Source: Planococcus wigleyi
GTDB lineage: Bacteria; Bacillota; Bacilli; Bacillales_A; Planococcaceae
NCBI RefSeq assembly: GCF_014836985.1
Contig: NZ_JACSPU010000001.1
Location: 307,473 to 371,472 of the forward strand
Reading direction: 5' to 3'
Length of the DNA stretch: 64,000 bases
Part shown: piece after piece, positions 1 to 64,000 of the stretch
Layout: every line of letters starts with the position of its first letter
Numbering within the stretch: position 1 is the stretch's first letter
Translations under genes and position numbers: made by a program
The notes under the pieces: generated by a model
Database searches by the model: none
The model's input: only the letters and a program-made list of their open reading frames with translations
What the model was told of the DNA's origin: nothing

Positions 1-42
1 TATATCACCTCAAACGGACTGTATATCCAATTCACTGGAAGA
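1..42. repeat. End of a 21-bp-period intergenic array (array A)
   Basis: Two phased units are visible: GGACTGTATAT begins at 16 and GGAA begins at 37, 21 bp apart. The terminal unit reads GTATATCCAATTCACTGGAA, nearly the same as the ends of the arrays near 2020 and 62170. The array is cut by the window edge, so its length is unknown. Function unknown. Confidence 0.6.
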
Positions 43-73
43 AGTCGGCAGCAATACACCGAATAACTTCAAC

Positions 74-115
74 AAACCCTGTCCGACAAGACACGCTCTT
101 GCCGGACAGGGTTTT
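74..115 (+). terminator. Rho-independent terminator
   Basis: AACCCTGTCCG and CGGACAGGGTT form a long GC-rich stem with a further CAAG/CTTG pair near the loop, followed by TTTTATT. It ends a transcript that enters from left of the window. Confidence 0.8.
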
Positions 116-137
116 ATTCTGCTGAAAATCACCGGTA

Positions 138-171
138 AACTATCTGAACTATCTGCAAACTATGATAAACT
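138..171 (+). promoter_or_regulatory. Probable promoter of the amidase operon with 9-bp direct repeats
   Basis: Two perfect tandem copies of AACTATCTG (138-146, 147-155) precede TATGATAAACT, an extended -10 (TG-N-TAAACT, hexamer 166-171). The same 11-base -10 block occurs upstream of the FemAB-like gene at 21240. Here the repeats sit closer to the -10 than at the polysaccharide promoters, so the same regulator is not assured. Confidence 0.45.
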
Positions 172-230
172 GTCGGTAGACAACCCAGATTCTCAGACGT
201 TTTCAAACTATCCGAATGGGAGGAATTGCT

Positions 231-410
231 ATGGCAGAGGGCATTCACAGGATTTTAGAAGAACGTGGGATTCAAGTACCGGAAGCGCATCAGGACATGC
301 TGGTGCAACAGATGAAAGCGGTGCAGCAATTGCGGGAAACCGTGGACAATTCGCAGCTGAAAGATTTTGATATGGGGCTGACGCATGTGCCGGGAGGTGA
401 GCGGCCATGA
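231..410 (+). CDS. Small helical protein, probable AtzG/GatC-like partner of the amidase
   Basis: A 59-residue acidic, mostly helical protein. GGGAGG at 218-223 fixes the start at ATG 231 rather than the in-frame ATG at 216. Its stop overlaps the amidase start by 4 bases (ATGA), which implies translational coupling. Known amidases of the GatA and AtzE type work with a small helical partner (GatC, AtzG). Size, helical character, position and overlap fit such a subunit. The family assignment is inference, because the sequence alone shows no catalytic motif. Confidence 0.6.
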   Translation: MAEGIHRILEERGIQVPEAHQDMLVQQMKAVQQLRETVDNSQLKDFDMGLTHVPGGERP

Positions 411-1831
411 ACGAAGAATTGGCAGCACAATCCATTGGCGAATTAGCGCCGAAACTGCGCGACAAACATGTGTCGCCTGTTGAAGTGACGGAAGCCGTAT
501 TGGCTAATATCAATGCGTATGACGGAGAAATCAATGCCTTTATTCGCGTGCAGAAAGAGCAGGCGCTGGAATCGGCGAGGCAGGCGGAGCAGGAGATTCA
601 AAGCGGCAATTACCGTGGCTTCTTACACGGCATTCCGATGGCGCTGAAGGATATTTTGTATTTCAAGGACGAACCCGCGACGATGGGTTCGAAAATCCAT
701 GAAGAATTTGTCGCTGATTTTGATGCGACTGTAGTATCGAAACTTAAGCTGTCTGGCGCGACTTTCCACGGCAAACTGAATATGCACGAGTATGCATGGG
801 GAGCGACGACCACCAATCCGCATTACGGAGCCTGCAAGAATCCGTGGGACCTCAGCAAAATTCCAGGCGGCTCAAGCGGCGGGTCTGGTGCTGCGGTGGC
901 GGCGAACATGACCATCGCTTCGCTTGGGACAGATACCGGCGGTTCGATCCGGATTCCGGCATCAAGCTGTGGCATTATCGGTTTGAAGCCGACGCATGGC
1001 CGCATCAGCAAGTACGGCTGTTTTCCGTTGTCGTGGAGCCTTGACCATATCGGCCCGATGACGAAAACCGTTTTCGACGCAGCGCTCCTGTTGGAAGTGC
1101 TCGGCGGTTACGATCCGAAAGACCCGACATCTGTGGACCGGCCGACGCAAAATTATTCCGGAGGGTTGAATGAAGACGTCAAAGGAATGGTCATCGGCAT
1201 TGAGGAAGGTTATTTTTTCAAAAACGTCGATAATCGTGTCAATGAAGCGGTCCAGTATGCACTGCAGCAACTTGAAAAGTTGGGTGCGCGTATTGAGACA
1301 GTCCGCATCCCATCGCTTGCACAAGCCGAATTTGCGGAACTTGTCACCATCACAACCGAAGCAAGCGCCATCCATCATGACAATCTGGTCAAGCAGCCGG
1401 AAAAATTCGGTGATGACGTCCGCTTTTTATTGGAAGTAGGCGAGCTGATGTCAGGTGTCGATTATGTTCAGGCACAACAGATCCGCCGCAAGCTGGATCT
1501 CGATTTTGCGGCAGCGTTTGAAAAAGTGGATGTGCTTATCACGCCGACTCTTCCGTTCCTGTCACCGCCAATCGGCGACAGCACCGTTGACATCAATGGC
1601 CAGGCGCTAAGCTTTTTGGATGAAGTCATCCGCTTCACGGGTCCGGGCAATTTGACCGGCTTGCCGGCACTCAGCATTCCATGCGGTGTCCGCGACGGGT
1701 TGCCAGTCGGTCTGCAGATTATGGGCCCGGCGTTCCAGGAGGAAAAAGTCCTCAACGTCGCCTACGCAATCGAAAAGCTGGAGCTGATGAAAGGCCATAA
1801 GCCGGATTTGACAGCGATTAAGCCAATCTAA
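407..1831 (+). CDS. Amidase-signature family amidase (GatA/AtzE-like)
   Basis: A 474-residue amidase-signature enzyme that hydrolyses a carboxamide or transfers its ammonia; the substrate is not evident. The Ser-cisSer-Lys triad is intact: Lys81 in the MALKD segment, cis-Ser156 in GGSSGGS, and Ser180 in TDTGGSIRIPAS. The SCGIIGLKPTHGRIS stretch that follows is typical of GatA. It is coupled to the small upstream ORF by a 4-base overlap and followed 250 bp later by an acetamidase/formamidase, so the region may handle short amides. No gatB is adjacent, which argues against the tRNA amidotransferase. Cytosolic; no signal peptide. Confidence 0.85.
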   Translation: MNEELAAQSIGELAPKLRDKHVSPVEVTEAVLANINAYDGEINAFIRVQKEQALESARQAEQEIQSGNYRGFLHGIPMALKDILYFKDEPATMGSKIHEEFVADFDATVVSKLKLSGATFHGKLNMHEYAWGATTTNPHYGACKNPWDLSKIPGGSSGGSGAAVAANMTIASLGTDTGGSIRIPASSCGIIGLKPTHGRISKYGCFPLSWSLDHIGPMTKTVFDAALLLEVLGGYDPKDPTSVDRPTQNYSGGLNEDVKGMVIGIEEGYFFKNVDNRVNEAVQYALQQLEKLGARIETVRIPSLAQAEFAELVTITTEASAIHHDNLVKQPEKFGDDVRFLLEVGELMSGVDYVQAQQIRRKLDLDFAAAFEKVDVLITPTLPFLSPPIGDSTVDINGQALSFLDEVIRFTGPGNLTGLPALSIPCGVRDGLPVGLQIMGPAFQEEKVLNVAYAIEKLELMKGHKPDLTAIKPI

Positions 1832-1864
1832 CGCGATTCATCCAATAAAAGCTGATTTTTGAGC

Positions 1865-1888
1865 GGAAAGCGCAGGCTTGCGCTTTCC
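1865..1888. other. Intergenic hairpin before array B
   Basis: GGAAAGCGCA and TGCGCTTTCC form a 10-bp perfect stem without a T-run. The same hairpin occurs at 9863-9886, and both lie just upstream of a 21-bp-period array. It may act as a weak terminator or as part of a composite intergenic element. Confidence 0.55.
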
Positions 1889-1894
1889 TGGGTT

Positions 1895-2045
1895 TGGGCA
1901 TTTAGAGTGGTTTTGGGCATTTATCGTGGTTTGGAAAGTATTTTGCTTCTTCTGGAAAGTATTTAAGCTCAAACAGAAAGTATTTTCAGCCATATGGAAA
2001 GTATTTGCCCCAAAACAGAAAGTATATCCAGTTATCTGGAAAAAA
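1895..2045. repeat. 21-bp-period intergenic array (array B)
   Basis: Units of the form [GA]GAAAGTATTT start at 1933, 1954, 1975, 1996, 2017 and 2038, exactly 21 bp apart. They are preceded by two GGGCATTTA units about 20 bp apart (1896, 1915). The last complete unit reads GTATATCCAGTTATCTGGAA, as in the other arrays. The array ends about 45 bp before the acetamidase start and leaves little room for a separate promoter. Function unknown. Confidence 0.75.
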
Positions 2046-2088
2046 ATCGCTGGTTCTACGCCAATTCAACCTGAAAGGATGACGAAAT

Positions 2089-3027
2089 ATGGCCAATACG
2101 CATCGATTTCCGGAAGACCGCGTGCATTACACGTGGGATAAGGACCCGCAGCCGGTGTTGACGATCGATAGCGGAGACCAAGTGGATTTTTCCACCCGGG
2201 AAGTAGCAGATGATCAATTCAATAAAGACTCAAAGACCGAAGACATTGCCACACTCGATTGGGCGAAAGTCTATCCGCTCGCAGGACCCGTCGAGATCCG
2301 TGGTGCGGAACCGGGCGATACGCTGGAAGTGGAAATCCTCGACCTAAAGCCGGGGAGTTGGGGCTGGATGGCGATTTTGCCTGGGCTTGGCCTATTGCCT
2401 GAAGAATTTCCAGACGCCTACTTACGGACATTCGATTTGAGTGACGGCGAATCTATCCATTTCAACGATTACATCAAAGTGCCCATCACCCCGTTCCTCG
2501 GCACGATGGGCGTCGGTCCGGCAAATGCCGAAGGGCAAGCCATTATGCCGCCTGGAACATTCGGCGGCAATATGGACACTCGGCAACTGACGGTTGGCAC
2601 CAAATTGTATTTGCCGGTGCAAGTGGCGGGCGCCATGTTCAGCTGCGGCGATGCCCATGCAGCGCAAGGTGACGGAGAGGTTTGCGTAACGGCGCTCGAA
2701 TGCCCGATGCACGCATTACTGAAGTTCCGTCTCATTAAAGGCAAATCCATTCCGGCACCGCAGTTCCAGACAGCTGGCGCATTGACGCCAAAGGTCGACC
2801 ATAAAGGCTTCTACGGCACGACCGGTGTCGGACCGGACCTGATGGAAGCGGCACGCGACGCCATCCGCGCCATGGTCGATCACCTGTCCGAAAACTACGA
2901 ACTGGAACCAAAAGATGCCTATTTATTGTCCAGCTTGTGCGTCGACCTCAAAATCTCCGAAATTGTCGATGCAGGCCAATATGTGGTGAGTGCACTGCTG
3001 CCGCTTGCGGTGTTTCAGGAAAAATGA
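2089..3027 (+). CDS. Acetamidase/formamidase family protein
   Basis: A 312-residue protein of the FmdA/AmdA acetamidase-formamidase family, which hydrolyses short aliphatic amides to ammonia and the acid. Family hallmarks are the N-terminal PVLTIDSGDQV strand, the PAGPVEIRGAEPGDTLEV-like stretch, the GTMGVGPA segment, and the CGDAHAAQGDGEV motif that carries likely metal ligands. Length is normal. The start ATG follows AAAGGATG, with array B just upstream. Cytosolic. Together with the upstream amidase it suggests nitrogen scavenging from amides; the physiological substrate cannot be read from sequence. Confidence 0.85.
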   Translation: MANTHRFPEDRVHYTWDKDPQPVLTIDSGDQVDFSTREVADDQFNKDSKTEDIATLDWAKVYPLAGPVEIRGAEPGDTLEVEILDLKPGSWGWMAILPGLGLLPEEFPDAYLRTFDLSDGESIHFNDYIKVPITPFLGTMGVGPANAEGQAIMPPGTFGGNMDTRQLTVGTKLYLPVQVAGAMFSCGDAHAAQGDGEVCVTALECPMHALLKFRLIKGKSIPAPQFQTAGALTPKVDHKGFYGTTGVGPDLMEAARDAIRAMVDHLSENYELEPKDAYLLSSLCVDLKISEIVDAGQYVVSALLPLAVFQEK

Positions 3028-3037
3028 ATGAGCAGAA

Positions 3038-3069
3038 CCCGAACACTGCCGAAAACGGCAGTGTTTTCT
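3038..3069 (+). terminator. Terminator after the acetamidase
   Basis: AACACTGCCG-aaaa-CGGCAGTGTT stem followed by TTC, 10 bp after the stop codon. Confidence 0.75.
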
Positions 3070-3093
3070 AATGAAAAAATAAACTGTCTTTAA

Positions 3094-3138
3094 AGTTATC
3101 TGAATTAACTGCATTTTTAATAAACTCTGTGTTAAACT
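3094..3138 (+). promoter_or_regulatory. Promoter with 9-bp direct-repeat element (copy 1)
   Basis: AGTTATCTG and AATTAACTG are adjacent 9-mers at 3094-3111. They begin 39 bases before the extended -10 TGTGTTAAACT (hexamer 3133-3138). The same arrangement at nearly the same spacing occurs near 25991, 32659 and 41259. Confidence 0.55.
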
Positions 3139-3211
3139 AAAATAGGATTCAGAAGAGACTAAAATCAGCCAATTACTTCCTATTAAAACTACACAAGGAG
3201 AGATTGTTTAA

Positions 3212-4216
3212 ATGTAAGATATCTATTTTGAGAAAGACTATGCGCGCTTATATGAAAAAATAGAGAAGGGGAAGTGCGAAGAGTTTATTTTTGATCATCC
3301 ATTAGGAACAGTCAGCCATCTATTTATTAAACGTGAAATTCCCATAGAGCTAGTGGGGCGCGTTTTTTATGATTTGGTAACGCCATATGGATATGGCGGC
3401 CCGCGTATGATCAGCTGCAAAGACGGCGACAGGTTAGCGCTGGCCGCGGATTTCCAGCAGGCATTCGGCGATCATTGCCTTAAAAACGGAATCGTTGCCG
3501 AGTTTGTCCGTTTTCATCCGGTCGTGAAAAACCACTTGGATTTCAGTGCTTGCTATGAACTGAGCTTTAAACGCCATACCATCCAGACCAACCTTGCAGA
3601 TACAGATGATCCCATTCTTACTGAGTATTCAGCTTCCTGCAGAAGAGATATCCGGCGTGCGTTGAAGGCTGGTGTGGAGTACCGGATTATCGAGCATCCT
3701 GAAAATCTGAATGACTTTAAGGAATTGTATTATTCGACTATGGAGCGAAATGATGCCCAGGCGATTTATTATTTCAATGATGAGTACTTCCAGAATTGCA
3801 TTGATTTGCTGGGGCCTTATTTAGTGGTGGTGGAAGTGACTTATCAGGGAGACGTTATCGGCATGAGTTTAAGCTTTGTCTGCGGCGACTTTATTCACGT
3901 TCATCTTACCGGAACGCTTCAGGAATACCACGGGCTGGCTCCTGCTTATGTGCTGCAATACGCTCTTGTGTTGTGGGGGAAAGAACAAGGGAAAACATTG
4001 ATTCACCATGGTGGCGGGCGAACTGGTGAACCGGATGACAAACTCTACTTGTTCAAGAAAAAATTTGGACGTAATGAGGAGTTCGATTACTTTATCGGCC
4101 GGAAAGTTTGGAACCCGGCAGTTTACGAATCGTTGTGCAAATCCGCAAATCCGCCAGCCGATCTGGAGCAGTTTCCTGCTTACCGGAGTCAAGGGTGTCT
4201 TGTGGCCATCAAATAG
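3212..4216 (+). pseudogene. FemAB/GNAT-like acyltransferase, interrupted by a stop at codon 2
   Basis: The frame reads ATG TAA GAT ATC TAT TTT. The paralogue at 21240 reads GTG AAA GAT ATT TAC TTT, so AAA has become TAA at codon 2. Everything downstream is collinear with the two paralogues (21240, 28643) to the normal C-terminus, including TPYGYGGPR and the HHGGGRTGEPDD segment. The promoter and an AAGGAG ribosome site with 11-base spacing are intact. The longest open frame begins at an internal GTG at 3353, which removes about 47 conserved residues and has no ribosome site. The family (FemAB/BioF2-type GNAT fold) transfers acyl or aminoacyl groups to cell-envelope or sugar substrates. It is a recent pseudogene unless translation starts at a non-standard codon; a sequencing error is possible. 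Confidence 0.7.
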
Positions 4217-4351
4217 CGGAACGTTGTCGCGTAATCTGCTTTTAGGAATAATAAAAAGTTCAAAGGGCGCCAATTTCTAAGTTCGGTCTTGACCATTTAA
4301 TGAAAAACAGCAAGTTAAAAGCTTGTTCCAAGAAACAGTAGGAGGTTCGTT

Positions 4352-5305
4352 ATGAAAGAGATTGGTGGATACTTTGGGTTGGATAATCTGGCAGGCACTG
4401 AATTTTACAAAGGCCTGATCGGGCTTAATACCGGTCGGCATGCCCTGCTGTACCTGCTTAAAGCGCGGCGCATCACCAAATTGCATATTCCCTATTACTT
4501 ATGCGACTCTGTTAGCAGGCAGCTGGTGAAGTATGGCTATGAATTTGAGTATTATCATGTGGACCAGGAATTTCAGCCGATTTTTGATGAAGAACTGGCA
4601 CCTGGCGAATACTTGTACATCGTGAATTTTTATGGGCAAATTACGGAAGAAAAGACACAGGCATTGAAGCAGCATTATGGGCAGGTGATTCTGGATCATA
4701 GCCAGGCTTTTTTCCAGAAGCCATTGCCCGGTGTCGATACAATCTATTCCTGCCGCAAATTCTTCGGGGTGCCGGACGGTTCTTATTTGGCAACTGATGC
4801 AATTCTGCATGAAACGCTCGAGCAGGACATTTCTAAAGACCGCATGAAGCATATACTTGGCCGTTACGAGGCGCCGGCAAGTGAATATTACCATGATTTT
4901 CACAGCAACGACGGTGTACTCGATGAAACGCCGCTCCTGGCAATGTCCAAACTGACCCGCAATCTGATGGGCGCCATTGACTACGACAAGAGCTGCCGCA
5001 TCAGAAATGAAAACTACGCTTATCTGGAACAACAATTGGGTGCAGATAACCAAATGAATCTGACCAAACCGGAAGGCGCATTCGCCTACCCGTTGCTGGT
5101 GGAGGACGGCATACCCATCCGAAACAAGCTGGCCCAGCAGAAAATCTACATCCCGCTGCTTTGGCCAAACGTTCTGGACGACTGTCCGGAAGATAGCATC
5201 GAATACCAATATGCCGCGAACATCCTGCCGCTGCCATGCGATCAACGCTACAATTTAGAGGATATGGCTTACATGGTGGAAATGGTGAAAAAACAGTTGA
5301 TGTAA
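4352..5305 (+). CDS. PLP-dependent aminotransferase-like protein (DegT-related)
   Basis: A 317-residue protein with the fold-type-I PLP enzyme pattern: GLNTGRHALLYLL near residue 25 (cofactor phosphate region), NFYGQ near 92, DHSQAFF (Asp115 as pyridine-N ligand candidate), and SCRKFFGVPDG with Lys136 as the Schiff-base candidate. It is shorter than canonical DegT/DnrJ enzymes (about 370-390). A likely role is amination of a sugar nucleotide or a related step in envelope glycan synthesis; the substrate is unknown. The start follows TAGGAGG. It lies behind the interrupted FemAB-like gene and probably shares its promoter, followed by a strong terminator. Confidence 0.65.
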   Translation: MKEIGGYFGLDNLAGTEFYKGLIGLNTGRHALLYLLKARRITKLHIPYYLCDSVSRQLVKYGYEFEYYHVDQEFQPIFDEELAPGEYLYIVNFYGQITEEKTQALKQHYGQVILDHSQAFFQKPLPGVDTIYSCRKFFGVPDGSYLATDAILHETLEQDISKDRMKHILGRYEAPASEYYHDFHSNDGVLDETPLLAMSKLTRNLMGAIDYDKSCRIRNENYAYLEQQLGADNQMNLTKPEGAFAYPLLVEDGIPIRNKLAQQKIYIPLLWPNVLDDCPEDSIEYQYAANILPLPCDQRYNLEDMAYMVEMVKKQLM

Positions 5306-5332
5306 AAAGAAGCTCCGGCTTCTTTTTTTTTT
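5306..5332 (+). terminator. Terminator after the aminotransferase-like gene
   Basis: AGAAGC-tcc-GGCTTCT stem followed by ten T residues, immediately after the stop codon. Confidence 0.85.
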
Positions 5333-5397
5333 ATGAATGGAATCCGTGGATGTAAAGGTTCTATTGTAAACTGAACGTAAAAAACATTACGTCTTTA

Positions 5398-5426
5398 TTA
5401 ATAAAATCAAAAAAAGATGCTATACT
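5398..5426 (+). promoter_or_regulatory. Promoter of the first LTA-synthase-like gene
   Basis: TTAATA (5398-5403), a 17-base spacer, then TATACT (5421-5426) with an extended -10 TGC directly before it. Confidence 0.5.
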
Positions 5427-5482
5427 AAACGGAATAATCCACTATCGGAATAGTTTGTGCAGAGTTTGAATTACAGAAAAGA

Positions 5483-7609
5483 GTGAGTCCGTTGTTTACT
5501 AATCTTTCCAAGAAAATCACCGTCAAAAAGCTCATCGTCTGGATGCTGACTGTATGTTTTATGGTCGGCTTGCCGTTTCTGACGTTGTATGTCAGTGAAA
5601 CGATTGTCCGAAAAGCGTTGGACATGCCGTTTTCTGTCTGGACGACGGAGTTTACCAAACGCTTTGCCTTGAATATCATCATCTTAATTGCGGTCTTCAA
5701 TGTCTTGTATATTCTGCCGCGCAAATGGTTCATGTTCACCAGTTTTCTGGTGAGCTGTATCCTGGTTATTTTTGCGGTGGCCAATAATATGAAAATCGAG
5801 CTGCGCAATTCCCCGATTTCCCTTGGCGATTTCGCTTTGCTCAATGAACTGCGTGGATTGGAAAATCCCGTCGATTTGTCGATGCCGCTCATTCTCGGGG
5901 GAAGTGTGGCTTTTCTGGTTGTCACTGTTGCCATTTTTTGGCTCGTACCGAAAATCAAAGAATGGTGGGTGCTGAAAATCGGCGTCTCGGTCCTGTCCAT
6001 GGCGTTCCTGGCCATTTTATGGACGGGCTATCCGTTTTCACCGATGGAAAAAGTGCAATTCCAAAATACCTGGTGGCAGCAGGAAGTCGGAACGATGAGA
6101 AACGGCTTGTTCGGCAACTTTGTCTTGCTGGCGCAACAGGCAAAAATTGACCCGCCGGAAGGCTATTCAAGAAACACTATTGAAACGATTGGCAAAGACT
6201 ATGTGCCGGGCGAAAGCACGACAGAAGAAAAGCCGAACGTCATTATTCTCATGAGTGAAGCCTTTATCGACCCGTATCATTTTGGGGAAGAACATTTCAC
6301 CCAGGACCCGATTCCGAATTTCCGCAAGCTGTACGATGAATCGATGCATGGCACTATGTATTCGCCGGAATTCGGCGGGGGAACGGCGAACGTGGAATTT
6401 GAAGCGTTGACCGGTTTGAGCCGACAGTTCATGCCGGACAGTTCTGTCGCGTATCAGCTGTATGTCAAGAAGCCTTTGCCTTCCGCTGCTTATGCATTCA
6501 AGGACGCCGGATATGAAACGACCGCCATCCATTCGTATTTCGGCTGGTATTACCAGCGGGAATCGGTTTATCGTCTGCTGGGCTTTGATCAATTTATTTC
6601 CGGGGAAATGATGGATCTGGACCACGCGCTTGGTTCCGGCTGGGGCTTTCCGAAAGACCATAACATCACCAATTCGGTGCTGGAAACCCTGGACACGACC
6701 GAAGGACTGGATTTTGTCCATGCTGTAGCGGTTGAGGGACATCAGCCTTATAAGCCGCAGGAAGAGTCCGAATTGGTGAAAACCGGTGAACTTCCGGACA
6801 TCACCCGGCAGTACTTGAATAAATTCACCGATAAGATGAACAGCGTCGACAAAGAAATCGGCCGCCTTGTAGAAGAACTCGAAAAACGTGACGAGCCGTC
6901 GATTTTGGTTTTCTTCGGCGATCATTACCCGACTTTCGGGAACAATAACCAAGTCTACGGTTCGCAAGGGACGCAAATCGCGAACAATATGCTGGGGGAT
7001 TACGACGATTTCATCAATACTCACAACGTCCCTTACTTCATTTGGAAGTCGGAAGGCAACGAGCCGAAAGAACTGGACTTGTCGCCCAATCAATTCGGGG
7101 CCATCGCTTTGGAAATGGCCGGCGTCAAAGGGAATACAGTGACCGCCATTCTGGATGACATGCGGGCAAAAGGCGATGCTGTCATTCCGTATAACCAGTG
7201 GCAAAAGCAGATGGGCGCACAAACAGAAGAAATGGGCGACCTGCACCAAATGCAATTTGATTTGCTTCACGGCAAACGCCATGTTGAAAAAACGATTCCT
7301 GGATTGATCGGCAAGCCTGCGGACGATTACCATCTTGGCCTGTATCCGGAAATGGATGTCCGGAAAATCACGGACAACGGCAATTCCTTTGAAATCCTGA
7401 CCAAAGGCGTTCCGAAGTTCACGAAATTATTGAGTGAAAATGATGAAGAGCTAGTGGCCGAATGGAATGAACTCGGCAACGGGCTTTCGGCTTTTACAGT
7501 CAATAAAAGCGATATAGAAGCTGGAGAAAAATTCCGGTTTGCCCTATACGATTCATTGGAAAACATTCTGCGGAACACCGATTATTTTGAAATAGCGGAA
7601 ACGCCGTAA
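5483..7609 (+). CDS. LTA synthase family protein (membrane phosphoglycerol transferase)
   Basis: A 708-residue polytopic protein: about five N-terminal membrane segments (residues 17-37, 62-78, 84-100, 134-155, 162-180), then an extracellular sulfatase-fold domain. Metal and nucleophile sites are visible: Glu259 in ILMSEAFIDP, Thr301 in EFGGGTANVEFE, the FFGDHYP motif and the EGHQPY histidine. In characterised LtaS a threonine nucleophile forms a glycerophosphate intermediate taken from phosphatidylglycerol. The role is probably to build or decorate a polyglycerolphosphate polymer; whether it is the housekeeping LtaS cannot be decided. The GTG start at 5483 has only a weak ribosome site, and a TTG at 5492 is possible. 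A paralogue of equal length lies at 17868. Confidence 0.8.
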   Translation: MSPLFTNLSKKITVKKLIVWMLTVCFMVGLPFLTLYVSETIVRKALDMPFSVWTTEFTKRFALNIIILIAVFNVLYILPRKWFMFTSFLVSCILVIFAVANNMKIELRNSPISLGDFALLNELRGLENPVDLSMPLILGGSVAFLVVTVAIFWLVPKIKEWWVLKIGVSVLSMAFLAILWTGYPFSPMEKVQFQNTWWQQEVGTMRNGLFGNFVLLAQQAKIDPPEGYSRNTIETIGKDYVPGESTTEEKPNVIILMSEAFIDPYHFGEEHFTQDPIPNFRKLYDESMHGTMYSPEFGGGTANVEFEALTGLSRQFMPDSSVAYQLYVKKPLPSAAYAFKDAGYETTAIHSYFGWYYQRESVYRLLGFDQFISGEMMDLDHALGSGWGFPKDHNITNSVLETLDTTEGLDFVHAVAVEGHQPYKPQEESELVKTGELPDITRQYLNKFTDKMNSVDKEIGRLVEELEKRDEPSILVFFGDHYPTFGNNNQVYGSQGTQIANNMLGDYDDFINTHNVPYFIWKSEGNEPKELDLSPNQFGAIALEMAGVKGNTVTAILDDMRAKGDAVIPYNQWQKQMGAQTEEMGDLHQMQFDLLHGKRHVEKTIPGLIGKPADDYHLGLYPEMDVRKITDNGNSFEILTKGVPKFTKLLSENDEELVAEWNELGNGLSAFTVNKSDIEAGEKFRFALYDSLENILRNTDYFEIAETP

Positions 7610-7614
7610 TACGC

Positions 7615-7654
7615 AAAAGGAGCACATGAAGTCAAAACTTCATGTGCTCCTTTT
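7615..7654. terminator. Bidirectional terminator
   Basis: AAAAGGAGCACATGAAG and CTTCATGTGCTCCTTTT form a 17-bp perfect stem between two convergent genes, with A- and T-runs on the flanks. Confidence 0.9.
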
Positions 7655-7661
7655 CTCTCTT

Positions 7662-9278
7662 TTAGTCAAACCAAAAGTCAGCAAAGTCATATTTATATGC
7701 GCGGTAAGAGAACGTGCTCGCCTCATACTTGAACTGGGCCAAAAGCTCGCCTTCTGCGCTGTATTCTTCCAAGGTCTTGGCCATGCCGCTGTTGATGACG
7801 ATCGAGTCGCCAGTCGATTGTGCATTGCTGACGATGGAGGAATAAGGAACGTCGAATTCCTGGACCCGGTCATAGCTGCGGTTGGTTTCGTCCACCAGGA
7901 ACTTCGTGAATTTGGAACGGTCCTGGTCATTTGCTTCGAAAGTCTGGCTGGTGTCACGGATGACTGCCCCTGTGTAATCCGGGCGGCTTTCGTACCACCA
8001 GTAATTATTGTTGTACATATACAAGTAATATTGGCCTTCCGGCAAGCTGTCGTCCGCCACATAGGTAACGGAATGCTGGCCTGCTTGGCTTGGAAATTCG
8101 CTGCTTTTTTTGAGCCGCAGCTCTTCGCCTTCGGTGCCTTCCCAGACGTCGTGAATGCCGATCAAGTAATTGATGGTCGGCTGCGTATAGATGTCATCAA
8201 CTTTAACGATGGTCGAATTTTCCCGCGCGCTGAGGATCAGCGAGTCGCCTGCCAAGTCAATGGAGTTGAAATGAAGCCAGTCCCAGACGCTTTTGCCATC
8301 TGTTTCCACCGGTTTCGTTTTTTGCTTATAGCCGCTCAGCAGTTCATTGAAATCGACCAGCAGCTTTTGTTCGCCGGTGTTCAAGTCAATGCTCATCACC
8401 AAGTCTTCGACGGTGTTTTTAGCCGGGTCGGAAACGAGCGTCAGCACTTGGCCGTCTTCGTTGATGACAAAATCATGGTGCATGACGTAGCCGTTAAGTT
8501 CAAAGGTGTCAGTGATTTTGCCGAGTGGGTTCATCCGTGCCAGCTTTTGGTCGGTCGTGGTGAAGACCATCGAATCTTCGTAAGCCACCATCCGGTCCAT
8601 GCGGTAATCTTCCGAAATGATTTCAGCGCGCATGGTGCCTGCGTTATCGAACAGGAACGTGTAGCCATCATAATTATTGACACCCATCAACGCGAACAAG
8701 CCGTCAGCGAGTTCCGTATTTCCGGAAGACGCCGTCTGTTCCATGGTGATCGGGTAGCCGGATATGGTTGCAGGCGCCGCCACTTTAAATGAATAAGTAT
8801 CGCCTTTTGTGCCTTCTTCGTTGATATAGGTCACTTCAACGGTATTTTCTTTACCGGGTACGAGGCCGATCAATTGGTACTCCGCTTCAGTCGACTCCGG
8901 ATTGGCGTCTTTGGCGTCACGCTTGAAATCCGATGTGCCTTCTGCAGAAACCGTATACGTCAACGTGCCGGAATCCGCTGCCTGAAAATGAAGATAAAGC
9001 CCGGTGGTATTGGTGCCGAATGGATTCATGACCGCAAGCGGCTCGGACACTTTATAGTTTTCTTCCTGTTTCAGGGCATCCAGCTCTTCTTGGAGCCGGT
9101 CGACAATTTTCACGTCATAAGCGGAACTGGAAGGGCTCACCCGCGTATCGAGAAATTCAAGCTCTTCCACCGTAACTTCTATTTCGCCGTGATCCTTCAT
9201 TTTCACTTCTTCGCTGCAGCCGGTGAGCAAGCCCGCAACCAGCAGTGCAGCACCGGATAGCCAAAATTTTCGTTTCAT
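7662..9278 (-). CDS. Lipoprotein aryl-sulfate sulfotransferase (AssT-like)
   Basis: A 538-residue exported lipoprotein (signal peptide with lipobox LLTGC, Cys21). It resembles the arylsulfotransferase family, a beta-propeller that moves sulfate between phenolic esters without PAPS. Candidate active-site residues follow the AssT order: His268 in VMHHDFV, His336 in WDWLHFNSI, Arg352 in SARENS and His402 in GQHSVTY, the last as the sulfohistidine candidate. The NPFGTNTTG segment starts the N-terminal domain. The start is ATG 9278, with GGAGG 8 bases upstream; the longer frame to 9380 lacks this. It faces an LTA-synthase-like gene across a shared terminator. The natural acceptor is unknown. Confidence 0.8.
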   Translation of the reverse strand: MKRKFWLSGAALLVAGLLTGCSEEVKMKDHGEIEVTVEELEFLDTRVSPSSSAYDVKIVDRLQEELDALKQEENYKVSEPLAVMNPFGTNTTGLYLHFQAADSGTLTYTVSAEGTSDFKRDAKDANPESTEAEYQLIGLVPGKENTVEVTYINEEGTKGDTYSFKVAAPATISGYPITMEQTASSGNTELADGLFALMGVNNYDGYTFLFDNAGTMRAEIISEDYRMDRMVAYEDSMVFTTTDQKLARMNPLGKITDTFELNGYVMHHDFVINEDGQVLTLVSDPAKNTVEDLVMSIDLNTGEQKLLVDFNELLSGYKQKTKPVETDGKSVWDWLHFNSIDLAGDSLILSARENSTIVKVDDIYTQPTINYLIGIHDVWEGTEGEELRLKKSSEFPSQAGQHSVTYVADDSLPEGQYYLYMYNNNYWWYESRPDYTGAVIRDTSQTFEANDQDRSKFTKFLVDETNRSYDRVQEFDVPYSSIVSNAQSTGDSIVINSGMAKTLEEYSAEGELLAQFKYEASTFSYRAYKYDFADFWFD

Positions 9279-9452
9279 TATGTAATCCTCCATTAGTTGA
9301 TCGGAATCATTAAACCTTAGTAACTTTACCATATATGAAAGTTGTATTTCAATTTTATGATGGATTTTTATTACTTTCAATGAAGGGAATTTAAAGGAAT
9401 TTGAATTCTTTGTGGCGAATGCAACTGAAAACGAAGCAAAGGAGTGTTTCCA

Positions 9453-9836
9453 ATGGCAGAAGAAAACAAAGTACAGCCGGGATCCATCATTTCTTCAGAT
9501 TTAACGGTTCATAATGCAGAAACGGTCCGCGATTTCTATAAGGAAGTCGTGGGGTGGGGACATAGTGATTTTCAGATGGGAAACTATGCTGATTATATGA
9601 TGAACACGCCGGATGGAAATCCGGCTGCAGGAATTTGTCATCAAGCGGGAGACAATGAAGGATTGCCACAGCTATGGCTCGTCTATTTCGCGGTTGCGGA
9701 TCTGAAACAAAGCCTCGAAGCCTGCCAAAACCGCGGCGGCATCGTCCACCGCGAACCCGAAGGCGCCATCGTGCCAGGAAGCTACGCCATCATCGAATAT
9801 CCAGCCGGCGCTTTCTGCGGGCTGAGCCAGATCTGA
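9453..9836 (+). CDS. VOC (glyoxalase/bleomycin-resistance fold) family protein
   Basis: A 127-residue single-domain VOC protein. The N-terminal strand SDLTVHNAETVRDFYKEVVGW is typical of the fold, and the C-terminal half repeats the module (LVYFAVADLKQSLEAC). VOC proteins act as metal-dependent lyases, dioxygenases or binding proteins; no specific reaction can be assigned. ATG 9453 is chosen over the in-frame GTG at 9444 because AAAGGAG lies 8-10 bases before it. Cytosolic, apparently monocistronic, followed by a hairpin. Confidence 0.75.
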   Translation: MAEENKVQPGSIISSDLTVHNAETVRDFYKEVVGWGHSDFQMGNYADYMMNTPDGNPAAGICHQAGDNEGLPQLWLVYFAVADLKQSLEACQNRGGIVHREPEGAIVPGSYAIIEYPAGAFCGLSQI

Positions 9837-9862
9837 AAAAGCTGCTGCCTAGAGAAAAAAGC

Positions 9863-9886
9863 GGAAAGCGCAGACCTGCGCTTTCC
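9863..9886. other. Intergenic hairpin before array C
   Basis: GGAAAGCGCA and TGCGCTTTCC form a 10-bp stem, the same as at 1865-1888. It is again followed by a GGGCAT stretch and then by a 21-bp-period array. Confidence 0.6.
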
Positions 9887-9889
9887 CGT

Positions 9890-10027
9890 GTTGGGCATCC
9901 GGCGGTTTTAGGGTGTTGAACAGTATTCAGGTGAGAACGGATCGTATTTTCCTCAATCGGACAGTATTTGTATCCAATGGACTGTATATGCCGGAGTTTG
10001 GACTGTATGTCCAACAACTGGAAGAAT
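9890..10027. repeat. 21-bp-period intergenic array (array C)
   Basis: Units of the form GGACNGTATTT or GGACTGTATAT start at 9918, 9939, 9959, 9979, 10000 and 10020, spaced 20 or 21 bp. The array ends with a GTATGTCCAACAACTGGAA unit. About 390 bp separate it from the next start codon. The rest of this 580-bp gap holds no convincing gene, only a probable promoter near 10268. Confidence 0.75.
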
Positions 10028-10265
10028 AGCTGGTCTCGCATTTAAAGAATAGTGACGCCACCTCCTTATAATCTCCGCGACCAGAATTACAGTCTATAAG
10101 TAATAGAATTATGATTAAAACGTTTTTCGGGTTCTGTAGATAACGGACGAAAAGCTGCTTATTCAGGAATTCCATTTCCTGTTCCAGACGAAAAATAGCG
10201 TTGTTGCATCAAAAAAATATATTTAATAGATACGCTTCAAAGTACTTATATTTTTTCCGGTATAT

Positions 10266-10273
10266 GGTATGAT
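10266..10273 (+). promoter_or_regulatory. Extended -10 upstream of the carboxyethylornithine synthase-like gene
   Basis: TGGTATGAT, a TG-N extended -10. No good -35 is visible. The 5' leader would be about 140 nt. Confidence 0.35.
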
Positions 10274-10416
10274 TCAAAATAGATCAGCTATACGGAAACG
10301 ATATTAATATATTAACTCACTCGACAATTTTTGAGGGTTGTCCGGTCGATTCTGTATGAAATGTCTATTATCAGCCGATCAGGATTCACCATCAGTTCAT
10401 TAATTGGAGGTTTATT

Positions 10417-11391
10417 ATGTACACAATAGGATTTGTCATCAGCCACAAAAACAATGAAAAAAGAAGAGCGCTTTTGCCGCAGGATATGCCGAATATCAAA
10501 AACATCAAGCAGTTATTTTTTGAAGTAGGATACGGCGAGGCATTGGGCTACTCGGATGCCGAGTATGAAGTGTCAGGCGCTCAATTCGTTTCACGTGAAG
10601 AAGTGCTCCAATGTGACGCCATTGTCGATGTGAAACTGGGCAACGCGGATTATTTCGATCAATTGACACCTGGTAAACTGTTGATCGGTTGGGCGCATGC
10701 CGTTCAGGATATCGCCTTTACAGATTCGGTGCTTGCAGGAGACCATACAGTGGTCGCTTGGGAAGAAATGTTCGAAGACGGCCGTTACATCTTTTACCGC
10801 AACCGCGAAGTTGCCGGAGAAGCGGCGATTCTTCAAGCGTATCAATATTGCGGCAAAATGCCTTACGAAACGAAAGTGGCGGTTCTTGGAAATGGCCATA
10901 CGACAAAAGGTGTGCTGCGCATTCTTCACGGCTTAGGTGCCGATGTTGATGTCTACGGGCGCAAGCTGGAATCCCTGTTCATCAAGAACATGGGCAATTA
11001 CGATGTGCTGGTCAACTGCGTTATGTGGGATACGACACGTACAGACCGCATCATTTATAAGGAAGATCTGAAACGCCTGAAAAAAGGAGCGATGATCGTC
11101 GACGTCAGCTGTGACCCGAACATGGAAATCGAAACGTCCCGTCCGTCGACCATCGATGATCCCGTCTATACAGTGGATGGCATCATCCATTACACGGTGG
11201 ACAACACGCCGGCAATGTTCCCGCACACAGTCACGAAAGTGCTGAGCGAAGGATTTTCCCCAATGGTCGATAACTTTGTCGAAGGCAATTGGACCGACAT
11301 GATCCGTGATGCCGTCGTCATCGAAAACGGCCACATCATTGATCACCACATTAAAGAGTTCAGAGAAGCCAGAAACCTATTAGTGAAATAA
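10417..11391 (+). CDS. N5-(carboxyethyl)ornithine synthase family protein
   Basis: A 324-residue dehydrogenase of the alanine dehydrogenase/PNT superfamily. The N-terminal MYTIGFVISHKNNEKRRALLP segment and the GYGEALGYSDAEY motif match carboxyethylornithine synthases, which condense pyruvate with ornithine or lysine using NADPH. The Rossmann segment AVLGNGHTTKGVLRIL starts near residue 153. ATG follows TTGGAGG with good spacing. It is monocistronic, with a bidirectional terminator behind it. A saccharopine- or alanine-type dehydrogenase activity remains possible. Confidence 0.75.
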   Translation: MYTIGFVISHKNNEKRRALLPQDMPNIKNIKQLFFEVGYGEALGYSDAEYEVSGAQFVSREEVLQCDAIVDVKLGNADYFDQLTPGKLLIGWAHAVQDIAFTDSVLAGDHTVVAWEEMFEDGRYIFYRNREVAGEAAILQAYQYCGKMPYETKVAVLGNGHTTKGVLRILHGLGADVDVYGRKLESLFIKNMGNYDVLVNCVMWDTTRTDRIIYKEDLKRLKKGAMIVDVSCDPNMEIETSRPSTIDDPVYTVDGIIHYTVDNTPAMFPHTVTKVLSEGFSPMVDNFVEGNWTDMIRDAVVIENGHIIDHHIKEFREARNLLVK

Positions 11392-11394
11392 AGA

Positions 11395-11450
11395 AAACAG
11401 CCGTTTCCAGTGAAATCATTGATTTCGTCGGAGCGGCTGTTTTTTATTGA
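11395..11450. terminator. Bidirectional terminator
   Basis: AAACAGCCG and CGGCTGTTT arms with inner TCC/GGA pairing and a T-run, between convergent genes. Confidence 0.75.
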
Positions 11451-11454
11451 CCTC

Positions 11455-12231
11455 TTACTTACCGATCAGTTCCGTAGCCATGTAAACTTTAAGCTTATCA
11501 AACAAATAAGCTTGCCCTTTCGTATTTGGGTACAGCGAATTCTGCATCAATGCCGTTTGGGAGATGGCATCACTATGGATTTCAGCAGCCATCACTTGAT
11601 AGAAATCAAAGAAATGAACGTTGTTGGCAGCAGCCAACGCTTCGCTTGCCTTCATATAAGGCATCATCTCTCTATTGTCCCCGACAGAAGTAGTCGGGTT
11701 CGGCGTGCGGATCAGTACTTCCGTATCACCCGATGCCGTGATTTCCTCTAACATCACTCCGTAGTTTTTGGCATACTCTTCAACCGGAATCCTCCAGCCG
11801 CCGAGTGCATCGTTCAGTCCTGCGGAAATGACGACCAAATCAGGTGAATGATTCAAGACGTCACTGCCAATGCGCTGTTTCATATGGGAAACAGTATTGG
11901 CATTCATCCCGGCGTTGACGATTGTTGTTTGATCCGGATAATTGGATTCGAACCATTTTTCCAGCAATGCCACATGATTCGGATTGCCATCCGGCAGCGA
12001 ATCGGGGGACGTCACATAATCGCCTAGAAAGACGATGGTGACAGAATCTCCTGCAGCCAGTTTTTCCGCAAACGTCACGGGTTCTTCGGCGGCCACTGCC
12101 TGAGCGCCGCTTGTTTCAGGGAGGAGTGCTGTTTCTTCTGTGATTTCGATATTGCCGAAGTTGGTTTCACCGATGATAATCACAAGGATTAGGCTAATGA
12201 TAAGTACGTAAACTAACTTGTTGAGCATCAT
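11455..12231 (-). CDS. Membrane-anchored SGNH/GDSL-fold protein with altered catalytic residues
   Basis: A 258-residue protein with an N-terminal membrane anchor (residues 5-21) and an extracytoplasmic SGNH-hydrolase-like domain. Block I reads VFLGDYVTS, so the nucleophile Ser is Tyr72. Block II (NAGMNANT) and block III (SAGLNDALGG) are kept. In block V the usual DxxHPN reads NSLYPNTKG, so the catalytic His is Tyr234. Without Ser and His it should not work as a normal esterase and may bind a glycan or ester ligand instead. AGGTAGG precedes two adjacent ATG codons (12231, 12228), either of which may be used. No catalytic partner gene is adjacent. Confidence 0.7.
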   Translation of the reverse strand: MMLNKLVYVLIISLILVIIIGETNFGNIEITEETALLPETSGAQAVAAEEPVTFAEKLAAGDSVTIVFLGDYVTSPDSLPDGNPNHVALLEKWFESNYPDQTTIVNAGMNANTVSHMKQRIGSDVLNHSPDLVVISAGLNDALGGWRIPVEEYAKNYGVMLEEITASGDTEVLIRTPNPTTSVGDNREMMPYMKASEALAAANNVHFFDFYQVMAAEIHSDAISQTALMQNSLYPNTKGQAYLFDKLKVYMATELIGK

Positions 12232-12424
12232 ATTACCTACCTTTCTTAGTAAACGTAATTACATATTACCATAGAAAGAAGTATAATTAACTAAAATTTC
12301 AGAATTTTTATGAGTATTCAGGCTTAAATCCCTTAAAAGCGCTGTTTTCGTAGTTTTAAAGGGTTATAATGGGGAACAATATAAGTAATGTATAACTGTC
12401 ACGGATATAAAGGAGGCGCCGGAA

Positions 12425-12808
12425 ATGAAGCAAATAGGAGAGAAATTGAAAAAATTAAGAGAAGATAATCAGCTGAGTGTAGATGAGCTGGCGCTTGCAT
12501 TAGGTTTTGCAAAAACAGTGATTTGGGGATATGAAAGCGGCAAAAAGCAGGTAAGTGTTTCCCATCTGGAAATATTGGCCGATTATTATAAAGTGACTGT
12601 CGATTTCTTATTGGAACGGGAACAAATCTCTGACACATTGGACCTTCTAAACCTAACGGATTTGAATTCCATCAAACTGGTTGTAGATGACCAGCCGGTG
12701 AATCAAGAAGAACTTTCAGAAGTAACCTCTTATCTACAGGTCAAACGCCGCTTAAAAGAAGAAGCTGATCAGCTTCAAGGACGGGTTGCGGACTTGAAAG
12801 AGGGCTAA
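12425..12808 (+). CDS. XRE-family transcriptional regulator (SinR-like HTH)
   Basis: A 127-residue protein. An N-terminal XRE helix-turn-helix (about residues 5-62; IGEKLKKLREDNQLSVDELA, then GYESGKKQVSVSHLEILADYY) is followed by an acidic linker and a C-terminal coiled-coil-like helix (YLQVKRRLKEEADQLQGRVADL) suited to oligomerisation. AAAGGAGG lies 9 bases before the start. Its targets are unknown. It is the only dedicated DNA-binding regulator seen in the window apart from the RNA-binding GlpP, so it is a candidate, though unproven, regulator of nearby genes. Confidence 0.8.
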   Translation: MKQIGEKLKKLREDNQLSVDELALALGFAKTVIWGYESGKKQVSVSHLEILADYYKVTVDFLLEREQISDTLDLLNLTDLNSIKLVVDDQPVNQEELSEVTSYLQVKRRLKEEADQLQGRVADLKEG

Positions 12809-12818
12809 TAAAAAGTGC

Positions 12819-12849
12819 AAAGCAGCCATCAATGGATGGATGCTTTTTT
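12819..12849 (+). terminator. Terminator after the XRE regulator
   Basis: AAAGCAGCCATC-aatg-GATGGATGC stem with seven T residues. It lies inside the longest frame of the next gene, which supports the later start at 12902. Confidence 0.75.
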
Positions 12850-12901
12850 TAGTGGGCACAGAGTGCCGGGCAGTCACTTGGAAGTATTGGAGGAGATAGG
12901 C

Positions 12902-14095
12902 ATGACGGCGGCTTTGGCGACGGTTTTATTGTGCATCGGTTATTTGGCATTTACAGTTGATAAAAAACAAGAGAACTTTCCGGTGCCGGTTGTACTCGTG
13001 CTGATTGGCATCGGTTTGTCATTCCTGCCTTATTTCAAGGAGATTGAAGTGACGAAAACGATGATTTATGATGTTTTTCTGCCGGGACTTTTATTTGTAT
13101 CGGCTTATCAGTTCTCTACAGACGCGCTGCGGAAAAATGCCGGCATCATCGGATTGCTCAGTACTGTCGGACTTGGATTGACGATCGCGTTGGTCGGTTT
13201 GGCGGTCTATTGGATCGGGGGCTGGTTCTTTTCCATCTCGTTGGCAGGGGCGATGGTGATTGCGGCAGTTCTGGCGCCGACAGATCCGGCTTCGGTCGTC
13301 TCAATCCTGAAAAAGTCTTCGCCTGACAAGAGCATCGCCGATATCGTCGATGGAGAATCCATGATCAATGACGGCACCAGCATCGTTTTGTTCAGTGTAT
13401 TGGCAGGGATCTATCTTGAATCGCAATCGTTTGATGTGCTGTCGGCATTGGGTGAGTTTTTCTATGTCTCGGCAGGCGGTGTTATTCTTGGCGTTGCAGT
13501 GGGGTGGCTATTGAGCAAAGCCGTCCATATCACCCATCACCGGGATTACCAGGTCATGCTCAGTATCGCTTTGGCATACGGGGCTTTTCAGCTGGCCGAA
13601 AGCTTCGGGTTTTCGGGTGTTTTGGCGACTGTTTCAGCAGGCATCATGCTGTCCTGGGAATTTTCCCATGCCAATAAGGAAGACCATTACCGGGAGGCCT
13701 TATCCGGATTTTGGGATGTGGTCGAACCTTCCTTATTGTCGCTGCTATTTTTACTGATCGGCATTGAAGCGACAGAGCATCTGGTCTGGGACAATTGGCT
13801 ATTGGCCATCCTTATTTTATTCGTCAGTATCGCGATTCGTTTTGTGATCGTCGGCGGTACGTTCAAGCTGTTGGCTGGTACTAAGCATGAAGCGATCTGG
13901 AAAAAAGCGCTGCTTATTTCCTGGTCCGGCATACGCGGTTCGATGTCGGTTTTCCTCTTGCTCCAGCTCGGGGTGATGGCGGCGGGAGGCGCTGCAGATG
14001 AGTTGATTTCACTCAGTTTTTCCGTGGTCATCTTGTCGCTGATCATCCAGAGTCTGGGCATCCATCCTTTGTCTAAATTATTGGAATCAAAATAA
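12902..14095 (+). CDS. CPA1-family cation:proton antiporter (Na+/H+ exchanger)
   Basis: A 397-residue integral membrane protein with about 11-13 hydrophobic segments. Signature residues of CPA1 exchangers are present: the APTDPASVVSILK motif in the unwound helix and the DGESMINDGTSIVLF segment, with Asp residues used for ion and proton exchange. The role is Na+ (or K+) for H+ antiport at the cell membrane for pH and salt homeostasis. ATG 12902 is chosen because GGAGGAG lies 7 bases upstream, while the longer frame from GTG 12815 runs through the preceding terminator. Convergent with the downstream c-di-GMP gene. Confidence 0.85.
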   Translation: MTAALATVLLCIGYLAFTVDKKQENFPVPVVLVLIGIGLSFLPYFKEIEVTKTMIYDVFLPGLLFVSAYQFSTDALRKNAGIIGLLSTVGLGLTIALVGLAVYWIGGWFFSISLAGAMVIAAVLAPTDPASVVSILKKSSPDKSIADIVDGESMINDGTSIVLFSVLAGIYLESQSFDVLSALGEFFYVSAGGVILGVAVGWLLSKAVHITHHRDYQVMLSIALAYGAFQLAESFGFSGVLATVSAGIMLSWEFSHANKEDHYREALSGFWDVVEPSLLSLLFLLIGIEATEHLVWDNWLLAILILFVSIAIRFVIVGGTFKLLAGTKHEAIWKKALLISWSGIRGSMSVFLLLQLGVMAAGGAADELISLSFSVVILSLIIQSLGIHPLSKLLESK

Positions 14096-14150
14096 AACAG
14101 CCCTCGTATGGAAGCTAAGGCTTCTGCACGGGGGCTGCTCTGTTTATGCT
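14094..14150. terminator. Bidirectional terminator
   Basis: AGCCCTCGT and ACGGGGGCT arms with an inner GAAGC/GCTTC pair between convergent genes; it overlaps the end of the minus-strand gene. Confidence 0.65.
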
Positions 14151-16531
14151 TTTACATATAATTCTTCAATCATTTCAGGAAGCATCGGTTTATGGAAAAA
14201 ATAGCCCTGAGCTTGGTTGCATTTTTTGGTTTTCAAAAAAGCCAGTTGTTCCAACGTTTCCACCCCTTCTGCAATCACATTCAGCTCCAGGTTATGGGCC
14301 ATCTGAATGATGGTATCAACCAGAGCCGCGTCTTTGGGATTGCTGTGGATATTGCGTGTGAAATGCTGGTCGATTTTTAATGTATCAATCGGGAACATTT
14401 TCAAATAGCTCAAGGAGGAATAACCCGTGCCGAAATCATCAATCGACAAATGGATGCCCATAGCTTTCAATTCCTGCATTTTTGAAATGGCGGAAGCTGT
14501 TCCTTGGATGATGCTTTCAGTCAATTCGAGTTCCAAAAACTCAGGAGCTAGCCCTGACTGGTACAAAGCGGATGTAACGATTTCAGCGATATTGCCTTGG
14601 GAAAACTGCTTTGCAGAAATGTTTACAGCTACACGGAAAGGGTCTAAACCAGCATCCTGCCAGGATTTATTCTGCTGGCAGGCCGTATGGAGAACGTATT
14701 CGCCGATCTGGAGAATCATGCTGTTTTCTTCCGCGATGGGAATGAATTCTGCTGGAGAAATCGGTCCCAAAAGCGAGTGATTCCAGCGGACCAACGCTTC
14801 GACGCCGATGATTTTTTCGGACGTGATGTCGATCTGCGGCTGGTAATGGACCGTAAACTCGCCAAGCTCCAATCCTTTACGGATACTCATGGAAATTTTG
14901 GATTTCCGTGAGACCAACTCATTCATTTCGGAAGTGAAGAATTGGAAGTTGTTTCGCCCTTCCTCTTTGGCGCGGTACATGGCGATGTCGGCATTCTTGA
15001 CCAGTATTTCCGGTGACTGGCCATCAGAAGGGAAGAGGCTGCCGCCGATTGACGAAGTAGTAAAGACGGTCTCATCATTTAATAGGAAAGGTTCGTTCAG
15101 CGCACCGAGAATTTTTTGTGCAACCGCTTCTGTTTTCGTGTAATCCGCATTCAGCAGCAATACGATGAATTCATCGCCGCCAAGGCGTGCTAGCGTATCT
15201 GTTTTTGAAAGGCAGGATTTGATGCGTGTGCTTGCCTCAACCAACAGGCGATCCCCGGTTTGATGGCCATAAGTGTCGTTGATCAGTTTAAATTGGTCAA
15301 GGTCCAGATAAAGGATAGACAGCACTTTCCCATTGACTGCTGCCTGATCGATTGACGACTCGAGACGATCGTTGAATAAGCGCCGGTTCGGCAGTTCGGT
15401 CAAGGAATCCAAATAAACGAGATTGCTGATTTTCTCTTCTGTTGACTTCCGTTCGGTGATGTCCCGGATGATCAGGCTGTAATAAGCGCTGTTCGCCATC
15501 TGCCAAGTGCCCATGGACAATTCCACTGGAAATCGGGTGCCATCTTTTTTAAAGCCAATCAATTCAATGGTTTTGCCGATCAGGTCCAATGAATCGTGTT
15601 TTGGATGAGTTTGATGTTCGAAAATCATTCGGACATTCTGTTGCTGGATCTCTTCTTTACTGTAGCCGAAAAGCGATTGAGCTCCATTATTCCATTGGCT
15701 AATGGTTCCTGCAGCATCTGTAACGACAATGCCGTCTGCAGTGGACTCGATGACCGAGTGGAATTGGCGATCGTAATCGTCTGACAGCGACTTCACTTTC
15801 GTCTCACTGCGGATGCTGGTAATGGCAATCAGCAAAATCAGCGCCATCCCAATTCCGACATTATAGGCAATATAACTGCTGCCCATCGTATTTCCGGCCA
15901 TTGTATGTGTGTGTGAATCCATTTTAAATTGCACAGCTGCCATGCCGACATAATGCATTCCTGAAACGCCTATGGCAATCAATGCTGCACTAACGACTTT
16001 CAGTCCAATCAGCTTGCTGCGTGCCCGCGCATAAAACAGCAGGAACATCGCCAGGAGCGAAGCGGCCAAAGCGACGAAAACTGACAGGATAACCAAAGGC
16101 ACATCGTATTGGATGTTGGCCTGCATCTGCATAGCTGCCATACCGCTGTAATGCATGGCAATAATGCCGATTGTAATCATTATGGCACCTATGGCCACTT
16201 CTATTTTGCGGACTTGTGGTTTGCTGGTGATGGCAAAGGCAATTCCGCTGGCAAATAAGGCAGGGAAAATAGAAAGAATGACTAAGGGTGTATGATAAGT
16301 GACCTCCACTGATACATGGGAAGCCAGCATGCCGATGAAATGCATGGACCAAATTCCAAGGCCCATGACCAGAGCGCCATGAAGAATCCATTTAACCCGA
16401 TCTCTGCCGACAGTGGAAAATAATGTGCTGCTTATAGTTAAAGCTGTATAAGCAGAAATGAAAACGACAGCAATGGATAAAACAAGTAATGGCCAATCGT
16501 AAGATAATGGTAATAAGTTCAAAAAGTTCAC
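14144..16531 (-). CDS. MHYT-PAS-GGDEF-EAL cyclic-di-GMP turnover protein
   Basis: Domain order: a seven-helix MHYT sensor (three repeats MHFIGM, MHYSGM, MHYVGM), a PAS domain (STADGIVVTDAAGTISQWN), a GGDEF diguanylate cyclase domain with intact RLGGDEF, and an EAL phosphodiesterase domain with EALVRW and DDFGTGYSSL. Both catalytic halves look competent, so the protein may make or degrade c-di-GMP. The MHYT domain is proposed to sense a diatomic gas through copper. GTG 16531 places the start just before the first helix; the ATG at 16618 adds 29 residues and has no ribosome site. A link to the neighbouring polysaccharide genes is plausible but unproven. Confidence 0.85.
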   Translation of the reverse strand: MNFLNLLPLSYDWPLLVLSIAVVFISAYTALTISSTLFSTVGRDRVKWILHGALVMGLGIWSMHFIGMLASHVSVEVTYHTPLVILSIFPALFASGIAFAITSKPQVRKIEVAIGAIMITIGIIAMHYSGMAAMQMQANIQYDVPLVILSVFVALAASLLAMFLLFYARARSKLIGLKVVSAALIAIGVSGMHYVGMAAVQFKMDSHTHTMAGNTMGSSYIAYNVGIGMALILLIAITSIRSETKVKSLSDDYDRQFHSVIESTADGIVVTDAAGTISQWNNGAQSLFGYSKEEIQQQNVRMIFEHQTHPKHDSLDLIGKTIELIGFKKDGTRFPVELSMGTWQMANSAYYSLIIRDITERKSTEEKISNLVYLDSLTELPNRRLFNDRLESSIDQAAVNGKVLSILYLDLDQFKLINDTYGHQTGDRLLVEASTRIKSCLSKTDTLARLGGDEFIVLLLNADYTKTEAVAQKILGALNEPFLLNDETVFTTSSIGGSLFPSDGQSPEILVKNADIAMYRAKEEGRNNFQFFTSEMNELVSRKSKISMSIRKGLELGEFTVHYQPQIDITSEKIIGVEALVRWNHSLLGPISPAEFIPIAEENSMILQIGEYVLHTACQQNKSWQDAGLDPFRVAVNISAKQFSQGNIAEIVTSALYQSGLAPEFLELELTESIIQGTASAISKMQELKAMGIHLSIDDFGTGYSSLSYLKMFPIDTLKIDQHFTRNIHSNPKDAALVDTIIQMAHNLELNVIAEGVETLEQLAFLKTKKCNQAQGYFFHKPMLPEMIEELYVKA

Positions 16532-16824
16532 TCTTTCTTTTAACTTGAATGGGTGTTTAGGGTTAACTATACAGAAAAAACAGGAAGTTATTAATAGATT
16601 TATAGATCTATAGTCCATTTATTTTAGCATCTTACTACTGTTTTGATAATAAATTTAAATTTCTGTCAACTCAATGGTGCTTATTTGCTCGGACTACTTT
16701 ATACTGAATAGTAAATGGAAAATAAAGAAAATAATTTGGTTTATTTGTAGAACATTGTTCGGATTCAGCAAAATGTATGCAATGAGTTGTATCAGTCAAA
16801 AATGTGGATTGGGAAGGTGAAGAG

Positions 16825-17706
16825 ATGAAAGTCAAAAAAGCGATTATTCCGGCTGCGGGGCTCGGAACACGATTCTTGCCAGCGACAAAAGCCATGCCGA
16901 AGGAAATGTTGCCCATCGTTGATAAACCCACTATTCAATACATAGTCGAAGAAGCGATCGCTTCGGGAATTGAAGATATCATCATCGTAACGGGCAAAGG
17001 CAAGCGTGCGATTGAAGACCATTTCGATCATGCTTTCGAACTTGAAGATACGCTGTTGAAAAAAGGCAAGACCGATATGCTGGATTCTGTTTTGGAAACA
17101 TCTACTGTCGAAATCCATTACATCCGACAAAAAGAGCCGCTGGGCCTCGGACATGCTATTTGGTCTGCGCGCCGCTTTATCGGCAATGAACCGTTTGCTG
17201 TCTTATTGGGCGATGACATTGTGGAGAATGAAGAGCCATGCCTGGGTCAGTTAATGAAGCAAAATGAAGAGACCGGCAAAAGCATTATCGGTGTTCAGCA
17301 GGTGCCGGAAGATGAAACCCACCGCTACGGCATCATCAATCCTGTTTCAATTGACGGGAAATTGATCAAAGTTGATAATTTCGTCGAGAAGCCCGCCGCG
17401 GGAACGGCGCCTTCGAATTATGCCATTATGGGGCGTTACATCCTGACACCGGAAATTTTTGAGTTTTTGGGCCGCCACCAGCTTGGCGCAGGCGGCGAAA
17501 TCCAACTGACGGATGCTATTCAAATGCTGAATGAAGTCCAATCGGTCTATGCCTATGAATTTGAAGGACGTCGTTTTGACGTTGGTGAGAAATACGGCTT
17601 TATCGAAACGACCATTGAATTTGCGTTGAAGCGCCCTGAATTGAAAGATCGGTTGCTGAAGTTATTTGATGAAAAGTTAAAAGAGTCGTATATCAACGAA
17701 AAGTGA
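16825..17706 (+). CDS. gtaB: UTP-glucose-1-phosphate uridylyltransferase (copy 1)
   Basis: A 293-residue enzyme making UDP-glucose from UTP and glucose-1-phosphate. The nucleotide-binding [21 protein letters not shown] and the VDKPTIQY segment are intact, as is [14 protein letters not shown]. The start is ATG 16825, preceded by GGAAGGTG; the in-frame GTG at 16804 is poorer. A second copy at 51543 is very similar. It precedes an LTA-synthase-like gene, so this copy may feed glycolipid anchors or teichoic acid glucosylation. Confidence 0.9.
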
Positions 17707-17730
17707 TGGCCTGTGTATAGATAAAGCAAA

Positions 17731-17762
17731 GCGCTTCAGCCACTAAGGCGAAGCGTTTTTTT
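17731..17762 (+). terminator. Terminator after gtaB copy 1
   Basis: CGCTTCAGCC and GGCGAAGCG arms with a T7 run. Confidence 0.75.
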
Positions 17763-17774
17763 GCCTGCAGCCGG

Positions 17775-17803
17775 TTATTGCAGCCGGCAGATAATGGTAC
17801 ACT
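17775..17803 (+). promoter_or_regulatory. Probable promoter of the second LTA-synthase-like gene
   Basis: TTATTG, a 17-base spacer, then TACACT with an extended TGG before it; 65 bases upstream of the GTG start. Confidence 0.4.
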
Positions 17804-17867
17804 GAAAAGGTTCTATATCCATTGGAATAGGATTTGAAATTTTTATAATCGACTCTAAAAGAAATGA

Positions 17868-19994
17868 GTGTTTGAAGTGGTGAGAAATTTGAGTTTCAAA
17901 AAAATAGCGGTGTGGCTGTTGATGCTTTTCTTCATGGTCGGCTTGCCGCTTGCAACATTGTATGTCAGTGAACGGCTGGTCCGTGAAGTGCTGACTTTGC
18001 CGCTACGGGAATGGGTGGCGGAATTGCCGGAGCGCTTTATGGTCAATGTGCTGCTGATGCTGGCATTATTCAATCTATTGTATATCCTGCCAAGAAAATG
18101 GTTCATGGTTACAAGTCTGATCTTGAGCAGCTTTTTGGTGGTCTTCGCTTATGCCAATCAAGTGAAAATGGAGCTCCGCAGCTCGCCGATTTCACTCGGG
18201 GATTTTGCGCTGCTGAAAGAATTGGGCAGTCTGGAGCAGCCGGTCGGCATCAATGTTCCGTTGCTGGCGGGCATTGGTTTGGCTTTTATTGTGTTAGTTG
18301 CAGCAATTCTATTTTGTGTACCGAAGCTGAAGGAAAATTGGATTCTGAAGACAGGAGTTTTTCTTGTTTCCGTGTTGTTCCTGGTGATGATGTGGACCGA
18401 CAAGCCGGCCTCTCCAATGGAAAACGCGAACTTTGAAAATACGTGGTGGAAGTTGGAATTAGCACTGATGCGCAACGGCGTCTTCGGCAACTTCGTCATG
18501 CTGGCTAAAAATTCCCGAATTGAACCGCCTGAAGGTTTTTCTGCAGATAACATGAAAACCATTGCGGAAAAGTACCAGCCGGATGAAAGAACGGGCGGAG
18601 AAAAACCGAATGTCATTTTCCTGATGAGTGAATCGTTCGTTGATCCATATTTATTTGGGGAGCAGCATTTTGCTAAAGATCCAGTCCCTAATTTCCGCCG
18701 TCTCTATAAGGAATCACTGCATGGCGGAATGTATTCCTCAGAATTCGGGGGTGGGACGGCCAATGTAGAATTCGAGGCGTTGACTGGCTTCAGTATGCAG
18801 TTTATGCCGGCGAATTTCGTGCCGTACCAGTTGTATATTACCAAGCCGTTGCCGTCCGCGGCTTATGCTTTCAGGGAAGCGAATTATGAAACAACAGCAA
18901 TCCATTCCTACTTCGGCTGGTTTTACCAGCGTGAATCGGTGTATCGCCAAATGGGCTTTAACCGTTTTATCTCGGGTGAATTCATGGATTTAGACCAACC
19001 CAACGATCCCGGAAAAGGGTTTCCAAAAGACAAGCACATAACCGATTCAGTCATAGCGACGCTGGACAGAACCGAAGGACCGGATTTTATTCATGCAGTG
19101 GCTGCTGAAGGCCATAGTCCTTATTACAAAACCGAGCAATCGGAATTTATGAATAGCGGCACGTTGCCGGAGGAAACAAAACAGTATTTAGCCAATTATA
19201 CGGGGAAAGTACATGGTGCTGATGCCGAACTCGGGCGAATGGTGGAAGAGATCGAAGCGCGTGGCGAGCCGGCAATCCTGGTGTTTTTCGGAGATCATTA
19301 TCCGTCCTTTTCAGATAATGAAGCGATATATGGAGAAGCGGGCACAGGCATTGCGAACGACATGCTGGGGGATTACGACGATTTTATTGCCACCCATAAA
19401 GTGCCGTATTTCATCTGGAAATCCGATGGCAATCAACCCGCAGAACTTGATGTCACACCTAACCAGTTCAGTGCCTTGGCACTTGAGATGGCAGGCATCC
19501 AGGGCAATACGGTGACAGCGATACTGGACGATATGCGGGAACAAGGAGATTCGGTAATTCCGTACAATCAATGGCAAAGTGAAATGGGTCCGCAGACCCA
19601 GCAGATGAAAGACCTGCAGATGATCCAATACGATCTGCTTCATGGCAAGCGTTATTCAGAATACTTGATGCCGGACCTTGTCAGAAGGCCTTCTGCGGAT
19701 TACCATTTAGGGCTTTACACTGAAATGCATGCGCAGAAAGTGCTGGAAACTACAGATTCCTATGAATTTTATGTTGAAGGAGCTCCCAGATTTTCAGAAG
19801 TCCTGGTTGATGGTGAGCCTGTCACTGCCGAATGGCAGCCAGCGGAGCAAGGTTTGGCAGTTTTCAGTGTGTTGAAAGATCAAGTGAAAGAAGATGCAGC
19901 GATTCAAGTGGTTGTCTACAACTCCAGAGGAGCCGTATTAAAAGAAACGTCTGAATTTACAATTGAAGAAACTGTGGCAACAAGCAAAAAGTAA
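17868..19994 (+). CDS. LTA synthase family protein (paralogue 2)
   Basis: A 708-residue paralogue of the gene at 5483, collinear throughout: five N-terminal membrane helices, then the sulfatase-fold domain with LMSESFVDP (metal Glu), EFGGGTANVEFE (threonine nucleophile), EGHSPY and FFGDHYP. Proposed reaction: transfer of glycerophosphate from phosphatidylglycerol onto a lipid or glycan acceptor outside the membrane. GTG 17868 is used; further GTG codons at 17877 and 17880 are possible because the ribosome site is weak. The C-terminal region after the catalytic domain differs more between the copies, as expected for distinct acceptors. Confidence 0.8.
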   Translation: MFEVVRNLSFKKIAVWLLMLFFMVGLPLATLYVSERLVREVLTLPLREWVAELPERFMVNVLLMLALFNLLYILPRKWFMVTSLILSSFLVVFAYANQVKMELRSSPISLGDFALLKELGSLEQPVGINVPLLAGIGLAFIVLVAAILFCVPKLKENWILKTGVFLVSVLFLVMMWTDKPASPMENANFENTWWKLELALMRNGVFGNFVMLAKNSRIEPPEGFSADNMKTIAEKYQPDERTGGEKPNVIFLMSESFVDPYLFGEQHFAKDPVPNFRRLYKESLHGGMYSSEFGGGTANVEFEALTGFSMQFMPANFVPYQLYITKPLPSAAYAFREANYETTAIHSYFGWFYQRESVYRQMGFNRFISGEFMDLDQPNDPGKGFPKDKHITDSVIATLDRTEGPDFIHAVAAEGHSPYYKTEQSEFMNSGTLPEETKQYLANYTGKVHGADAELGRMVEEIEARGEPAILVFFGDHYPSFSDNEAIYGEAGTGIANDMLGDYDDFIATHKVPYFIWKSDGNQPAELDVTPNQFSALALEMAGIQGNTVTAILDDMREQGDSVIPYNQWQSEMGPQTQQMKDLQMIQYDLLHGKRYSEYLMPDLVRRPSADYHLGLYTEMHAQKVLETTDSYEFYVEGAPRFSEVLVDGEPVTAEWQPAEQGLAVFSVLKDQVKEDAAIQVVVYNSRGAVLKETSEFTIEETVATSKK

Positions 19995-20030
19995 AAGCAG
20001 CGGCCGAAATTTCGGGCCGCTGCTTTTTTA
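19993..20030. terminator. Bidirectional terminator
   Basis: AAAAGCAGCGGCC and GGCCGCTGCTTTT form a near-perfect stem with short inner GAAA/TTTC pairing between convergent genes. Confidence 0.9.
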
Positions 20031-20924
20031 ATTGGCTTCTATTCTATTGATCAATTCGATACCTGAATATTCACCATCGGCGGTGATGCGTTTCAGTTCG
20101 AAAGGAAGTGAACTTTGGCTGTTCATGCCGCTGTTTACGGTAAAGGCCATTTTGTACCCTGCTTTTTCAGCTAAGCGGATGGTGTCGGCTGAATAATCAC
20201 CGTATGGATAGCTGATCGCAGTTACTTGGGTGCCGACATTCTGTTCAATGGCATTTTTGGATGCCATAAAATCGGCATAGACCCGCTCTTCGAATTCCGC
20301 TTGTGTTTCCATGCCATTCTCCATTTGCATAGGTCCGGTGATCAAGCCGCGACTCTGCAATTGTACATTGTCTTGTTTTGAATGGGAGTCCCAGGTATGG
20401 CTTTGGATGCTGATGGTTCCTCTCATTTCACGGGCCTGCTTCCAAGAGATTTTTGGGTATTCTCCTGCAATAGAGCCGCTATCCTCAAAAATCCGGCTGG
20501 CAACCACGTAAATGCTTGCTTTCATGTTCAGTTCTTTCAGTATGGGAAAGGCTTCTGTGTAATTGCTCAGATACCCATCATCAAAAGTGATGAGAATCGG
20601 CTTTTCCGGAAGTGCGGCCTTCTGTTCCAAGTAGTCCAATAATTCAGCTTCGGTTATAGTGTTATACCCGGCAGATGCCAGAGCAAGCATTTGTTCTTTG
20701 AAACGTGCCGGATCAACGCTGATTGAATCGTTCCGTCCAGGCAACAAAATATGGTACATCAACACAGGTATTTCAATAGAGCCGGTACTATTGCTGACTA
20801 GGCCAATTTTTGGGTCGGCGAGTGTGGCCTCTTCATTCGAATTGCCTGTGTTTTGAATGCTGAAAAAGACAAAACAGCTAAACGCTAAAATAAATATACT
20901 TATGATTAATCCAATTTTTCTCAT
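20028..20924 (-). CDS. Membrane-anchored polysaccharide deacetylase (NodB domain)
   Basis: A 298-residue protein with an N-terminal membrane anchor (residues 5-24) and a NodB deacetylase domain outside the cell. Motif 1 is ITFDDGY (catalytic base and metal Asp), motif 2 is SHTWDSH (metal histidines) and motif 3 is SYPYGDYS. It likely removes N-acetyl groups from an N-acetylglucosamine-containing polymer, exopolysaccharide or peptidoglycan. The ATG is not preceded by its own ribosome site but directly follows the stop of an 8-codon leader frame (TAAATG), so translation is probably coupled. Confidence 0.8.
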   Translation of the reverse strand: MRKIGLIISIFILAFSCFVFFSIQNTGNSNEEATLADPKIGLVSNSTGSIEIPVLMYHILLPGRNDSISVDPARFKEQMLALASAGYNTITEAELLDYLEQKAALPEKPILITFDDGYLSNYTEAFPILKELNMKASIYVVASRIFEDSGSIAGEYPKISWKQAREMRGTISIQSHTWDSHSKQDNVQLQSRGLITGPMQMENGMETQAEFEERVYADFMASKNAIEQNVGTQVTAISYPYGDYSADTIRLAEKAGYKMAFTVNSGMNSQSSLPFELKRITADGEYSGIELINRIEAN

Positions 20925-20948
20925 TTAATAAGTTCTAACAGGATGCAT
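20925..20948 (-). CDS. Leader micro-ORF (MHPVRTY) upstream of the deacetylase
   Basis: GGAGAGG with an 8-base spacer precedes ATG 20948. The frame is ATG CAT CCT GTT AGA ACT TAT TAA and its stop abuts the ATG of the deacetylase. It is the only ribosome site near that gene. Expression is inferred, not shown. Confidence 0.4.
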   Translation of the reverse strand: MHPVRTY

Positions 20949-21080
20949 GAAAAGATCCTCTCCGTAGTTAATAAGTACTGTTAAAGAGTATCTGATAAAT
21001 AATGGAAGTTGTCAATGAAAAATTTAAGACAGCAAAATGATGGATTGGTCATATGAAATTTATAAAATATTTTGCGTAAG

Positions 21081-21142
21081 TAATCTAAATAATCTAATTA
21101 ATCAGTATTATTTGTGGAAATTCTTTGGAAGTATGATAAACT
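21081..21142 (+). promoter_or_regulatory. Promoter with 9-bp direct-repeat element (copy 2)
   Basis: TAATCTAAA, TAATCTAAT, TAATCAGTA and TTATTTGTG are four consecutive 9-mers starting at 21081. The third starts 38 bases before the -10 hexamer TAAACT (21137-21142), which carries an extended TGA. It drives the FemAB-like gene at 21240 with a leader of about 90 nt. Remaining gap sequence toward the divergent deacetylase holds only its micro-ORF. Confidence 0.55.
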
Positions 21143-21239
21143 ATCTAACTATAGATGAAATAATGTAAACGGTTGGAAATTCAACAAGAATACTGACTTT
21201 GCTACTGGCAAAGAACAGCTACAAGGAGGCAAGGCCCAA

Positions 21240-22250
21240 GTGAAAGATATTTACTTTGAACGTGATTACGGGCGTTTGTATGAAAAGATTGAGCAGGGGA
21301 CATGCGAAGTTTTTGAATTCCAGCATCCATTAGGGAATGTCAGCCACTTGTTCATCAAACGGCTTATTCCGATATGCATCAATGAAGAGTCCTATTATGA
21401 CATCAGTACCCCTTATGGCTATGGAGGACCAAGAATCATCAATTGCCAAGAAGGCAGCGAGAGCCAATTGGTTCACGCATTCCACGACGCCTTTGAAGAA
21501 TATTGCCGAAAAGAGAACATCGTCAGTGAATTTGTCCGTTTTCATCCTTTATTTACAAATGCACAGGATTTTAACAGCAGCTATGAATTGACATTCCGCC
21601 GTTACACTACCGGAACAAACTTAAAGGATTACGAAGATCCGATCAAATCGGAGTTTTCCAAGTCTAAGCAAAAAAGCATCCGAAAGGCGTTGGCGGCAGG
21701 CGTGGAGTATAGAGTGACAGTAAATCCGCCCGATTTGGAAGAATTCAAGCGCATTTACTATCGCACGATGGGCAGGAAAAATGCTGAGGCTGTCTATTAT
21801 TTCAATGATGACTATTTCAAAGAGATGCTCGAGCATTTGGGTGAACATATTTTATTAGTGGAAATTCTATATGAAGGCCAAGCGATCGCAATGGGGCTGA
21901 ATATGGTCTACGATAAATTTATCCATATCCATCTGTCCGGTACCATGGAGGAATTTCATCATCTGTCTCCGGCATTTGTCATGCGCCAGGCACTGGTGAT
22001 GTGGGGGAAAGAAAATGGAATAGAACTGATTCACGAAGGCGGCGGTGTCACAGGCGAGATCGATGATCCGTTGTACTTGCTGAAAAAACAATTCGGCAAA
22101 AATACAGAATTCAAGTACTATGTCAGCTATAAGATATGGAATCAGAAAGTCTATGAATTGCTTTGCAAAACGGTGGGGACAGAAGTGGGCACAGGATCAT
22201 TTCCGACATATCGTTCAAAGAAGAATCTTGAAGAACCTGTTGTTCCTTAA
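21240..22250 (+). CDS. FemAB/GNAT-like acyltransferase (paralogue 2)
   Basis: A 336-residue cytosolic protein with no signal peptide. It resembles FemAB-type double-GNAT proteins of the Acetyltransf_6 (BioF2) kind: EFVRFHPL near residue 97, SKQKSIRKALAAGVEYR near 140, and a C-terminal HEGGGVTGEIDDPLYLLKKQFGKN segment close to the acyl-CoA/aminoacyl site of the fold. Such proteins transfer amino acids or acyl groups to peptidoglycan precursors or sugars. In this locus an amino-sugar or polysaccharide precursor is a reasonable but unproven acceptor. GTG start with AGGAGG 10 bases upstream. Paralogues at 3212 (interrupted) and 28643. Confidence 0.7.
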   Translation: MKDIYFERDYGRLYEKIEQGTCEVFEFQHPLGNVSHLFIKRLIPICINEESYYDISTPYGYGGPRIINCQEGSESQLVHAFHDAFEEYCRKENIVSEFVRFHPLFTNAQDFNSSYELTFRRYTTGTNLKDYEDPIKSEFSKSKQKSIRKALAAGVEYRVTVNPPDLEEFKRIYYRTMGRKNAEAVYYFNDDYFKEMLEHLGEHILLVEILYEGQAIAMGLNMVYDKFIHIHLSGTMEEFHHLSPAFVMRQALVMWGKENGIELIHEGGGVTGEIDDPLYLLKKQFGKNTEFKYYVSYKIWNQKVYELLCKTVGTEVGTGSFPTYRSKKNLEEPVVP

Positions 22251-22274
22251 AAAAACAATAGGCTCTCTAGTAAA

Positions 22275-22302
22275 AAGTCTGCATCTTGATGCAGGCTTTT
22301 TT
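22275..22302 (+). terminator. Terminator after FemAB-like paralogue 2
   Basis: CTGCATC-tt-GATGCAG stem followed by a T7 run. Confidence 0.85.
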
Positions 22303-22435
22303 TATAGTTCGGTAAAAGTGTGGAACGAATAATGAGTGGAGGATCGAGTGCTGATGTCAGGTGAAGTTTTCCAATGCCGAATGCTATAATAAAACGAATG
22401 CCATTAATTGATTCTACTAGAAAAGGATTTGTAAA

Positions 22436-22921
22436 ATGACTGCATATAGAAGTATTTCCTGGATTGCCGCCTTTTCGTGGATGGCTGTCATTTTTTATTT
22501 GTCGCATCAGCCAGGTTCGGCATCAAGTGATTTGAGTTCAGGCATAGTTGCGACACTTTTGAATTTTATCGATCAAGTAGCTCCGAACCTTGAATTAAAT
22601 GTGGAAAGTTTCCATACCTTCGTCCGGAAAAACGCTCATTTTATGGCCTATTTGTTTTTGAGCTTGTTAAGTTTGAATGCTTGGAAAAGCAGTGGATATC
22701 GAGGTTGGAAACAATTGTTCTTGGGTTTTGGGATGTGTGTGTTGTTTGCAGCGACCGATGAAATCCACCAATTGTTTATCGAAGGGCGGAGCGGTGAAGT
22801 TAGAGATGTTCTAATTGACAGCACAGGAGCTGCGGTCGGAGTCGGGGTCTACATGATTGCCGCTAAAGTTGTGGGCTTATGGAAAAATAGCGATGATAAG
22901 CAGAAAAAAGCGGAATTGTAG
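22436..22921 (+). CDS. VanZ family membrane protein
   Basis: A 161-residue protein with four predicted membrane helices (about 8-24, 67-83, 94-110, 134-152) and the VanZ signature: SHQPGSASSDLSS near the N-terminus, FVRKNAHFMAYLFLSLL, and FAATDEIHQLFIEGRSGEVRDVLIDSTGA. VanZ proteins confer low-level teicoplanin resistance in some hosts; the molecular role is unknown. AAGGA lies 8 bases before the ATG. Its own promoter candidate is GCTATAATAA near 22384. Confidence 0.85.
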   Translation: MTAYRSISWIAAFSWMAVIFYLSHQPGSASSDLSSGIVATLLNFIDQVAPNLELNVESFHTFVRKNAHFMAYLFLSLLSLNAWKSSGYRGWKQLFLGFGMCVLFAATDEIHQLFIEGRSGEVRDVLIDSTGAAVGVGVYMIAAKVVGLWKNSDDKQKKAEL

Positions 22922-23097
22922 TAATTGCCGCTGCATATCTTATGTCATTAGATTCATCGATATTCACCTTTCTGTGACAAATGAACCTAGTAAATGCCAA
23001 AAATTTATCGTAAGATGTTATAAATAAGAAAAGCTTTATACTTGTTTGGGAGCAGTTTTCATCAAACTAGTATTTTGGAAATCACAAGGAGTAGAGT

Positions 23098-23370
23098 ATG
23101 AATGACATCAGCAAGGTTGGAACAAAAGAGGTGGATCGTATGTGGGCTTTAATTACCGGCGGCTTTTTGTTTGTCCTGGCCGTTGTCTTTTCTTTAGGAA
23201 AAGCGAGCTCGAAGAGAGAAGATGTGGCCCATGGCCATCGTCAGGAATTGCTTGCACGAGGAAACGAAACCATGCAGGAAATCATAGTGGAAACATCCGT
23301 GATTGAAGAAACTGAGCCCCCTAAACTTCATAAAGAGAGAAAAGCGCCACATCCATCAGAACAACTCTAA
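23098..23370 (+). CDS. Small single-pass membrane protein, unknown function
   Basis: A 90-residue protein, not recognised. One hydrophobic segment (residues 17-33, WALITGGFLFVLAVVFSLG) is followed by a charged tail rich in Glu and Lys. AAGGAG lies 7 bases before ATG; an internal ATG at codon 15 just before the helix is an alternative. The terminator stem overlaps its last codons. It sits between vanZ and a beta-helix gene; the spacing does not imply co-transcription with either. Confidence 0.6.
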   Translation: MNDISKVGTKEVDRMWALITGGFLFVLAVVFSLGKASSKREDVAHGHRQELLARGNETMQEIIVETSVIEETEPPKLHKERKAPHPSEQL

Positions 23371-23388
23371 TGGATGTGGTATTTTTTA
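23347..23388 (+). terminator. Terminator overlapping the small membrane protein 3' end
   Basis: CCACATCCAT and ATGGATGTGG arms followed by TATTTTTT. Confidence 0.8.
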
Positions 23389-23505
23389 GTTCTAATTTAC
23401 TGAATAAATCATAAACATTGAATTTTCAGTTATATAATTATGATTTTGCACCTATATTCTGTATGATAAGAAGTAAGGCTATTCTGCCTCAAGGAGGTGC
23501 ATATC

Positions 23506-24636
23506 ATGAAGAAAAACAAAAAAATAGGATCTGTTTTGCTGATGCTCTTAGGAGTTGTGGGACTTGGCTATTTCTTTTTGATGATTGAAAAGTTAACGCA
23601 AGGAAATGAAGAAGAGAATGGCCAGGAAAGTTATAGTGCCAATTTAGAAGAAGCGGTCGATAAAACGGTGGAACTTCAAACCGCCATTGATGAAACTCCA
23701 GCAGGAGGTACGCTGGAAATTCCGCCAGGCGTCTATAAACTTAGCAAAAACCCTGATAATATAGCCGTTACTGGCTATGGCGACAGCTATTTCGCCTTAA
23801 AAATTTCAAAACCAATCACGATTCTAATGGAGGAAGTGATACTCCAAACAACTGCAGAGGAAGAATATGGAGTGTTTTTGGTCAATGAAACTGAAGATGT
23901 CCATTTGAAAGGCGGCGTGATCATGGGAGAACGTGAGCCGACAGAAGGGGAATTGACTTCTCATATAGGGGTATTGTTTTTTTATACAAACGATAGCTCA
24001 ATTGAAGACACCTATCTGAAAAATTTCTCCCAAGGAGTTCACCTCAATCATTCAGATAACAATGTTGTCCGAAAAGTAACTACAGAATTCAATCATGGAT
24101 CGGGCATCATCAGTTTCGATTCCAATAGAAATCTTATTGATTCTTGTGTGGTAAGGAATTCCGGTGACGGCCATTTATCTTTGTATGGAGGTGGCGAAGA
24201 TAATCATGTAGTCAATTGCGTGGTTACTGAAGACCGCCCGGAATTTACCGATCAGCAGGGCATTACGGTAGAAAGTGAAAAAGGCAGTTTGATTGAAAAC
24301 AATACGGTGAGCGGTTTTTACTACGGCATCGATGTTAAGAATGGATCGGAAGGGAACATTATCGAATCGAACATCGCTTACGATAATGAGTACAATATTG
24401 CTGTACGAGGCGGGGATGGCGGTGCAAATCTCCAACTGCCTAGTTACAACACGCAAATTTTGAACAATATGGTAGTCGACCCCCGCGATAAATCTTCCTA
24501 CGGCATCTATATCGGGGCGGGTGACGGGCATGTCGTGACAGGCAATACCTTGAACCCCGGCAATTTAATTCTGCCTGAGGAAGATTTAGAACTTTATGAA
24601 AGCCAAAATTATTTTGTGACGGAAGATGGAAGCTGA
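23506..24636 (+). CDS. Exported right-handed beta-helix protein (paralogue 1)
   Basis: A 376-residue protein with an N-terminal membrane anchor (MKKNKKIGSVLLMLLGVVGLGYFF) and a pectate-lyase-like right-handed parallel beta-helix. It begins with the classic entry LQTAIDETPAGGTLEIPPGVYKLS and continues in coils with repeated N/D and V/I ladders (residues 130-330). Such folds include polysaccharide lyases, epimerases and hydrolases, so it may trim or modify the polysaccharide made here. No catalytic triad can be named with certainty; the VVRNSGDGHLSLYGGG segment is fully kept in the paralogue at 30033 and is a candidate active-site region. ATG 23506 follows AAGGAGG; the longer GTG start is rejected. 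Confidence 0.7.
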   Translation: MKKNKKIGSVLLMLLGVVGLGYFFLMIEKLTQGNEEENGQESYSANLEEAVDKTVELQTAIDETPAGGTLEIPPGVYKLSKNPDNIAVTGYGDSYFALKISKPITILMEEVILQTTAEEEYGVFLVNETEDVHLKGGVIMGEREPTEGELTSHIGVLFFYTNDSSIEDTYLKNFSQGVHLNHSDNNVVRKVTTEFNHGSGIISFDSNRNLIDSCVVRNSGDGHLSLYGGGEDNHVVNCVVTEDRPEFTDQQGITVESEKGSLIENNTVSGFYYGIDVKNGSEGNIIESNIAYDNEYNIAVRGGDGGANLQLPSYNTQILNNMVVDPRDKSSYGIYIGAGDGHVVTGNTLNPGNLILPEEDLELYESQNYFVTEDGS

Positions 24637-24694
24637 ACACGTATCCTGTTGGGGCCAGCAATGGCATCAAGGGGAACGTGTTTTTTTTTTTTTT
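24634..24694 (+). terminator. Terminator after beta-helix paralogue 1
   Basis: AACACGT and ACGTGTT arms around a loop of about 40 bases that holds further partial pairing, followed by a run of about 14 T residues. Confidence 0.75.
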
Positions 24695-24702
24695 GAAAAA
24701 AA

Positions 24703-24818
24703 GAGGAGCGGCAAAAGAGTATGGAGGTGCGCTCTTTGGTTAGTGAGGTGCGGAAATCAGCTGTTGAGGTGCGCTTAAAGCCATTTGAGGTGCGTTCAGC
24801 CAACTCTGATGGAAATAC
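24703..24818. repeat. 21-bp-period intergenic array with a GAGGTGCG core (array E)
   Basis: GAGGAGCG at 24703, then GAGGTGCG or GAGGTGCGG at 24724, 24745, 24766 and 24787, each exactly 21 bp apart, with a weaker unit at 24808. The period equals that of arrays A-D but the core motif is different. It lies just upstream of the galE promoter. Confidence 0.75.
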
Positions 24819-24819
24819 T

Positions 24820-24849
24820 TTCATGCAAATTTCCTTCAAATGGTATAAT
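24820..24849 (+). promoter_or_regulatory. galE promoter
   Basis: TTCATG, an 18-base spacer, and a consensus TATAAT at 24844-24849 with extended TGG. Confidence 0.6.
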
Positions 24850-24893
24850 TGAGGCAATGAACATCTTTATTAGATAAAGGAGGAAAAAGATTT

Positions 24894-25859
24894 ATGGCAA
24901 TACTGGTTTGTGGAGGCGCCGGATATATCGGCAGCCATACAGTGAAGGAATTGGTCGATACATATGAAGTGGTGGTGTTGGATAATTTGACCACCGGGTT
25001 TGACTCGTTGATTGATGAGCGAGCGACTTTTGTAAAAGGGGATCTGGGTGATGGTGCGGTGCTTGATCGCATTTTTGCGGATCATACGATCGATGCTGTG
25101 TTCCATTTTGCGGCCAATAGCCTGGTAGGCGAATCCGTGGAAAATCCGTTGAAGTATTACCGCAATAATGTCAGCGCGACGCTCGTGTTGCTCGAGAAAA
25201 TGATTGAGCATGGCGTTAAGCGCTTCATTTTTTCATCAACAGCTGCCACTTACGGAATTCCGGATACGGAGATGATCACGGAAGAAACAGCCAATAAGCC
25301 GATCAATCCATATGGCCGCTCTAAACTGATGGTGGAACAGGTTTTGGCTGACATTGCCCACGTCCACGATTTCCAATATGTCGTGCTCCGCTACTTTAAT
25401 GCGGCAGGCGCGCATAAGTCAGGTACGATTGGTGAAAGCCACGACCCTGAATCACATTTGATTCCGATAGTGCTTCAGCACCTTTTGGGCCAACGTGAAA
25501 AAATTTCAGTATTTGGTACGGATTACGACACGGCTGACGGTACTTGTGTTCGGGATTATATCCATGTCACCGATTTGGCGCGTGCGCATATCCTGTCATA
25601 TGAGGGGATGGCCAAAGGGGAAATTGCGAATGAAACGTATAACCTCGGCAACGGAGCAGGTTACTCGGTGAATGAAATCATTAAAGCTTGCGAATCGATT
25701 GCAGAACGGAAAGCAACGATTGAATATGCTGATCGGCGCGCAGGAGATCCGGCTACATTGGTCGCTTCCTCCACTAAAATTGCAGCGGCTTTAGGCTGGA
25801 AACCGGCATTCGATTTGGAAGCCATCATTTCCAGCGCCTGGGCGTGGCATTCAAAGTGA
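24894..25859 (+). CDS. galE: UDP-glucose 4-epimerase
   Basis: A 321-residue extended SDR enzyme converting UDP-glucose and UDP-galactose. NAD-binding GGAGYIGSH at residues 7-15, catalytic Ser/Thr in SSTAATYG (114-121) and the YxxxK pair Tyr140/Lys144 in PYGRSK. AAAGGAGG with 9-base spacing sets the start. It supplies UDP-galactose for the surrounding polysaccharide genes and lies between beta-helix and GT2 genes of the duplicated block, where the second block has no galE. Confidence 0.92.
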   Translation: MAILVCGGAGYIGSHTVKELVDTYEVVVLDNLTTGFDSLIDERATFVKGDLGDGAVLDRIFADHTIDAVFHFAANSLVGESVENPLKYYRNNVSATLVLLEKMIEHGVKRFIFSSTAATYGIPDTEMITEETANKPINPYGRSKLMVEQVLADIAHVHDFQYVVLRYFNAAGAHKSGTIGESHDPESHLIPIVLQHLLGQREKISVFGTDYDTADGTCVRDYIHVTDLARAHILSYEGMAKGEIANETYNLGNGAGYSVNEIIKACESIAERKATIEYADRRAGDPATLVASSTKIAAALGWKPAFDLEAIISSAWAWHSK

Positions 25860-25877
25860 AAAATAACAGTTGAAAAG

Positions 25878-25913
25878 ATCCCTTGAGCATCCAAACGCTC
25901 AAGGGATTTTTTA
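25878..25913 (+). terminator. Terminator after galE
   Basis: ATCCCTTGAGC and GCTCAAGGGAT perfect 11-bp stem with TTTTTT. Confidence 0.9.
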
Positions 25914-25990
25914 TGCCTGTAAACTAAGGGCGATCAAACACTTTTGATGATTAAAAGCGCTGAAATTTAAATAACATAATTTATTTTCTA

Positions 25991-26036
25991 AATAGAGCGA
26001 ATTATCTATATTCAAACCTATTGTTTGTGATAGAAT
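25991..26036 (+). promoter_or_regulatory. Promoter with 9-bp direct-repeat element (copy 3)
   Basis: AATAGAGCG and AATTATCTA 9-mers begin exactly 40 bases before the hexamer TAGAAT (26031-26036), which has an extended TGA and is followed by GGGA. The second 9-mer fits the element well, the first poorly. It drives the GT2 gene at 26161 through a leader of about 120 nt. Confidence 0.45.
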
Positions 26037-26160
26037 GGGAAAAACAAAACGGAACTGAGTATATAGTAATGGTTTCGAATTTGTTTGCTTCCTCCATTTT
26101 TAAGATAGCTATTACCCCTTATCACTCAATCCCCAAATTACATTAAGAGGAGAGAAACTT

Positions 26161-27126
26161 ATGAATAAGAATCCATTAGTCAGCGTTGTCTGTACAAGCT
26201 ATAACCACGGGGATTATCTTGCTGAAGCAATCGACAGCTTTTTGATGCAGAAAACAAATTTTGATTTTGAAATTTTGATTTATGACGATGCCTCAACCGA
26301 TCAAGGGCCGCGTGTCATCCGAGAGTATGAAAATCGCTATCCTGATCTGATTAAACCAATTTACCAAACCGAAAACCAATACTCAAAAGGAGTCCGTGTG
26401 GAATTGTTCAACCACAACCGGGCGAACGGAAAGTATATCGCTGTTTGCGAAGGGGACGATTATTGGACGGATCCTTATAAATTGCAAAAACAGATTGATT
26501 ATATGGAGGCGCATCCGAATTGCAGCATGACTGTCCATGCAGCCGACCGGGTTTTATCGGATAAGAAAAAAATCCTTTCCACAGTGCGGCCCGAGAAGGC
26601 CAATGCCATTTTATCCATGGAACGCGTCATAGAAGGCGGAGGGGACCTGGTAGCCACAAATTCGATGGTTTATTCAAAAGAAAAAATCCCGGAATTGGCT
26701 CCGTTTTATTTAAATGCGACGGTAGGCGACTATCCGATGGTTATTTTAGCTGCGCTTCATGGAACGGTGGATTATTTGGATGACAATATGTCCGCTTACC
26801 GCGTCGGGGTGAAAGGGTCTTGGACAGAACGTGAGCTGGCGACCAGTATGAAGCGCATCAACCATTATCACGATATGGAAAAAATGTTTGATGAAATCAA
26901 CGAGTATACGAATTTTCAATACAACGGCGCATTGGAAAAAGCAAAACGGGGCTACCAATTTTCGCTTTTGGTGGAGCAGAGGAAGTTCAAAGAAGCAAAA
27001 AGCGGCGAATTTCGGCAAATCTATTTAGAGCTTGGCACAAAACAACGTGTCTTGATGGGGATGAAACGCTATTTCCCGAATGTTACTGAAAGCATCCGCA
27101 AAGCAAAGTGGAAATTTGTCCAGTAA
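26161..27126 (+). CDS. Family 2 glycosyltransferase (paralogue 1)
   Basis: A 321-residue inverting GT-A enzyme. Nucleotide-sugar binding segment VSVVCTSYNHGDYLAEAIDS at the N-terminus, DDAST near residue 41, and EGDDYWTD near 100 carrying the DxD-type metal site. The C-terminal third is basic and likely contacts membrane lipid. Donor and acceptor unknown. It is very similar to the GT2 at 31360. RBS GAGGAG with good spacing. It is followed 40 bp later by a Wzx flippase and probably forms a two-gene operon. Confidence 0.85.
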   Translation: MNKNPLVSVVCTSYNHGDYLAEAIDSFLMQKTNFDFEILIYDDASTDQGPRVIREYENRYPDLIKPIYQTENQYSKGVRVELFNHNRANGKYIAVCEGDDYWTDPYKLQKQIDYMEAHPNCSMTVHAADRVLSDKKKILSTVRPEKANAILSMERVIEGGGDLVATNSMVYSKEKIPELAPFYLNATVGDYPMVILAALHGTVDYLDDNMSAYRVGVKGSWTERELATSMKRINHYHDMEKMFDEINEYTNFQYNGALEKAKRGYQFSLLVEQRKFKEAKSGEFRQIYLELGTKQRVLMGMKRYFPNVTESIRKAKWKFVQ

Positions 27127-27166
27127 ATAGAGCAGTAAGAAGGACTGTGGGATAGGAGACCGTTAA

Positions 27167-28636
27167 ATGGAACCACAACCATCATTGAAGAAAAAAACAA
27201 TTGGCGGTCTGGTGTGGAGTTTTGGTGACCTGATAGGCAACCAAGGCATACAGTTCCTCATCCAGATTATTTTGGCGCGGTTGTTGCTGCCTGAACATTT
27301 TGGATTGATCGGCATGATTCTGATATTTATCGCCTTGTCAAATTCGTTGGTCGACAGTGGATTTACACAAGCTTTAATCCGTGAACGCCACGCCAACCAA
27401 ACGGATTATTCAACCGTCTTTTATTTTAATCTAGTTGTATCGTTCTTGATTTATTTGATCTTGTTCCTGGCTGCTCCGGCAATCAGCCGTTTCTTCGGCG
27501 AACCGCAGCTGGTGGCACTGGTCCGTGTATTGTCTATTGGAATCGTCATTAACGCATTTGCCGTCATTCCAAAAGCCATGTTCGCCAAAGAAGTAAACTT
27601 TAAAACGCAGGCCAAAATCAATTTAAGTTCCAGTATCCTGTCCGGTCTTTTTGCGGTGGGGCTGGCATTGGCGGGCTACGGGGTTTGGAGTCTGGTGCTG
27701 CGGCAATTATCGATGAATGCCATCCAGTCTCTGTTGTTCACGGTGACAAAAAAGTGGGTGCCTTCTTTGGTGTTCAGTGTGTCTTCGTTCAAGCGTTTGT
27801 TCGGATTTGGCTGGAAACTTCTTGTCTCCGGAATGATTGATACTTTCTATACGAATGTCTATTTCCTGATTATCGGAAGGCAATATTCAGCGGCACAGTT
27901 GGGCTATTATACAAACGCCTCCCGTTTCAGCGAAATCGTTTCGCAGAATTTGGCGGCGACTATTTTAAGGGTGACTTATCCGGTGCTCAGCAGCATCCAG
28001 GATGAACACGAACGCTTGAAACAGTCCTATAAAAATATCACCAGGCTTGCCGCTTTCCTCATTTTCCCGGTAATGGTCGGCATGGCTGCGATAGGGGAAC
28101 CTTTAGTATTGTTGGTGTTTGGCGAAAAGTGGCTGCCGATGGTGCCTTATTTTCAATTGCTGTCCATCGCTGGGATGCTGTACCCCATTTTGGCGCTCGA
28201 TTTGAGTATTCTGCAGGTGAAAGGGCGATCGGATCTTTATCTATCCTTAGAGATCATCAATAAACTCTCGTTGACGATACTTTTGTTTCTTGCAGTATGG
28301 CTGGAATTGGGGGTCATCGGATTGATCGGAGCAGCTATTTTAAATACATACTTGGAATTCTTCGTCAACAGCCATGTCTCTAAGCGGGAAGTGGCTTATC
28401 CGGCTATGGAAAAATTAAGTGACCTCTTCCCGATTTATTTGATTTCGTTTGGGATGGGTGCTGTAGTGTGGCTGATCGGTCAGCAAGTTGAAGGGAATCT
28501 TCTTTTCCAAATGGTCTTGCAGGTAACTGCTGGAATCTTTATTTATATCGCCGTTTGCCGGATCGCAAACATTGGCGAACTGAGAACGGTTTATGGATTG
28601 ATTAGTTCCGTTCTTGCTCAAAAAAACAAACGGTAA
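27167..28636 (+). CDS. Wzx-type polysaccharide flippase (paralogue 1)
   Basis: A 489-residue MOP-superfamily transporter with about 12-14 membrane helices. The N-terminal KKKTIGGLVWSFGDLIGNQGIQFLIQIILARLL and FGLIGMILIFIALSNSLVDSGFTQALIR are typical of lipid-linked oligosaccharide exporters. It moves undecaprenyl-linked repeat units across the membrane. It is closely related to the gene at 32893 along its whole length and less so to 39683. The ATG follows a weak site (GGGATAGGAG), and the gene is linked to the preceding GT2. Confidence 0.88.
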   Translation: MEPQPSLKKKTIGGLVWSFGDLIGNQGIQFLIQIILARLLLPEHFGLIGMILIFIALSNSLVDSGFTQALIRERHANQTDYSTVFYFNLVVSFLIYLILFLAAPAISRFFGEPQLVALVRVLSIGIVINAFAVIPKAMFAKEVNFKTQAKINLSSSILSGLFAVGLALAGYGVWSLVLRQLSMNAIQSLLFTVTKKWVPSLVFSVSSFKRLFGFGWKLLVSGMIDTFYTNVYFLIIGRQYSAAQLGYYTNASRFSEIVSQNLAATILRVTYPVLSSIQDEHERLKQSYKNITRLAAFLIFPVMVGMAAIGEPLVLLVFGEKWLPMVPYFQLLSIAGMLYPILALDLSILQVKGRSDLYLSLEIINKLSLTILLFLAVWLELGVIGLIGAAILNTYLEFFVNSHVSKREVAYPAMEKLSDLFPIYLISFGMGAVVWLIGQQVEGNLLFQMVLQVTAGIFIYIAVCRIANIGELRTVYGLISSVLAQKNKR

Positions 28637-28668
28637 GCAGGATTATCTGCTTACCGTTTGTTTTTTGG
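28618..28668. terminator. Bidirectional terminator inside both 3' ends
   Basis: A perfect stem of about 19 bp (AAACGGTAAGCAG core with CTGCTTACCGTTT) contains the last codons of the flippase and those of the convergent FemAB-like gene. Confidence 0.9.
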
Positions 28669-29650
28669 GCCACCGATATGCTGGGAAAAGTTCGCTTTCT
28701 GTATCGGTATTTGTCAGCTGATTCAATTGCTCGTATATTTGTTCGTTCCAGATTTTATTACCTACGTAATAGTCGAATTCGGTATTTTTACCAAATCTTT
28801 TTTTGAATACATAGAGGGAGTCGTCCGGGCCGGGATGGACGCCGCCGCCGGAATGGATATATTCCACTCCGTGTTCTTTTGCCCACTCGACGATGGCGTA
28901 GGTCATGACATAAACAGGGGATAAATGATTGAAGCCGTCCACAGTTCCTGATAGATGTGTATGGACAAACGCCCCCGTGTGGAAATGCATTTCTGCTCCA
29001 ATCACTTGGGAGTCGTAGATGGCCTCAACTATTATCAGCTGTTCGCCTAGATTATCGATGATTTTGGAGAAGTACTGCTTGTCGAAAAAGTAGAAGTCTC
29101 CAGCGCCGACGCGCTTCATCGTCGTCAAGTAGATGTCCTGAAACTCGTCTAAATTAGAAGGATTTCTGGTGATCCGGTAAGTCACGCCGTCCTTTAACGC
29201 TTTACGGATTCTCTTTCGGGTTGAACCTGAAAACTCTTCCTGCACCGGATCTTCGAAACCTTTCAAAGTGACGCCGGTGGTGTGGCGTCTGAACAAAACG
29301 TTATAGCAGGATTTGAAATCCAAAGCATTGTCAATAAGCGGGTGGAAGCGGACAAATTCCGTAACAATCTTATGGCCATCGCAATAAACTTGAAAAGCCT
29401 GACAAAAATGTTTGACCAGTTCATCTTTGCGCGTGTCATCTTTCAGTTCCGTGATGACTGGCCCCCCATAACCGTAGGGGGTGAGCAGATCAAAGTATGG
29501 CCCGCCTTCCAGTTGGATAGGAATTTCCCGTTTAATGAATTGATGATAAACAGACCCCAAAGGATGTTCGAATTCGAAAACTTCACAAGTTCCTCCTTCG
29601 ATATGCTCATACAACTGGGCATAATCTTTTATGAAAAATAAATCTCTCAA
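28643..29650 (-). CDS. FemAB/GNAT-like acyltransferase (paralogue 3)
   Basis: A 335-residue protein collinear with the gene at 21240: DLFFIKDYAQLYEHIEGGTCEVFEF at the start, TPYGYGGP near 65, EFVRFHPL near 100, SGSTRKRIRKALKDGVTYR near 140 and HSGGGVHPGPDDSLYVFKKRFGKN near 280. It starts with TTG, preceded by GAGG at 7 bases. Soluble, no signal peptide. The reaction is probably acyl or aminoacyl transfer to a sugar or cell-wall precursor. It is the only one of the three on the minus strand, and lies between the two beta-helix/GT2/flippase blocks. Confidence 0.7.
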   Translation of the reverse strand: MRDLFFIKDYAQLYEHIEGGTCEVFEFEHPLGSVYHQFIKREIPIQLEGGPYFDLLTPYGYGGPVITELKDDTRKDELVKHFCQAFQVYCDGHKIVTEFVRFHPLIDNALDFKSCYNVLFRRHTTGVTLKGFEDPVQEEFSGSTRKRIRKALKDGVTYRITRNPSNLDEFQDIYLTTMKRVGAGDFYFFDKQYFSKIIDNLGEQLIIVEAIYDSQVIGAEMHFHTGAFVHTHLSGTVDGFNHLSPVYVMTYAIVEWAKEHGVEYIHSGGGVHPGPDDSLYVFKKRFGKNTEFDYYVGNKIWNEQIYEQLNQLTNTDTESELFPAYRWPKKQTVSR

Positions 29651-30032
29651 ATCAAAACCTCATTTCTTCGTATATTTTGATGTGGATTCACGCCTTCACG
29701 AGTAGTGCAGACTGCAATCTAAGAGAAAATTCTGCTATGTCAGCAGCTGCATACTGAAGATGATTGATATTACTAAATTTTCAATTAAATTTAACTTCAT
29801 ACCGATTGTAACGAAAAAAATAGGTAAATGCTAGTGGTAATTTTGTTTTTGTCAAATTCATATAAGGAAAAGTAAGCAGTAAGAAAGGAAAAATTGTAAT
29901 TTAAGTTTTTTATGAGGTATTAGTATTCAGAAAAATGTGCATTTTTAGAAAAAATATTCTATACTAAAGAATATGAAGTTCAGGGTGGATCGGCAATTTT
30001 AATCTTCAATTGCATATAAGAGGAGAATGTTA
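29651..30032. other. Divergent intergenic region
   Basis: A 380-bp AT-rich gap between the minus-strand FemAB-like gene and the beta-helix gene. It holds one plausible plus-strand -10 (TATACT, 29960-29965) and no coding signal. No copy of the 9-bp repeat element is convincing here. Confidence 0.5.
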
Positions 30033-31160
30033 ATGATTTCCAATAATAACTACAGCAAATGGCTCTTGTTTCTTTTGGGGATGATCGGAGTGGCACTCAT
30101 TTTTTTTACCGGGAAACTTTTTTTACTGGAGGAAAACAGGATCGATGCAGGAGTACAATTTGAGGCGGAAGGTGACGGCGTGACGGATGATACAAGAGCG
30201 ATACAGCGCGCGATTGATGAAACTCCGATTGGCGGGACGATGCATATTCCTCCTGGCATTTATAAATTGAGCAAAAATCCTGATTTCAAAGCAAGCACTG
30301 GATACGGAGACAGTTACTTTGCATTGAAGGTATCCAAACCTATTACGATTATCATGGAACAAGCGATATTCAAAACAGAATCCGAAGGCGAATACGGTGT
30401 ATTTTGGATTACGGATACGGCGGATGTCCATTTGAAAGGCGGATTTTTGCTGGGGGATGAATTACCGAAGAGCGGGTCGTTGATTTCGAACATTGCCATT
30501 TTGCTTCAAGACAGCCAGAAAAGCTCGATAGAAAATGTGTATACAAAAAATTACTCTCAAGGCATCCACTTGCATCACGCCAATGACAATATCGTCCGGA
30601 ACGTGACGAGCGAATTTAATTATGGTTCAGGCATCATTAATTTTGCGTCGGACTATAATACAATTGAATCTTGTGTTGTCAGAAATTCGGGAGATGGCCA
30701 TCTTTCCTTATTCGGTGGTGGCAAACAAAATCTAGTCAAAGGCTGTGTAGTGACGGAAGACCGCGAAGGCTATACCGATCAGCAGGGGATTACGATTGAA
30801 AGCGAAAAGGAAAGTGTGATCGAAAAGAATTCAGTCAGTGGATTTTATTATGGCATCGATGTTAAAAATGGCGCGGATTCCAATATCATCGTCGGTAATC
30901 TGACGTACGACAATGAATTCAATATTGCGGTCAGACCCGGTGATGGAGGCAATAATTTGATGACCCCAAGCCACAACATACGCATTTTTAATAATTTGGC
31001 CATCAATCCTCGTGAAGATTCCGAGCGGGGCATCTATGTCAATGTTGGGAAGGGACACCAGATACAAGGAAACACGGTAGAAGAAAATAATTTAATCATT
31101 CGCGATGAGAAGTTGCGGAAAGTTTATAAAAAAGATAATTTTTTTGTGAAAGGCGAATAA
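30033..31160 (+). CDS. Exported right-handed beta-helix protein (paralogue 2)
   Basis: A 375-residue paralogue of the gene at 23506: N-terminal membrane anchor (WLLFLLGMIGVALIFF), then the beta-helix. Its entry segment FEAEGDGVTDDTRAIQRAIDETPIGGTMHIPPGIYKLS is the canonical Pectate_lyase_3 start and is better preserved than in paralogue 1. The VVRNSGDGHLSLFGGG and DQQGITIESEKESVIE segments are shared. Predicted extracellular enzyme on the polysaccharide (lyase, epimerase or hydrolase). ATG 30033 is preferred over ATG 30027 because GAGGAG then has normal spacing. Confidence 0.7.
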   Translation: MISNNNYSKWLLFLLGMIGVALIFFTGKLFLLEENRIDAGVQFEAEGDGVTDDTRAIQRAIDETPIGGTMHIPPGIYKLSKNPDFKASTGYGDSYFALKVSKPITIIMEQAIFKTESEGEYGVFWITDTADVHLKGGFLLGDELPKSGSLISNIAILLQDSQKSSIENVYTKNYSQGIHLHHANDNIVRNVTSEFNYGSGIINFASDYNTIESCVVRNSGDGHLSLFGGGKQNLVKGCVVTEDREGYTDQQGITIESEKESVIEKNSVSGFYYGIDVKNGADSNIIVGNLTYDNEFNIAVRPGDGGNNLMTPSHNIRIFNNLAINPREDSERGIYVNVGKGHQIQGNTVEENNLIIRDEKLRKVYKKDNFFVKGE

Positions 31161-31359
31161 CCTGAAATAGGTTGCAAAATTGTTAAGTTATGGTTAATAT
31201 TTCTGAATAATGCGTTTATTCAGTTAAGTTCATGTTAAGATGTAGTATGTATAAAAGTTTCAGAGGCATTCCATTCAGCTGAAGCAGGCACGTACTAGTG
31301 AACCGAGGCACTATAGCTGGTGACGGAAACTTACTTAAATGAAGAGGAGTCTGTGACTT

Positions 31360-32271
31360 ATGGTAAACGAAATAATGGTGAGCGTTGAGTGCAACAGCTA
31401 TAATCAGGAAGATTTCATAGCGGAAGCATTAGAGAGTATATTGATGCAGAAAACAAATTTCGCTTTTGAAATTCTAGTCCATGACGATGCATCGACTGAT
31501 CGGACAGCTGATATCATTAGAAGTTATGAACAAAGATATCCGGATATCATCAAACCCATTTACCAGACGGAAAATCAGTATTCCAAAGATGTTCCGTTTG
31601 AGACGTTCAACGATGAACGGGCGCGAGGAAAATACTTGGCGATTTGTGAAGGTGATGATTATTGGACCGATCCGGAAAAGTTGCAGAGGCAAGTCGATTA
31701 TATGGAGGCGCACCCTGAATGCAGCATGTGTGTCCATGCTGCAGAAAAGGTCTCTGCGGTAAGCAAGAAAAAAGTCGCGACTATACGGCCGAGCCATAAG
31801 GATAAACTCTTTTCGGTAGAAGAAGTGATTGAGGGTGGGGGAGACCTGTTCGCCACCAACTCGATTTTGTATTCTCGCGAAAAAATACCTAAGATGCCGG
31901 AGTTTTATTTGAATGCCACCATTGGCGATTATCCGTTGGTTATCTGGGGGGCATTGAGAGGTACTTTCTATTACATGGATCGAAATATGGCTGCTTACCG
32001 GGTAGAGGTCAAAGGTTCCTGGACGGATATGCAAGTCTCTGATGTTGCCGCAAAACAAAAACACCTCCAGGAAGTCGCCGTTTTGCTCGACGAAATCAAT
32101 ACTTTCACTAATTTCAAATATGATTACGTCATCAATCGCACGAAAAGACGAAACCGCTTTTATATCTTATTGAAACAATTAAAAATAAAAGAGACCTTGA
32201 AAAAAGGGTACCGGCAGTTCTACATGCAACCGGAATTTTTTAAGCGGGTCTTCAAACGGATTACGATCTGA
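31360..32271 (+). CDS. Family 2 glycosyltransferase (paralogue 2)
   Basis: A 303-residue GT-A enzyme closely related to the one at 26161: VSVECNSYNQEDFIAEALESILMQKTNF, DDASTD near 46, IYQTENQYSK near 70 and EGDDYWTDPEKLQ near 105. In this copy the usual VSVV-C-T-S-Y-N start is changed to VSVECNSYN. The C-terminus is basic. A leader of about 120 nt follows a TGTTAAGAT -10 near 31236. Downstream lies a terminator and then a flippase with its own promoter, so unlike the first block it is not directly linked to a flippase. Confidence 0.83.
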   Translation: MVNEIMVSVECNSYNQEDFIAEALESILMQKTNFAFEILVHDDASTDRTADIIRSYEQRYPDIIKPIYQTENQYSKDVPFETFNDERARGKYLAICEGDDYWTDPEKLQRQVDYMEAHPECSMCVHAAEKVSAVSKKKVATIRPSHKDKLFSVEEVIEGGGDLFATNSILYSREKIPKMPEFYLNATIGDYPLVIWGALRGTFYYMDRNMAAYRVEVKGSWTDMQVSDVAAKQKHLQEVAVLLDEINTFTNFKYDYVINRTKRRNRFYILLKQLKIKETLKKGYRQFYMQPEFFKRVFKRITI

Positions 32272-32300
32272 AAAATGTCTGGATATAATCCTGAACAAAT

Positions 32301-32351
32301 AAAAGGCGGTTCCTGAAAGTTGGCATGGCCAATTCTCAGGAATCGCCTTTT
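32301..32351 (+). terminator. Terminator after GT2 paralogue 2
   Basis: AAAAGGCGGTTCCTGA and TCAGGAATCGCCTTTT, a 16-bp stem with one mismatch, plus inner pairing TTGGC/GCCAA. Confidence 0.85.
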
Positions 32352-32658
32352 GCTATTAATTCTCATGCATTGGAATTAGTTTAAAGCGGCTATCTGGCGG
32401 GATCTCTAGAGAAGAATTTTAGACGCGAAATTTGATCAAATAGAAAGGGTTGGATGAACTTTAATCCGGCTCTTTTTTTAATGGGAAAGGCGAAAGCCGG
32501 TTTTAACAATTGGAATAATCTCCTTATTCAACTTTTCTAAAAAACAGGAAGGATATAACAGTTAAATGAAGAGTCTTACTTAGAGATTTGTAGGAATAGC
32601 TACGAAACTTTTAGTTTTCCAAAAGATAGTGGAATAATTTTCATATTAAAAATATAAA
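32352..32658. other. Non-coding AT-rich gap
   Basis: No gene, repeat or hairpin of note apart from low-complexity AT tracts. It separates the GT2 terminator from the promoter of the second flippase. Confidence 0.4.
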
Positions 32659-32704
32659 AATAATCTAAATTATCTGTTATTTATGACTTATAGTATGTTA
32701 GAAT
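32659..32704 (+). promoter_or_regulatory. Promoter with 9-bp direct-repeat element (copy 4)
   Basis: AATAATCTA and AATTATCTG 9-mers start at 32659, exactly 40 bases before the hexamer TAGAAT (32699-32704) with extended TGT. This is the cleanest copy together with 41259. Confidence 0.6.
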
Positions 32705-32744
32705 GAAATTCAAGAAGTGAAAATAAGCATAAAGTATTGTATCT

Positions 32745-32798
32745 AAAAAGGAGGTAAGTTCTTATTGGCGTAAAATAGATTTTATTTACCTACTTTTT
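32745..32798 (+). promoter_or_regulatory. Leader hairpin that can mask an orphan ribosome site
   Basis: AAAAAGGAGGTAA (32745-32757) can pair with TTACCTACTTTTT (32786-32798), 12 of 13 bases, with a loop of 28. The left arm is a strong Shine-Dalgarno that serves no gene: TTG GCG TAA follows at 32765. The right arm ends in a T-run, so the structure resembles a terminator. It lies in the leader of the flippase at 32893, about 95 bases before the ATG. Confidence 0.45.
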
Positions 32799-32892
32799 AT
32801 GATTAAATAATAGTTGAATTACAAATATCTGAACATTTAGGCACTTCGGATAACATTCTATATCAAAAGTTTTCATTGATAGGAGCCGGCAG

Positions 32893-34371
32893 ATGAAACA
32901 GGAAAAGTCATTAAAGAAAAAAACAATCAGCGGTCTGTTGTGGAGCTTCGGAGACATGTTAGGAAATCAAGGCGTGCAGTTTATTATTCAAATTATCCTG
33001 GCGCGGTTATTGGCTCCTGCCGATTTTGGGTTGATCGGAATGATTCTGGTGTTCGTTGCACTTTCGAATTCACTTGTCGACAGCGGCTTTACACAAGCAT
33101 TGATACGGGATCAAAAAGCCAATCAAACCGATTATTCAACGGTGTTCTATTTCAACTTGGCTGTATCGATTTTTATTTATGCAGCGTTATTTGTCTCGGC
33201 GCCCCTGATCAGCAACTTCTTCGATCAAGATCAATTGACGTCGATTATCCGGGTACTGGCATTAGGTGTCATCGTGAATGCGTTCTCGATCATTCCTAGA
33301 GCGATGTTCACCAAAGAAGTGAATTTCAAGGTGCAGGCAAAAGTTAATATGGCAGCAAGTGTGCTGTCGGGCATTGTAGCAGTTGCCATGGCACTGACTG
33401 GTTTTGGTGTGTGGAGTTTGGTTATCCGGATGCTGGCTTTGAATCTTATTCAAGCGCTGTTGCTGGTTTTCTCCAGGAGATGGATGCCTTCACTGGTTTT
33501 CAGTGTAGAATCCTTCAAGCGGCTTTTTGGTTTCGGCTGGAAATTGCTTGTGTCAGGTTTGATTGATACAACCTATAACAACATTTACTACCTCATCATC
33601 GGCAAGCAATATACGCCCACTGCTTTAGGGCATTATACGAATGCTTCGAAATTCAGCGATGTCGCTACACAAGCGATGACGGCGACCATCCAGCGGGTAA
33701 CCTACCCGGTATTGAGTGGGATCCAAGAGCAGCACGATAGGCTGAAGCAAAGTTTTAAGAAAATCATCAAACTTTCCGGATTTCTCATTTTTCCGGTTAT
33801 GGTCGGTGTGGCGGCAGTCGCGGAGCCGCTGATTTTACTGGTTTTCGGCGAAAAGTGGAGAGAGATGATCCCTTACTTCCAGCTATTGTGCATCGCCGGA
33901 ATGCTGTATCCGATACACGCATTGAATTTGAACATTCTTCAAGTGAAAGGGCGTTCGGATCTATTTCTGTATTTAGAAATCATTAAAACCATTGTACCGA
34001 CAGTGCTGATATTTATTGTCTTCTGGATGGATTGGGGCATTACCGCCTTAGTGGCCACAGTGGTCATTGACTCGCACATTTCCTTATTCATCAATATCTA
34101 TTTTTCTGGCCGCGAGATTTCATACAGCGTCAAAGAACAGATTCAGGACTTGTTTCCGATCTATGGCATTTCTTTGGCGATGGGCGCAGTAGTTTACGGC
34201 ATCGGCGGATTTTTGCCCTTTTCCAATCTACCGACCTTGCTTTGCCAGATTGGAATTGGTGTAGTGCTCTATATCTCGATTAGCAAACTGTTTAAAATTC
34301 AGGAATTCGATACCGTTCTTGACTTATTGGTACCTGTCATAAAAAAGATTAAGCCCGCTAAGACGGGTTGA
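32893..34371 (+). CDS. Wzx-type polysaccharide flippase (paralogue 2)
   Basis: A 492-residue MOP-superfamily exporter nearly collinear with the gene at 27167: the start KKKTISGLLWSFGDMLGNQGVQFIIQIILARLL and the central FGFGWKLLVSGLIDTTYNNIYYLIIGKQY are shared. It flips undecaprenyl-linked oligosaccharides. A leader of about 180 nt with a masking hairpin precedes it. ATAGGAG sits 9 bases before ATG. It is followed within 40 bp by the DegT-type gene and so may open the operon that runs through rmlA and rmlB. Confidence 0.87.
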   Translation: MKQEKSLKKKTISGLLWSFGDMLGNQGVQFIIQIILARLLAPADFGLIGMILVFVALSNSLVDSGFTQALIRDQKANQTDYSTVFYFNLAVSIFIYAALFVSAPLISNFFDQDQLTSIIRVLALGVIVNAFSIIPRAMFTKEVNFKVQAKVNMAASVLSGIVAVAMALTGFGVWSLVIRMLALNLIQALLLVFSRRWMPSLVFSVESFKRLFGFGWKLLVSGLIDTTYNNIYYLIIGKQYTPTALGHYTNASKFSDVATQAMTATIQRVTYPVLSGIQEQHDRLKQSFKKIIKLSGFLIFPVMVGVAAVAEPLILLVFGEKWREMIPYFQLLCIAGMLYPIHALNLNILQVKGRSDLFLYLEIIKTIVPTVLIFIVFWMDWGITALVATVVIDSHISLFINIYFSGREISYSVKEQIQDLFPIYGISLAMGAVVYGIGGFLPFSNLPTLLCQIGIGVVLYISISKLFKIQEFDTVLDLLVPVIKKIKPAKTG

Positions 34372-34409
34372 TTGGCAGAAAGTGGATTTAAACCTTGGGA
34401 GGGAATGTA

Positions 34410-35561
34410 ATGGCTAAAGCTTTTGAACAACCGATTTATGTGACACGGCCTTTGTTGCCGGATATCACCGATGTCACAGAACGGATAAAAAAGGTCTGGG
34501 ACAGCAAACAATTGACGAATTTCGGTGCGCAACATGATGAATTGAGCCGACAGCTCGAAAATTATCTGGAGGCAGAACATATTTCCATGTTTTCAAATGG
34601 CACGATGGCTTTATTGCTCGGCTTGAAAGCGTTGAAACTGACGGGGGAAGTCATTACGACGCCGTTTACATTTCCGGCTACGGTACAAGCTTTGGACTGG
34701 AATAATTTAACGCCTGTGTTTTGTGACATCGATCCGGAGACCTTCAATATTGATGCCGATAAAATCGAAGCGTTGATCACCGAAAAAACAAGCGCCATTC
34801 TGGGTGTCCATGTTTTCGGAAATCCGTGCGATGTGGAAAAAATTCAAGCCATTGCCGATAAGCATAACCTGAAGGTCATCTATGATGGCGCCCATGCGTT
34901 CGGTTCCAAAATCAATGGGGAGCCGATCAGCAGTTTCGGCGATATGACGATGTTCAGTTTCCACGCCACCAAATTGTTCAATACGATCGAAGGCGGTGCC
35001 TTAACTTACAATGATCCAGAACTAGGAAGGCAGTTGGATTTGCTGAGGAACTTCGGGCTTGCCAATGCTGAAGAAGTGGTGTTATCGGGATTGAACGCCA
35101 AAATGAATGAAGTCCAGGCGGGTGTCGGGATTGAAGTGCTGCAAGTGGTTGAAGGCGAACGAAGAAAACGCCATACCATCAAAAAAGCCTATGAAGAGAA
35201 TTTATCGGATATTGACGGCATCCGGATTTTAACGGGGCTTGAAGACGAATCCAGCAGCTACCAGTATTTTGTCATTGAAATAGACGAAGCGGTGTTCGGA
35301 CAGTCGAGGGACATAGTCCATCAGGAACTCCAAAAATACAAGGTCTTTGCCAGAAAGTATTTCTATCCTTTATGCAGCGATTTCGAGTGGTACAGCGAAC
35401 TGCCATCCGCGCGACCTGAAAATCTGCCGAATGCGAAACGGGCGGTCCAACAGGTTCTTGCGATGCCTTATTACGGTGATTTGCCGATTGAATCAGTCAA
35501 AGCCATTTGTGAAATTATTCGGGAATTGCATGTTGCTCAGGAAAGTGTATCTCAACTATAA
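34410..35561 (+). CDS. DegT/DnrJ/EryC1-family sugar nucleotide aminotransferase
   Basis: A 383-residue PLP enzyme that aminates a keto-sugar nucleotide. [12 protein letters not shown] near residue 65 (phosphate loop), [21 protein letters not shown] (Asp pairing with the pyridine N) and [16 protein letters not shown] with the Schiff-base Lys. Directly upstream of rmlA and rmlB, whose product is dTDP-4-keto-6-deoxyglucose, so it resembles VioA/FdtB enzymes that yield a 4-amino- or 3-amino-dideoxyhexose. ATG 34410 follows GGGAGGG; the TTG at 34395 is rejected. No dedicated N-acyltransferase lies next to it. Confidence 0.85.
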
Positions 35562-35578
35562 GAAATGAGGGATCGATG

Positions 35579-36469
35579 ATGAAGGGAATTATTTTAGCTG
35601 GTGGAACGGGAACGCGCCTTTACCCGTTGACCAAATCAATTTCAAAACAAATGCTGCCTGTCTACGACAAACCGATGATCTATTATCCATTATCTGTGTT
35701 GATGCTGGCGGGAATCAAGGAAATCCTGATTATTTCAACGCCAAGAGATATCTCCGGCTTTTTGAGTTTGTTAGGCAATGGACAAAAACTGGGCATCAAA
35801 TTGGAGTATGCGATTCAGGAAGAGCCGAATGGATTAGCTGAAGCCTTTACAATCGGTGAAAGTTTTATTGGCGATTCGCCTGTGGCACTGGTACTCGGCG
35901 ACAATGTCTTTTACGGATCGGATTTCGGAAGCCGTCTGCAGGAATCAGCTGAACTGACGAATGGCAGCATCATTTTCGGCTGTCATGTAGCAGATCCGAG
36001 AGCTTACGGTGTAGTGGAAGTGGATGACGAGCTGAATGTCATTTCTATTGAGGAAAAGCCGGAGAAGCCGAAATCCTCTTATGCGATTCCTGGCCTTTAT
36101 TTCTTCGACAATAAAGTCGTTGAGATTGCAAAAGGAGTCGCACCTTCCGCGCGTGGAGAAAAAGAAATCACTTCCGTTGTTGATGAGTACATGAAGCGCG
36201 GCGAATTGCAGGTCAATATTATGGGGCGCGGACTGGCTTGGCTCGATACCGGAACACATGAAGCTTTACTGGAAGCTTCCAATTTCGTAGAAGCTATCCA
36301 AAAGCGGCAAGGGCTGTATGTGGCATGCCTGGAAGAAATCGCATACCGGAAAGGCTATATCAATCAAGCGCAATTGATCGAGTTGGCGCAATCTTTGAAA
36401 AAAACGGATTATGGCCAGTACCTGCTGGATATTGCTTCTGAAAAATCATTATTACCGAATAACTCATAA
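35579..36469 (+). CDS. rmlA: Glucose-1-phosphate thymidylyltransferase
   Basis: A 296-residue enzyme making dTDP-glucose from dTTP and glucose-1-phosphate. [37 protein letters not shown] is the signature N-terminal loop, followed by the GLAEAF and [10 protein letters not shown] segments. Two ATG codons in tandem (35576 and 35579); the second has the better spacing to GAGG and gives the usual MKGIILAGG start. Second gene of the DegT-rmlA-rmlB unit. Confidence 0.92.
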
Positions 36470-36481
36470 AGGGGCGCCTCC

Positions 36482-37498
36482 ATGGAAAATATACTAGTAA
36501 CCGGCGGAGCGGGATTTATTGGAGGGAACTTTGTCCAATACATGGTCGAGAAATATCCGCAATACCATATTTATAATCTGGATTTGCTGACGTATGCAGG
36601 AGATCTGACAAAGCATCAGCAGATCGAAAACAAAGAAAACTACAGTTTTGTACACATCGATATCGCTGACCGACAGGCAGTGGGCGAATTATTCGAACGG
36701 GTGGATTTTACTTATGTCGTCCACTTTGCTGCTGAAAGCCATGTCGATCGGTCGATTACAGATCCGGAAGTATTTATCCGAACCAATGTGCTGGGCACGC
36801 AAGTGTTGCTGGACGCTGCTAAATCGGCGGAAGTCCGGAAGTTCGTCCATGTCTCGACTGATGAAGTATATGGCGAACTGAGCTTCGATCCCACAACATT
36901 CTTTACGGAAGAAACACCGATCCAGCCTAATAGCCCGTACAGTGCCAGCAAAGCGTCTTCGGATCTATTGGTCCGGGCTTATCACGAAACGTATGGGCTG
37001 CCGGTCAATATTACGCGCTGCTCCAATAATTACGGCCCGTACCATTTTCCGGAAAAATTGATTCCATTGACGATTTCACGGGTGCTGAATGACCAAAAAG
37101 TTCCGGTTTACGGCGACGGCAAAAATGTCCGTGACTGGCTCCATGTGCTGGATCATTGCTCGGCGATCGATTTGGTGATGCATAGTGGAACGGTCGGCGA
37201 AGTGTATAATATCGGCGGCCACAATGAGATGACCAATCTTGAAGTGGTGCGCACCATCATTCGGGCTTTAGGGAAGACCGATGAGTTGATTGAATTTGTC
37301 GAAGACCGTTTAGGCCATGATAAACGATACGCCATCGATCCAACGAAAATCGAAGAATTGGGATGGCGACCGGTTTATGACTTTGAAACAGGCATTGCCC
37401 AAACCGTTGATTGGTTTCTTGAAAACAAGGAATGGTGGGAAAAAATCATCAGTGGCGAATACCAGCAATACTTCGATAGGCAATATGCACGCAAATAG
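36482..37498 (+). CDS. rmlB: dTDP-glucose 4,6-dehydratase
   Basis: A 338-residue SDR enzyme converting dTDP-glucose to dTDP-4-keto-6-deoxyglucose. NAD-binding TGGAGFIGGNF near residue 7, AAESHVDRSI near 81, the DE pair in STDEVYGEL and the YSASK catalytic motif are intact. rmlC and rmlD do not follow, so the keto sugar probably passes to the aminotransferase encoded upstream rather than to rhamnose. It begins 12 bp after rmlA with GGGGCGCC as a weak ribosome site. Confidence 0.93.
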   Translation: MENILVTGGAGFIGGNFVQYMVEKYPQYHIYNLDLLTYAGDLTKHQQIENKENYSFVHIDIADRQAVGELFERVDFTYVVHFAAESHVDRSITDPEVFIRTNVLGTQVLLDAAKSAEVRKFVHVSTDEVYGELSFDPTTFFTEETPIQPNSPYSASKASSDLLVRAYHETYGLPVNITRCSNNYGPYHFPEKLIPLTISRVLNDQKVPVYGDGKNVRDWLHVLDHCSAIDLVMHSGTVGEVYNIGGHNEMTNLEVVRTIIRALGKTDELIEFVEDRLGHDKRYAIDPTKIEELGWRPVYDFETGIAQTVDWFLENKEWWEKIISGEYQQYFDRQYARK

Positions 37499-37546
37499 AG
37501 AGATGGGCCAGATGTTGTATGCCGGTGGACAAGGGGGAAGAGCAGC

Positions 37547-39661
37547 TTGAGCAATCAGTCGACAATCAGTGAATATATAAGGAAATTGTATCCGGATAAA
37601 CAGGCAGTGAAAGTCCTGGAATTCAATGCTGAAACCAGCGGCCTGAAAAAACAGTTGGCAGCTTCGGGTTATGAAAATTATTTGGGGATCTGTACAGGCG
37701 AGCCAATGGGCAGCCGGGATCCTGATCTGTATTACGCGAATGAAAAGACGTTGACCTATAAAAACAATGCAGAAGTATTAATCATCAACCGGGCTGATTT
37801 TATGGATCTGAAAAATGCATTTCATTCTTCTGCGGATGTGATCTTGTTTATTCCGTCCAAAATCATTGACCGTGCCAGCTTCCTGCCGCTCTGGGCATAT
37901 AAGCTGGCGAGAAAGAAAAAATGGTCTTTTCATTTTGAAGCGTTTGCCGGCAGTGCAGGTGAAACCCGGACCGTTATCGTCTTCAAGCGCAATCACCGGA
38001 AAGAAAAGGCAGCTCGGCAATACCTATCTCCTGAATTGGGATTGGAAAATTTTTTCGATTTGTTGAATGAGCGGAAACTGGATTACGTCATTTTGCGCTG
38101 GTTTGATGAATTGCCTTTTTTGGATCTGGATGAAGACGTGGACTTGTTGGTTTCAGACACCCATATCGAAAAAGTCAGAGACTTGTTAAATGAAAAAGTC
38201 GGCATATTGCCGTTTGATATTTATAGTGCAGGCGGGTTGCCGGGAAGCAACTTCAATAATATCGCCTATTATCCGCCTTACATCGCGGAAACGATTCTGG
38301 ATCAAAAAGAATTGTGGAACAGCAAGTATTTTATTCCGTCTAAACGGCATTATTTTCTTAGCCTCATGTACCATGCGGTTTACCACAAAGGCGAGAAATC
38401 AGGGATTCCAGCCAAGGCTGGAGGTGTCGTCAAAAAGATTCCGCAGGATCATGATTATCCGGGAGTCCTCCAGGACCTTGCTGTCCAAACGGATGACAGG
38501 CTGGAAGAAATCAGCCTGGAATATTTCCATCATTTTCTTGAAGAAGAAGGGTGGGCGCCGTCGACTGACACGATCCGGAAACTGATCGGCGTCAGTGGAA
38601 GCTGGCTCGAATCGACCATTAAATCGAGTGAGCATAATTTTGAAAAAGACGGGGAACTGATGGTGTTTGTTGTTCGGGAATGGGCGGAAGAGCGGCAGTT
38701 GACCCATAAGATCATCGATTGGTTTGAGCGCAACGGCCTGTGCTTAATTCGGGCGATCAAATTGGATGAAGAACAGAAAAGAAATGCCTCCCAAAGCATG
38801 CGCGGCGGTAATTGGGGGCAAGGTCCATGGCCAGTGAGCGGCGGCAAGCCGTCGACTTTGCTGGTCATGTATGATTACCACCCGAAACCGTTAAGTGCAA
38901 AGATGAAGAAAAAATACCCGCATGTCTCGAATGAACATTATTTGCTGAAAGAGCAGTTGCGTTCGGAAATCAATTTTTCCTTATCCAAAGATGAGCGGGC
39001 CAATCCGCTTCACAGCGCTGACGATGAAATTGAAGCTTTGGATTATATTTCTGCAGTCGCACCGGACCTCATTGGTGATATTGAAGCGATTGTCACTGAA
39101 TGGGACAATGCTTACCGGACGCCGGAAAAAGTGATAGCGGACGTGTCTGAAAAAAAGCGGCGCGCCAAAGTGGAAGTCATTGAGTACCAAGGAGGAAAAG
39201 CGGTAAAGAAAACCTATAAAGCGGGCAAAGAACGGTTTTTGGAACGTGAAAAGTTTGTCTATGGCGAATTGAGCAAGGAATGTGATTTTATTCCGAAGCT
39301 GATCGACAGCGGCGAGAACTACATCATCGTTCCATACTTAAAGACCAATAAAGTGACAGAAAGCTGGCACATCAAAAAGCAGATTCTGAAGCGGAAGCAT
39401 AAACAGGAGATTTTCAAGATCAATGAATTCTTCTACAACAAAGGGTACGCACTGATCGATTTCCATCCGGGCAATATCCTTTTGACATCTGAAGGGTTGA
39501 AACTCATCGATTTCGAATTTCTTTATCAATATGAAGAAAAGCCTTTGGATGTCCGTGAATCGTTCGACTTGAATGGGTTTCCGGAAGATTTTACGGAAGA
39601 TAAGCCATACGGGATATTTCCAAAGCAACGCCGCAATATGTGGAAAAAGATATTATATTAA
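37547..39661 (+). CDS. Three-domain protein: nucleotidyltransferase, NDP-kinase-like and protein-kinase-like
   Basis: A 704-residue soluble protein, not a family I can name as a whole. Residues 1-150 look like a degenerate Rossmann or methyltransferase-type region. Residues 165-350 resemble a nucleotidyltransferase (LDLDEDVDLLVSD, with Asp197 and Asp199 as the metal pair). Residues 368-505 follow the NDP-kinase pattern: an N-terminal strand-helix (LMVFVVREWAEERQLTHKII), an LRSEIN segment (Arg472) and NPLHSADDEIEALDY, where His489 aligns with the phosphorylated histidine. Residues 540-700 resemble a small kinase: VKKTYK (Lys554/555), a Glu-rich helix, DFHPGN (Asp638, Asn643) and LIDFEF (Asp655). 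It lies between rmlB and a flippase, so it may phosphorylate or activate a sugar or polymer end. Domain calls are from motif reading only. Confidence 0.6.
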   Translation: MSNQSTISEYIRKLYPDKQAVKVLEFNAETSGLKKQLAASGYENYLGICTGEPMGSRDPDLYYANEKTLTYKNNAEVLIINRADFMDLKNAFHSSADVILFIPSKIIDRASFLPLWAYKLARKKKWSFHFEAFAGSAGETRTVIVFKRNHRKEKAARQYLSPELGLENFFDLLNERKLDYVILRWFDELPFLDLDEDVDLLVSDTHIEKVRDLLNEKVGILPFDIYSAGGLPGSNFNNIAYYPPYIAETILDQKELWNSKYFIPSKRHYFLSLMYHAVYHKGEKSGIPAKAGGVVKKIPQDHDYPGVLQDLAVQTDDRLEEISLEYFHHFLEEEGWAPSTDTIRKLIGVSGSWLESTIKSSEHNFEKDGELMVFVVREWAEERQLTHKIIDWFERNGLCLIRAIKLDEEQKRNASQSMRGGNWGQGPWPVSGGKPSTLLVMYDYHPKPLSAKMKKKYPHVSNEHYLLKEQLRSEINFSLSKDERANPLHSADDEIEALDYISAVAPDLIGDIEAIVTEWDNAYRTPEKVIADVSEKKRRAKVEVIEYQGGKAVKKTYKAGKERFLEREKFVYGELSKECDFIPKLIDSGENYIIVPYLKTNKVTESWHIKKQILKRKHKQEIFKINEFFYNKGYALIDFHPGNILLTSEGLKLIDFEFLYQYEEKPLDVRESFDLNGFPEDFTEDKPYGIFPKQRRNMWKKILY

Positions 39662-39682
39662 ACGCGATTAGAGGAATGGCCT

Positions 39683-41158
39683 ATGGCGTCTTTAAAAAAC
39701 CAAGCGGTGAGCAGCGTCAAGCTCACTTCAATATCGATGCTCGCAACGAGTATCCTGCAGATCGGCCAGTTGCTGATTTTGGGGAGGGTGCTGGGGCCAG
39801 CTGTCTTTGGGCTGATCGCCATGGTGCAGATCGTCATCCAGTTTTCGCAATTGTTCCTGGAGATGGGCATCACGGATGCCATTATCCAAAAAGAAAAAAT
39901 TTCTAAACTCGAACTGTCCAGCCTCTACTGGTTTTCCATTTTCGTCGGGCTGGTGCTGTTTCTCGTTTTATTGATAGCGGCGCCTGTTATTGCCCTGTTG
40001 TTTGATGAGCCTAGCCTGACACCAATGATTCAAGTAGTCGGCATCAGCTTTTTGATCTTGCCGTTCGGCCTGCAGTTCCAGACGCTTGCTACAAAAAAAC
40101 TGGAGTTCACCCAAATCACCAAAAACGAAATCCTGGCGACGGCAATCGGTGTGCTGCTGACCATTTATTTGGCAGCCTTTACAACGCTTGGTGCGTGGTC
40201 ACTGGTGTGCGGACATATTGCCATGTCGCTGGTCAGAAGTGTCCCGTGGGTAGTCGGCGGTTACCGAAATCCGGAAACCAGGCCGCAGTTCGTATTTTCG
40301 TGGAATGCCATCAAAGGTTTCGTTTCATTCGGCATGTACCGGCTCGGATCAACGAGCATCAATTATTTCACTACAAAAATCGATCAGGTGATCATCGGCA
40401 TCACATTGGGGTCGGTGGCACTGGGTTATTACAGTATGGCCATGAACCTGATCATGCAGCCTGTCCAGAAATTGAATTCGATGATCAATCGGGTAGCGTT
40501 TCCGGTATTTTCAAAAATTCAGCTGGACAGCGCCAAGTTGCGCAGAGCTTATCTGTTGATCACCAATATGCTGACTACTTTTAATGCCCCTCTGCTGGCA
40601 GGAGTGATTGTCTTGGCTCCTTATGCTGTGCCGCTTTTGCTTGGAGAAGACTGGCAACAAAGCATTTTGATCATTCAAATCCTTTGCCTCTATGCTTTGT
40701 TCAAGGCATTGGGAAATCCGAGCGGCAGCTTATTTATCGCCGTTGGAAAAGTAAGGTGGAGCTTTTACTGGCAGCTGGCTCAATTGGGGATCATACCCGC
40801 CGTCGTTTTCCTGTCCAGTTTATCCGGCAACATCTTCGTGGTGGCGTTGTCGGTTGGTTTGCTGAGGCTGGTACTGTTCTACGTCAGTTATTTTGTGCGA
40901 ATCCGCCACATTATCGGTGAAAGCTTAGGTGAGTTGACGATGTCGATCGTCAAACCGATGGCCCACTCGGTTATTATGCTGGCTCCTTTATACGCCATCA
41001 ACGCCCAGTTAACAGGAGTCGGACCAATCGCCATCATTGTTATCGACGCCTTGATCGGTATGCTGGTGTATGGTTTGTTGCTGATTTTCAATCAACGCGA
41101 ATTGATGGTGGAAATAAAGAGCTTTTTTCAAAAGCGGACAGCGGTTAAAGGGGCATAA
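39683..41158 (+). CDS. Wzx-type polysaccharide flippase (paralogue 3)
   Basis: A 491-residue MOP-superfamily exporter with about 12-14 membrane helices. It starts with the family-typical LKNQAVSSVKLTSISMLATSILQIGQLLILGRVLGPAVFGLIAMVQIVI. It is more distant from the other two flippases than they are from each other. AGAGGA with 7-base spacing supports ATG 39683; the gene follows the three-domain gene by 21 bp and is probably co-transcribed. Three flippases in one locus suggest more than one lipid-linked product or redundancy after duplication. Confidence 0.87.
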   Translation: MASLKNQAVSSVKLTSISMLATSILQIGQLLILGRVLGPAVFGLIAMVQIVIQFSQLFLEMGITDAIIQKEKISKLELSSLYWFSIFVGLVLFLVLLIAAPVIALLFDEPSLTPMIQVVGISFLILPFGLQFQTLATKKLEFTQITKNEILATAIGVLLTIYLAAFTTLGAWSLVCGHIAMSLVRSVPWVVGGYRNPETRPQFVFSWNAIKGFVSFGMYRLGSTSINYFTTKIDQVIIGITLGSVALGYYSMAMNLIMQPVQKLNSMINRVAFPVFSKIQLDSAKLRRAYLLITNMLTTFNAPLLAGVIVLAPYAVPLLLGEDWQQSILIIQILCLYALFKALGNPSGSLFIAVGKVRWSFYWQLAQLGIIPAVVFLSSLSGNIFVVALSVGLLRLVLFYVSYFVRIRHIIGESLGELTMSIVKPMAHSVIMLAPLYAINAQLTGVGPIAIIVIDALIGMLVYGLLLIFNQRELMVEIKSFFQKRTAVKGA

Positions 41159-41258
41159 GCACTCGTTGCAATAAACTTGCTTCATTAAAAATAAGCAGAT
41201 ACTCGGTAATTGTATGGAAGTATCTGGTGCGGAAAAATAAAAATAATATTAATTATCA

Positions 41259-41304
41259 AATAATCAAAATAATCTGTAATATTTAGACTATTGTATGGTA
41301 GAAT
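41259..41304 (+). promoter_or_regulatory. Promoter with 9-bp direct-repeat element (copy 5)
   Basis: AATAATCAA and AATAATCTG 9-mers start exactly 40 bases before the hexamer TAGAAT (41299-41304) with extended TGG. The leader to fcl is about 140 nt and contains a weak inverted repeat (ATCTTTTGAT and ATCAAAAAGA). Confidence 0.6.
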
Positions 41305-41454
41305 GGAAAAATAAAATCGATTAATAAGTATATAGTCTTGGGTATATTGATATCTTTTGATTTTTTATTTATTCATAGCTGTATATGAACATCAAAAAGA
41401 CACCAGCATCCATAAATTATCTATGGCATTCGCTGAGAAAAAGGTGGGGTAATT

Positions 41455-42405
41455 ATGAATTTGGATTCAAAGATTTACGTGGCGGGGCATAGAGGCTTAG
41501 TGGGATCGGCGATTACAAGAAATTTGCAGGAAAATGGTTACACCAATCTTGTGTTCCGGACCAGTGGGCAACTGGATTTGACGAAGCGTGATCAGGTGGA
41601 TGCATTCTTCGAAGAGGAACAGCCGGAATATGTATTTTTGGCAGCAGCGAAAGTGGGAGGCATTGTAGCGAACAATAATTTTCCGGCAGACTTTATCCGG
41701 GATAATTTAATGATTCAAACTAACGTCATTGATGCAGCCCATCAGAACCATGTCAAAAAGCTGTTGTTCCTTGGCAGCACGTGCATCTATCCGAAGTTGG
41801 CGGCGCAGCCGATGCGGGAAGATTCACTATTGACTGGTGAACTCGAGCCGACCAATGAAGCTTATGCCATTGCGAAAATTGCAGGGATTAAAATGTGTCA
41901 GGCCTATAACCGGCAGCATGGGACAAATTTCATTTCCATCATGCCGACCAATCTATACGGACCAAATGATAACTTTGATTTGAACAGCTCCCATGTTTTG
42001 CCGGCACTGATCCGGAAATTCCATGAAGCTAAATTGAACAATGCGCCGACTGTTGAAGTGTGGGGGACCGGAACACCGAAACGTGAATTCCTCTATTCGG
42101 ATGACTTGGCGGATGCTGCGATTTATTTGATGAATACGTACGATGGCAGTGATTTGGTCAATGTCGGAATGGGCAAGGACATTTCCATCAAAGAACTGGC
42201 GGAGAAAATCGGGGAAGCGGTTGGTTACCGAGGGGAAATCGTTTTTAATACTTCCAAACCGGATGGCGCTCCACGAAAACTGGTAGACGTCAATCGCCTG
42301 ACGAACCTTGGCTGGACAGCGAAAATCTCATTGGATGAAGGCTTGGAAATGGCCTATACATGGTTCTTGGAAAATATAGAAAAAAATACAATGATGACGA
42401 ATTGA
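41455..42405 (+). CDS. fcl: GDP-L-fucose synthase
   Basis: A 316-residue SDR epimerase/reductase converting GDP-4-keto-6-deoxymannose to GDP-L-fucose with [16 protein letters not shown] nucleotide loop near residue 10, STCIYP with the catalytic Ser, and [11 protein letters not shown] with the YxxxK pair. AAAGGTGGGG lies before ATG. First gene of the segment that holds gmd and the glycosyltransferases; the unusual order is fcl before gmd. Confidence 0.92.
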
Positions 42406-42416
42406 GGGGGAAAATC

Positions 42417-43481
42417 ATGAAGAAAGCATTGATTACTGGAGTTAACGGGCAGGATGGATCGTTTCTATCGGATTTCTTATTGGAGAAGGGTTATGAGGTT
42501 CATGGCATTATTCGCCGCAGTTCAAGCTTCAACACCAGCCGCATCGAACACTTGTATATTGAAGAATTGAAGTCGAGTGAGAATTTTTATATCCATTATG
42601 GGGATATGACTGATACCTCGAATATCATCCGGTTGATCAGTGAAATCAAACCAGACGAAATCTACAACTTGGCAGCGATGTCTCATGTCAAAGTGTCGTT
42701 CGAAACGCCGGAATATACAGCAGACGTTGATGGTATTGGCACGTTGCGCATCCTGGAAGCGGTCCGCATCCTAGGTTTGGAGAAAAAGACGCGCATCTAC
42801 CAGGCTTCGACTTCTGAACTATACGGCAAAGTGCAGGAGGTCCCACAAAGGGAAACCACGCCGTTTTACCCACGTTCACCTTATGGCGTAGCGAAGCTAT
42901 ACGGTTATTGGATTACAAAAAATTACCGGGAGTCATATGATATGTTCGCCGTGAATGGCATCCTCTTCAACCATGAATCGGAACGCCGTGGCGAAACGTT
43001 CGTAACGCGCAAAATCACGATGGCGGCTGCCCGCATCGCCCATGGCAAACAGGAAAAACTATTGTTGGGCAACCTGGACGCCAAACGCGACTGGGGCTAT
43101 GCCAAAGATTACGTAGAATGCATGTGGCTGATTCTTCAGCATGAAACACCGGAAGATTTCGTGATTGCCACCGGGGAAATGCATACTGTCCGTGAATTTG
43201 CGACGCTGGCTTTTAAACATGCAGGGATTGAAGTGGAATGGCAAGGTGAAGGAATTGACGAAAAAGGCATTAATGTGAAAACGGGTGAAGTGGTGGTTGA
43301 AGTAAATCCTGACTACTTCCGTTTAGCAGAGGTCGAGTTGCTGCTGGGGGATCCTTCAAAAGCGAAAAAACTGCTTGGATGGAACCCGACTTCCACATCG
43401 TTTGAAGAACTCGTGGAAATCATGGTGACACACGATTGCAATTTGTTGAAAGAAGAAAAAAGTGCCATCACTGAGTACTGA
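42417..43481 (+). CDS. gmd: GDP-mannose 4,6-dehydratase
   Basis: A 354-residue SDR enzyme producing GDP-4-keto-6-deoxymannose. [49 protein letters not shown] and [12 protein letters not shown] are diagnostic. ATG 42417 follows GAGGGGG; the longer frame from 42360 overlaps the fcl end. It feeds Fcl. GDP-mannose comes from ManC and ManA at 48.9-51.3 kb. Confidence 0.93.
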
Positions 43482-43517
43482 TCTAAGCGGGTTCCTTATC
43501 GGGTGGGGGGAAATCTA

Positions 43518-44489
43518 ATGGTGACCTTAAATGATAAAGTCAGTGTGATTATTCCGACGTATAATCGTTCGGAGTTGCTGAAAAAAGCAATAGAAAGCCT
43601 GGAAAACCAAAGTCATCAGAACTTCGAAATCATCATCATCGATGATTGCTCGACAGATGATACGGCTGAAGTCGTGAGGGGGATGGATGATGAGCGCATC
43701 ATCTATCTCAGACACGACACTAACAAAGGTGGATCGGAAGCCAGAAACACTGGAATCAAACAAGCCACGGGGAGTTTTATCGGCTTTTTGGATTCGGATG
43801 ACCAATGGCTGCCGGATAAATTGGAAAGGCAGCTCAAACAATTTGAAGGCCAGCCCGATGTTGGAGTGGTTTATACGGGAGTGCAGGTTGTCGACGAACA
43901 CAACCAGCCTACCCGTAAAATCGTTCCGGCATACAAAGGGGAAATTTTGCCCAAACTGTTTGAATCCAATTGCATTGATACCACATCGTCGGTTTTGGTG
44001 AAGAGGGAAGTGTTGGATCAGGTGCAGGGCTTTGATGCCAGTTTGCCGAGTTGCCAGGATTGGGATTTATACATAAGACTGGCACAGGTGACAAAATTCG
44101 ATTTTGTTAAAGAAAGCCTGGTGCTATTCTATCACCACAGCGGCGAGCGGATCACCACCAATAAAAAGTCGGTGCTGACTGGGCATATGAGTATTTTTGA
44201 AAAGTATAAAGAATTGGCGAAAAAACAGTCCAAATCGACTTTTCATCGTTTTACGTTAACCATTTGGAAAGTGATTTTCAGGACCGCCATCATCAGCGGA
44301 AACAAAGAAACCGTTCGGCTGTCACGCAACGTATTGGCAGAAGGATTTAAGAATAATCGTACCTCATTGAAGTTCCTGTTCTACTATCTGTCGACTTTTT
44401 TGAATATGAAGATCTTATCTTATCTTTATACGCAATCCAAAAAAAACAACAGGAAATCCCAGCTGTTATCTGCGACTACTCCGTCCTGA
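43518..44489 (+). CDS. Family 2 glycosyltransferase
   Basis: A 323-residue GT-A enzyme with VSVIIPTYNRSELLKKAIESL, DDCSTDDT near 44 and GFLDSDDQWLPDKL near 95 carrying the metal-binding DSD. Different subgroup from the two GT2 paralogues at 26161 and 31360. The final 80 residues are basic and amphipathic. GGTGGGGGG precedes ATG 43518. Donor sugar unknown; GDP-fucose or GDP-mannose is plausible from its position. Confidence 0.88.
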   Translation: MVTLNDKVSVIIPTYNRSELLKKAIESLENQSHQNFEIIIIDDCSTDDTAEVVRGMDDERIIYLRHDTNKGGSEARNTGIKQATGSFIGFLDSDDQWLPDKLERQLKQFEGQPDVGVVYTGVQVVDEHNQPTRKIVPAYKGEILPKLFESNCIDTTSSVLVKREVLDQVQGFDASLPSCQDWDLYIRLAQVTKFDFVKESLVLFYHHSGERITTNKKSVLTGHMSIFEKYKELAKKQSKSTFHRFTLTIWKVIFRTAIISGNKETVRLSRNVLAEGFKNNRTSLKFLFYYLSTFLNMKILSYLYTQSKKNNRKSQLLSATTPS

Positions 44490-44559
44490 GGATTGAAGTA
44501 GCCGGAAAGTGTGCGGTTGGCAATCGGGAAAAGGACATCACGAATAAAGGACTGAGACG

Positions 44560-45939
44560 ATGGAAAAACAACTTGAGGCCGATGATCGATTTGAAAAAGT
44601 CCTGTATATCATCGTCAATTTATTAACCGGGATTTCTGTGATTTATTATCTGCTTCGTATTGGCCAGGTTTTCAATCCAGAAGATCCGTGGAACTTGTTC
44701 ATTTTAATTATTTTTTCCTTTAAATTCCTTTTAGATATTTATGTCTTTAAGGTGGGATTTGCCACTTTTTCGCTGGTCCTGCTATTTTTGCCGATCATCA
44801 GCATATTGGGTTTCGGGCCAATAGGAGAAGTGCAGCCATTATTCAATGACCGCACCCATCTCATTGAAAAACATTTCTACACATTGGCATTCGGTGCCTT
44901 GTTTTTCTACTATATCTGGTCAATTCTGCTGTGGCTGACCAATAAAACATACCGCAGTTACGATGCGAAGATTTTGGCGTTTTATTCAGGGACGGTCCAA
45001 AGCTTATTGGCTACCTGGTTTTTCAGTGCAGTAGCCATCGTTTCTTCCATTATTTATTTGCCGGATCTGCCGGGGAAGGCCTATCATGAGATGTCGCCCA
45101 GCCTGCTTCCCGGAAATGCCTGGAACTCTGTGGTCGTCATCTCGTATTTCTTCGTGTTGATGGGCGTCAAAGGCAGTGCCATCCGTAAGTTCGCCATTCT
45201 GTTTGTACCTTTTTGGCTGCTCGCGCATTATGCCAGAGTTGATATCTTGGGCTTGTTGCTGATCCTGTATCTGCTTCTGACAGCTACCAAAAAAGCGGAT
45301 GTCATCCGGTCGAAGTTCTCTTTTAAAAAAGCGGCATTGATTGTCGGCGGTTTGCTGGTCTTCTCCTATTTGGGGCTGGTTCGGCATACTGGGTTGATTT
45401 TTGACGTGGAAGCCATTACGGAATCGTTCTTCATGCTCATCAACTATCCCACTGTACAAGACCTTGTCTATTCGACAGCCGCTGCAATGGAAGTGACACA
45501 TACGTATGGCAACTATAATACGCTCATCGACTATATTCCGCAGTTGATTCCTTCGTTCTTTGGAATCGAGGCGCAAAGTCCTCAGGCGGCCCACTTGGTG
45601 GCGTCGCTGATCCATACCAATTATGGATTGTTTGTCTACGGGGAATACTATTTGAATTTTGAGGTTATCGGATTGATCGTGGCACCTTTTGCGACTTATG
45701 CTGTTCTGTTTGTACCGGCGATCTTGCTGAAGAAATTTTTCGGCAATATGGGGATGGCTCTGGGGTATTACTGGATTGTGCTGACGATTGCCCGAGTGTT
45801 CTGGTACGGCTATATCTATTATATCAAGCCGTTGATCATCATCATGCCGATTTTCATCATCCTGTATCTGGTCATTGCATCTTTTGAAAAAGATTTAGTG
45901 GACAAGCCTGCATTGAAATCCACTGATCCACATGCATAG
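44560..45939 (+). CDS. Polysaccharide polymerase candidate (Wzy-like membrane protein)
   Basis: A 459-residue protein with about 10-12 membrane helices and a periplasm-type loop in the C-terminal half (VYSTAAAMEVTHTYGNYNTLIDYIPQLIPSFFGIEAQ). Size, topology, lack of other motifs and position among GT and flippase genes fit an O-antigen/capsule repeat-unit polymerase. Wzy proteins are poorly conserved, so the call rests on context. Confidence 0.65.
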   Translation: MEKQLEADDRFEKVLYIIVNLLTGISVIYYLLRIGQVFNPEDPWNLFILIIFSFKFLLDIYVFKVGFATFSLVLLFLPIISILGFGPIGEVQPLFNDRTHLIEKHFYTLAFGALFFYYIWSILLWLTNKTYRSYDAKILAFYSGTVQSLLATWFFSAVAIVSSIIYLPDLPGKAYHEMSPSLLPGNAWNSVVVISYFFVLMGVKGSAIRKFAILFVPFWLLAHYARVDILGLLLILYLLLTATKKADVIRSKFSFKKAALIVGGLLVFSYLGLVRHTGLIFDVEAITESFFMLINYPTVQDLVYSTAAAMEVTHTYGNYNTLIDYIPQLIPSFFGIEAQSPQAAHLVASLIHTNYGLFVYGEYYLNFEVIGLIVAPFATYAVLFVPAILLKKFFGNMGMALGYYWIVLTIARVFWYGYIYYIKPLIIIMPIFIILYLVIASFEKDLVDKPALKSTDPHA

Positions 45940-46005
45940 GTAATTCCCTGCTTGTCCATGAAATTCTTTGGCAGGCAGACGTCATTCAATGAGAGGTGAG
46001 TCAGT

Positions 46006-47115
46006 ATGGCTGGAGTAAAAAAAGGGAATTTAATCTTTGTAGGCCCGCTTCCTCCTCCCATTTTGGGAGAGAGTATCGCTTTGCAGTCTTTGTACAAATC
46101 CGAAAAACTTCACCAACGGTATAAAGTGAAGAAAATCAACTTGAGCCGGAAGGATTTTGAACATCCGGGGGCTCTTTCTTTTGATAAATTGTTGACCGAT
46201 TCCTTAGCGATTCTTTACTCCGGTTTTTTATCGGCCGTGATGAAAAATCCGATTTTGTACATTTCCATTTCCCAGACGAAAATGGGCTTACTGCGGGATT
46301 GCGTCATGATCCAAGCATGCAAATTATTGGGGCGCGGGAAAGTGGTGACGCATCTGCATGGCAATAATTTAGGCGGCACGATTGATGCGACTTCCGGGAT
46401 CGCCCAAAAGTTCATCATCAATTCATTGAAGAAAATTGATGTTGGCATTGTATTGGGCGGTAAGTTGGCCCCCAATTACCGTGGCTACGTCGACCGTGTA
46501 GAAGTCGTATCCAACGGCATTCCGGAAGATTTCATCCTTAAAGATGAAGTGGGGCAACGTAAAAAAACAGGACCTATTTCGTTATTGTATTTAAGCAACC
46601 TGATGTTTGAAAAAGGTTATGTGGAATTGATCAAAGCGACAACTGCCTTAGTTAAAGAAGGGCATAATCTGCGGCTGGACCTGGTTGGGGGAATTCAAAA
46701 TGAAACCGAATTCCAGGAAGTGAAACAGTATATTCAAACAAATGACATGGAAGAACACATCCAATACCATGGGCTTAAACAAGGCGAAGAGAAAAAACGC
46801 TTTTTCCTGGAATCGGATATGATGGCCTTGCCCACCAAGTACAAAGTGGAAGGACAGCCCATGTCCATCATTGAAGGGATGGCGGCCGGGTTGCCGATCA
46901 TTTCATCAGACCGAGGAATTATCGCCGAACTCATTAAAGATTGCGGCGTCATTATCGAGCCGACTGTCGAAGGCGTCAAATCCGCTATTAAGAATTTGGT
47001 GACCGATGATGCAGAACGCCTTCGCCTTGGAAAAGTGAGCAGGGATACATTTGAAGCGTTCTACACGGAAGATAAATACACCGATTCGTTAATCGCTATT
47101 TTTGATGAACTTTAA
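46006..47115 (+). CDS. Family 4-type glycosyltransferase
   Basis: A 369-residue GT-B retaining enzyme. The N-terminal VGPLPPPILGESIALQSL loop, VVSNGIP near residue 166, YLSNLMFEKGYVELIKA and the EGQPMSIIEGMAAGLPIISSDRG donor-binding motif (EX7E type) are typical of the family. GAGAGGTGAG precedes ATG. Donor and linkage unknown. Confidence 0.87.
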   Translation: MAGVKKGNLIFVGPLPPPILGESIALQSLYKSEKLHQRYKVKKINLSRKDFEHPGALSFDKLLTDSLAILYSGFLSAVMKNPILYISISQTKMGLLRDCVMIQACKLLGRGKVVTHLHGNNLGGTIDATSGIAQKFIINSLKKIDVGIVLGGKLAPNYRGYVDRVEVVSNGIPEDFILKDEVGQRKKTGPISLLYLSNLMFEKGYVELIKATTALVKEGHNLRLDLVGGIQNETEFQEVKQYIQTNDMEEHIQYHGLKQGEEKKRFFLESDMMALPTKYKVEGQPMSIIEGMAAGLPIISSDRGIIAELIKDCGVIIEPTVEGVKSAIKNLVTDDAERLRLGKVSRDTFEAFYTEDKYTDSLIAIFDEL

Positions 47116-47165
47116 AGGAAGACTGCACGTATTGCGGCATGTTCTTCGGGAAAGGAAGGCTCAGA

Positions 47166-48473
47166 ATGCTACGTAAAAAAAAGATCACCTTTGTCATCAA
47201 TTATTTCTATCCGGATCTCGCAGCGACCAGCCAATTAATGACAGAGTTGACGGGACGCCTCCAAAATAATTTTGATATTACGGTCATTGCCGCGCAGCCG
47301 GGATATGCCGGAGAAAACCATGATAGCAACCGCTTATTCGAGGTGGATTATCTGGAGAGCATCAAAGTGGTCCGGATCAAACTGCCTGAGGTCGATAAGA
47401 ATTCCAAAGTCAGTCGGATGAAATACATTTCGTCCTATTTTTTATTGGCGAATATCGCTTTGCTGAAGGAAAAAGGGACGGATGTCATTTTCACGATTTC
47501 GCAGCCGCCGGTATTGGGCGGTTTGATCGGTACCATCGGCAAGTTCCTGAAGCGTTCGCGCCATATTTACAGCGTCCATGATTTTAATCCGGAACAGGCG
47601 GCAGCAGTTGCTTATACGAATAACCAGACCGTCTTTAAAATCGCCAAAGCTGTCGATAAATTGAATTGCAGCTACGCGGACCAAGTGCTGCTGGTGGGTG
47701 AAGATATGGCTGAAACCTTGAAAGGGCGCTTTGTCGGCCAAAAGGTGCCGTCTCATACCGTCATCAGCAATTGGACCGATGAAGAAGCCGTGGTGCCGCT
47801 GGACAAAGACGAACCAGCTATCCGTGAGTTTTTGGAGACTAATGGGCTGCAGGATAAATTCATCGTTATGTATTCCGGAAATCTTGGCCTATACTATGAC
47901 TTGGAGAATTTAATCCAAGTTGCCAAAGAATTTACGGACCAGCCCGATATTGTCTTTTTGTTTATCGGTGAAGGTGCTGTAAAACAACGGATACAGGATT
48001 ACGCGGCTGAAAACCAACTTGAAAACGTCAAGTTCCTGCCGTATCAGCCCAAAGAATTTCTTAAGTATTCGTTGAATGCGGCAGACGTCCATCTGGTGGT
48101 CAATCAAAAAGGCATCAAAGGGGTTTCGGTGCCAAGCAAAATCTACGGGGTCATGGCTGCTGGGAAACCGGTGTTGGGCGTTCTGGAACAAGGCAGTGAA
48201 GTGCAGCGCCTGATTTTTGAAAGTGGCGCAGGTGTGGTCATTGAACCCCAGGATTATCGAGGAGTCGTTCATGCAATCCAATATTTGCGAAGCCTGGATC
48301 CGAATGAATTGAAGGCGATGGGACTCAAAGGGCGCGTTTATCTTGAAGAGAATTTGACGCGGGATACATCCATCAATAAGTATCGGTCTGTCTTCCAGGA
48401 AGTCGCTGGTACTCCCCAACTGGAGGCGGCTTATCAAGCGGATCCGTATAATGAAGTGATCAATAAAAAGTGA
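47166..48473 (+). CDS. Family 4 glycosyltransferase (WcaI/WbuB-like)
   Basis: A 435-residue GT-B enzyme resembling WcaI/WbuB proteins: NYFYPDLAATSQLMTELTGRL at the start, ISQPPVLGGLIG, HDFNPEQAAAVAY and the C-terminal SKIYGVMAAGKPVLGVLEQGSE with the conserved binding region. ATG 47166 follows AAAGGAAGG; the longer frame from 47139 lacks a site. Related enzymes add fucose-type sugars, which would fit the gmd/fcl pair. A terminator follows. Confidence 0.87.
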   Translation: MLRKKKITFVINYFYPDLAATSQLMTELTGRLQNNFDITVIAAQPGYAGENHDSNRLFEVDYLESIKVVRIKLPEVDKNSKVSRMKYISSYFLLANIALLKEKGTDVIFTISQPPVLGGLIGTIGKFLKRSRHIYSVHDFNPEQAAAVAYTNNQTVFKIAKAVDKLNCSYADQVLLVGEDMAETLKGRFVGQKVPSHTVISNWTDEEAVVPLDKDEPAIREFLETNGLQDKFIVMYSGNLGLYYDLENLIQVAKEFTDQPDIVFLFIGEGAVKQRIQDYAAENQLENVKFLPYQPKEFLKYSLNAADVHLVVNQKGIKGVSVPSKIYGVMAAGKPVLGVLEQGSEVQRLIFESGAGVVIEPQDYRGVVHAIQYLRSLDPNELKAMGLKGRVYLEENLTRDTSINKYRSVFQEVAGTPQLEAAYQADPYNEVINKK

Positions 48474-48485
48474 ATATCCTTTTTC

Positions 48486-48522
48486 GAACTGTCTCTCTAA
48501 AACAGGAGAGACGGTTTTTTTT
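48486..48522 (+). terminator. Terminator after the WcaI/WbuB-like gene
   Basis: ACTGTCTCTC and GAGAGACGGT arms with a T8 run. Confidence 0.8.
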
Positions 48523-48894
48523 GTGTGCAGATAGTTAAGGGATGAAAAATTTGACAGTCTATTAGTTTCAATTAAAAATTTTAATGTTTATAATTTCTAA
48601 AAAAACAGAAAAATTAAATAACTATTAACCTATTGATTTCAAAGGTTCCGGGTTATAAAATAGGTAAATATATCTGACATTTCTAATTAATTAGAAAATT
48701 ATATTGAATTATTAGGTATTTATATATATAATACGGGTATACCTTTTTCAATTGATGTGAAAATATGATTACTTAGTTTTTGTTACAGGTATATATTACC
48801 TATAAGTTTTTTTGTTTAATTATATTTTCTGAAAAGCGTGATTAATATGAACCATCCACAACTTAGAGTTGCAGATGGAGAAGGAGGACGTAAT
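48523..48894. other. AT-rich intergenic island with a manC promoter candidate
   Basis: About 370 bp of strongly AT-rich, low-complexity sequence between the GT operon and manC. It contains one clear -10 (TATAAT, 48727-48732) and no coding frame. The leader to manC would be about 155 nt. No 9-bp repeat element is evident. Confidence 0.5.
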
Positions 48895-50280
48895 ATGCGA
48901 TTAGTAATGTTATCAGGGGGATCGGGAAAACGCCTATGGCCGCTATCCAATGATGCGCGCTCAAAACAGTTCCTCAAGGTTTTAAGTGATGAGGAGGGCA
49001 ATAAGGTTTCGATGGTGCAGCGTGTCTGGAAGCAAATAGAAGAAACGGGCATGGCTGAAAACTCTATTATTGCCACAAGCAGTTCGCAGGTGGATATGAT
49101 AAAAGCTCAATTAGGCCAGGGTGTACATGTAGTAACTGAGCCCGAGAGAAGAGACACTTTCCCTGCAATCGCCTTGGCAGCAGTTTATCTATATTCTGTC
49201 CAAAAATGCGGATTGGATGAAGTGGTTGGGATGCTGCCGGTCGATCCATACGTTGAAAACCGCTTTTTCAATCGTGTTCAAGATCTGGAAGAAGTCCTGC
49301 TTTCATCCGGTGCCGATTTGGCATTGATGGGTGTAAAGCCGACTTATCCTTCTGCAAAGTATGGCTATATTATTCCGGACAGCCAGTCGCACGATTCCTA
49401 TTTGACGGTTGATTACTTTAAAGAAAAACCGACGGAACAGCAGGCGGAAGAATTGATTGAAAAGAATGCCTTATGGAATTGTGGGGTATTCGCTTTTAAA
49501 TTGGGGTATATTATCGGCTTGCTGAAAGAAAGAGGAATGCCGATTGAGTATTCCCAGTTGCTCAGAAACTATCGCCGTTTGCCTAAAAACAGTTTTGACT
49601 ATGAAGTGGTCGAGCGTGCAGAACATATCATCTCCTTGCCTTACGACGGGTATTGGAAGGATTTAGGGACGTGGAATACGCTGACGGAAGAAATGGCGGT
49701 CCAGGTAACGGGGAAAGGAATCATTGGCAAAGGAGTGGAAAACTCACACATTGTCAATGAATTGGATATTCCGATTACGTTACTGGGATTGGATAACGTG
49801 GTGGTTGCTGCGAGTCCGGATGGCATTTTGGTTACAGACAAAGACGCCAGCACCAAGGTGAAGGAATACGTTGAAGGCTTCAACAACCGTCCGATGTATG
49901 AGGAACGCCGTTGGGGTTGGTACCGTGTATTGGAGTACACGCGCTACGCAGAAGGCAACGAAGTGCTGATCAAACGCCTGGGCATAAACGCCGGAAAAAA
50001 CCTCAGTTATCAGATGCATTATAAACGCAGCGAAGTATGGACGATCGTTAAAGGGGAAGGGATTTTTGTATTCAATGATCAATTGAGCCACGTCAGAACA
50101 GGAGATGTCATCCATATTCCGTTAGGCGCTAAACATACTTTAAAAGCGACGACCAATATGGAAATCATCGAAGTACAGACAGGCAGTGAGCTGATCGAAG
50201 AAGACATCTACCGCACATCCAATGAGTGGGAAGAAATAGAAGCAATCTGCAAAGTACGCCAAACCGCCCGCCACGGATAA
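48895..50280 (+). CDS. manC: Mannose-1-phosphate guanylyltransferase, type II (ManC)
   Basis: A 461-residue enzyme with an N-terminal guanylyltransferase domain (MLSGGSGKRLWPLSNDARSKQFLKVL, EPERRDTFPAIALAA, YFKEKPT) and a C-terminal cupin domain (GKNLSYQMHYKRSEVWTIVKGEG, IPLGAKHTLKA) seen in bifunctional mannose-6-phosphate isomerases. It makes GDP-mannose. AAGGAGG lies 8 bases before ATG 48895. It forms an operon with manA. Confidence 0.92.
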   Translation: MRLVMLSGGSGKRLWPLSNDARSKQFLKVLSDEEGNKVSMVQRVWKQIEETGMAENSIIATSSSQVDMIKAQLGQGVHVVTEPERRDTFPAIALAAVYLYSVQKCGLDEVVGMLPVDPYVENRFFNRVQDLEEVLLSSGADLALMGVKPTYPSAKYGYIIPDSQSHDSYLTVDYFKEKPTEQQAEELIEKNALWNCGVFAFKLGYIIGLLKERGMPIEYSQLLRNYRRLPKNSFDYEVVERAEHIISLPYDGYWKDLGTWNTLTEEMAVQVTGKGIIGKGVENSHIVNELDIPITLLGLDNVVVAASPDGILVTDKDASTKVKEYVEGFNNRPMYEERRWGWYRVLEYTRYAEGNEVLIKRLGINAGKNLSYQMHYKRSEVWTIVKGEGIFVFNDQLSHVRTGDVIHIPLGAKHTLKATTNMEIIEVQTGSELIEEDIYRTSNEWEEIEAICKVRQTARHG

Positions 50281-50334
50281 TGGATGGGCAGCGCATATGA
50301 TTTGCTTGTCATTTCCATAGTGGGAGGGAAGATT

Positions 50335-51288
50335 ATGTACAAAGAGCCCGTTTTCTTAAAACCGGTTTTTCAGGAACGCATTTGGGGTGGAGAAAAGCTT
50401 CAGAAACTATTCGATTATGATATTCCTTCAGAAACCACTGGAGAAGCATGGGTCATCTCTGCCCATGAAAATGGACCGTCGATTGTCATGAACGGTGAAT
50501 TAAAAGGGATGAGCCTGCTGGAGGTTTGGCGGAACTATCCTGGTTTATTCGGCTCAGAAACAACTGGCAGTGATTTTCCGTTATTGGTGAAAATTTTGGA
50601 TGCCAATGACCAGTTGTCTGTGCAGGTGCATCCGGATGATGCATACGCCAAAGAGAAAGCACAAATGCCCTATGGCAAGACAGAATGCTGGTATATTCTG
50701 GATTGTGAAGAAGGTGCCGAGATTATTATCGGCCATCAAGCCAAGTCCCGTGAAGAGTTTCAGGAATTGGTCAGCAAAGGTGAATGGCAAAAGCTGTTTC
50801 AGCGCATTAAAGTGAAAAAAGGCGATTTTGTCTATGTTCCGAGTGGCACCTTGCATTCCATCGGAAAAGGCATCGTTATTCTTGAAACTCAGCAAAGTTC
50901 TGATATTACTTACCGTCTGTACGATTACGACCGTGTCGATCAGGAAGGCAAAAAGCGGGAGCTTCATTTAGAGGAAGCAATGGCGGTCATGACCTGTCCG
51001 CATCAGCAGGTCATGCAGGAGAACCTGAAGGAACAGCTGAATAACCTGCAATCAACCCGTTTGGTTGAAGGGGAATACTTCACTGTCTACCATTGGATGC
51101 TGGGCGGAAAAGTTGAAGTACCGGTAACCACCGCGTTCCTGTTGGTCAGTGTCATCAGTGGTTCAGGGCAGATTGTGACAGAAGAAAGCGTCTCGACGGT
51201 GAAAAAGGGCGACAATTTCATCGTGCCGGCGACGATCGGAAATTATTTCATCGATGGCGAGCTCGAAATGATTGTATCCCATACTTAA
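50335..51288 (+). CDS. manA: Mannose-6-phosphate isomerase, class I
   Basis: A 317-residue zinc cupin enzyme converting fructose-6-phosphate and mannose-6-phosphate. VHPDD and GKTECWYIL carry the zinc ligands and PSGTLHSIGKG the second His. Start at ATG 50335, preceded by GGGAGGG. It supplies mannose-6-phosphate for GDP-mannose; the phosphomannomutase that must act between ManA and ManC is not in the window. Confidence 0.9.
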   Translation: MYKEPVFLKPVFQERIWGGEKLQKLFDYDIPSETTGEAWVISAHENGPSIVMNGELKGMSLLEVWRNYPGLFGSETTGSDFPLLVKILDANDQLSVQVHPDDAYAKEKAQMPYGKTECWYILDCEEGAEIIIGHQAKSREEFQELVSKGEWQKLFQRIKVKKGDFVYVPSGTLHSIGKGIVILETQQSSDITYRLYDYDRVDQEGKKRELHLEEAMAVMTCPHQQVMQENLKEQLNNLQSTRLVEGEYFTVYHWMLGGKVEVPVTTAFLLVSVISGSGQIVTEESVSTVKKGDNFIVPATIGNYFIDGELEMIVSHT

Positions 51289-51433
51289 AACCGTCTTAAA
51301 TTATCGGAATATTAAAATATATGAAACAAGATGATTTAAGTTATTCTGACGGCAAAAAGTAGGTATTTAAAACTATTTATTCTGTTAAAATTAAAAATTC
51401 TTAATAATTGAACTATATTTCGGGGACTATCGA

Positions 51434-51442
51434 TGTTACAAT
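51434..51442 (+). promoter_or_regulatory. Probable -10 of gtaB copy 2
   Basis: TGTTACAAT, an extended -10, 100 bases before the ATG. No repeat element at the usual distance. Confidence 0.4.
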
Positions 51443-51542
51443 GGGACAATATTTGAGGGTTTTGTGTACAAAAAACTTATTCTGTCCCATTCGTAAAGAT
51501 AGGAATCGATGATTCAGAAACTATCAAAGGCGGGTGGAGTTT

Positions 51543-52433
51543 ATGGCAAAGAAAGTGACAAAGGCAATTATTCCAGCAGCGGGGCTTGGGACTCGATTTC
51601 TTCCAGTGACGAAGGCGATGCCCAAAGAAATGTTGCCGATCGTAGACAAACCGACAATCCAGTACATTGTCGAAGAGGCAATTGCTTCCGGGATAGAAGA
51701 CATCATTATCGTAACGGGGAAAGGCAAGCGCGCCATTGAAGATCATTTCGATAAAAATTTCGAGCTGGAAGACAATTTGTTCAGAAAAGGAAAATTTGAT
51801 CTTCTTGAAAAAGTTCAGCATACCTCGAATGTGGAGATTCACTACATCCGCCAGAAAGAACCGAAGGGCTTAGGGCATGCAGTCTGGAGTGCACGTAAAT
51901 TTATCGGCAATGAACCGTTTGCGGTATTGCTAGGAGATGACATTGTTAAAGCGGATAAACCATGTCTCAAACAATTGATCGACCAATACGACAAAATGCA
52001 GTCTTCCATTATCGGTGTCCAGCAAGTCCCTGATCAGGAAACACACCGTTACGGCATCATTGATCCGAGTGCGGTCGATGGACGCTGCTATGAGGTCAGC
52101 AATTACGTAGAAAAACCAAAGCCAGGAACAGCTCCTTCCAACCTGGCGATAATGGGACGCTATATTCTGGTTCCTGAAATTTTCGATTTCCTGGGCACCC
52201 AGCAAGCTGGTGCAGGAGGAGAAATTCAATTGACGGACGCCATCCAAAAACTCAATGAACTGAAAAAAGTTTACGCATATGATTTTGAAGGAAAACGCTA
52301 CGACGTAGGCGAGATGCTAGGGTTCCTGCGGACAACCATCGAATTCGCTTTGGATAGCCCGGAATTCGGAAAAGACGTGGAAAGCATCATTAAAGAATTG
52401 ATGGCTGAGAAATCAGCTTCACCATTATTTTAA
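51543..52433 (+). CDS. gtaB: UTP-glucose-1-phosphate uridylyltransferase (copy 2)
   Basis: A 296-residue paralogue of the enzyme at 16825, with intact [34 protein letters not shown] 51543 is preceded by GGGTGGAG. Followed 15 bp later by ugd, so this copy feeds UDP-glucuronate and UDP-glucose to the polysaccharide, whereas copy 1 sits beside LTA-type genes. The two differ mainly in the C-terminal helix. Confidence 0.92.
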
Positions 52434-52448
52434 GTTGGGGGCGTCCGT

Positions 52449-53774
52449 ATGAAGATTTCGGTAATAGGAACTGGGTATGTCGGATTGGTAACAGGTGTGA
52501 GCCTGTCTGAGATCGGCCATCATGTAACCTGTATTGATGTCAACCAGGACAAGGTCGCTAAGATGCAACAGGGGATTTCGCCTATCTATGAACCCGGTCT
52601 CAGTGAAATGATGACAAAAAACATCAATGAAAACCGTTTAAGTTTTACAACAGACCACCGTCAAGGCCTTAAGCATTCGGATGTGATCTACATCGCGGTG
52701 GGTACACCCGAAAACCATGACGGATCTGCTGATATGTCCTATGTGATCCAGGCTGCACGTGATATCGCTGAAAATATTCAACAAAATGTAATTGTGGTGA
52801 CAAAAAGCACCGTTCCGGTAGGCACTAATGACATGATCAAGCAGACCATCCAATCGCATATGGCAGCGAACCTGCAGATGGAAGTGGTTTCGAATCCTGA
52901 ATTCCTGAAAGAAGGGTCGGCGATCCATGACTCGTTCCATGGAGACCGTATTGTGATCGGAGCGGAAAGCGAGTATGCAAGCAATGTCATTGAACAGATC
53001 AATCAGCCTTTTGGCGTCCCTATCTTCAAGACGGATATCAAAAGTGCAGAAATGATCAAGTATGCCTCGAATGCATTTTTGGCGACCAAAATCAGTTTCA
53101 TCAACGAAATCTCCAATATTTGCGAATTATTGGGGGCCAACATAGAGAATGTATCAACGGGCATGGGGCTGGATCAGCGAATCGGCAGCCAATTCCTGAA
53201 AGCAGGAATCGGCTACGGAGGATCTTGTTTTCCAAAAGACACAAAAGCCCTGATCCAAATTGCGGGGAATGTCGAGTATGAATTCGAGCTGTTGAAAGGT
53301 GTAGTCAATGTCAACAAAAAACAGCAGGGGATTCTGATCGGGAAATTAAATGACTGCCTGCCGATCCTTACAGGCAAAAGAATAGCGGTGCTGGGACTGG
53401 CATTCAAACCGAATACTGACGACATGCGGGAATCAGCATCCATTCGGGTTACTGAAGAATTGATCAAACAAGGTGCGCATGTAATTGCTTATGATCCGAT
53501 TGCCATGGGAAATGCGAAGTCCATCCTGAACCCACTTGTTGAATATGCTGATTCAATTGAAGAAGCGATTGCCGATAGTGAAGCTGCACTGATATTGACC
53601 GATTGGGATGAAATCAAAAATATTGAGCTGGCTCTATTCAAGACCATGAAAAAGCCACTCGTTATTGATGGAAGAAATTGTTTCTCATTGGAAGCTGTGG
53701 AGAGCAATGGAATCGAATATCATTCAATCGGCAGACCTGTTGCTACAAAGGTGATTGAAGCAGCGCCCATCTGA
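52449..53774 (+). CDS. ugd: UDP-glucose 6-dehydrogenase
   Basis: A 441-residue NAD-dependent dehydrogenase oxidising UDP-glucose to UDP-glucuronate. Rossmann loop GTGYVGLVTG at residues 7-16, NPEFLKEGSAIHD and catalytic Cys260 in GYGGSCFPKD. The C-terminal nucleotide-binding domain carries LGLAFKPNTDDMRES. GGGGGCG precedes the start. Provides an acidic sugar, so the polymer is probably anionic. Confidence 0.93.
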   Translation: MKISVIGTGYVGLVTGVSLSEIGHHVTCIDVNQDKVAKMQQGISPIYEPGLSEMMTKNINENRLSFTTDHRQGLKHSDVIYIAVGTPENHDGSADMSYVIQAARDIAENIQQNVIVVTKSTVPVGTNDMIKQTIQSHMAANLQMEVVSNPEFLKEGSAIHDSFHGDRIVIGAESEYASNVIEQINQPFGVPIFKTDIKSAEMIKYASNAFLATKISFINEISNICELLGANIENVSTGMGLDQRIGSQFLKAGIGYGGSCFPKDTKALIQIAGNVEYEFELLKGVVNVNKKQQGILIGKLNDCLPILTGKRIAVLGLAFKPNTDDMRESASIRVTEELIKQGAHVIAYDPIAMGNAKSILNPLVEYADSIEEAIADSEAALILTDWDEIKNIELALFKTMKKPLVIDGRNCFSLEAVESNGIEYHSIGRPVATKVIEAAPI

Positions 53775-53793
53775 TTGATAAGGTGAATTTAAG

Positions 53794-54507
53794 ATGAAAG
53801 TGGTGATTCAAATGTCAGTGTCCGCTCCTGAAAAAGAAGAAATGGATATGAATACTAGATACAGTGACATGGTGTTTGAGAGCGTCAAAACAAATACCAG
53901 CAATGGCTATTTATATACAAAACGCTTTTTGGATATCGCTGGTTCGCTGATGGGGCTGATTATCCTGATTCCCCTATTCCTGATCGTGAGCTTGATGATT
54001 AAAATAGAGGACCCTAAAGGCCCTGTATTCTTCAAGCAGAAACGAGTCGGAAAACATGGCAAGACCTTCAATATGTACAAATTCCGTTCGATGGTCTGCA
54101 ATGCAGAAGATTTGAAAGCCTCGTTGCTCAAGCAAAATGAGGCGTCAGGACCGGTATTTAAAATCAAAAGCGATCCGAGAATCACTAAAATTGGAAAGTT
54201 CATCAGAAAGACCAGCATCGATGAATTGCCGCAATTGGTTAACGTATTGAATGGAGATATGACCATCGTCGGCCCAAGACCCGCTCTCCCTGATGAAGTA
54301 GCACAATACACAAACTACGAAAAACAGCGCATCAGCGTGACACCTGGATTGACTTGTTTTTGGCAAGTGAATGGAAGAAGCAATATCAGCTTCCAGGAGT
54401 GGGTTGAGATGGATCTGGATTATATCCGAAACCGCAATACGGTGATGGACATCAAGTTGATTTTAAAGACCATTCTCGTATTGTTCGGTTCGAAAGATGC
54501 ATATTGA
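53794..54507 (+). CDS. Undecaprenyl-phosphate sugar phosphotransferase (priming enzyme)
   Basis: A 237-residue short-form priming enzyme (WcaJ/CpsE C-terminal catalytic module). KRFLDIAGSLMGLIILIPLFL is the membrane-inserted helix, followed by FFKQKRVGKHGKTFNMYKFRSM, SDPRITKIGKFIRKTSIDELPQL and GDMTIVGPRP, all diagnostic. It transfers a sugar-1-phosphate to undecaprenyl phosphate to start the repeat unit. The acceptor sugar (galactose, glucose or an amino sugar) is not resolvable. Start ATG 53794 with AAGGTGA; an internal ATG is possible. Confidence 0.9.
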   Translation: MKVVIQMSVSAPEKEEMDMNTRYSDMVFESVKTNTSNGYLYTKRFLDIAGSLMGLIILIPLFLIVSLMIKIEDPKGPVFFKQKRVGKHGKTFNMYKFRSMVCNAEDLKASLLKQNEASGPVFKIKSDPRITKIGKFIRKTSIDELPQLVNVLNGDMTIVGPRPALPDEVAQYTNYEKQRISVTPGLTCFWQVNGRSNISFQEWVEMDLDYIRNRNTVMDIKLILKTILVLFGSKDAY

Positions 54508-54600
54508 CGGAGCGAGCGATGATTGCATAAACCATGGGCTATCCGGCACATGGGCATTACATATTTTGATTGTCGTTACCCATTCACAATAAGCCGGTCC

Positions 54601-54681
54601 TGGGACATCAAACATTCAAATTGATGTCCCATAGCTGGGTAATCAGCGAAAAACCGATTCGCCATTTAAATGGCCCGGTTT
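54601..54681 (+). promoter_or_regulatory. Two strong hairpins in the wzz leader
   Basis: Hairpin 1: TGGGACATCAA and TTGATGTCCCA (54601-54631), 11-bp perfect stem with a 9-base loop. Hairpin 2: AAACCG, palindrome GCCATTTAAATGGC, CGGTTT (54651-54681). Neither has a T-run. They lie between the priming transferase and the Wzz-like gene and may be mRNA stability or attenuation elements, or a weak intrinsic processing site. Confidence 0.5.
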
Positions 54682-54756
54682 GGTATATAAACAGCGACAA
54701 TAGATCCCTTGTCCCCGTGATTAAGATTTCTCTTCATTGAAAGGAGGGGTGGCGAA

Positions 54757-55482
54757 ATGATGGAAACCATCAGTCTGCGTGAAATTTACGGAATTTTGAA
54801 GAATCGAATTCGATTGATCCTGACCATCATGATTGCATTTATGGTCTTAACCGCATTAGTGTCTTATTACATGATCACCCCTATTTACCAAACATCTACA
54901 CAACTCCTGATCAGCCAGCAGCAAGCTGGAGCAGCCCTGGACAATCTGAGCATCGAGACTGATCTTCAATTGATGGGTACATACAGTGAAATCATTGAAA
55001 GTCCGGTCATACTCGAACAGGTCATCAGCCAATTGGGGCTGAATATGTCTTATGAAGAGTTAGCAGAAAAAGTGACAGTGGAAATTGCGGAAAGCTCCCA
55101 GCTCCTTAATATACAGGTGCACGATGCTGATTTGGCTGCAGCAGTAGAAATAGCGAATCGGACGGCTGAAATATTTGAAGTGGAAGTTACTGAATTAATG
55201 GGTGTAGACAATGTTTTTATTTTGTCGCAGGCCGTCGTGATGGATAATCAGACACCAGTGTCTCCGAATCCGCCATTGAATATTTTATTGGCAGCAGTTG
55301 TAGGGCTTCTCGTTGGAGCAGCTGTCGCCTTTATTCTCCAATATTTGGATACAACTCTCCGAGGTGAACAAGACATTCATGATGTATTGGGCATCCCGGT
55401 TTTGGGGGCCATCTCACCGATGAATGAAGAAGAAGACATCCCGGCAAACGAGCCGATAGCTTTTAAACGCAGGGAGGCTTAA
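54757..55482 (+). CDS. Chain-length determinant / CpsC-type Wzz protein
   Basis: A 241-residue protein with two membrane helices (about residues 19-40 and 173-195) flanking an extracytoplasmic domain; TPVSPNPPLNILLAAVVGLLVGAAVAF is the proline-rich Wzz motif before the second helix. It controls polymer length and activates the downstream tyrosine kinase. AAAGGAGGGG precedes ATG. Confidence 0.9.
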   Translation: MMETISLREIYGILKNRIRLILTIMIAFMVLTALVSYYMITPIYQTSTQLLISQQQAGAALDNLSIETDLQLMGTYSEIIESPVILEQVISQLGLNMSYEELAEKVTVEIAESSQLLNIQVHDADLAAAVEIANRTAEIFEVEVTELMGVDNVFILSQAVVMDNQTPVSPNPPLNILLAAVVGLLVGAAVAFILQYLDTTLRGEQDIHDVLGIPVLGAISPMNEEEDIPANEPIAFKRREA

Positions 55483-55486
55483 CTGA

Positions 55487-56191
55487 ATGGTGAAAAAGAA
55501 GAGCAAGCCTGAAGTAGAAAATAGAAAGCTGATTGCATTCACCAATCCTCGGTCGCGCGTATCTGAACAATTTAGAACGCTGCGGACGAATATCCATTTC
55601 ACTTCACCTGATGGAGACATCCGTTCGTTGGTCATTACGTCGGCTTCCCATTCAGAAGGCAAGTCGACCACAGCTTCAAATTTAGCGATTGTCTTTGCAC
55701 AGGAAGGCAAACGCGTGTTGTTTATTGATGCCGACATGAGGAAGCCGACTATGCACTACACATTCAAAATCAATAATTCCAGAGGGCTGTCGAATGTGCT
55801 GGCACGTCAAATTGCATTAAAAGTGGCAATCCAGCCAGCTGAAATTGAAAACTTGGATCTTTTGCCGTGTGGTCCGATTCCGCCGAACCCGGCAGAGTTG
55901 CTGAGCTCCCAAAATATGGACCTGCTGTTCGAACAGGCATTGGACGTCTATGATTTGTTGATTTTTGATACGCCTCCTGTCTTATCCGTCACAGACAGCG
56001 TCATCCTCGCGAATAAATGCGAAGGCACCATTCTGGTGATCAATTCAGGAAAGACTGAGAGAGACCACGCCATCAAAGCAAAAGAAGCCATTACGGCTTC
56101 CACGAAAACCCGGTTGCTTGGAGCGGTCATCAATAACGTGAAGGTCCAGAAAGATACTGCTTATGCACAGTATTATGGAGCAGACGGATAA
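55487..56191 (+). CDS. CpsD/CapB-family bacterial tyrosine kinase
   Basis: A 234-residue BY-kinase. Walker A SHSEGKST (residues 54-61), Walker A' VLFIDADMRKP (77-86), Walker B LLIFDTPPV, and a C-terminal tyrosine cluster (Tyr226, Tyr229, Tyr230) for autophosphorylation. It needs the cytosolic tail of the upstream Wzz protein for activity. The genes are 4 bp apart. The CpsB-type phosphatase that usually follows is absent; the next genes on the minus strand are unrelated. Confidence 0.92.
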   Translation: MVKKKSKPEVENRKLIAFTNPRSRVSEQFRTLRTNIHFTSPDGDIRSLVITSASHSEGKSTTASNLAIVFAQEGKRVLFIDADMRKPTMHYTFKINNSRGLSNVLARQIALKVAIQPAEIENLDLLPCGPIPPNPAELLSSQNMDLLFEQALDVYDLLIFDTPPVLSVTDSVILANKCEGTILVINSGKTERDHAIKAKEAITASTKTRLLGAVINNVKVQKDTAYAQYYGADG

Positions 56192-56206
56192 AGAAGATTT
56201 GAAAGC

Positions 56207-56243
56207 AAAAAAAGTTCAATCAGAAGGCTGATTGAACTTTTTT
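56207..56243. terminator. Bidirectional terminator at the end of the polysaccharide locus
   Basis: AAAAAAGTTCAATCAG and CTGATTGAACTTTTTT, a 16-bp perfect stem with a 4-base loop. Confidence 0.92.
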
Positions 56244-56250
56244 CATGCAT

Positions 56251-56697
56251 TTATTCTGTGCGTTCCCGCAAGTCGATGGGGCGGATGGTTCCCCAACTGG
56301 AGACGTCGATGGTCACTTGCAAGTCACGGGCCGATTCGAGACCCGGACCGGTACCTTGTTCTACATAGAACTGTTCCAATTGTGGGGCGGTGACGCTGCC
56401 ATCATAGACAGATCCGGTGATGGCTCCGAAGAAGGGCTCGTTTTCGATGCGGTCTATGACGGCGTATCCATCCTCCGCTCTTTTCAGTGTGAAATAGATG
56501 GAACTGTCGTTTGTGATTTCGCTCGATTTAAGATCTGGATATTGCAGCATGACGTATTCGCCGTAAAATGGATCAAACGGGTCAAACGGTTCGGCCCGCA
56601 GAACATATTGTTCGCCAAACCAGGATGCGGCGTAATAACTCACGAGCAGCAAGACGACGATGAGTGTTTGGGCAATCGGGAATATCCAGGATTTCAT
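56251..56697 (-). CDS. GDYXXLXY-domain membrane-anchored protein
   Basis: A 148-residue protein with one N-terminal membrane helix and a GEYVMLQYP motif (the family GDYXXLXY signature). Start at ATG 56697, which overlaps the stop of the preceding DUF2157 gene (ATGA), so translation is coupled; the longer frame to 56805 lies within that gene. Function unknown, though the pair with DUF2157 is conserved in Bacilli. Confidence 0.8.
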   Translation of the reverse strand: MKSWIFPIAQTLIVVLLLVSYYAASWFGEQYVLRAEPFDPFDPFYGEYVMLQYPDLKSSEITNDSSIYFTLKRAEDGYAVIDRIENEPFFGAITGSVYDGSVTAPQLEQFYVEQGTGPGLESARDLQVTIDVSSWGTIRPIDLRERTE

Positions 56698-57869
56698 CGC
56701 TCTACACCTTCTTTCCGGCGATTGATCCACCAGGCGATAGCTGATAATAAGAACAACAGCAGGGCTCCAATCAAGAAGAACAGCGACATATCGAGCCGTT
56801 CCCAAGCGTAAATAATGTAGATGACAAACTGTACAACGATAAAGTATACAAAGCCGAGTCCGAGTGGTTCATTTTGCCGCTGGGCGATAATCAGGTATCC
56901 AAGAGCGGACAATTCAGCAACTACTGCGAGGCCGATCGCGGTTTCGTCGAACAGCAACAGGCCGATGAGACCAGGGACGGCAATCCATAAGAGTGAGCGG
57001 AATTTGAAAAAACTCAATACCAACACACCGAAAGCAGCAGCTGCTAAAGCGATAGCTTCTGCCATATGGCTTTTATCCACCAAACTGATGAACGTCTGTC
57101 CGCGAACAGCCAAATAAACGACTAGCAACATGCCAGCTGTCAACAGATAAAATGGACGAATCTGTCGTTGTTTGTTCTCTGGGACGATCAATAGCAGGAG
57201 CACGAGTGCAAACAAAGTCCAAATTGGCCATAACAGGCTGTCGTATTCCACTAGCCCCCACAACATGAATCCCGATGCGAACAGCAGAAGCCAACTGAAG
57301 GCTACTGGGGCGAAAGTTTTACTGAAGTAAAACCAGGTGACGGCCACGGCGATGAAGAGGACCCATTCGACCCAGCCGATATCGGGAAGAAATGACAGCA
57401 AAACGGTTGCGCCGAAGAAAAATCCAATGACGGAATAGATGAGATTCCGCCAATAAAAATAATGGGCAAGCGCAGCCAAGAACATGATCCATGGAAGCAA
57501 GGAATTTGCCAGCGGAAAGTGGAATGTCTGAGCAGCTACGAGTAATGTAGCTCCGAACATCGCAAGGCCGATCACCCTAAAGAGAAGCGGAGAGCCAAAC
57601 GCTTTCTTTTCAGAGAAATAAGCGATGGTATAGAAAAGCCACATCAATGCAAGCATCACCAGCACTTTTGCCAAATCCGGTATGGCCTGCCAGTTGGCAG
57701 CGATAAAACTGAAAATCGCCAGGGAAAAGAAAATCAAGCCGATCATCAAAAGAAGCGGCAGCTTTTTAGGGACAGGCTGGCGTTTTTCAAATACTGAAAT
57801 TCGTTCGGCAGTTTCGGAATCAAGTAATCCCGCTTCCTGCCATTGTTTCAGTTTTTGTTCGGTGTCCAC
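56694..57869 (-). CDS. DUF2157 polytopic membrane protein
   Basis: A 391-residue protein: a soluble N-terminal segment (MDTEQKLKQWQEAGLLDSETAERISVFE) typical of DUF2157 and about 10-11 membrane helices. No enzymatic motif. It is co-transcribed and coupled with the GDYXXLXY gene. Family function unknown; a role in the cell envelope is likely from topology only. Confidence 0.8.
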   Translation of the reverse strand: MDTEQKLKQWQEAGLLDSETAERISVFEKRQPVPKKLPLLLMIGLIFFSLAIFSFIAANWQAIPDLAKVLVMLALMWLFYTIAYFSEKKAFGSPLLFRVIGLAMFGATLLVAAQTFHFPLANSLLPWIMFLAALAHYFYWRNLIYSVIGFFFGATVLLSFLPDIGWVEWVLFIAVAVTWFYFSKTFAPVAFSWLLLFASGFMLWGLVEYDSLLWPIWTLFALVLLLLIVPENKQRQIRPFYLLTAGMLLVVYLAVRGQTFISLVDKSHMAEAIALAAAAFGVLVLSFFKFRSLLWIAVPGLIGLLLFDETAIGLAVVAELSALGYLIIAQRQNEPLGLGFVYFIVVQFVIYIIYAWERLDMSLFFLIGALLLFLLSAIAWWINRRKEGVER

Positions 57870-57943
57870 GTTAATCCCCCCATTCTATTTGCTTCTATTA
57901 TAGCCCTAAATAATCAGGCTAGATAGGTAAATGATACGAGATT

Positions 57944-57984
57944 GAAAAAACCGAACGACGGATGATTCTACCCGTGTTCGGCTC
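57944..57984 (-). terminator. Terminator of the GtrII-like gene
   Basis: On the minus strand CCGAACACGGG and CCGTCGTTCGG form an imperfect stem followed by TTTTTTC. Confidence 0.7.
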
Positions 57985-57990
57985 GTGTCA

Positions 57991-59523
57991 TTATTGAAGC
58001 TTTACGACAACCACGTCGTCAATTACGCGGACTGCATTCGGAGATGGCCATGCCTCCATCTCTGCAAACCATTGCGAAGCAGCAATTTCCTGGCGTTCCT
58101 GTTCAGAAATAAATTTGTACGTGACGCCGAAATGGCCTTTCATCATGGCGTTGTAATGGTAAGGGAGCGGAAGGATGCTGTCTCCTAAAGAACCCATTAC
58201 TCTTGGGATACTTTTGGGAATAATCTCTTTGCTCAGAGGGGATCCCAATTGCACTCTGCCGATCAACGCCAGTTTCGATTCCGGCGTCACTCCTTCGGTT
58301 TGTTCAACTCTGCTGATCAGCCGGTTTACAAATGCAGTGGACTTTTCATATCTTAATTCCATGTTGAGGTAGGAAATGTTCGAGATGACGGCAAAATTGA
58401 ATACGACAACGAATGCACTCACTACAGCTAGCCAAGAGAACCCTTTGGCGGCTACGGTCGGAATGGTGAGATGTTCATAAAAAAGCACAGGCAGCAGATA
58501 GAAACCGACAAGCGGCAGCACCATCAGCATATGGTACACCACGTCAGGAGAAACAAAATACAGGATATAAGAGCTTAACGGCATCAACAGCAGCAACCCC
58601 AATGAAATTATGGCCATGGGAACATTGGTGAATATGCGATTTTGAATGAGCAGCAGGACAAATCCGATAGCAATCAGCAAGAAGACGGCGGCGTTCAACC
58701 ATTCAAACAGCTGGACCGGGAAGTCTGTCATGAATCCGCGGAAAAAGAAAAACGTGAAAGCCTCATGGATCTGTTCAAAACCGTCAAAAAAGGAGCCGCT
58801 GCTTTCGCCGACCGAATCCAACCCTTGATAACTGGTGATCGTTCCAGCAAATAGACTCGAATAGAGTTTGAAGTTGGTGGCATATAAAGCCATGCCGAGG
58901 GCTCCCATTCCAAAGATGCGAAGGATGTAGCTTTTGAATTGCTGGAATGAGATGTTTTTTCCCAGGATTTCACTGATCAAAAAGACAATCACAATCGTTA
59001 ACAAAAACGGCAGGTTGGCTTGGTAAACGCCTACGGCTATGTAAAAAACGATGGAACCTGCAATGAATCCGTAGGTGTATTTGATGGTGATGAGCAAAGC
59101 CAGCACGGTCAGCAACGAAGCGAGCATATAGCCGTCTGCCGTAAACATATACGAGAAGGTGGAAGCGATGGTCGGAAATGTAACGATCAGACCGCTGACT
59201 GCCACAATGGAAAAGGTCTTTTTCAATTGGAACAACTCAGCTAAAACCACGGCGGTCAATGCCAAATAAAAAACAGAAAGTGTCCCGTTGATCCAAGGCA
59301 AATCGAAATAAGAGCTGATGCCACTGACAGGCGACAGGAAAAAGCGTCCAGACTCTCCTTTTAGTTGAGGGCTGTGCATATTGACCAAGCTATCATGGTT
59401 TGGAAGGGTATTTGTGAACACAAACATATGGCACAAAAAGCCGATGATGGCCGCAGATAGAAAGGCGGTTTTCCATTGCGGTTTGATTGCAGATTTCCAC
59501 TTCGACATGAATTCTTCAGGCAT
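57991..59523 (-). CDS. GtrII-like polytopic glucosyltransferase
   Basis: A 510-residue protein with about 11 membrane helices. The N-terminal segment NTLPNHDSLVNMHSP...GRFFLSPVSGISSYFDLPWINGTLS resembles the GtrII family of O-antigen glucosyltransferases, which use polyprenyl-phosphate glucose outside the membrane. It may decorate teichoic acid or the nearby polysaccharide. No bactoprenol glucosyltransferase (GtrB) is adjacent. AGGAG with 9-base spacing precedes ATG. Transcribed on its own. Confidence 0.7.
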   Translation of the reverse strand: MPEEFMSKWKSAIKPQWKTAFLSAAIIGFLCHMFVFTNTLPNHDSLVNMHSPQLKGESGRFFLSPVSGISSYFDLPWINGTLSVFYLALTAVVLAELFQLKKTFSIVAVSGLIVTFPTIASTFSYMFTADGYMLASLLTVLALLITIKYTYGFIAGSIVFYIAVGVYQANLPFLLTIVIVFLISEILGKNISFQQFKSYILRIFGMGALGMALYATNFKLYSSLFAGTITSYQGLDSVGESSGSFFDGFEQIHEAFTFFFFRGFMTDFPVQLFEWLNAAVFLLIAIGFVLLLIQNRIFTNVPMAIISLGLLLLMPLSSYILYFVSPDVVYHMLMVLPLVGFYLLPVLFYEHLTIPTVAAKGFSWLAVVSAFVVVFNFAVISNISYLNMELRYEKSTAFVNRLISRVEQTEGVTPESKLALIGRVQLGSPLSKEIIPKSIPRVMGSLGDSILPLPYHYNAMMKGHFGVTYKFISEQERQEIAASQWFAEMEAWPSPNAVRVIDDVVVVKLQ

Positions 59524-59930
59524 TTCAATCGGCTCCTAATCTCTTACAAATTTCTACGTGCATTTGGTTAATAAATTCCATTTCCAATCATAGCAAACTT
59601 TGTATGTGTAAAACAGAGTATTTCTTAATTCCGGAAGAGTGCGCCAGTGAAATCAAGAGATCTAGAAAAATTGAAAGGCAAATACCTTTTGAAATGGTAA
59701 ATAGACTAATCTTGTAAATAACAAGTTGAAAACCTGAAACGACGGGGGTTTCTGCCTTTTTATTTTCCATATTTCCAAAACTAGACAGGGATACAATCAG
59801 CTAGTATCGAATAAACGAAAGACAGCTGATTGGTGGGATGTGAAAGGTGATTTTCGCATTGAAAGCAGGTTCGGCATGGTCCGAAAAGGGAAAAGAATAA
59901 CAATAGAGATTGTTAAAGGGGGAAACGGCA
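59524..59930. other. Divergent intergenic region
   Basis: About 400 bp between the GtrII-like gene and the flavin reductase. A plus-strand -10 candidate is TACAAT (59792-59797). Small inverted repeats such as CTTGT/ACAAG near 59715 are too weak to name. No gene seen. Confidence 0.4.
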
Positions 59931-60575
59931 ATGATCATCGATCCGCTGAATATGACGGCCAAGCAAAACTATAAATTATTGATCGGCAGTGTGGTGCCTC
60001 GGCCGATTGCCTGGGTGTCGACATTGTCCCCAGAAGGCATTGCCAATTTAGCGCCTTTCAGCTTCTTTACAGTGGTATCGCGAAATCCGCCGATGCTGGC
60101 ATTTTCTGTAGGGGAAGGGGTGGAGGAACGCGCGGGCACGGTCAAAGATACTTTGCAGAACATCCGGGACAACCAGGAGTTTGTCATCAATATTGTCACA
60201 GCATCGCTGGCCAACGAAATGGCCAAAAGCGGGGAACATGTACCGAGTGAAGTCGATGAATTTGCGTACGCGGGATTGACGGCGACGGAATCGCTTGCTG
60301 TATCGGTACCGCGCGTATTGGAAGCGCCCATCAATATGGAATGCAAACTGCATGACATCATCCAGTTGGGGGACGACCATCTCGTGATTGGCCGACTGGT
60401 CAAGTTCCATGTGAAAGACGAGCTGTATCAAAATGGCCGCATCAATTTGGAGAAACTTGCGCCGATTGGCCGGTTAGCCGGAAATTATGCGCCGGTGGAA
60501 ACCATTTTTTCATTGCCGACTGAAAATCTGGAAGACATCTTGAAGACGCCTGTGGACAAATCAATGAAACCGTGA
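59931..60575 (+). CDS. Flavin reductase-like (FMN-binding split barrel) protein
   Basis: A 214-residue split-barrel flavoprotein. NYKLLIGSVVPRPIAWVSTLSPEGIANLAPFSFFTVVSRNPPML is the typical FMN-binding start, followed by ERAGTVKDTLQNIRDNQEFVIN. It probably reduces flavin with NAD(P)H or acts on small molecules; the partner oxygenase is not evident. ATG 59931 follows AAAGGGGG. Confidence 0.85.
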   Translation: MIIDPLNMTAKQNYKLLIGSVVPRPIAWVSTLSPEGIANLAPFSFFTVVSRNPPMLAFSVGEGVEERAGTVKDTLQNIRDNQEFVINIVTASLANEMAKSGEHVPSEVDEFAYAGLTATESLAVSVPRVLEAPINMECKLHDIIQLGDDHLVIGRLVKFHVKDELYQNGRINLEKLAPIGRLAGNYAPVETIFSLPTENLEDILKTPVDKSMKP

Positions 60576-60644
60576 GTTTTTGTTTGTAGCATAGAATAAA
60601 GCACAGCAGTTTTTCTTTCTAGAAAAACAGAAAGGGGTGTTGGG

Positions 60645-61193
60645 ATGGGCTTGGATATACGGAAAGTCAGTTTTCGTCGATTGCGGCGTGAACATTTGCC
60701 GCAGCTCTATGATTGGATTACTAAAGAACCACCAACAAATCGCTTCTGGGGTTATGTACAAGGCCATACGTATGGCCAATTTCTGCAGGAATTCACAGCC
60801 AGCATCAAGGGCAAGGATTCGACCAAGCCCTATATCATCTATTACGAAGAGACGCCCATCGGCTATATTCAGACATATCACTGGAGTGATTATCCAGGCA
60901 ATGAAAAATACGAGGAATTGCAAAAAGCTGCCGGTCTGGATATATTGATCGGCGCAAAAAGCTATCGGAACAAAGGGCTCGGTTCCAAAGTACTTCAAAA
61001 ATTCCTGAAAGAAATCATTTTTACAGATCCAAAAATCCAGTTCTGCGTCACTGATCCGGACATCCGGAATACAGTTGCCATCCGTGCTTACGAAAAAACA
61101 GGATTTGAAAAGACGCGGCAAGTTGATGAAGTACTGGATGAACCAAGGCCCGTGATGCTGATGCGTGTGAGCCGCAAAAAGTCATTTGACTAA
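60645..61193 (+). CDS. GNAT-family acetyltransferase (AAC(6')-like)
   Basis: A 182-residue GNAT protein. FRRLRREHLPQLYDWITKEP, PIGYIQTYHWSDYP and the acyl-CoA loop YRNKGLGSKVLQKFL (near residue 107) match the aminoglycoside-6'-acetyltransferase/IucB-like branch. The substrate may be an antibiotic, a siderophore precursor or another amine; resistance is not implied. AAAGGGG precedes ATG. Confidence 0.75.
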   Translation: MGLDIRKVSFRRLRREHLPQLYDWITKEPPTNRFWGYVQGHTYGQFLQEFTASIKGKDSTKPYIIYYEETPIGYIQTYHWSDYPGNEKYEELQKAAGLDILIGAKSYRNKGLGSKVLQKFLKEIIFTDPKIQFCVTDPDIRNTVAIRAYEKTGFEKTRQVDEVLDEPRPVMLMRVSRKKSFD

Positions 61194-61232
61194 AACCGTT
61201 TGCCCGGAGAATTGCCGGGCAAACGGTTTTAG
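61193..61232. terminator. Bidirectional terminator
   Basis: AAAACCGTTTGCCCGG and CCGGGCAAACGGTTTT, a 16-bp perfect stem between convergent genes. Confidence 0.92.
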
Positions 61233-61262
61233 TTTGTGTAAATAGCTGTTGTGCATCAGCAA

Positions 61263-61979
61263 CTAGGATTGCAGGCTTTTCTCGCTTTCCATGATGGCTA
61301 AATCGATGGCATCAAGCGGTTTGTCGATCATCTTGCCATGTCCTACAGCCAATAGCTGTGGATTTAATTGCCGGATTTTCTTGGCACTTTCCAATGCGGT
61401 TTGTTTGTTCCATGTGGCAAAGGCCGGAAACGGAAACAACGGTTTAAATGTACCGGAAACAGCTATGCCGCCGCGTGTTTGGAAAGCGTCTCCAGCGATC
61501 AGGAAATGAGAGCGTGTGTGCAGCAACGAAATGGAACCCGGCGTGTGGCCAGGTGTATTGACCACTTGCAGGGAGCCGGCGGAATCTCCTTCTTCAAGCA
61601 AGCGGTCGGGCTGTGTTTTGACGTTTCTGGGAACGCCGCCTTTGATCGGCGAATCAGGTTCGCCAGGCAGCAAGCTCATGTCGCCTGCAAGCAGACGCGC
61701 ATCACGTGGCGACATGAAGACGACGGCATCGGGCCATTCACGTTTAATGGCATCAAGTGCGCCGATATGGTCGCTGTGGGCATGGGTGATGATGATGCGG
61801 GTCAACGGCTTTTCCATAACCTTGATGGACAATAAAATCTGTTTTGCGTTGAATCCCAGCGCAGCATCCACAAGCGTCAATTCCGTTTCTTCGTCGACGA
61901 TATAGCAATTAACCGGGAAAAATCGGGGCATGAATGTCAATTGATAGACAGGTCCTTTTTTCGTCATCTGCACAGCCAA
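61263..61979 (-). CDS. MBL-fold metallohydrolase
   Basis: A 238-residue metallo-beta-lactamase-fold enzyme. Metal motif THAHSDHIGALDAI, then GHTPGSISL and AGDAFQTRGG with the remaining ligands. Substrate unknown; glyoxalase-II-like or lactonase activities are common. The frame opens at TTG 61979, and GTG 61973 has the better distance from AAGGAG, so the true start is uncertain by a few codons. Confidence 0.85.
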   Translation of the reverse strand: MAVQMTKKGPVYQLTFMPRFFPVNCYIVDEETELTLVDAALGFNAKQILLSIKVMEKPLTRIIITHAHSDHIGALDAIKREWPDAVVFMSPRDARLLAGDMSLLPGEPDSPIKGGVPRNVKTQPDRLLEEGDSAGSLQVVNTPGHTPGSISLLHTRSHFLIAGDAFQTRGGIAVSGTFKPLFPFPAFATWNKQTALESAKKIRQLNPQLLAVGHGKMIDKPLDAIDLAIMESEKSLQS

Positions 61980-62066
61980 CCAGCTCCTTAACGATTAATG
62001 TATAGTAGTTCCAGTTTACCCGTTTTGTGAGTTTGAAATCGGTGTTCATCCGATGTTTAGGCTGTT

Positions 62067-62196
62067 GGAATGAGTTTTATTCGTCGTGGACAGTATTTTT
62101 TGAGTTTGGACAGTGTGGTAATGGAATTGGACGGTATTTCATCAATCTGGATTGTATTTGAATGAAGCCGGACTGTATATCCAATTAACTGGAATT
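62067..62196. repeat. 21-bp-period intergenic array (array D)
   Basis: Units begin at 62067 (GGAATGAGTTTT), 62088, 62108, 62129, 62149, 62170 and 62191 (GGAA), spaced 20 or 21 bp. The cores are GGACAGTATTT, GGACGGTATTT, GGATTGTATTT and GGACTGTATAT. The end, GTATATCCAATTAACTGGAA, almost repeats array A. The array lies between divergent genes, 80 bp before YciI. Confidence 0.75.
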
Positions 62197-62278
62197 CCAC
62201 GCGGATTTCCATAGAAATGATGGCAATGAAAGACTTTTTCGGGCGTGCTCCTTATAATAGGAGAAAGGGGGCATGATC

Positions 62279-62554
62279 ATGAAATATTTCGCCGTGTTAT
62301 TGCCGATGAAAGAGGCAGACAAGAGCCGGGATTTTCGGCCGCAGCATCTGGCGTTTCTCGAGAAAATGCGCAATAGCGGACACGTGGCAGCCAATGGCAA
62401 GTTTGCAGACGGTTCGGGCGGATTGGTCATCTACAAAGCTCCATCGTTTGAAGCCTGTGAAGCGCTGGTCATTACAGATCCGTATATTGTGGAAGGCGCC
62501 AGGCGATATGAAATTTTTGAATGGGAAGCCGTTTGGGCGGAGGAAGCTCCGTAA
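62279..62554 (+). CDS. YciI-family protein
   Basis: A 91-residue small dimeric ferredoxin-like fold protein. MKYFAVLLPMKEADKSRDFRPQHLAFLEKMRNSGHVAANGKF carries the conserved His near residue 22 and the family spacing to the SDPYIVEG-like segment. Function is not firmly known; members may be muconolactone-isomerase-like enzymes. ATG 62279 is preferred over 62273 because of its distance from AAAGGGGG. Confidence 0.8.
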   Translation: MKYFAVLLPMKEADKSRDFRPQHLAFLEKMRNSGHVAANGKFADGSGGLVIYKAPSFEACEALVITDPYIVEGARRYEIFEWEAVWAEEAP

Positions 62555-62586
62555 GGATTCTGTAATTTGATTGAGGGGGAAACTCG

Positions 62587-63132
62587 GTGCATGAGTTAAA
62601 AGGCGTTTTGCCGGTTTTGCGTAATATGAAAGAATTTGAACGCTTGTTGAAGAGCGATCACGAATACATCATCTTTTTGGAAATCCGCTTGGCGCAGCTT
62701 AAGCAATTGGTGCAAGTCGCGAAAAAAGCCAAAAAGAAAGTCATCCTTCATGTCGATTTGATTCAGGGACTGAAGACAGATTCTTATGGCTTTGAATACC
62801 TTGTGAGGGAAGTCAAACCGGATGGCATCGTTTCGACACGCAGCAATGTCATCGCATTGGCCAAGAAAAATAACTTGATGACAATTCAGCGGCTATTCTT
62901 GCTGGACAGCCAGGCGCTGGAACACAATATCAACTTGATCAATCAAGTGAAGCCGGACTATATTGAAATCTTGCCTGGAATCATTCCATCCGTTATCAAG
63001 GAAGTTTTCGATAAAACCGGCATTCCGGTAATTGCCGGCGGGTTGATCCGCACAAAAGAAGATATTTTATTGGCTTATGATGGTGGAGCCAAAGCAATTT
63101 CAACTTCTCAGCCCGAACTTTGGGAGTTATAA
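62587..63132 (+). CDS. glpP: Glycerol uptake operon antiterminator
   Basis: A 181-residue RNA-binding antiterminator with a TIM-barrel-like fold that binds glycerol-3-phosphate. HVDLIQGLKTDSYGFEYL, STRSNVIALAKKNNLMTIQRLFLLDS and EILPGIIPSVIKEV with IAGGLIRTKEDI are diagnostic. GTG start with GAGGGGG upstream. It acts on the terminator just downstream, ahead of glpF. Confidence 0.92.
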   Translation: MHELKGVLPVLRNMKEFERLLKSDHEYIIFLEIRLAQLKQLVQVAKKAKKKVILHVDLIQGLKTDSYGFEYLVREVKPDGIVSTRSNVIALAKKNNLMTIQRLFLLDSQALEHNINLINQVKPDYIEILPGIIPSVIKEVFDKTGIPVIAGGLIRTKEDILLAYDGGAKAISTSQPELWEL

Positions 63133-63198
63133 AACGTTGACAGCGTTTTCATGAACTGGTAACTTAGTATTTACAAGTTAAGAACTGTGTAGGAGAAA

Positions 63199-63266
63199 TG
63201 GAGACCCACACTGGAACGAGCGCTTCTTATGGAGAAGTCGCTTGGTTCAGCGTGGGTCTTTTTATG
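63199..63266 (+). promoter_or_regulatory. GlpP-controlled leader terminator of glpF
   Basis: AGACCCAC and GTGGGTCT arms with an extra CTGG/TCAG pair near the loop, then TTTTTA, positioned 45 bases before glpF. In Bacillus, GlpP with glycerol-3-phosphate prevents termination at such a site. Confidence 0.8.
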
Positions 63267-63309
63267 TTTTCCTGATAATGGTTCAAAAAATACAAAGGGG
63301 TTTGTGACA

Positions 63310-64000
63310 ATGACGGAATTTTTAGCAGAATTGATCGGCACGATGATTTTAATTATTTTCGGTGCGGGTGTGGTAGCAGGCGTGGCATTAAAAGATTCCA
63401 AAGCTGAAAATGGCGGCTGGATCGTCGTTACGATTGCTTGGGGATTGGCAGTAACGATGGGCGTTTATGCAGTCGGCAGTTTTTCAGGAGCACACTTAAA
63501 TCCGGCCGTAACGCTTGGATTTGCAGCTGTAGGCGATTTTCCTTGGTCGCAAGTGCCCGTTTACATAGCCGCACAGATTTTGGGGGCGATCATCGGGGCA
63601 ACGATTGTCTTTTTAAACTACTTGCCGCATTGGGAACGCACCAAAGATGCAGAAACGAAGCTTGGGGTATTCGCGACAATTCCAGCGGTCCGCCGGCCAT
63701 TTTCAAATATGGTCAGCGAAATCATCGGCACAGCCGTATTGGTCATGGGCTTGCTGTTTATCGGTGCCAATGAATTCACGGAAGGCTTGAATCCGTTGAT
63801 TGTTGGTGCATTGATTCTAGCAATCGGGCTGTCGCTCGGCGGAACGACGGGTTATGCCATCAACCCGGCACGTGACCTCGGACCGCGTATCGCGCACGCA
63901 TTGCTGCCGATTCCTGGCAAAGGAAAATCGGACTGGTCATACGCTTGGGTACCGGTTATCGGACCCATCTTCGGCGGCGTTTACGGAGCGTTGTTCTATA
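63310..64000 (+). CDS. glpF: Glycerol uptake facilitator (3' end outside window)
   Basis: The first 230 codons of an aquaglyceroporin are visible; the frame is open at the window end and the usual length is about 270. Both pore motifs are present: HLNPAVTLG (NPA at residues 64-66) and GYAINPARDLGPR, with about six membrane helices expected. ATG 63310 follows AAAGGGG with 9-base spacing. Regulated through the leader terminator by GlpP. Confidence 0.93.
   Translation, partial: MTEFLAELIGTMILIIFGAGVVAGVALKDSKAENGGWIVVTIAWGLAVTMGVYAVGSFSGAHLNPAVTLGFAAVGDFPWSQVPVYIAAQILGAIIGATIVFLNYLPHWERTKDAETKLGVFATIPAVRRPFSNMVSEIIGTAVLVMGLLFIGANEFTEGLNPLIVGALILAIGLSLGGTTGYAINPARDLGPRIAHALLPIPGKGKSDWSYAWVPVIGPIFGGVYGALFY

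Follow-up and report, generated by a model that had tools for sequence, protein, structure and literature searches.

The gene at 37547..39661 (+) lies among polysaccharide genes in the stretch of DNA analysed here, a window of 64,000 nucleotides from Planococcus wigleyi, and it raises the question of what a protein that carries the motifs of several phosphotransfer families in one chain does in the assembly of a glycan. The gene is an open frame of 704 codons that starts with TTG. The sequence GGGGGA at 37533..37538 (+), read directly and ending 8 bases before the TTG, is its likely ribosome-binding site. The initial annotation had proposed a fusion of a nucleotidyltransferase, a part resembling NDP kinase (NDK) with His489 in the place of the phosphohistidine, and a small kinase. 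The motifs concerned, DEDVD (residues 195-199), His489, DFHPGN (with Asp638) and DFE (with Asp655), are indeed read at these residues in the translation, and the profile and fold comparisons described below bear out the three-part reading. What had been overlooked was a fourth domain, an N-terminal part with a methyltransferase fold (residues 1-150), so that the open frame and its homologues together describe a four-domain protein of 704 amino acids. No single family in Pfam, NCBIfam or PADLOC was found to cover the full length.

As sole query, the window protein matched nothing over the curated cut-off in Pfam (ABC1 with an E-value of 0.01), kinase models in NCBIfam were matched under the curated cut-off (E-value of 0.005), and the best E-value in a PDB sequence search was only 0.45. 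Since the protein alone reached no curated cut-off, profiles and diverse homologues were needed. Structure comparison by VIA with the full-length model returned mostly kinases, and the missing of nucleotidyltransferase chains from that comparison therefore carries no meaning. A reading as an anti-phage defence protein was rejected: PADLOC, searched at E-values up to 1 with four proteins, returned no family for the window protein or for the homologue L088, and the other two proteins gave weak matches in the kinase part with E-values of 0.013 or worse.

Homologues were collected by scanning named bacterial genomes with two peptide patterns from the nucleotidyltransferase part, which cannot detect chains that do not have this part, and this yielded 60 loci. 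Alignment A2 holds 44 rows, namely 43 of the 60 loci and the window; near copies (L032-L038, L040-L042, L054, L058, L061, L083 and L085) and loci with broken frames (L084 and L089) were left out. The core alignment A4 comprises 43 of these rows, the remaining one (L090) being too short. A core of nucleotidyltransferase and NDK-like parts was found in 43 of the 44 rows, L090 being cut, although the constant presence of the nucleotidyltransferase is partly a consequence of how the scan patterns were constructed. In a genus sample of 46 genomes (Planococcus, some named Planomicrobium), 22 had a match: 18 encode the full-length protein, one of them in two copies, and 4 encode only a shorter form, with a matching span from about residue 160 to residues 512-536. 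Core matches were present in 10 of 398 genomes in the class sample, 9 of these from the window's genus, and in 2 of 398 in the phylum sample, namely the window's own genome and one short weak match. Plasmids and phages gave no match by tblastn, and the peptide patterns were not matched in viral contigs.

The rows of the core tree come from ten phyla (among them 14 from Actinomycetota, 8 from Planctomycetota, 6 from Pseudomonadota and 5 from Bacillota), although many are metagenome bins, for which some phylum labels may be wrong. They group by phylum more than shuffled labels do, with Pseudomonadota and Bacillota each split. Across these phyla the putative active residues of three domains are near-invariant. 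A short form without kinase occurs in other Planococcus, where L083, L085, L087 and L088 have frames of 422-423 amino acids near positions 9845-11179 that consist of the nucleotidyltransferase and NDK-like parts; in the vicinity of these four, a kinase HMM detected no separate kinase gene either. This form is not a recent truncation, because L087 and L088 fall in another supported tree group than the window form. Some loci show further irregularities. A Gemmatimonadetes bin (L046, 2-784 and 9800-12256) carries, about 9 kb from its full copy, a second, C-terminal copy that is cut by the contig end, and the homologues in a Balneolales bin (L084, 9992-11107) and in Pelagibacterium (L089, 9782-11828) are split over two reading frames.

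The evidence for the nucleotidyltransferase-like domain (residues 155-357; 38009..38617, +) comes from HHalign, residue counts and Pfam PF14907. The domain contains Asp197, Asp199, Asp224 and the segment HAVYHKG (residues 276-282). The DEDVD motif (38129..38143, +) was read in the translation, and its Asp197 and Asp199 are conserved. Each of Asp197, Asp199 and Asp224 is present in all 44 rows of A2, though for Asp224, as for residues 276-282, this invariance is partly by construction because they sit in the peptide patterns of the scan. The DxD and the third Asp expected of a pol-beta nucleotidyltransferase are thus present, with Asp224 as the putative third metal ligand. The profile of this part appears to resemble NTP_transf_5 (PF14907) both in the aligned DxD segment and in an HHalign score of 31.7, which lies above the maximum of 60 shuffles (21.1). 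Only 52 columns align, however, and the family differs from NTP_transf_5 by an Arg-Trp near its LKG motif; this Arg-Trp stands in place of the Gly of related families, and the Gly-Ser motif is missing. PF14907 itself matched 14 of 43 cores at E-values up to 10 (best 0.0023), leaving the window core unmatched, and the one bit score seen, for L048, was 11.5 against a cut-off of 31.2. We rejected membership of the LicD family (PF04991), as the HHalign score against a profile of 7 LicD proteins was 19.2 whereas 60 shuffles reached 20.4, so that the nucleotidyltransferase part shows no similarity to LicD above shuffles. A Foldseek search with the core brought up two CCA-adding enzymes, and even the better match, with an E-value of 7.2e-4 and a probability of 0.72, is only a hint.

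The middle part has the NDP-kinase fold (residues 368-508; 38648..39070, +) according to fold and profile comparison. Its HHalign score against canonical NDKs was 51.5 (E-value 3.3e-8), beyond what chance would give: the highest score was 21.8 among four further segments of this family and 26.4 among 100 column shuffles. For the canonical profile, the motifs KPD and NxxH served to pick out 39 NDKs, of which 28 were used; three more loci (L114, L120 and L133) fell outside the pattern. PF00334 matched 12 of 43 cores at E-values up to 10 (best 3.7e-7) and left the window core unmatched. The segment NPLHSADDEIEALDY (residues 486-500; 39002..39046, +) aligns with NxxHGSD of NDKs, so that the fold and the N-x-x-H-x-x-D active-site segment are common to both. 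His489 (39011-39013) is present in all 43 covering rows of A2, L090 being excluded as it is cut by a contig end, and Asn486 in 42 of 43; Arg472 aligns by HHalign with the Arg of TIRGD. Other features set the domain apart from NDP kinases. It is embedded in a larger chain, the lysine of KPD is replaced (Arg377 in the window protein; Arg in 42 and Lys in 1 of 43 rows), and RGGNW occupies the place of the PFF stretch, around the nucleotide-stacking loop. In NDKs, the PFF stretch holds the nucleotide-stacking Phe. Nucleotide binding may therefore differ or be absent.

A separate ordinary NDK is also encoded in the window genome, and the NDK model found a match elsewhere, above its cut-off, in each of the 30 homologue-bearing genomes checked; the match is nearly complete in 27 of them and partial in 3. 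In these three (G443, G444 and G451, the genomes of L050, L051 and L062), the model was matched in several pieces, mostly in frames of about 400 amino acids, which suggests an enlarged or split NDK. Given these other NDKs, the loss of the KPD lysine and the RGGNW in place of PFF, a housekeeping NDP-kinase role appears unlikely for the domain as judged from its sequence. Plain NDP-kinase recycling is likewise less likely than the initial annotation implied, because 42 of 43 rows carry Arg instead of the KPD lysine.

The C-terminal kinase domain (residues 519-690; 39101..39616, +) has all the residues expected in the window protein, namely the VAIK Lys, the alpha-C Glu, the catalytic Asp, the Asn and the DFG Asp. 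Among the 34 rows of A2 that bear a kinase, Lys555 is present in 34, Glu568 in 34, Asp638 in 32, Asn643 in 33, Asp655 in 33 and Glu657 in 34. The kinase lysine, for which 554 and 555 had both been suggested, is Lys555, since Lys554 is found in only 11 of the 34. Asp638 is replaced by Asn in L069 and L071 (Cryomorphaceae), and L046 has neither Asn643 nor Asp655; going by these residues, the three kinases may be inactive. In the predicted model, residues 674-692 and 694-704 have pLDDT values under 50. The closest NCBIfam models to the kinase part are those of lanthipeptide synthetases (30 of 44 members), and structurally, as found with the full-length model, it is closest to CDKL and RIO kinases.

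Ten of the 44 rows have no kinase part. Two of these (L076 and L090) end at contig ends and 8 are intact. Among the 8 intact chains, 4 have a separate kinase-like gene, either directly after (L079 and L080) or about 1.5 kb away (L070 and L078), and no kinase gene was found in the examined flank of the other 4 (L066, L087, L088 and L091). The kinase is therefore a usual but not universal partner of the core. Outside A2, L084 has an APH-like gene just upstream that scores 23.0 bits against a Pfam cut-off of 23.2. Near the kinase-less homologues in Planctomycetota, frames at 6859-8472 of L070 and 12972-14684 of L078 apparently fuse an LPS-kinase-like to a glycosyltransferase-2-like part, according to sequence reading and HMMs.

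The N-terminal domain (37547..37996, +) has a methyltransferase fold with a degenerate SAM-binding glycine motif. By a length criterion it is present in 24 of 44 rows, and together with the kinase in 17. Judged by motif only, [DE]xGxG occurs in 2 of 20 rows and is absent from the window protein; methyltransferase activity was set aside because this motif is missing. When the window protein's gene was compared with five close orthologues, nonsynonymous divergence (dN) was 0.031-0.061 for the NDK-like part, 0.041-0.083 for the kinase, 0.077-0.131 for the nucleotidyltransferase and 0.134-0.178 for the N-terminal domain. The lowest dN was that of the NDK-like part in 5 of 7 Planococcus comparisons and that of the kinase in the other 2 (the more distant L037 and L041). 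We used dN for these 7 orthologues because dS saturates, leaving dN/dS rough or undefined; where computable, the ratios were 0.017-0.184, which places the parts under purifying selection, with the N-terminal domain the least constrained.

The setting of the gene is a flippase-type glycan cluster. It comprises genes for a sugar aminotransferase, RmlA, RmlB, the 704-amino-acid protein, a flippase, GDP-fucose genes and glycosyltransferases, and also a sugar-phosphate transferase, Wzz and a ParA-like ATPase of the Wzz-kinase type. The genes at 35576 and 41455, named from their sequences, are a putative RmlA and a putative GDP-fucose synthase. A sugar-nucleotide dehydratase gene (36482..37498, +; Pfam GDP_Man_Dehyd and Epimerase), which we interpret as RmlB-type, lies 48 bases upstream, and a MOP-type flippase gene (Wzx, Polysacc_synt_3; 39683..41158, +; PF13440, 2e-75) follows 21 bases after the stop codon. 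The window has three PF13440 flippase genes, of which those at 27167-28636 and 32893-34371 are alike (60% identity) and the one at 39683-41158 is of another type. A frame of 459 amino acids at 44560-45939, where the polymerase (Wzy) would be expected, has no Pfam match at an E-value of 0.001. Elsewhere in the window, two plus-strand frames with GTG starts (5483-7609 and 17868-19994) both encode exactly 708 amino acids and are possibly paralogues.

The flippase encoded just downstream, the partner of the protein, has orthologues (at least 54% identity) in 18 of the 46 genus genomes, and these are the very genomes that encode the full-length protein; counting weaker relatives, any match is found in 25 of 46. 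A flippase gene lies directly downstream of 17 of the 19 full-length copies in the genus, the exceptions being both copies of G037, where L039 has a flippase two genes upstream and L042 has none beside it. A second flippase of the cluster, at 32893, was taken as a control and correlates with the protein as well: it has orthologues in 17 of the 18 carriers and in 1 of the 28 non-carriers, being absent from carrier G011 and present in non-carrier G006. Because the genus genomes are related and not phylogenetically independent, the co-occurrence is suggestive only, and what is informative about the flippase link comes from G011 and G006, where the control disagrees.

In Actinomycetota, six homologues (L064, L072, L073, L075, L077 and L082) also have a flippase directly downstream. 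All six of these flippases have a higher mean bit score against 10 partner flippases than against 12 other flippases, both sets drawn from 10 Planococcus loci, and for 5 of the 6 the two sets of scores do not overlap, every partner score being the higher. Two comparison flippases that are not directly downstream gave different outcomes: that of L060 prefers the other type, and that of L086, a convergent gene and not a downstream one in the same direction, still scores higher with the partner type. L065 and L074, in the same tree group as the six, have no flippase beside them, L074 with about 0.7 kb of downstream sequence. More broadly, neighbours were labelled with iterated HMMs from the window genes because calling the longest frames is unreliable in high-GC loci, where antisense frames arise. 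Of the 48 loci L044-L091, 42 have at least one glycan-assembly gene by this labelling, with the limit that the labels GT2 and GT4 are wide in scope and that some of those on the minus strand may be antisense. These HMMs found no glycan gene in L045, L067, L069, L074, L079 and L080. TagD-like and TagF-like genes lie within about 5 kb of L044, L060 and L063; they were confirmed by Pfam for L063, where the TagD-like cytidylyltransferase is the next gene.

The probable role of the protein is to give the polymer a phosphate-based group before it is exported. Phosphate decoration is the simplest reading because three domains have catalytic-looking residues, a kinase, if missing from the chain, is often near, and the protein is tied to one flippase. 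From the domain folds, the conservation, the genomic setting and this flippase linkage, we infer a substrate, a pocket, chemical steps and their order, as follows. The C-terminal kinase would phosphorylate the lipid-linked repeat unit on one of its sugars, or else a small alcohol that is to become part of the unit, and the nucleotidyltransferase and NDK-like domains, the shared core, would then activate or hand on that phosphate. The residue that accepts the phosphate is likely to be His489; going by the alignment, its pocket may be formed by Arg377, Arg419, Lys468 and Arg472. The N-terminal domain, apparently no longer able to bind SAM, probably only binds or positions the substrate. The repeat unit or its precursor would thus receive its decoration just before flipping, and the flippase encoded just downstream would be specific for the decorated product. 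A precedent is the flippase TacF, which lets only decorated units through and recognises phosphocholine by its phosphate groups (PMC13385700). We give an even chance to the general reading, in which a cytoplasmic phosphotransfer enzyme with several domains acts in the assembly of surface glycans and a flippase is specific for its decorated product. Its more particular version, which we hold to be unlikely, would be an enzyme class not described before: here the NDK-fold domain would have turned into a phosphohistidine relay for modifying glycans that passes a phosphate, or a phosphate-linked group readied by the kinase and nucleotidyltransferase beside it, via His489 to a lipid-linked oligosaccharide, and the dedicated flippase would export only the decorated unit.

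Other readings of the same chain have to be weighed. The kinase and the nucleotidyltransferase might make an NDP-linked donor from a small molecule, as LicA and LicC do with choline, while the NDK-like part supplies NTP locally and another transferase decorates the glycan. The presence of both enzymes and of an NDK fold in one chain would suit this, and the TagD-like genes near three homologues would fit CDP chemistry there. It is nevertheless unlikely, as the KPD lysine is replaced and the base-stacking stretch changed, the cell does not need this NDK when the NDK model matches elsewhere in all 30 genomes and in the window genome, and the nucleotidyltransferase profile appears to resemble NTP_transf_5, from which sugar-phosphate nucleotidylyltransferases differ in fold. 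That the three phosphotransfer parts modify proteins, such as the flippase or a glycosyltransferase, and not the glycan, is a reading suggested by the kinase part, which is closest in NCBIfam to lanthipeptide-synthetase models (30 of 44), whose kinase acts on peptides, and which is structurally like CDKL and RIO kinases. The kinase genes beside the kinase-less L070, L078 and L080 look from their sequences to be of LPS or APH type, however, L084 has its marginal APH match, and the family co-occurs widely with assembly genes, so that we consider a regulatory role quite unlikely.

To our knowledge, WbdD and the O7 terminator are the nearest known polysaccharide proteins with kinase and methyltransferase parts. 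A chain terminator or length controller of this kind, with the kinase placing a phosphate on the growing end and the methyltransferase-fold domain finishing the cap, would fit the presence of both folds in one chain of a polysaccharide cluster, as in WbdD (PMC3482155) and the Klebsiella pneumoniae O7 terminator (PMC11231755), as far as the available parts of these sources describe them. Yet the SAM motif is kept in so few rows (2 of 20), the N-terminal domain passes the length test in so few (24 of 44), and the nucleotidyltransferase and NDK parts are left so unexplained that such a role seems very unlikely; the window cluster, moreover, has flippases and Wzz, a setting unlike the ABC-transporter-dependent pathways of the two published terminators. 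We find it hardly probable that the folds have mostly lost catalysis and serve as a scaffold for a biosynthetic complex. The degenerate N-terminal domain, a nucleotidyltransferase without Gly-Ser motif, an NDK part without KPD lysine and the kinase residues lost in L046, L069 and L071 would all agree with this, but the catalytic-type residues of three domains are nearly invariant over ten phyla.

Decoration of a glycan by phosphotransfer before flipping has a close parallel in the route of LicA, LicC, LicD and TacF, which likewise has kinase and nucleotidyl-transfer steps followed by a decoration-checking MOP flippase (PMC13385700); in that route the enzymes are separate, and the available part of the account mentions no NDK part. 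WbdD shares with the window protein a kinase and a methyltransferase fold within one polysaccharide protein (PMC3482155, as partly available), whereas the window protein has a degenerate SAM motif, the nucleotidyltransferase and NDK parts between the two, and a flippase-type cluster. The kinase domain of LanKC, the class III lanthipeptide synthetase whose NCBIfam model is matched by 30 of 44 members, has DFE for DFG as well, according to the available part of its description (PMC10604976). The window protein matches the synthetase model in the kinase stretch only, and the surrounding genes are glycan genes. Keyword searches of the open-access literature, with subscription papers and preprints largely outside their scope, returned no description of this architecture and no record of an NDK fold as part of a glycan-assembly protein. 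The NDK is a textbook metabolic fold. We take the protein to be a putative glycan-modifying phosphotransfer enzyme, with an architecture that is undescribed in the libraries and open literature searched.

If this reading is true, bacteria of about ten phyla make polysaccharides with a phosphate-based decoration to which current annotation is blind, because the libraries searched offer no family name for the genes. Since the protein is paired with one flippase, the idea of quality control by flippases would also become testable outside pneumococcus.
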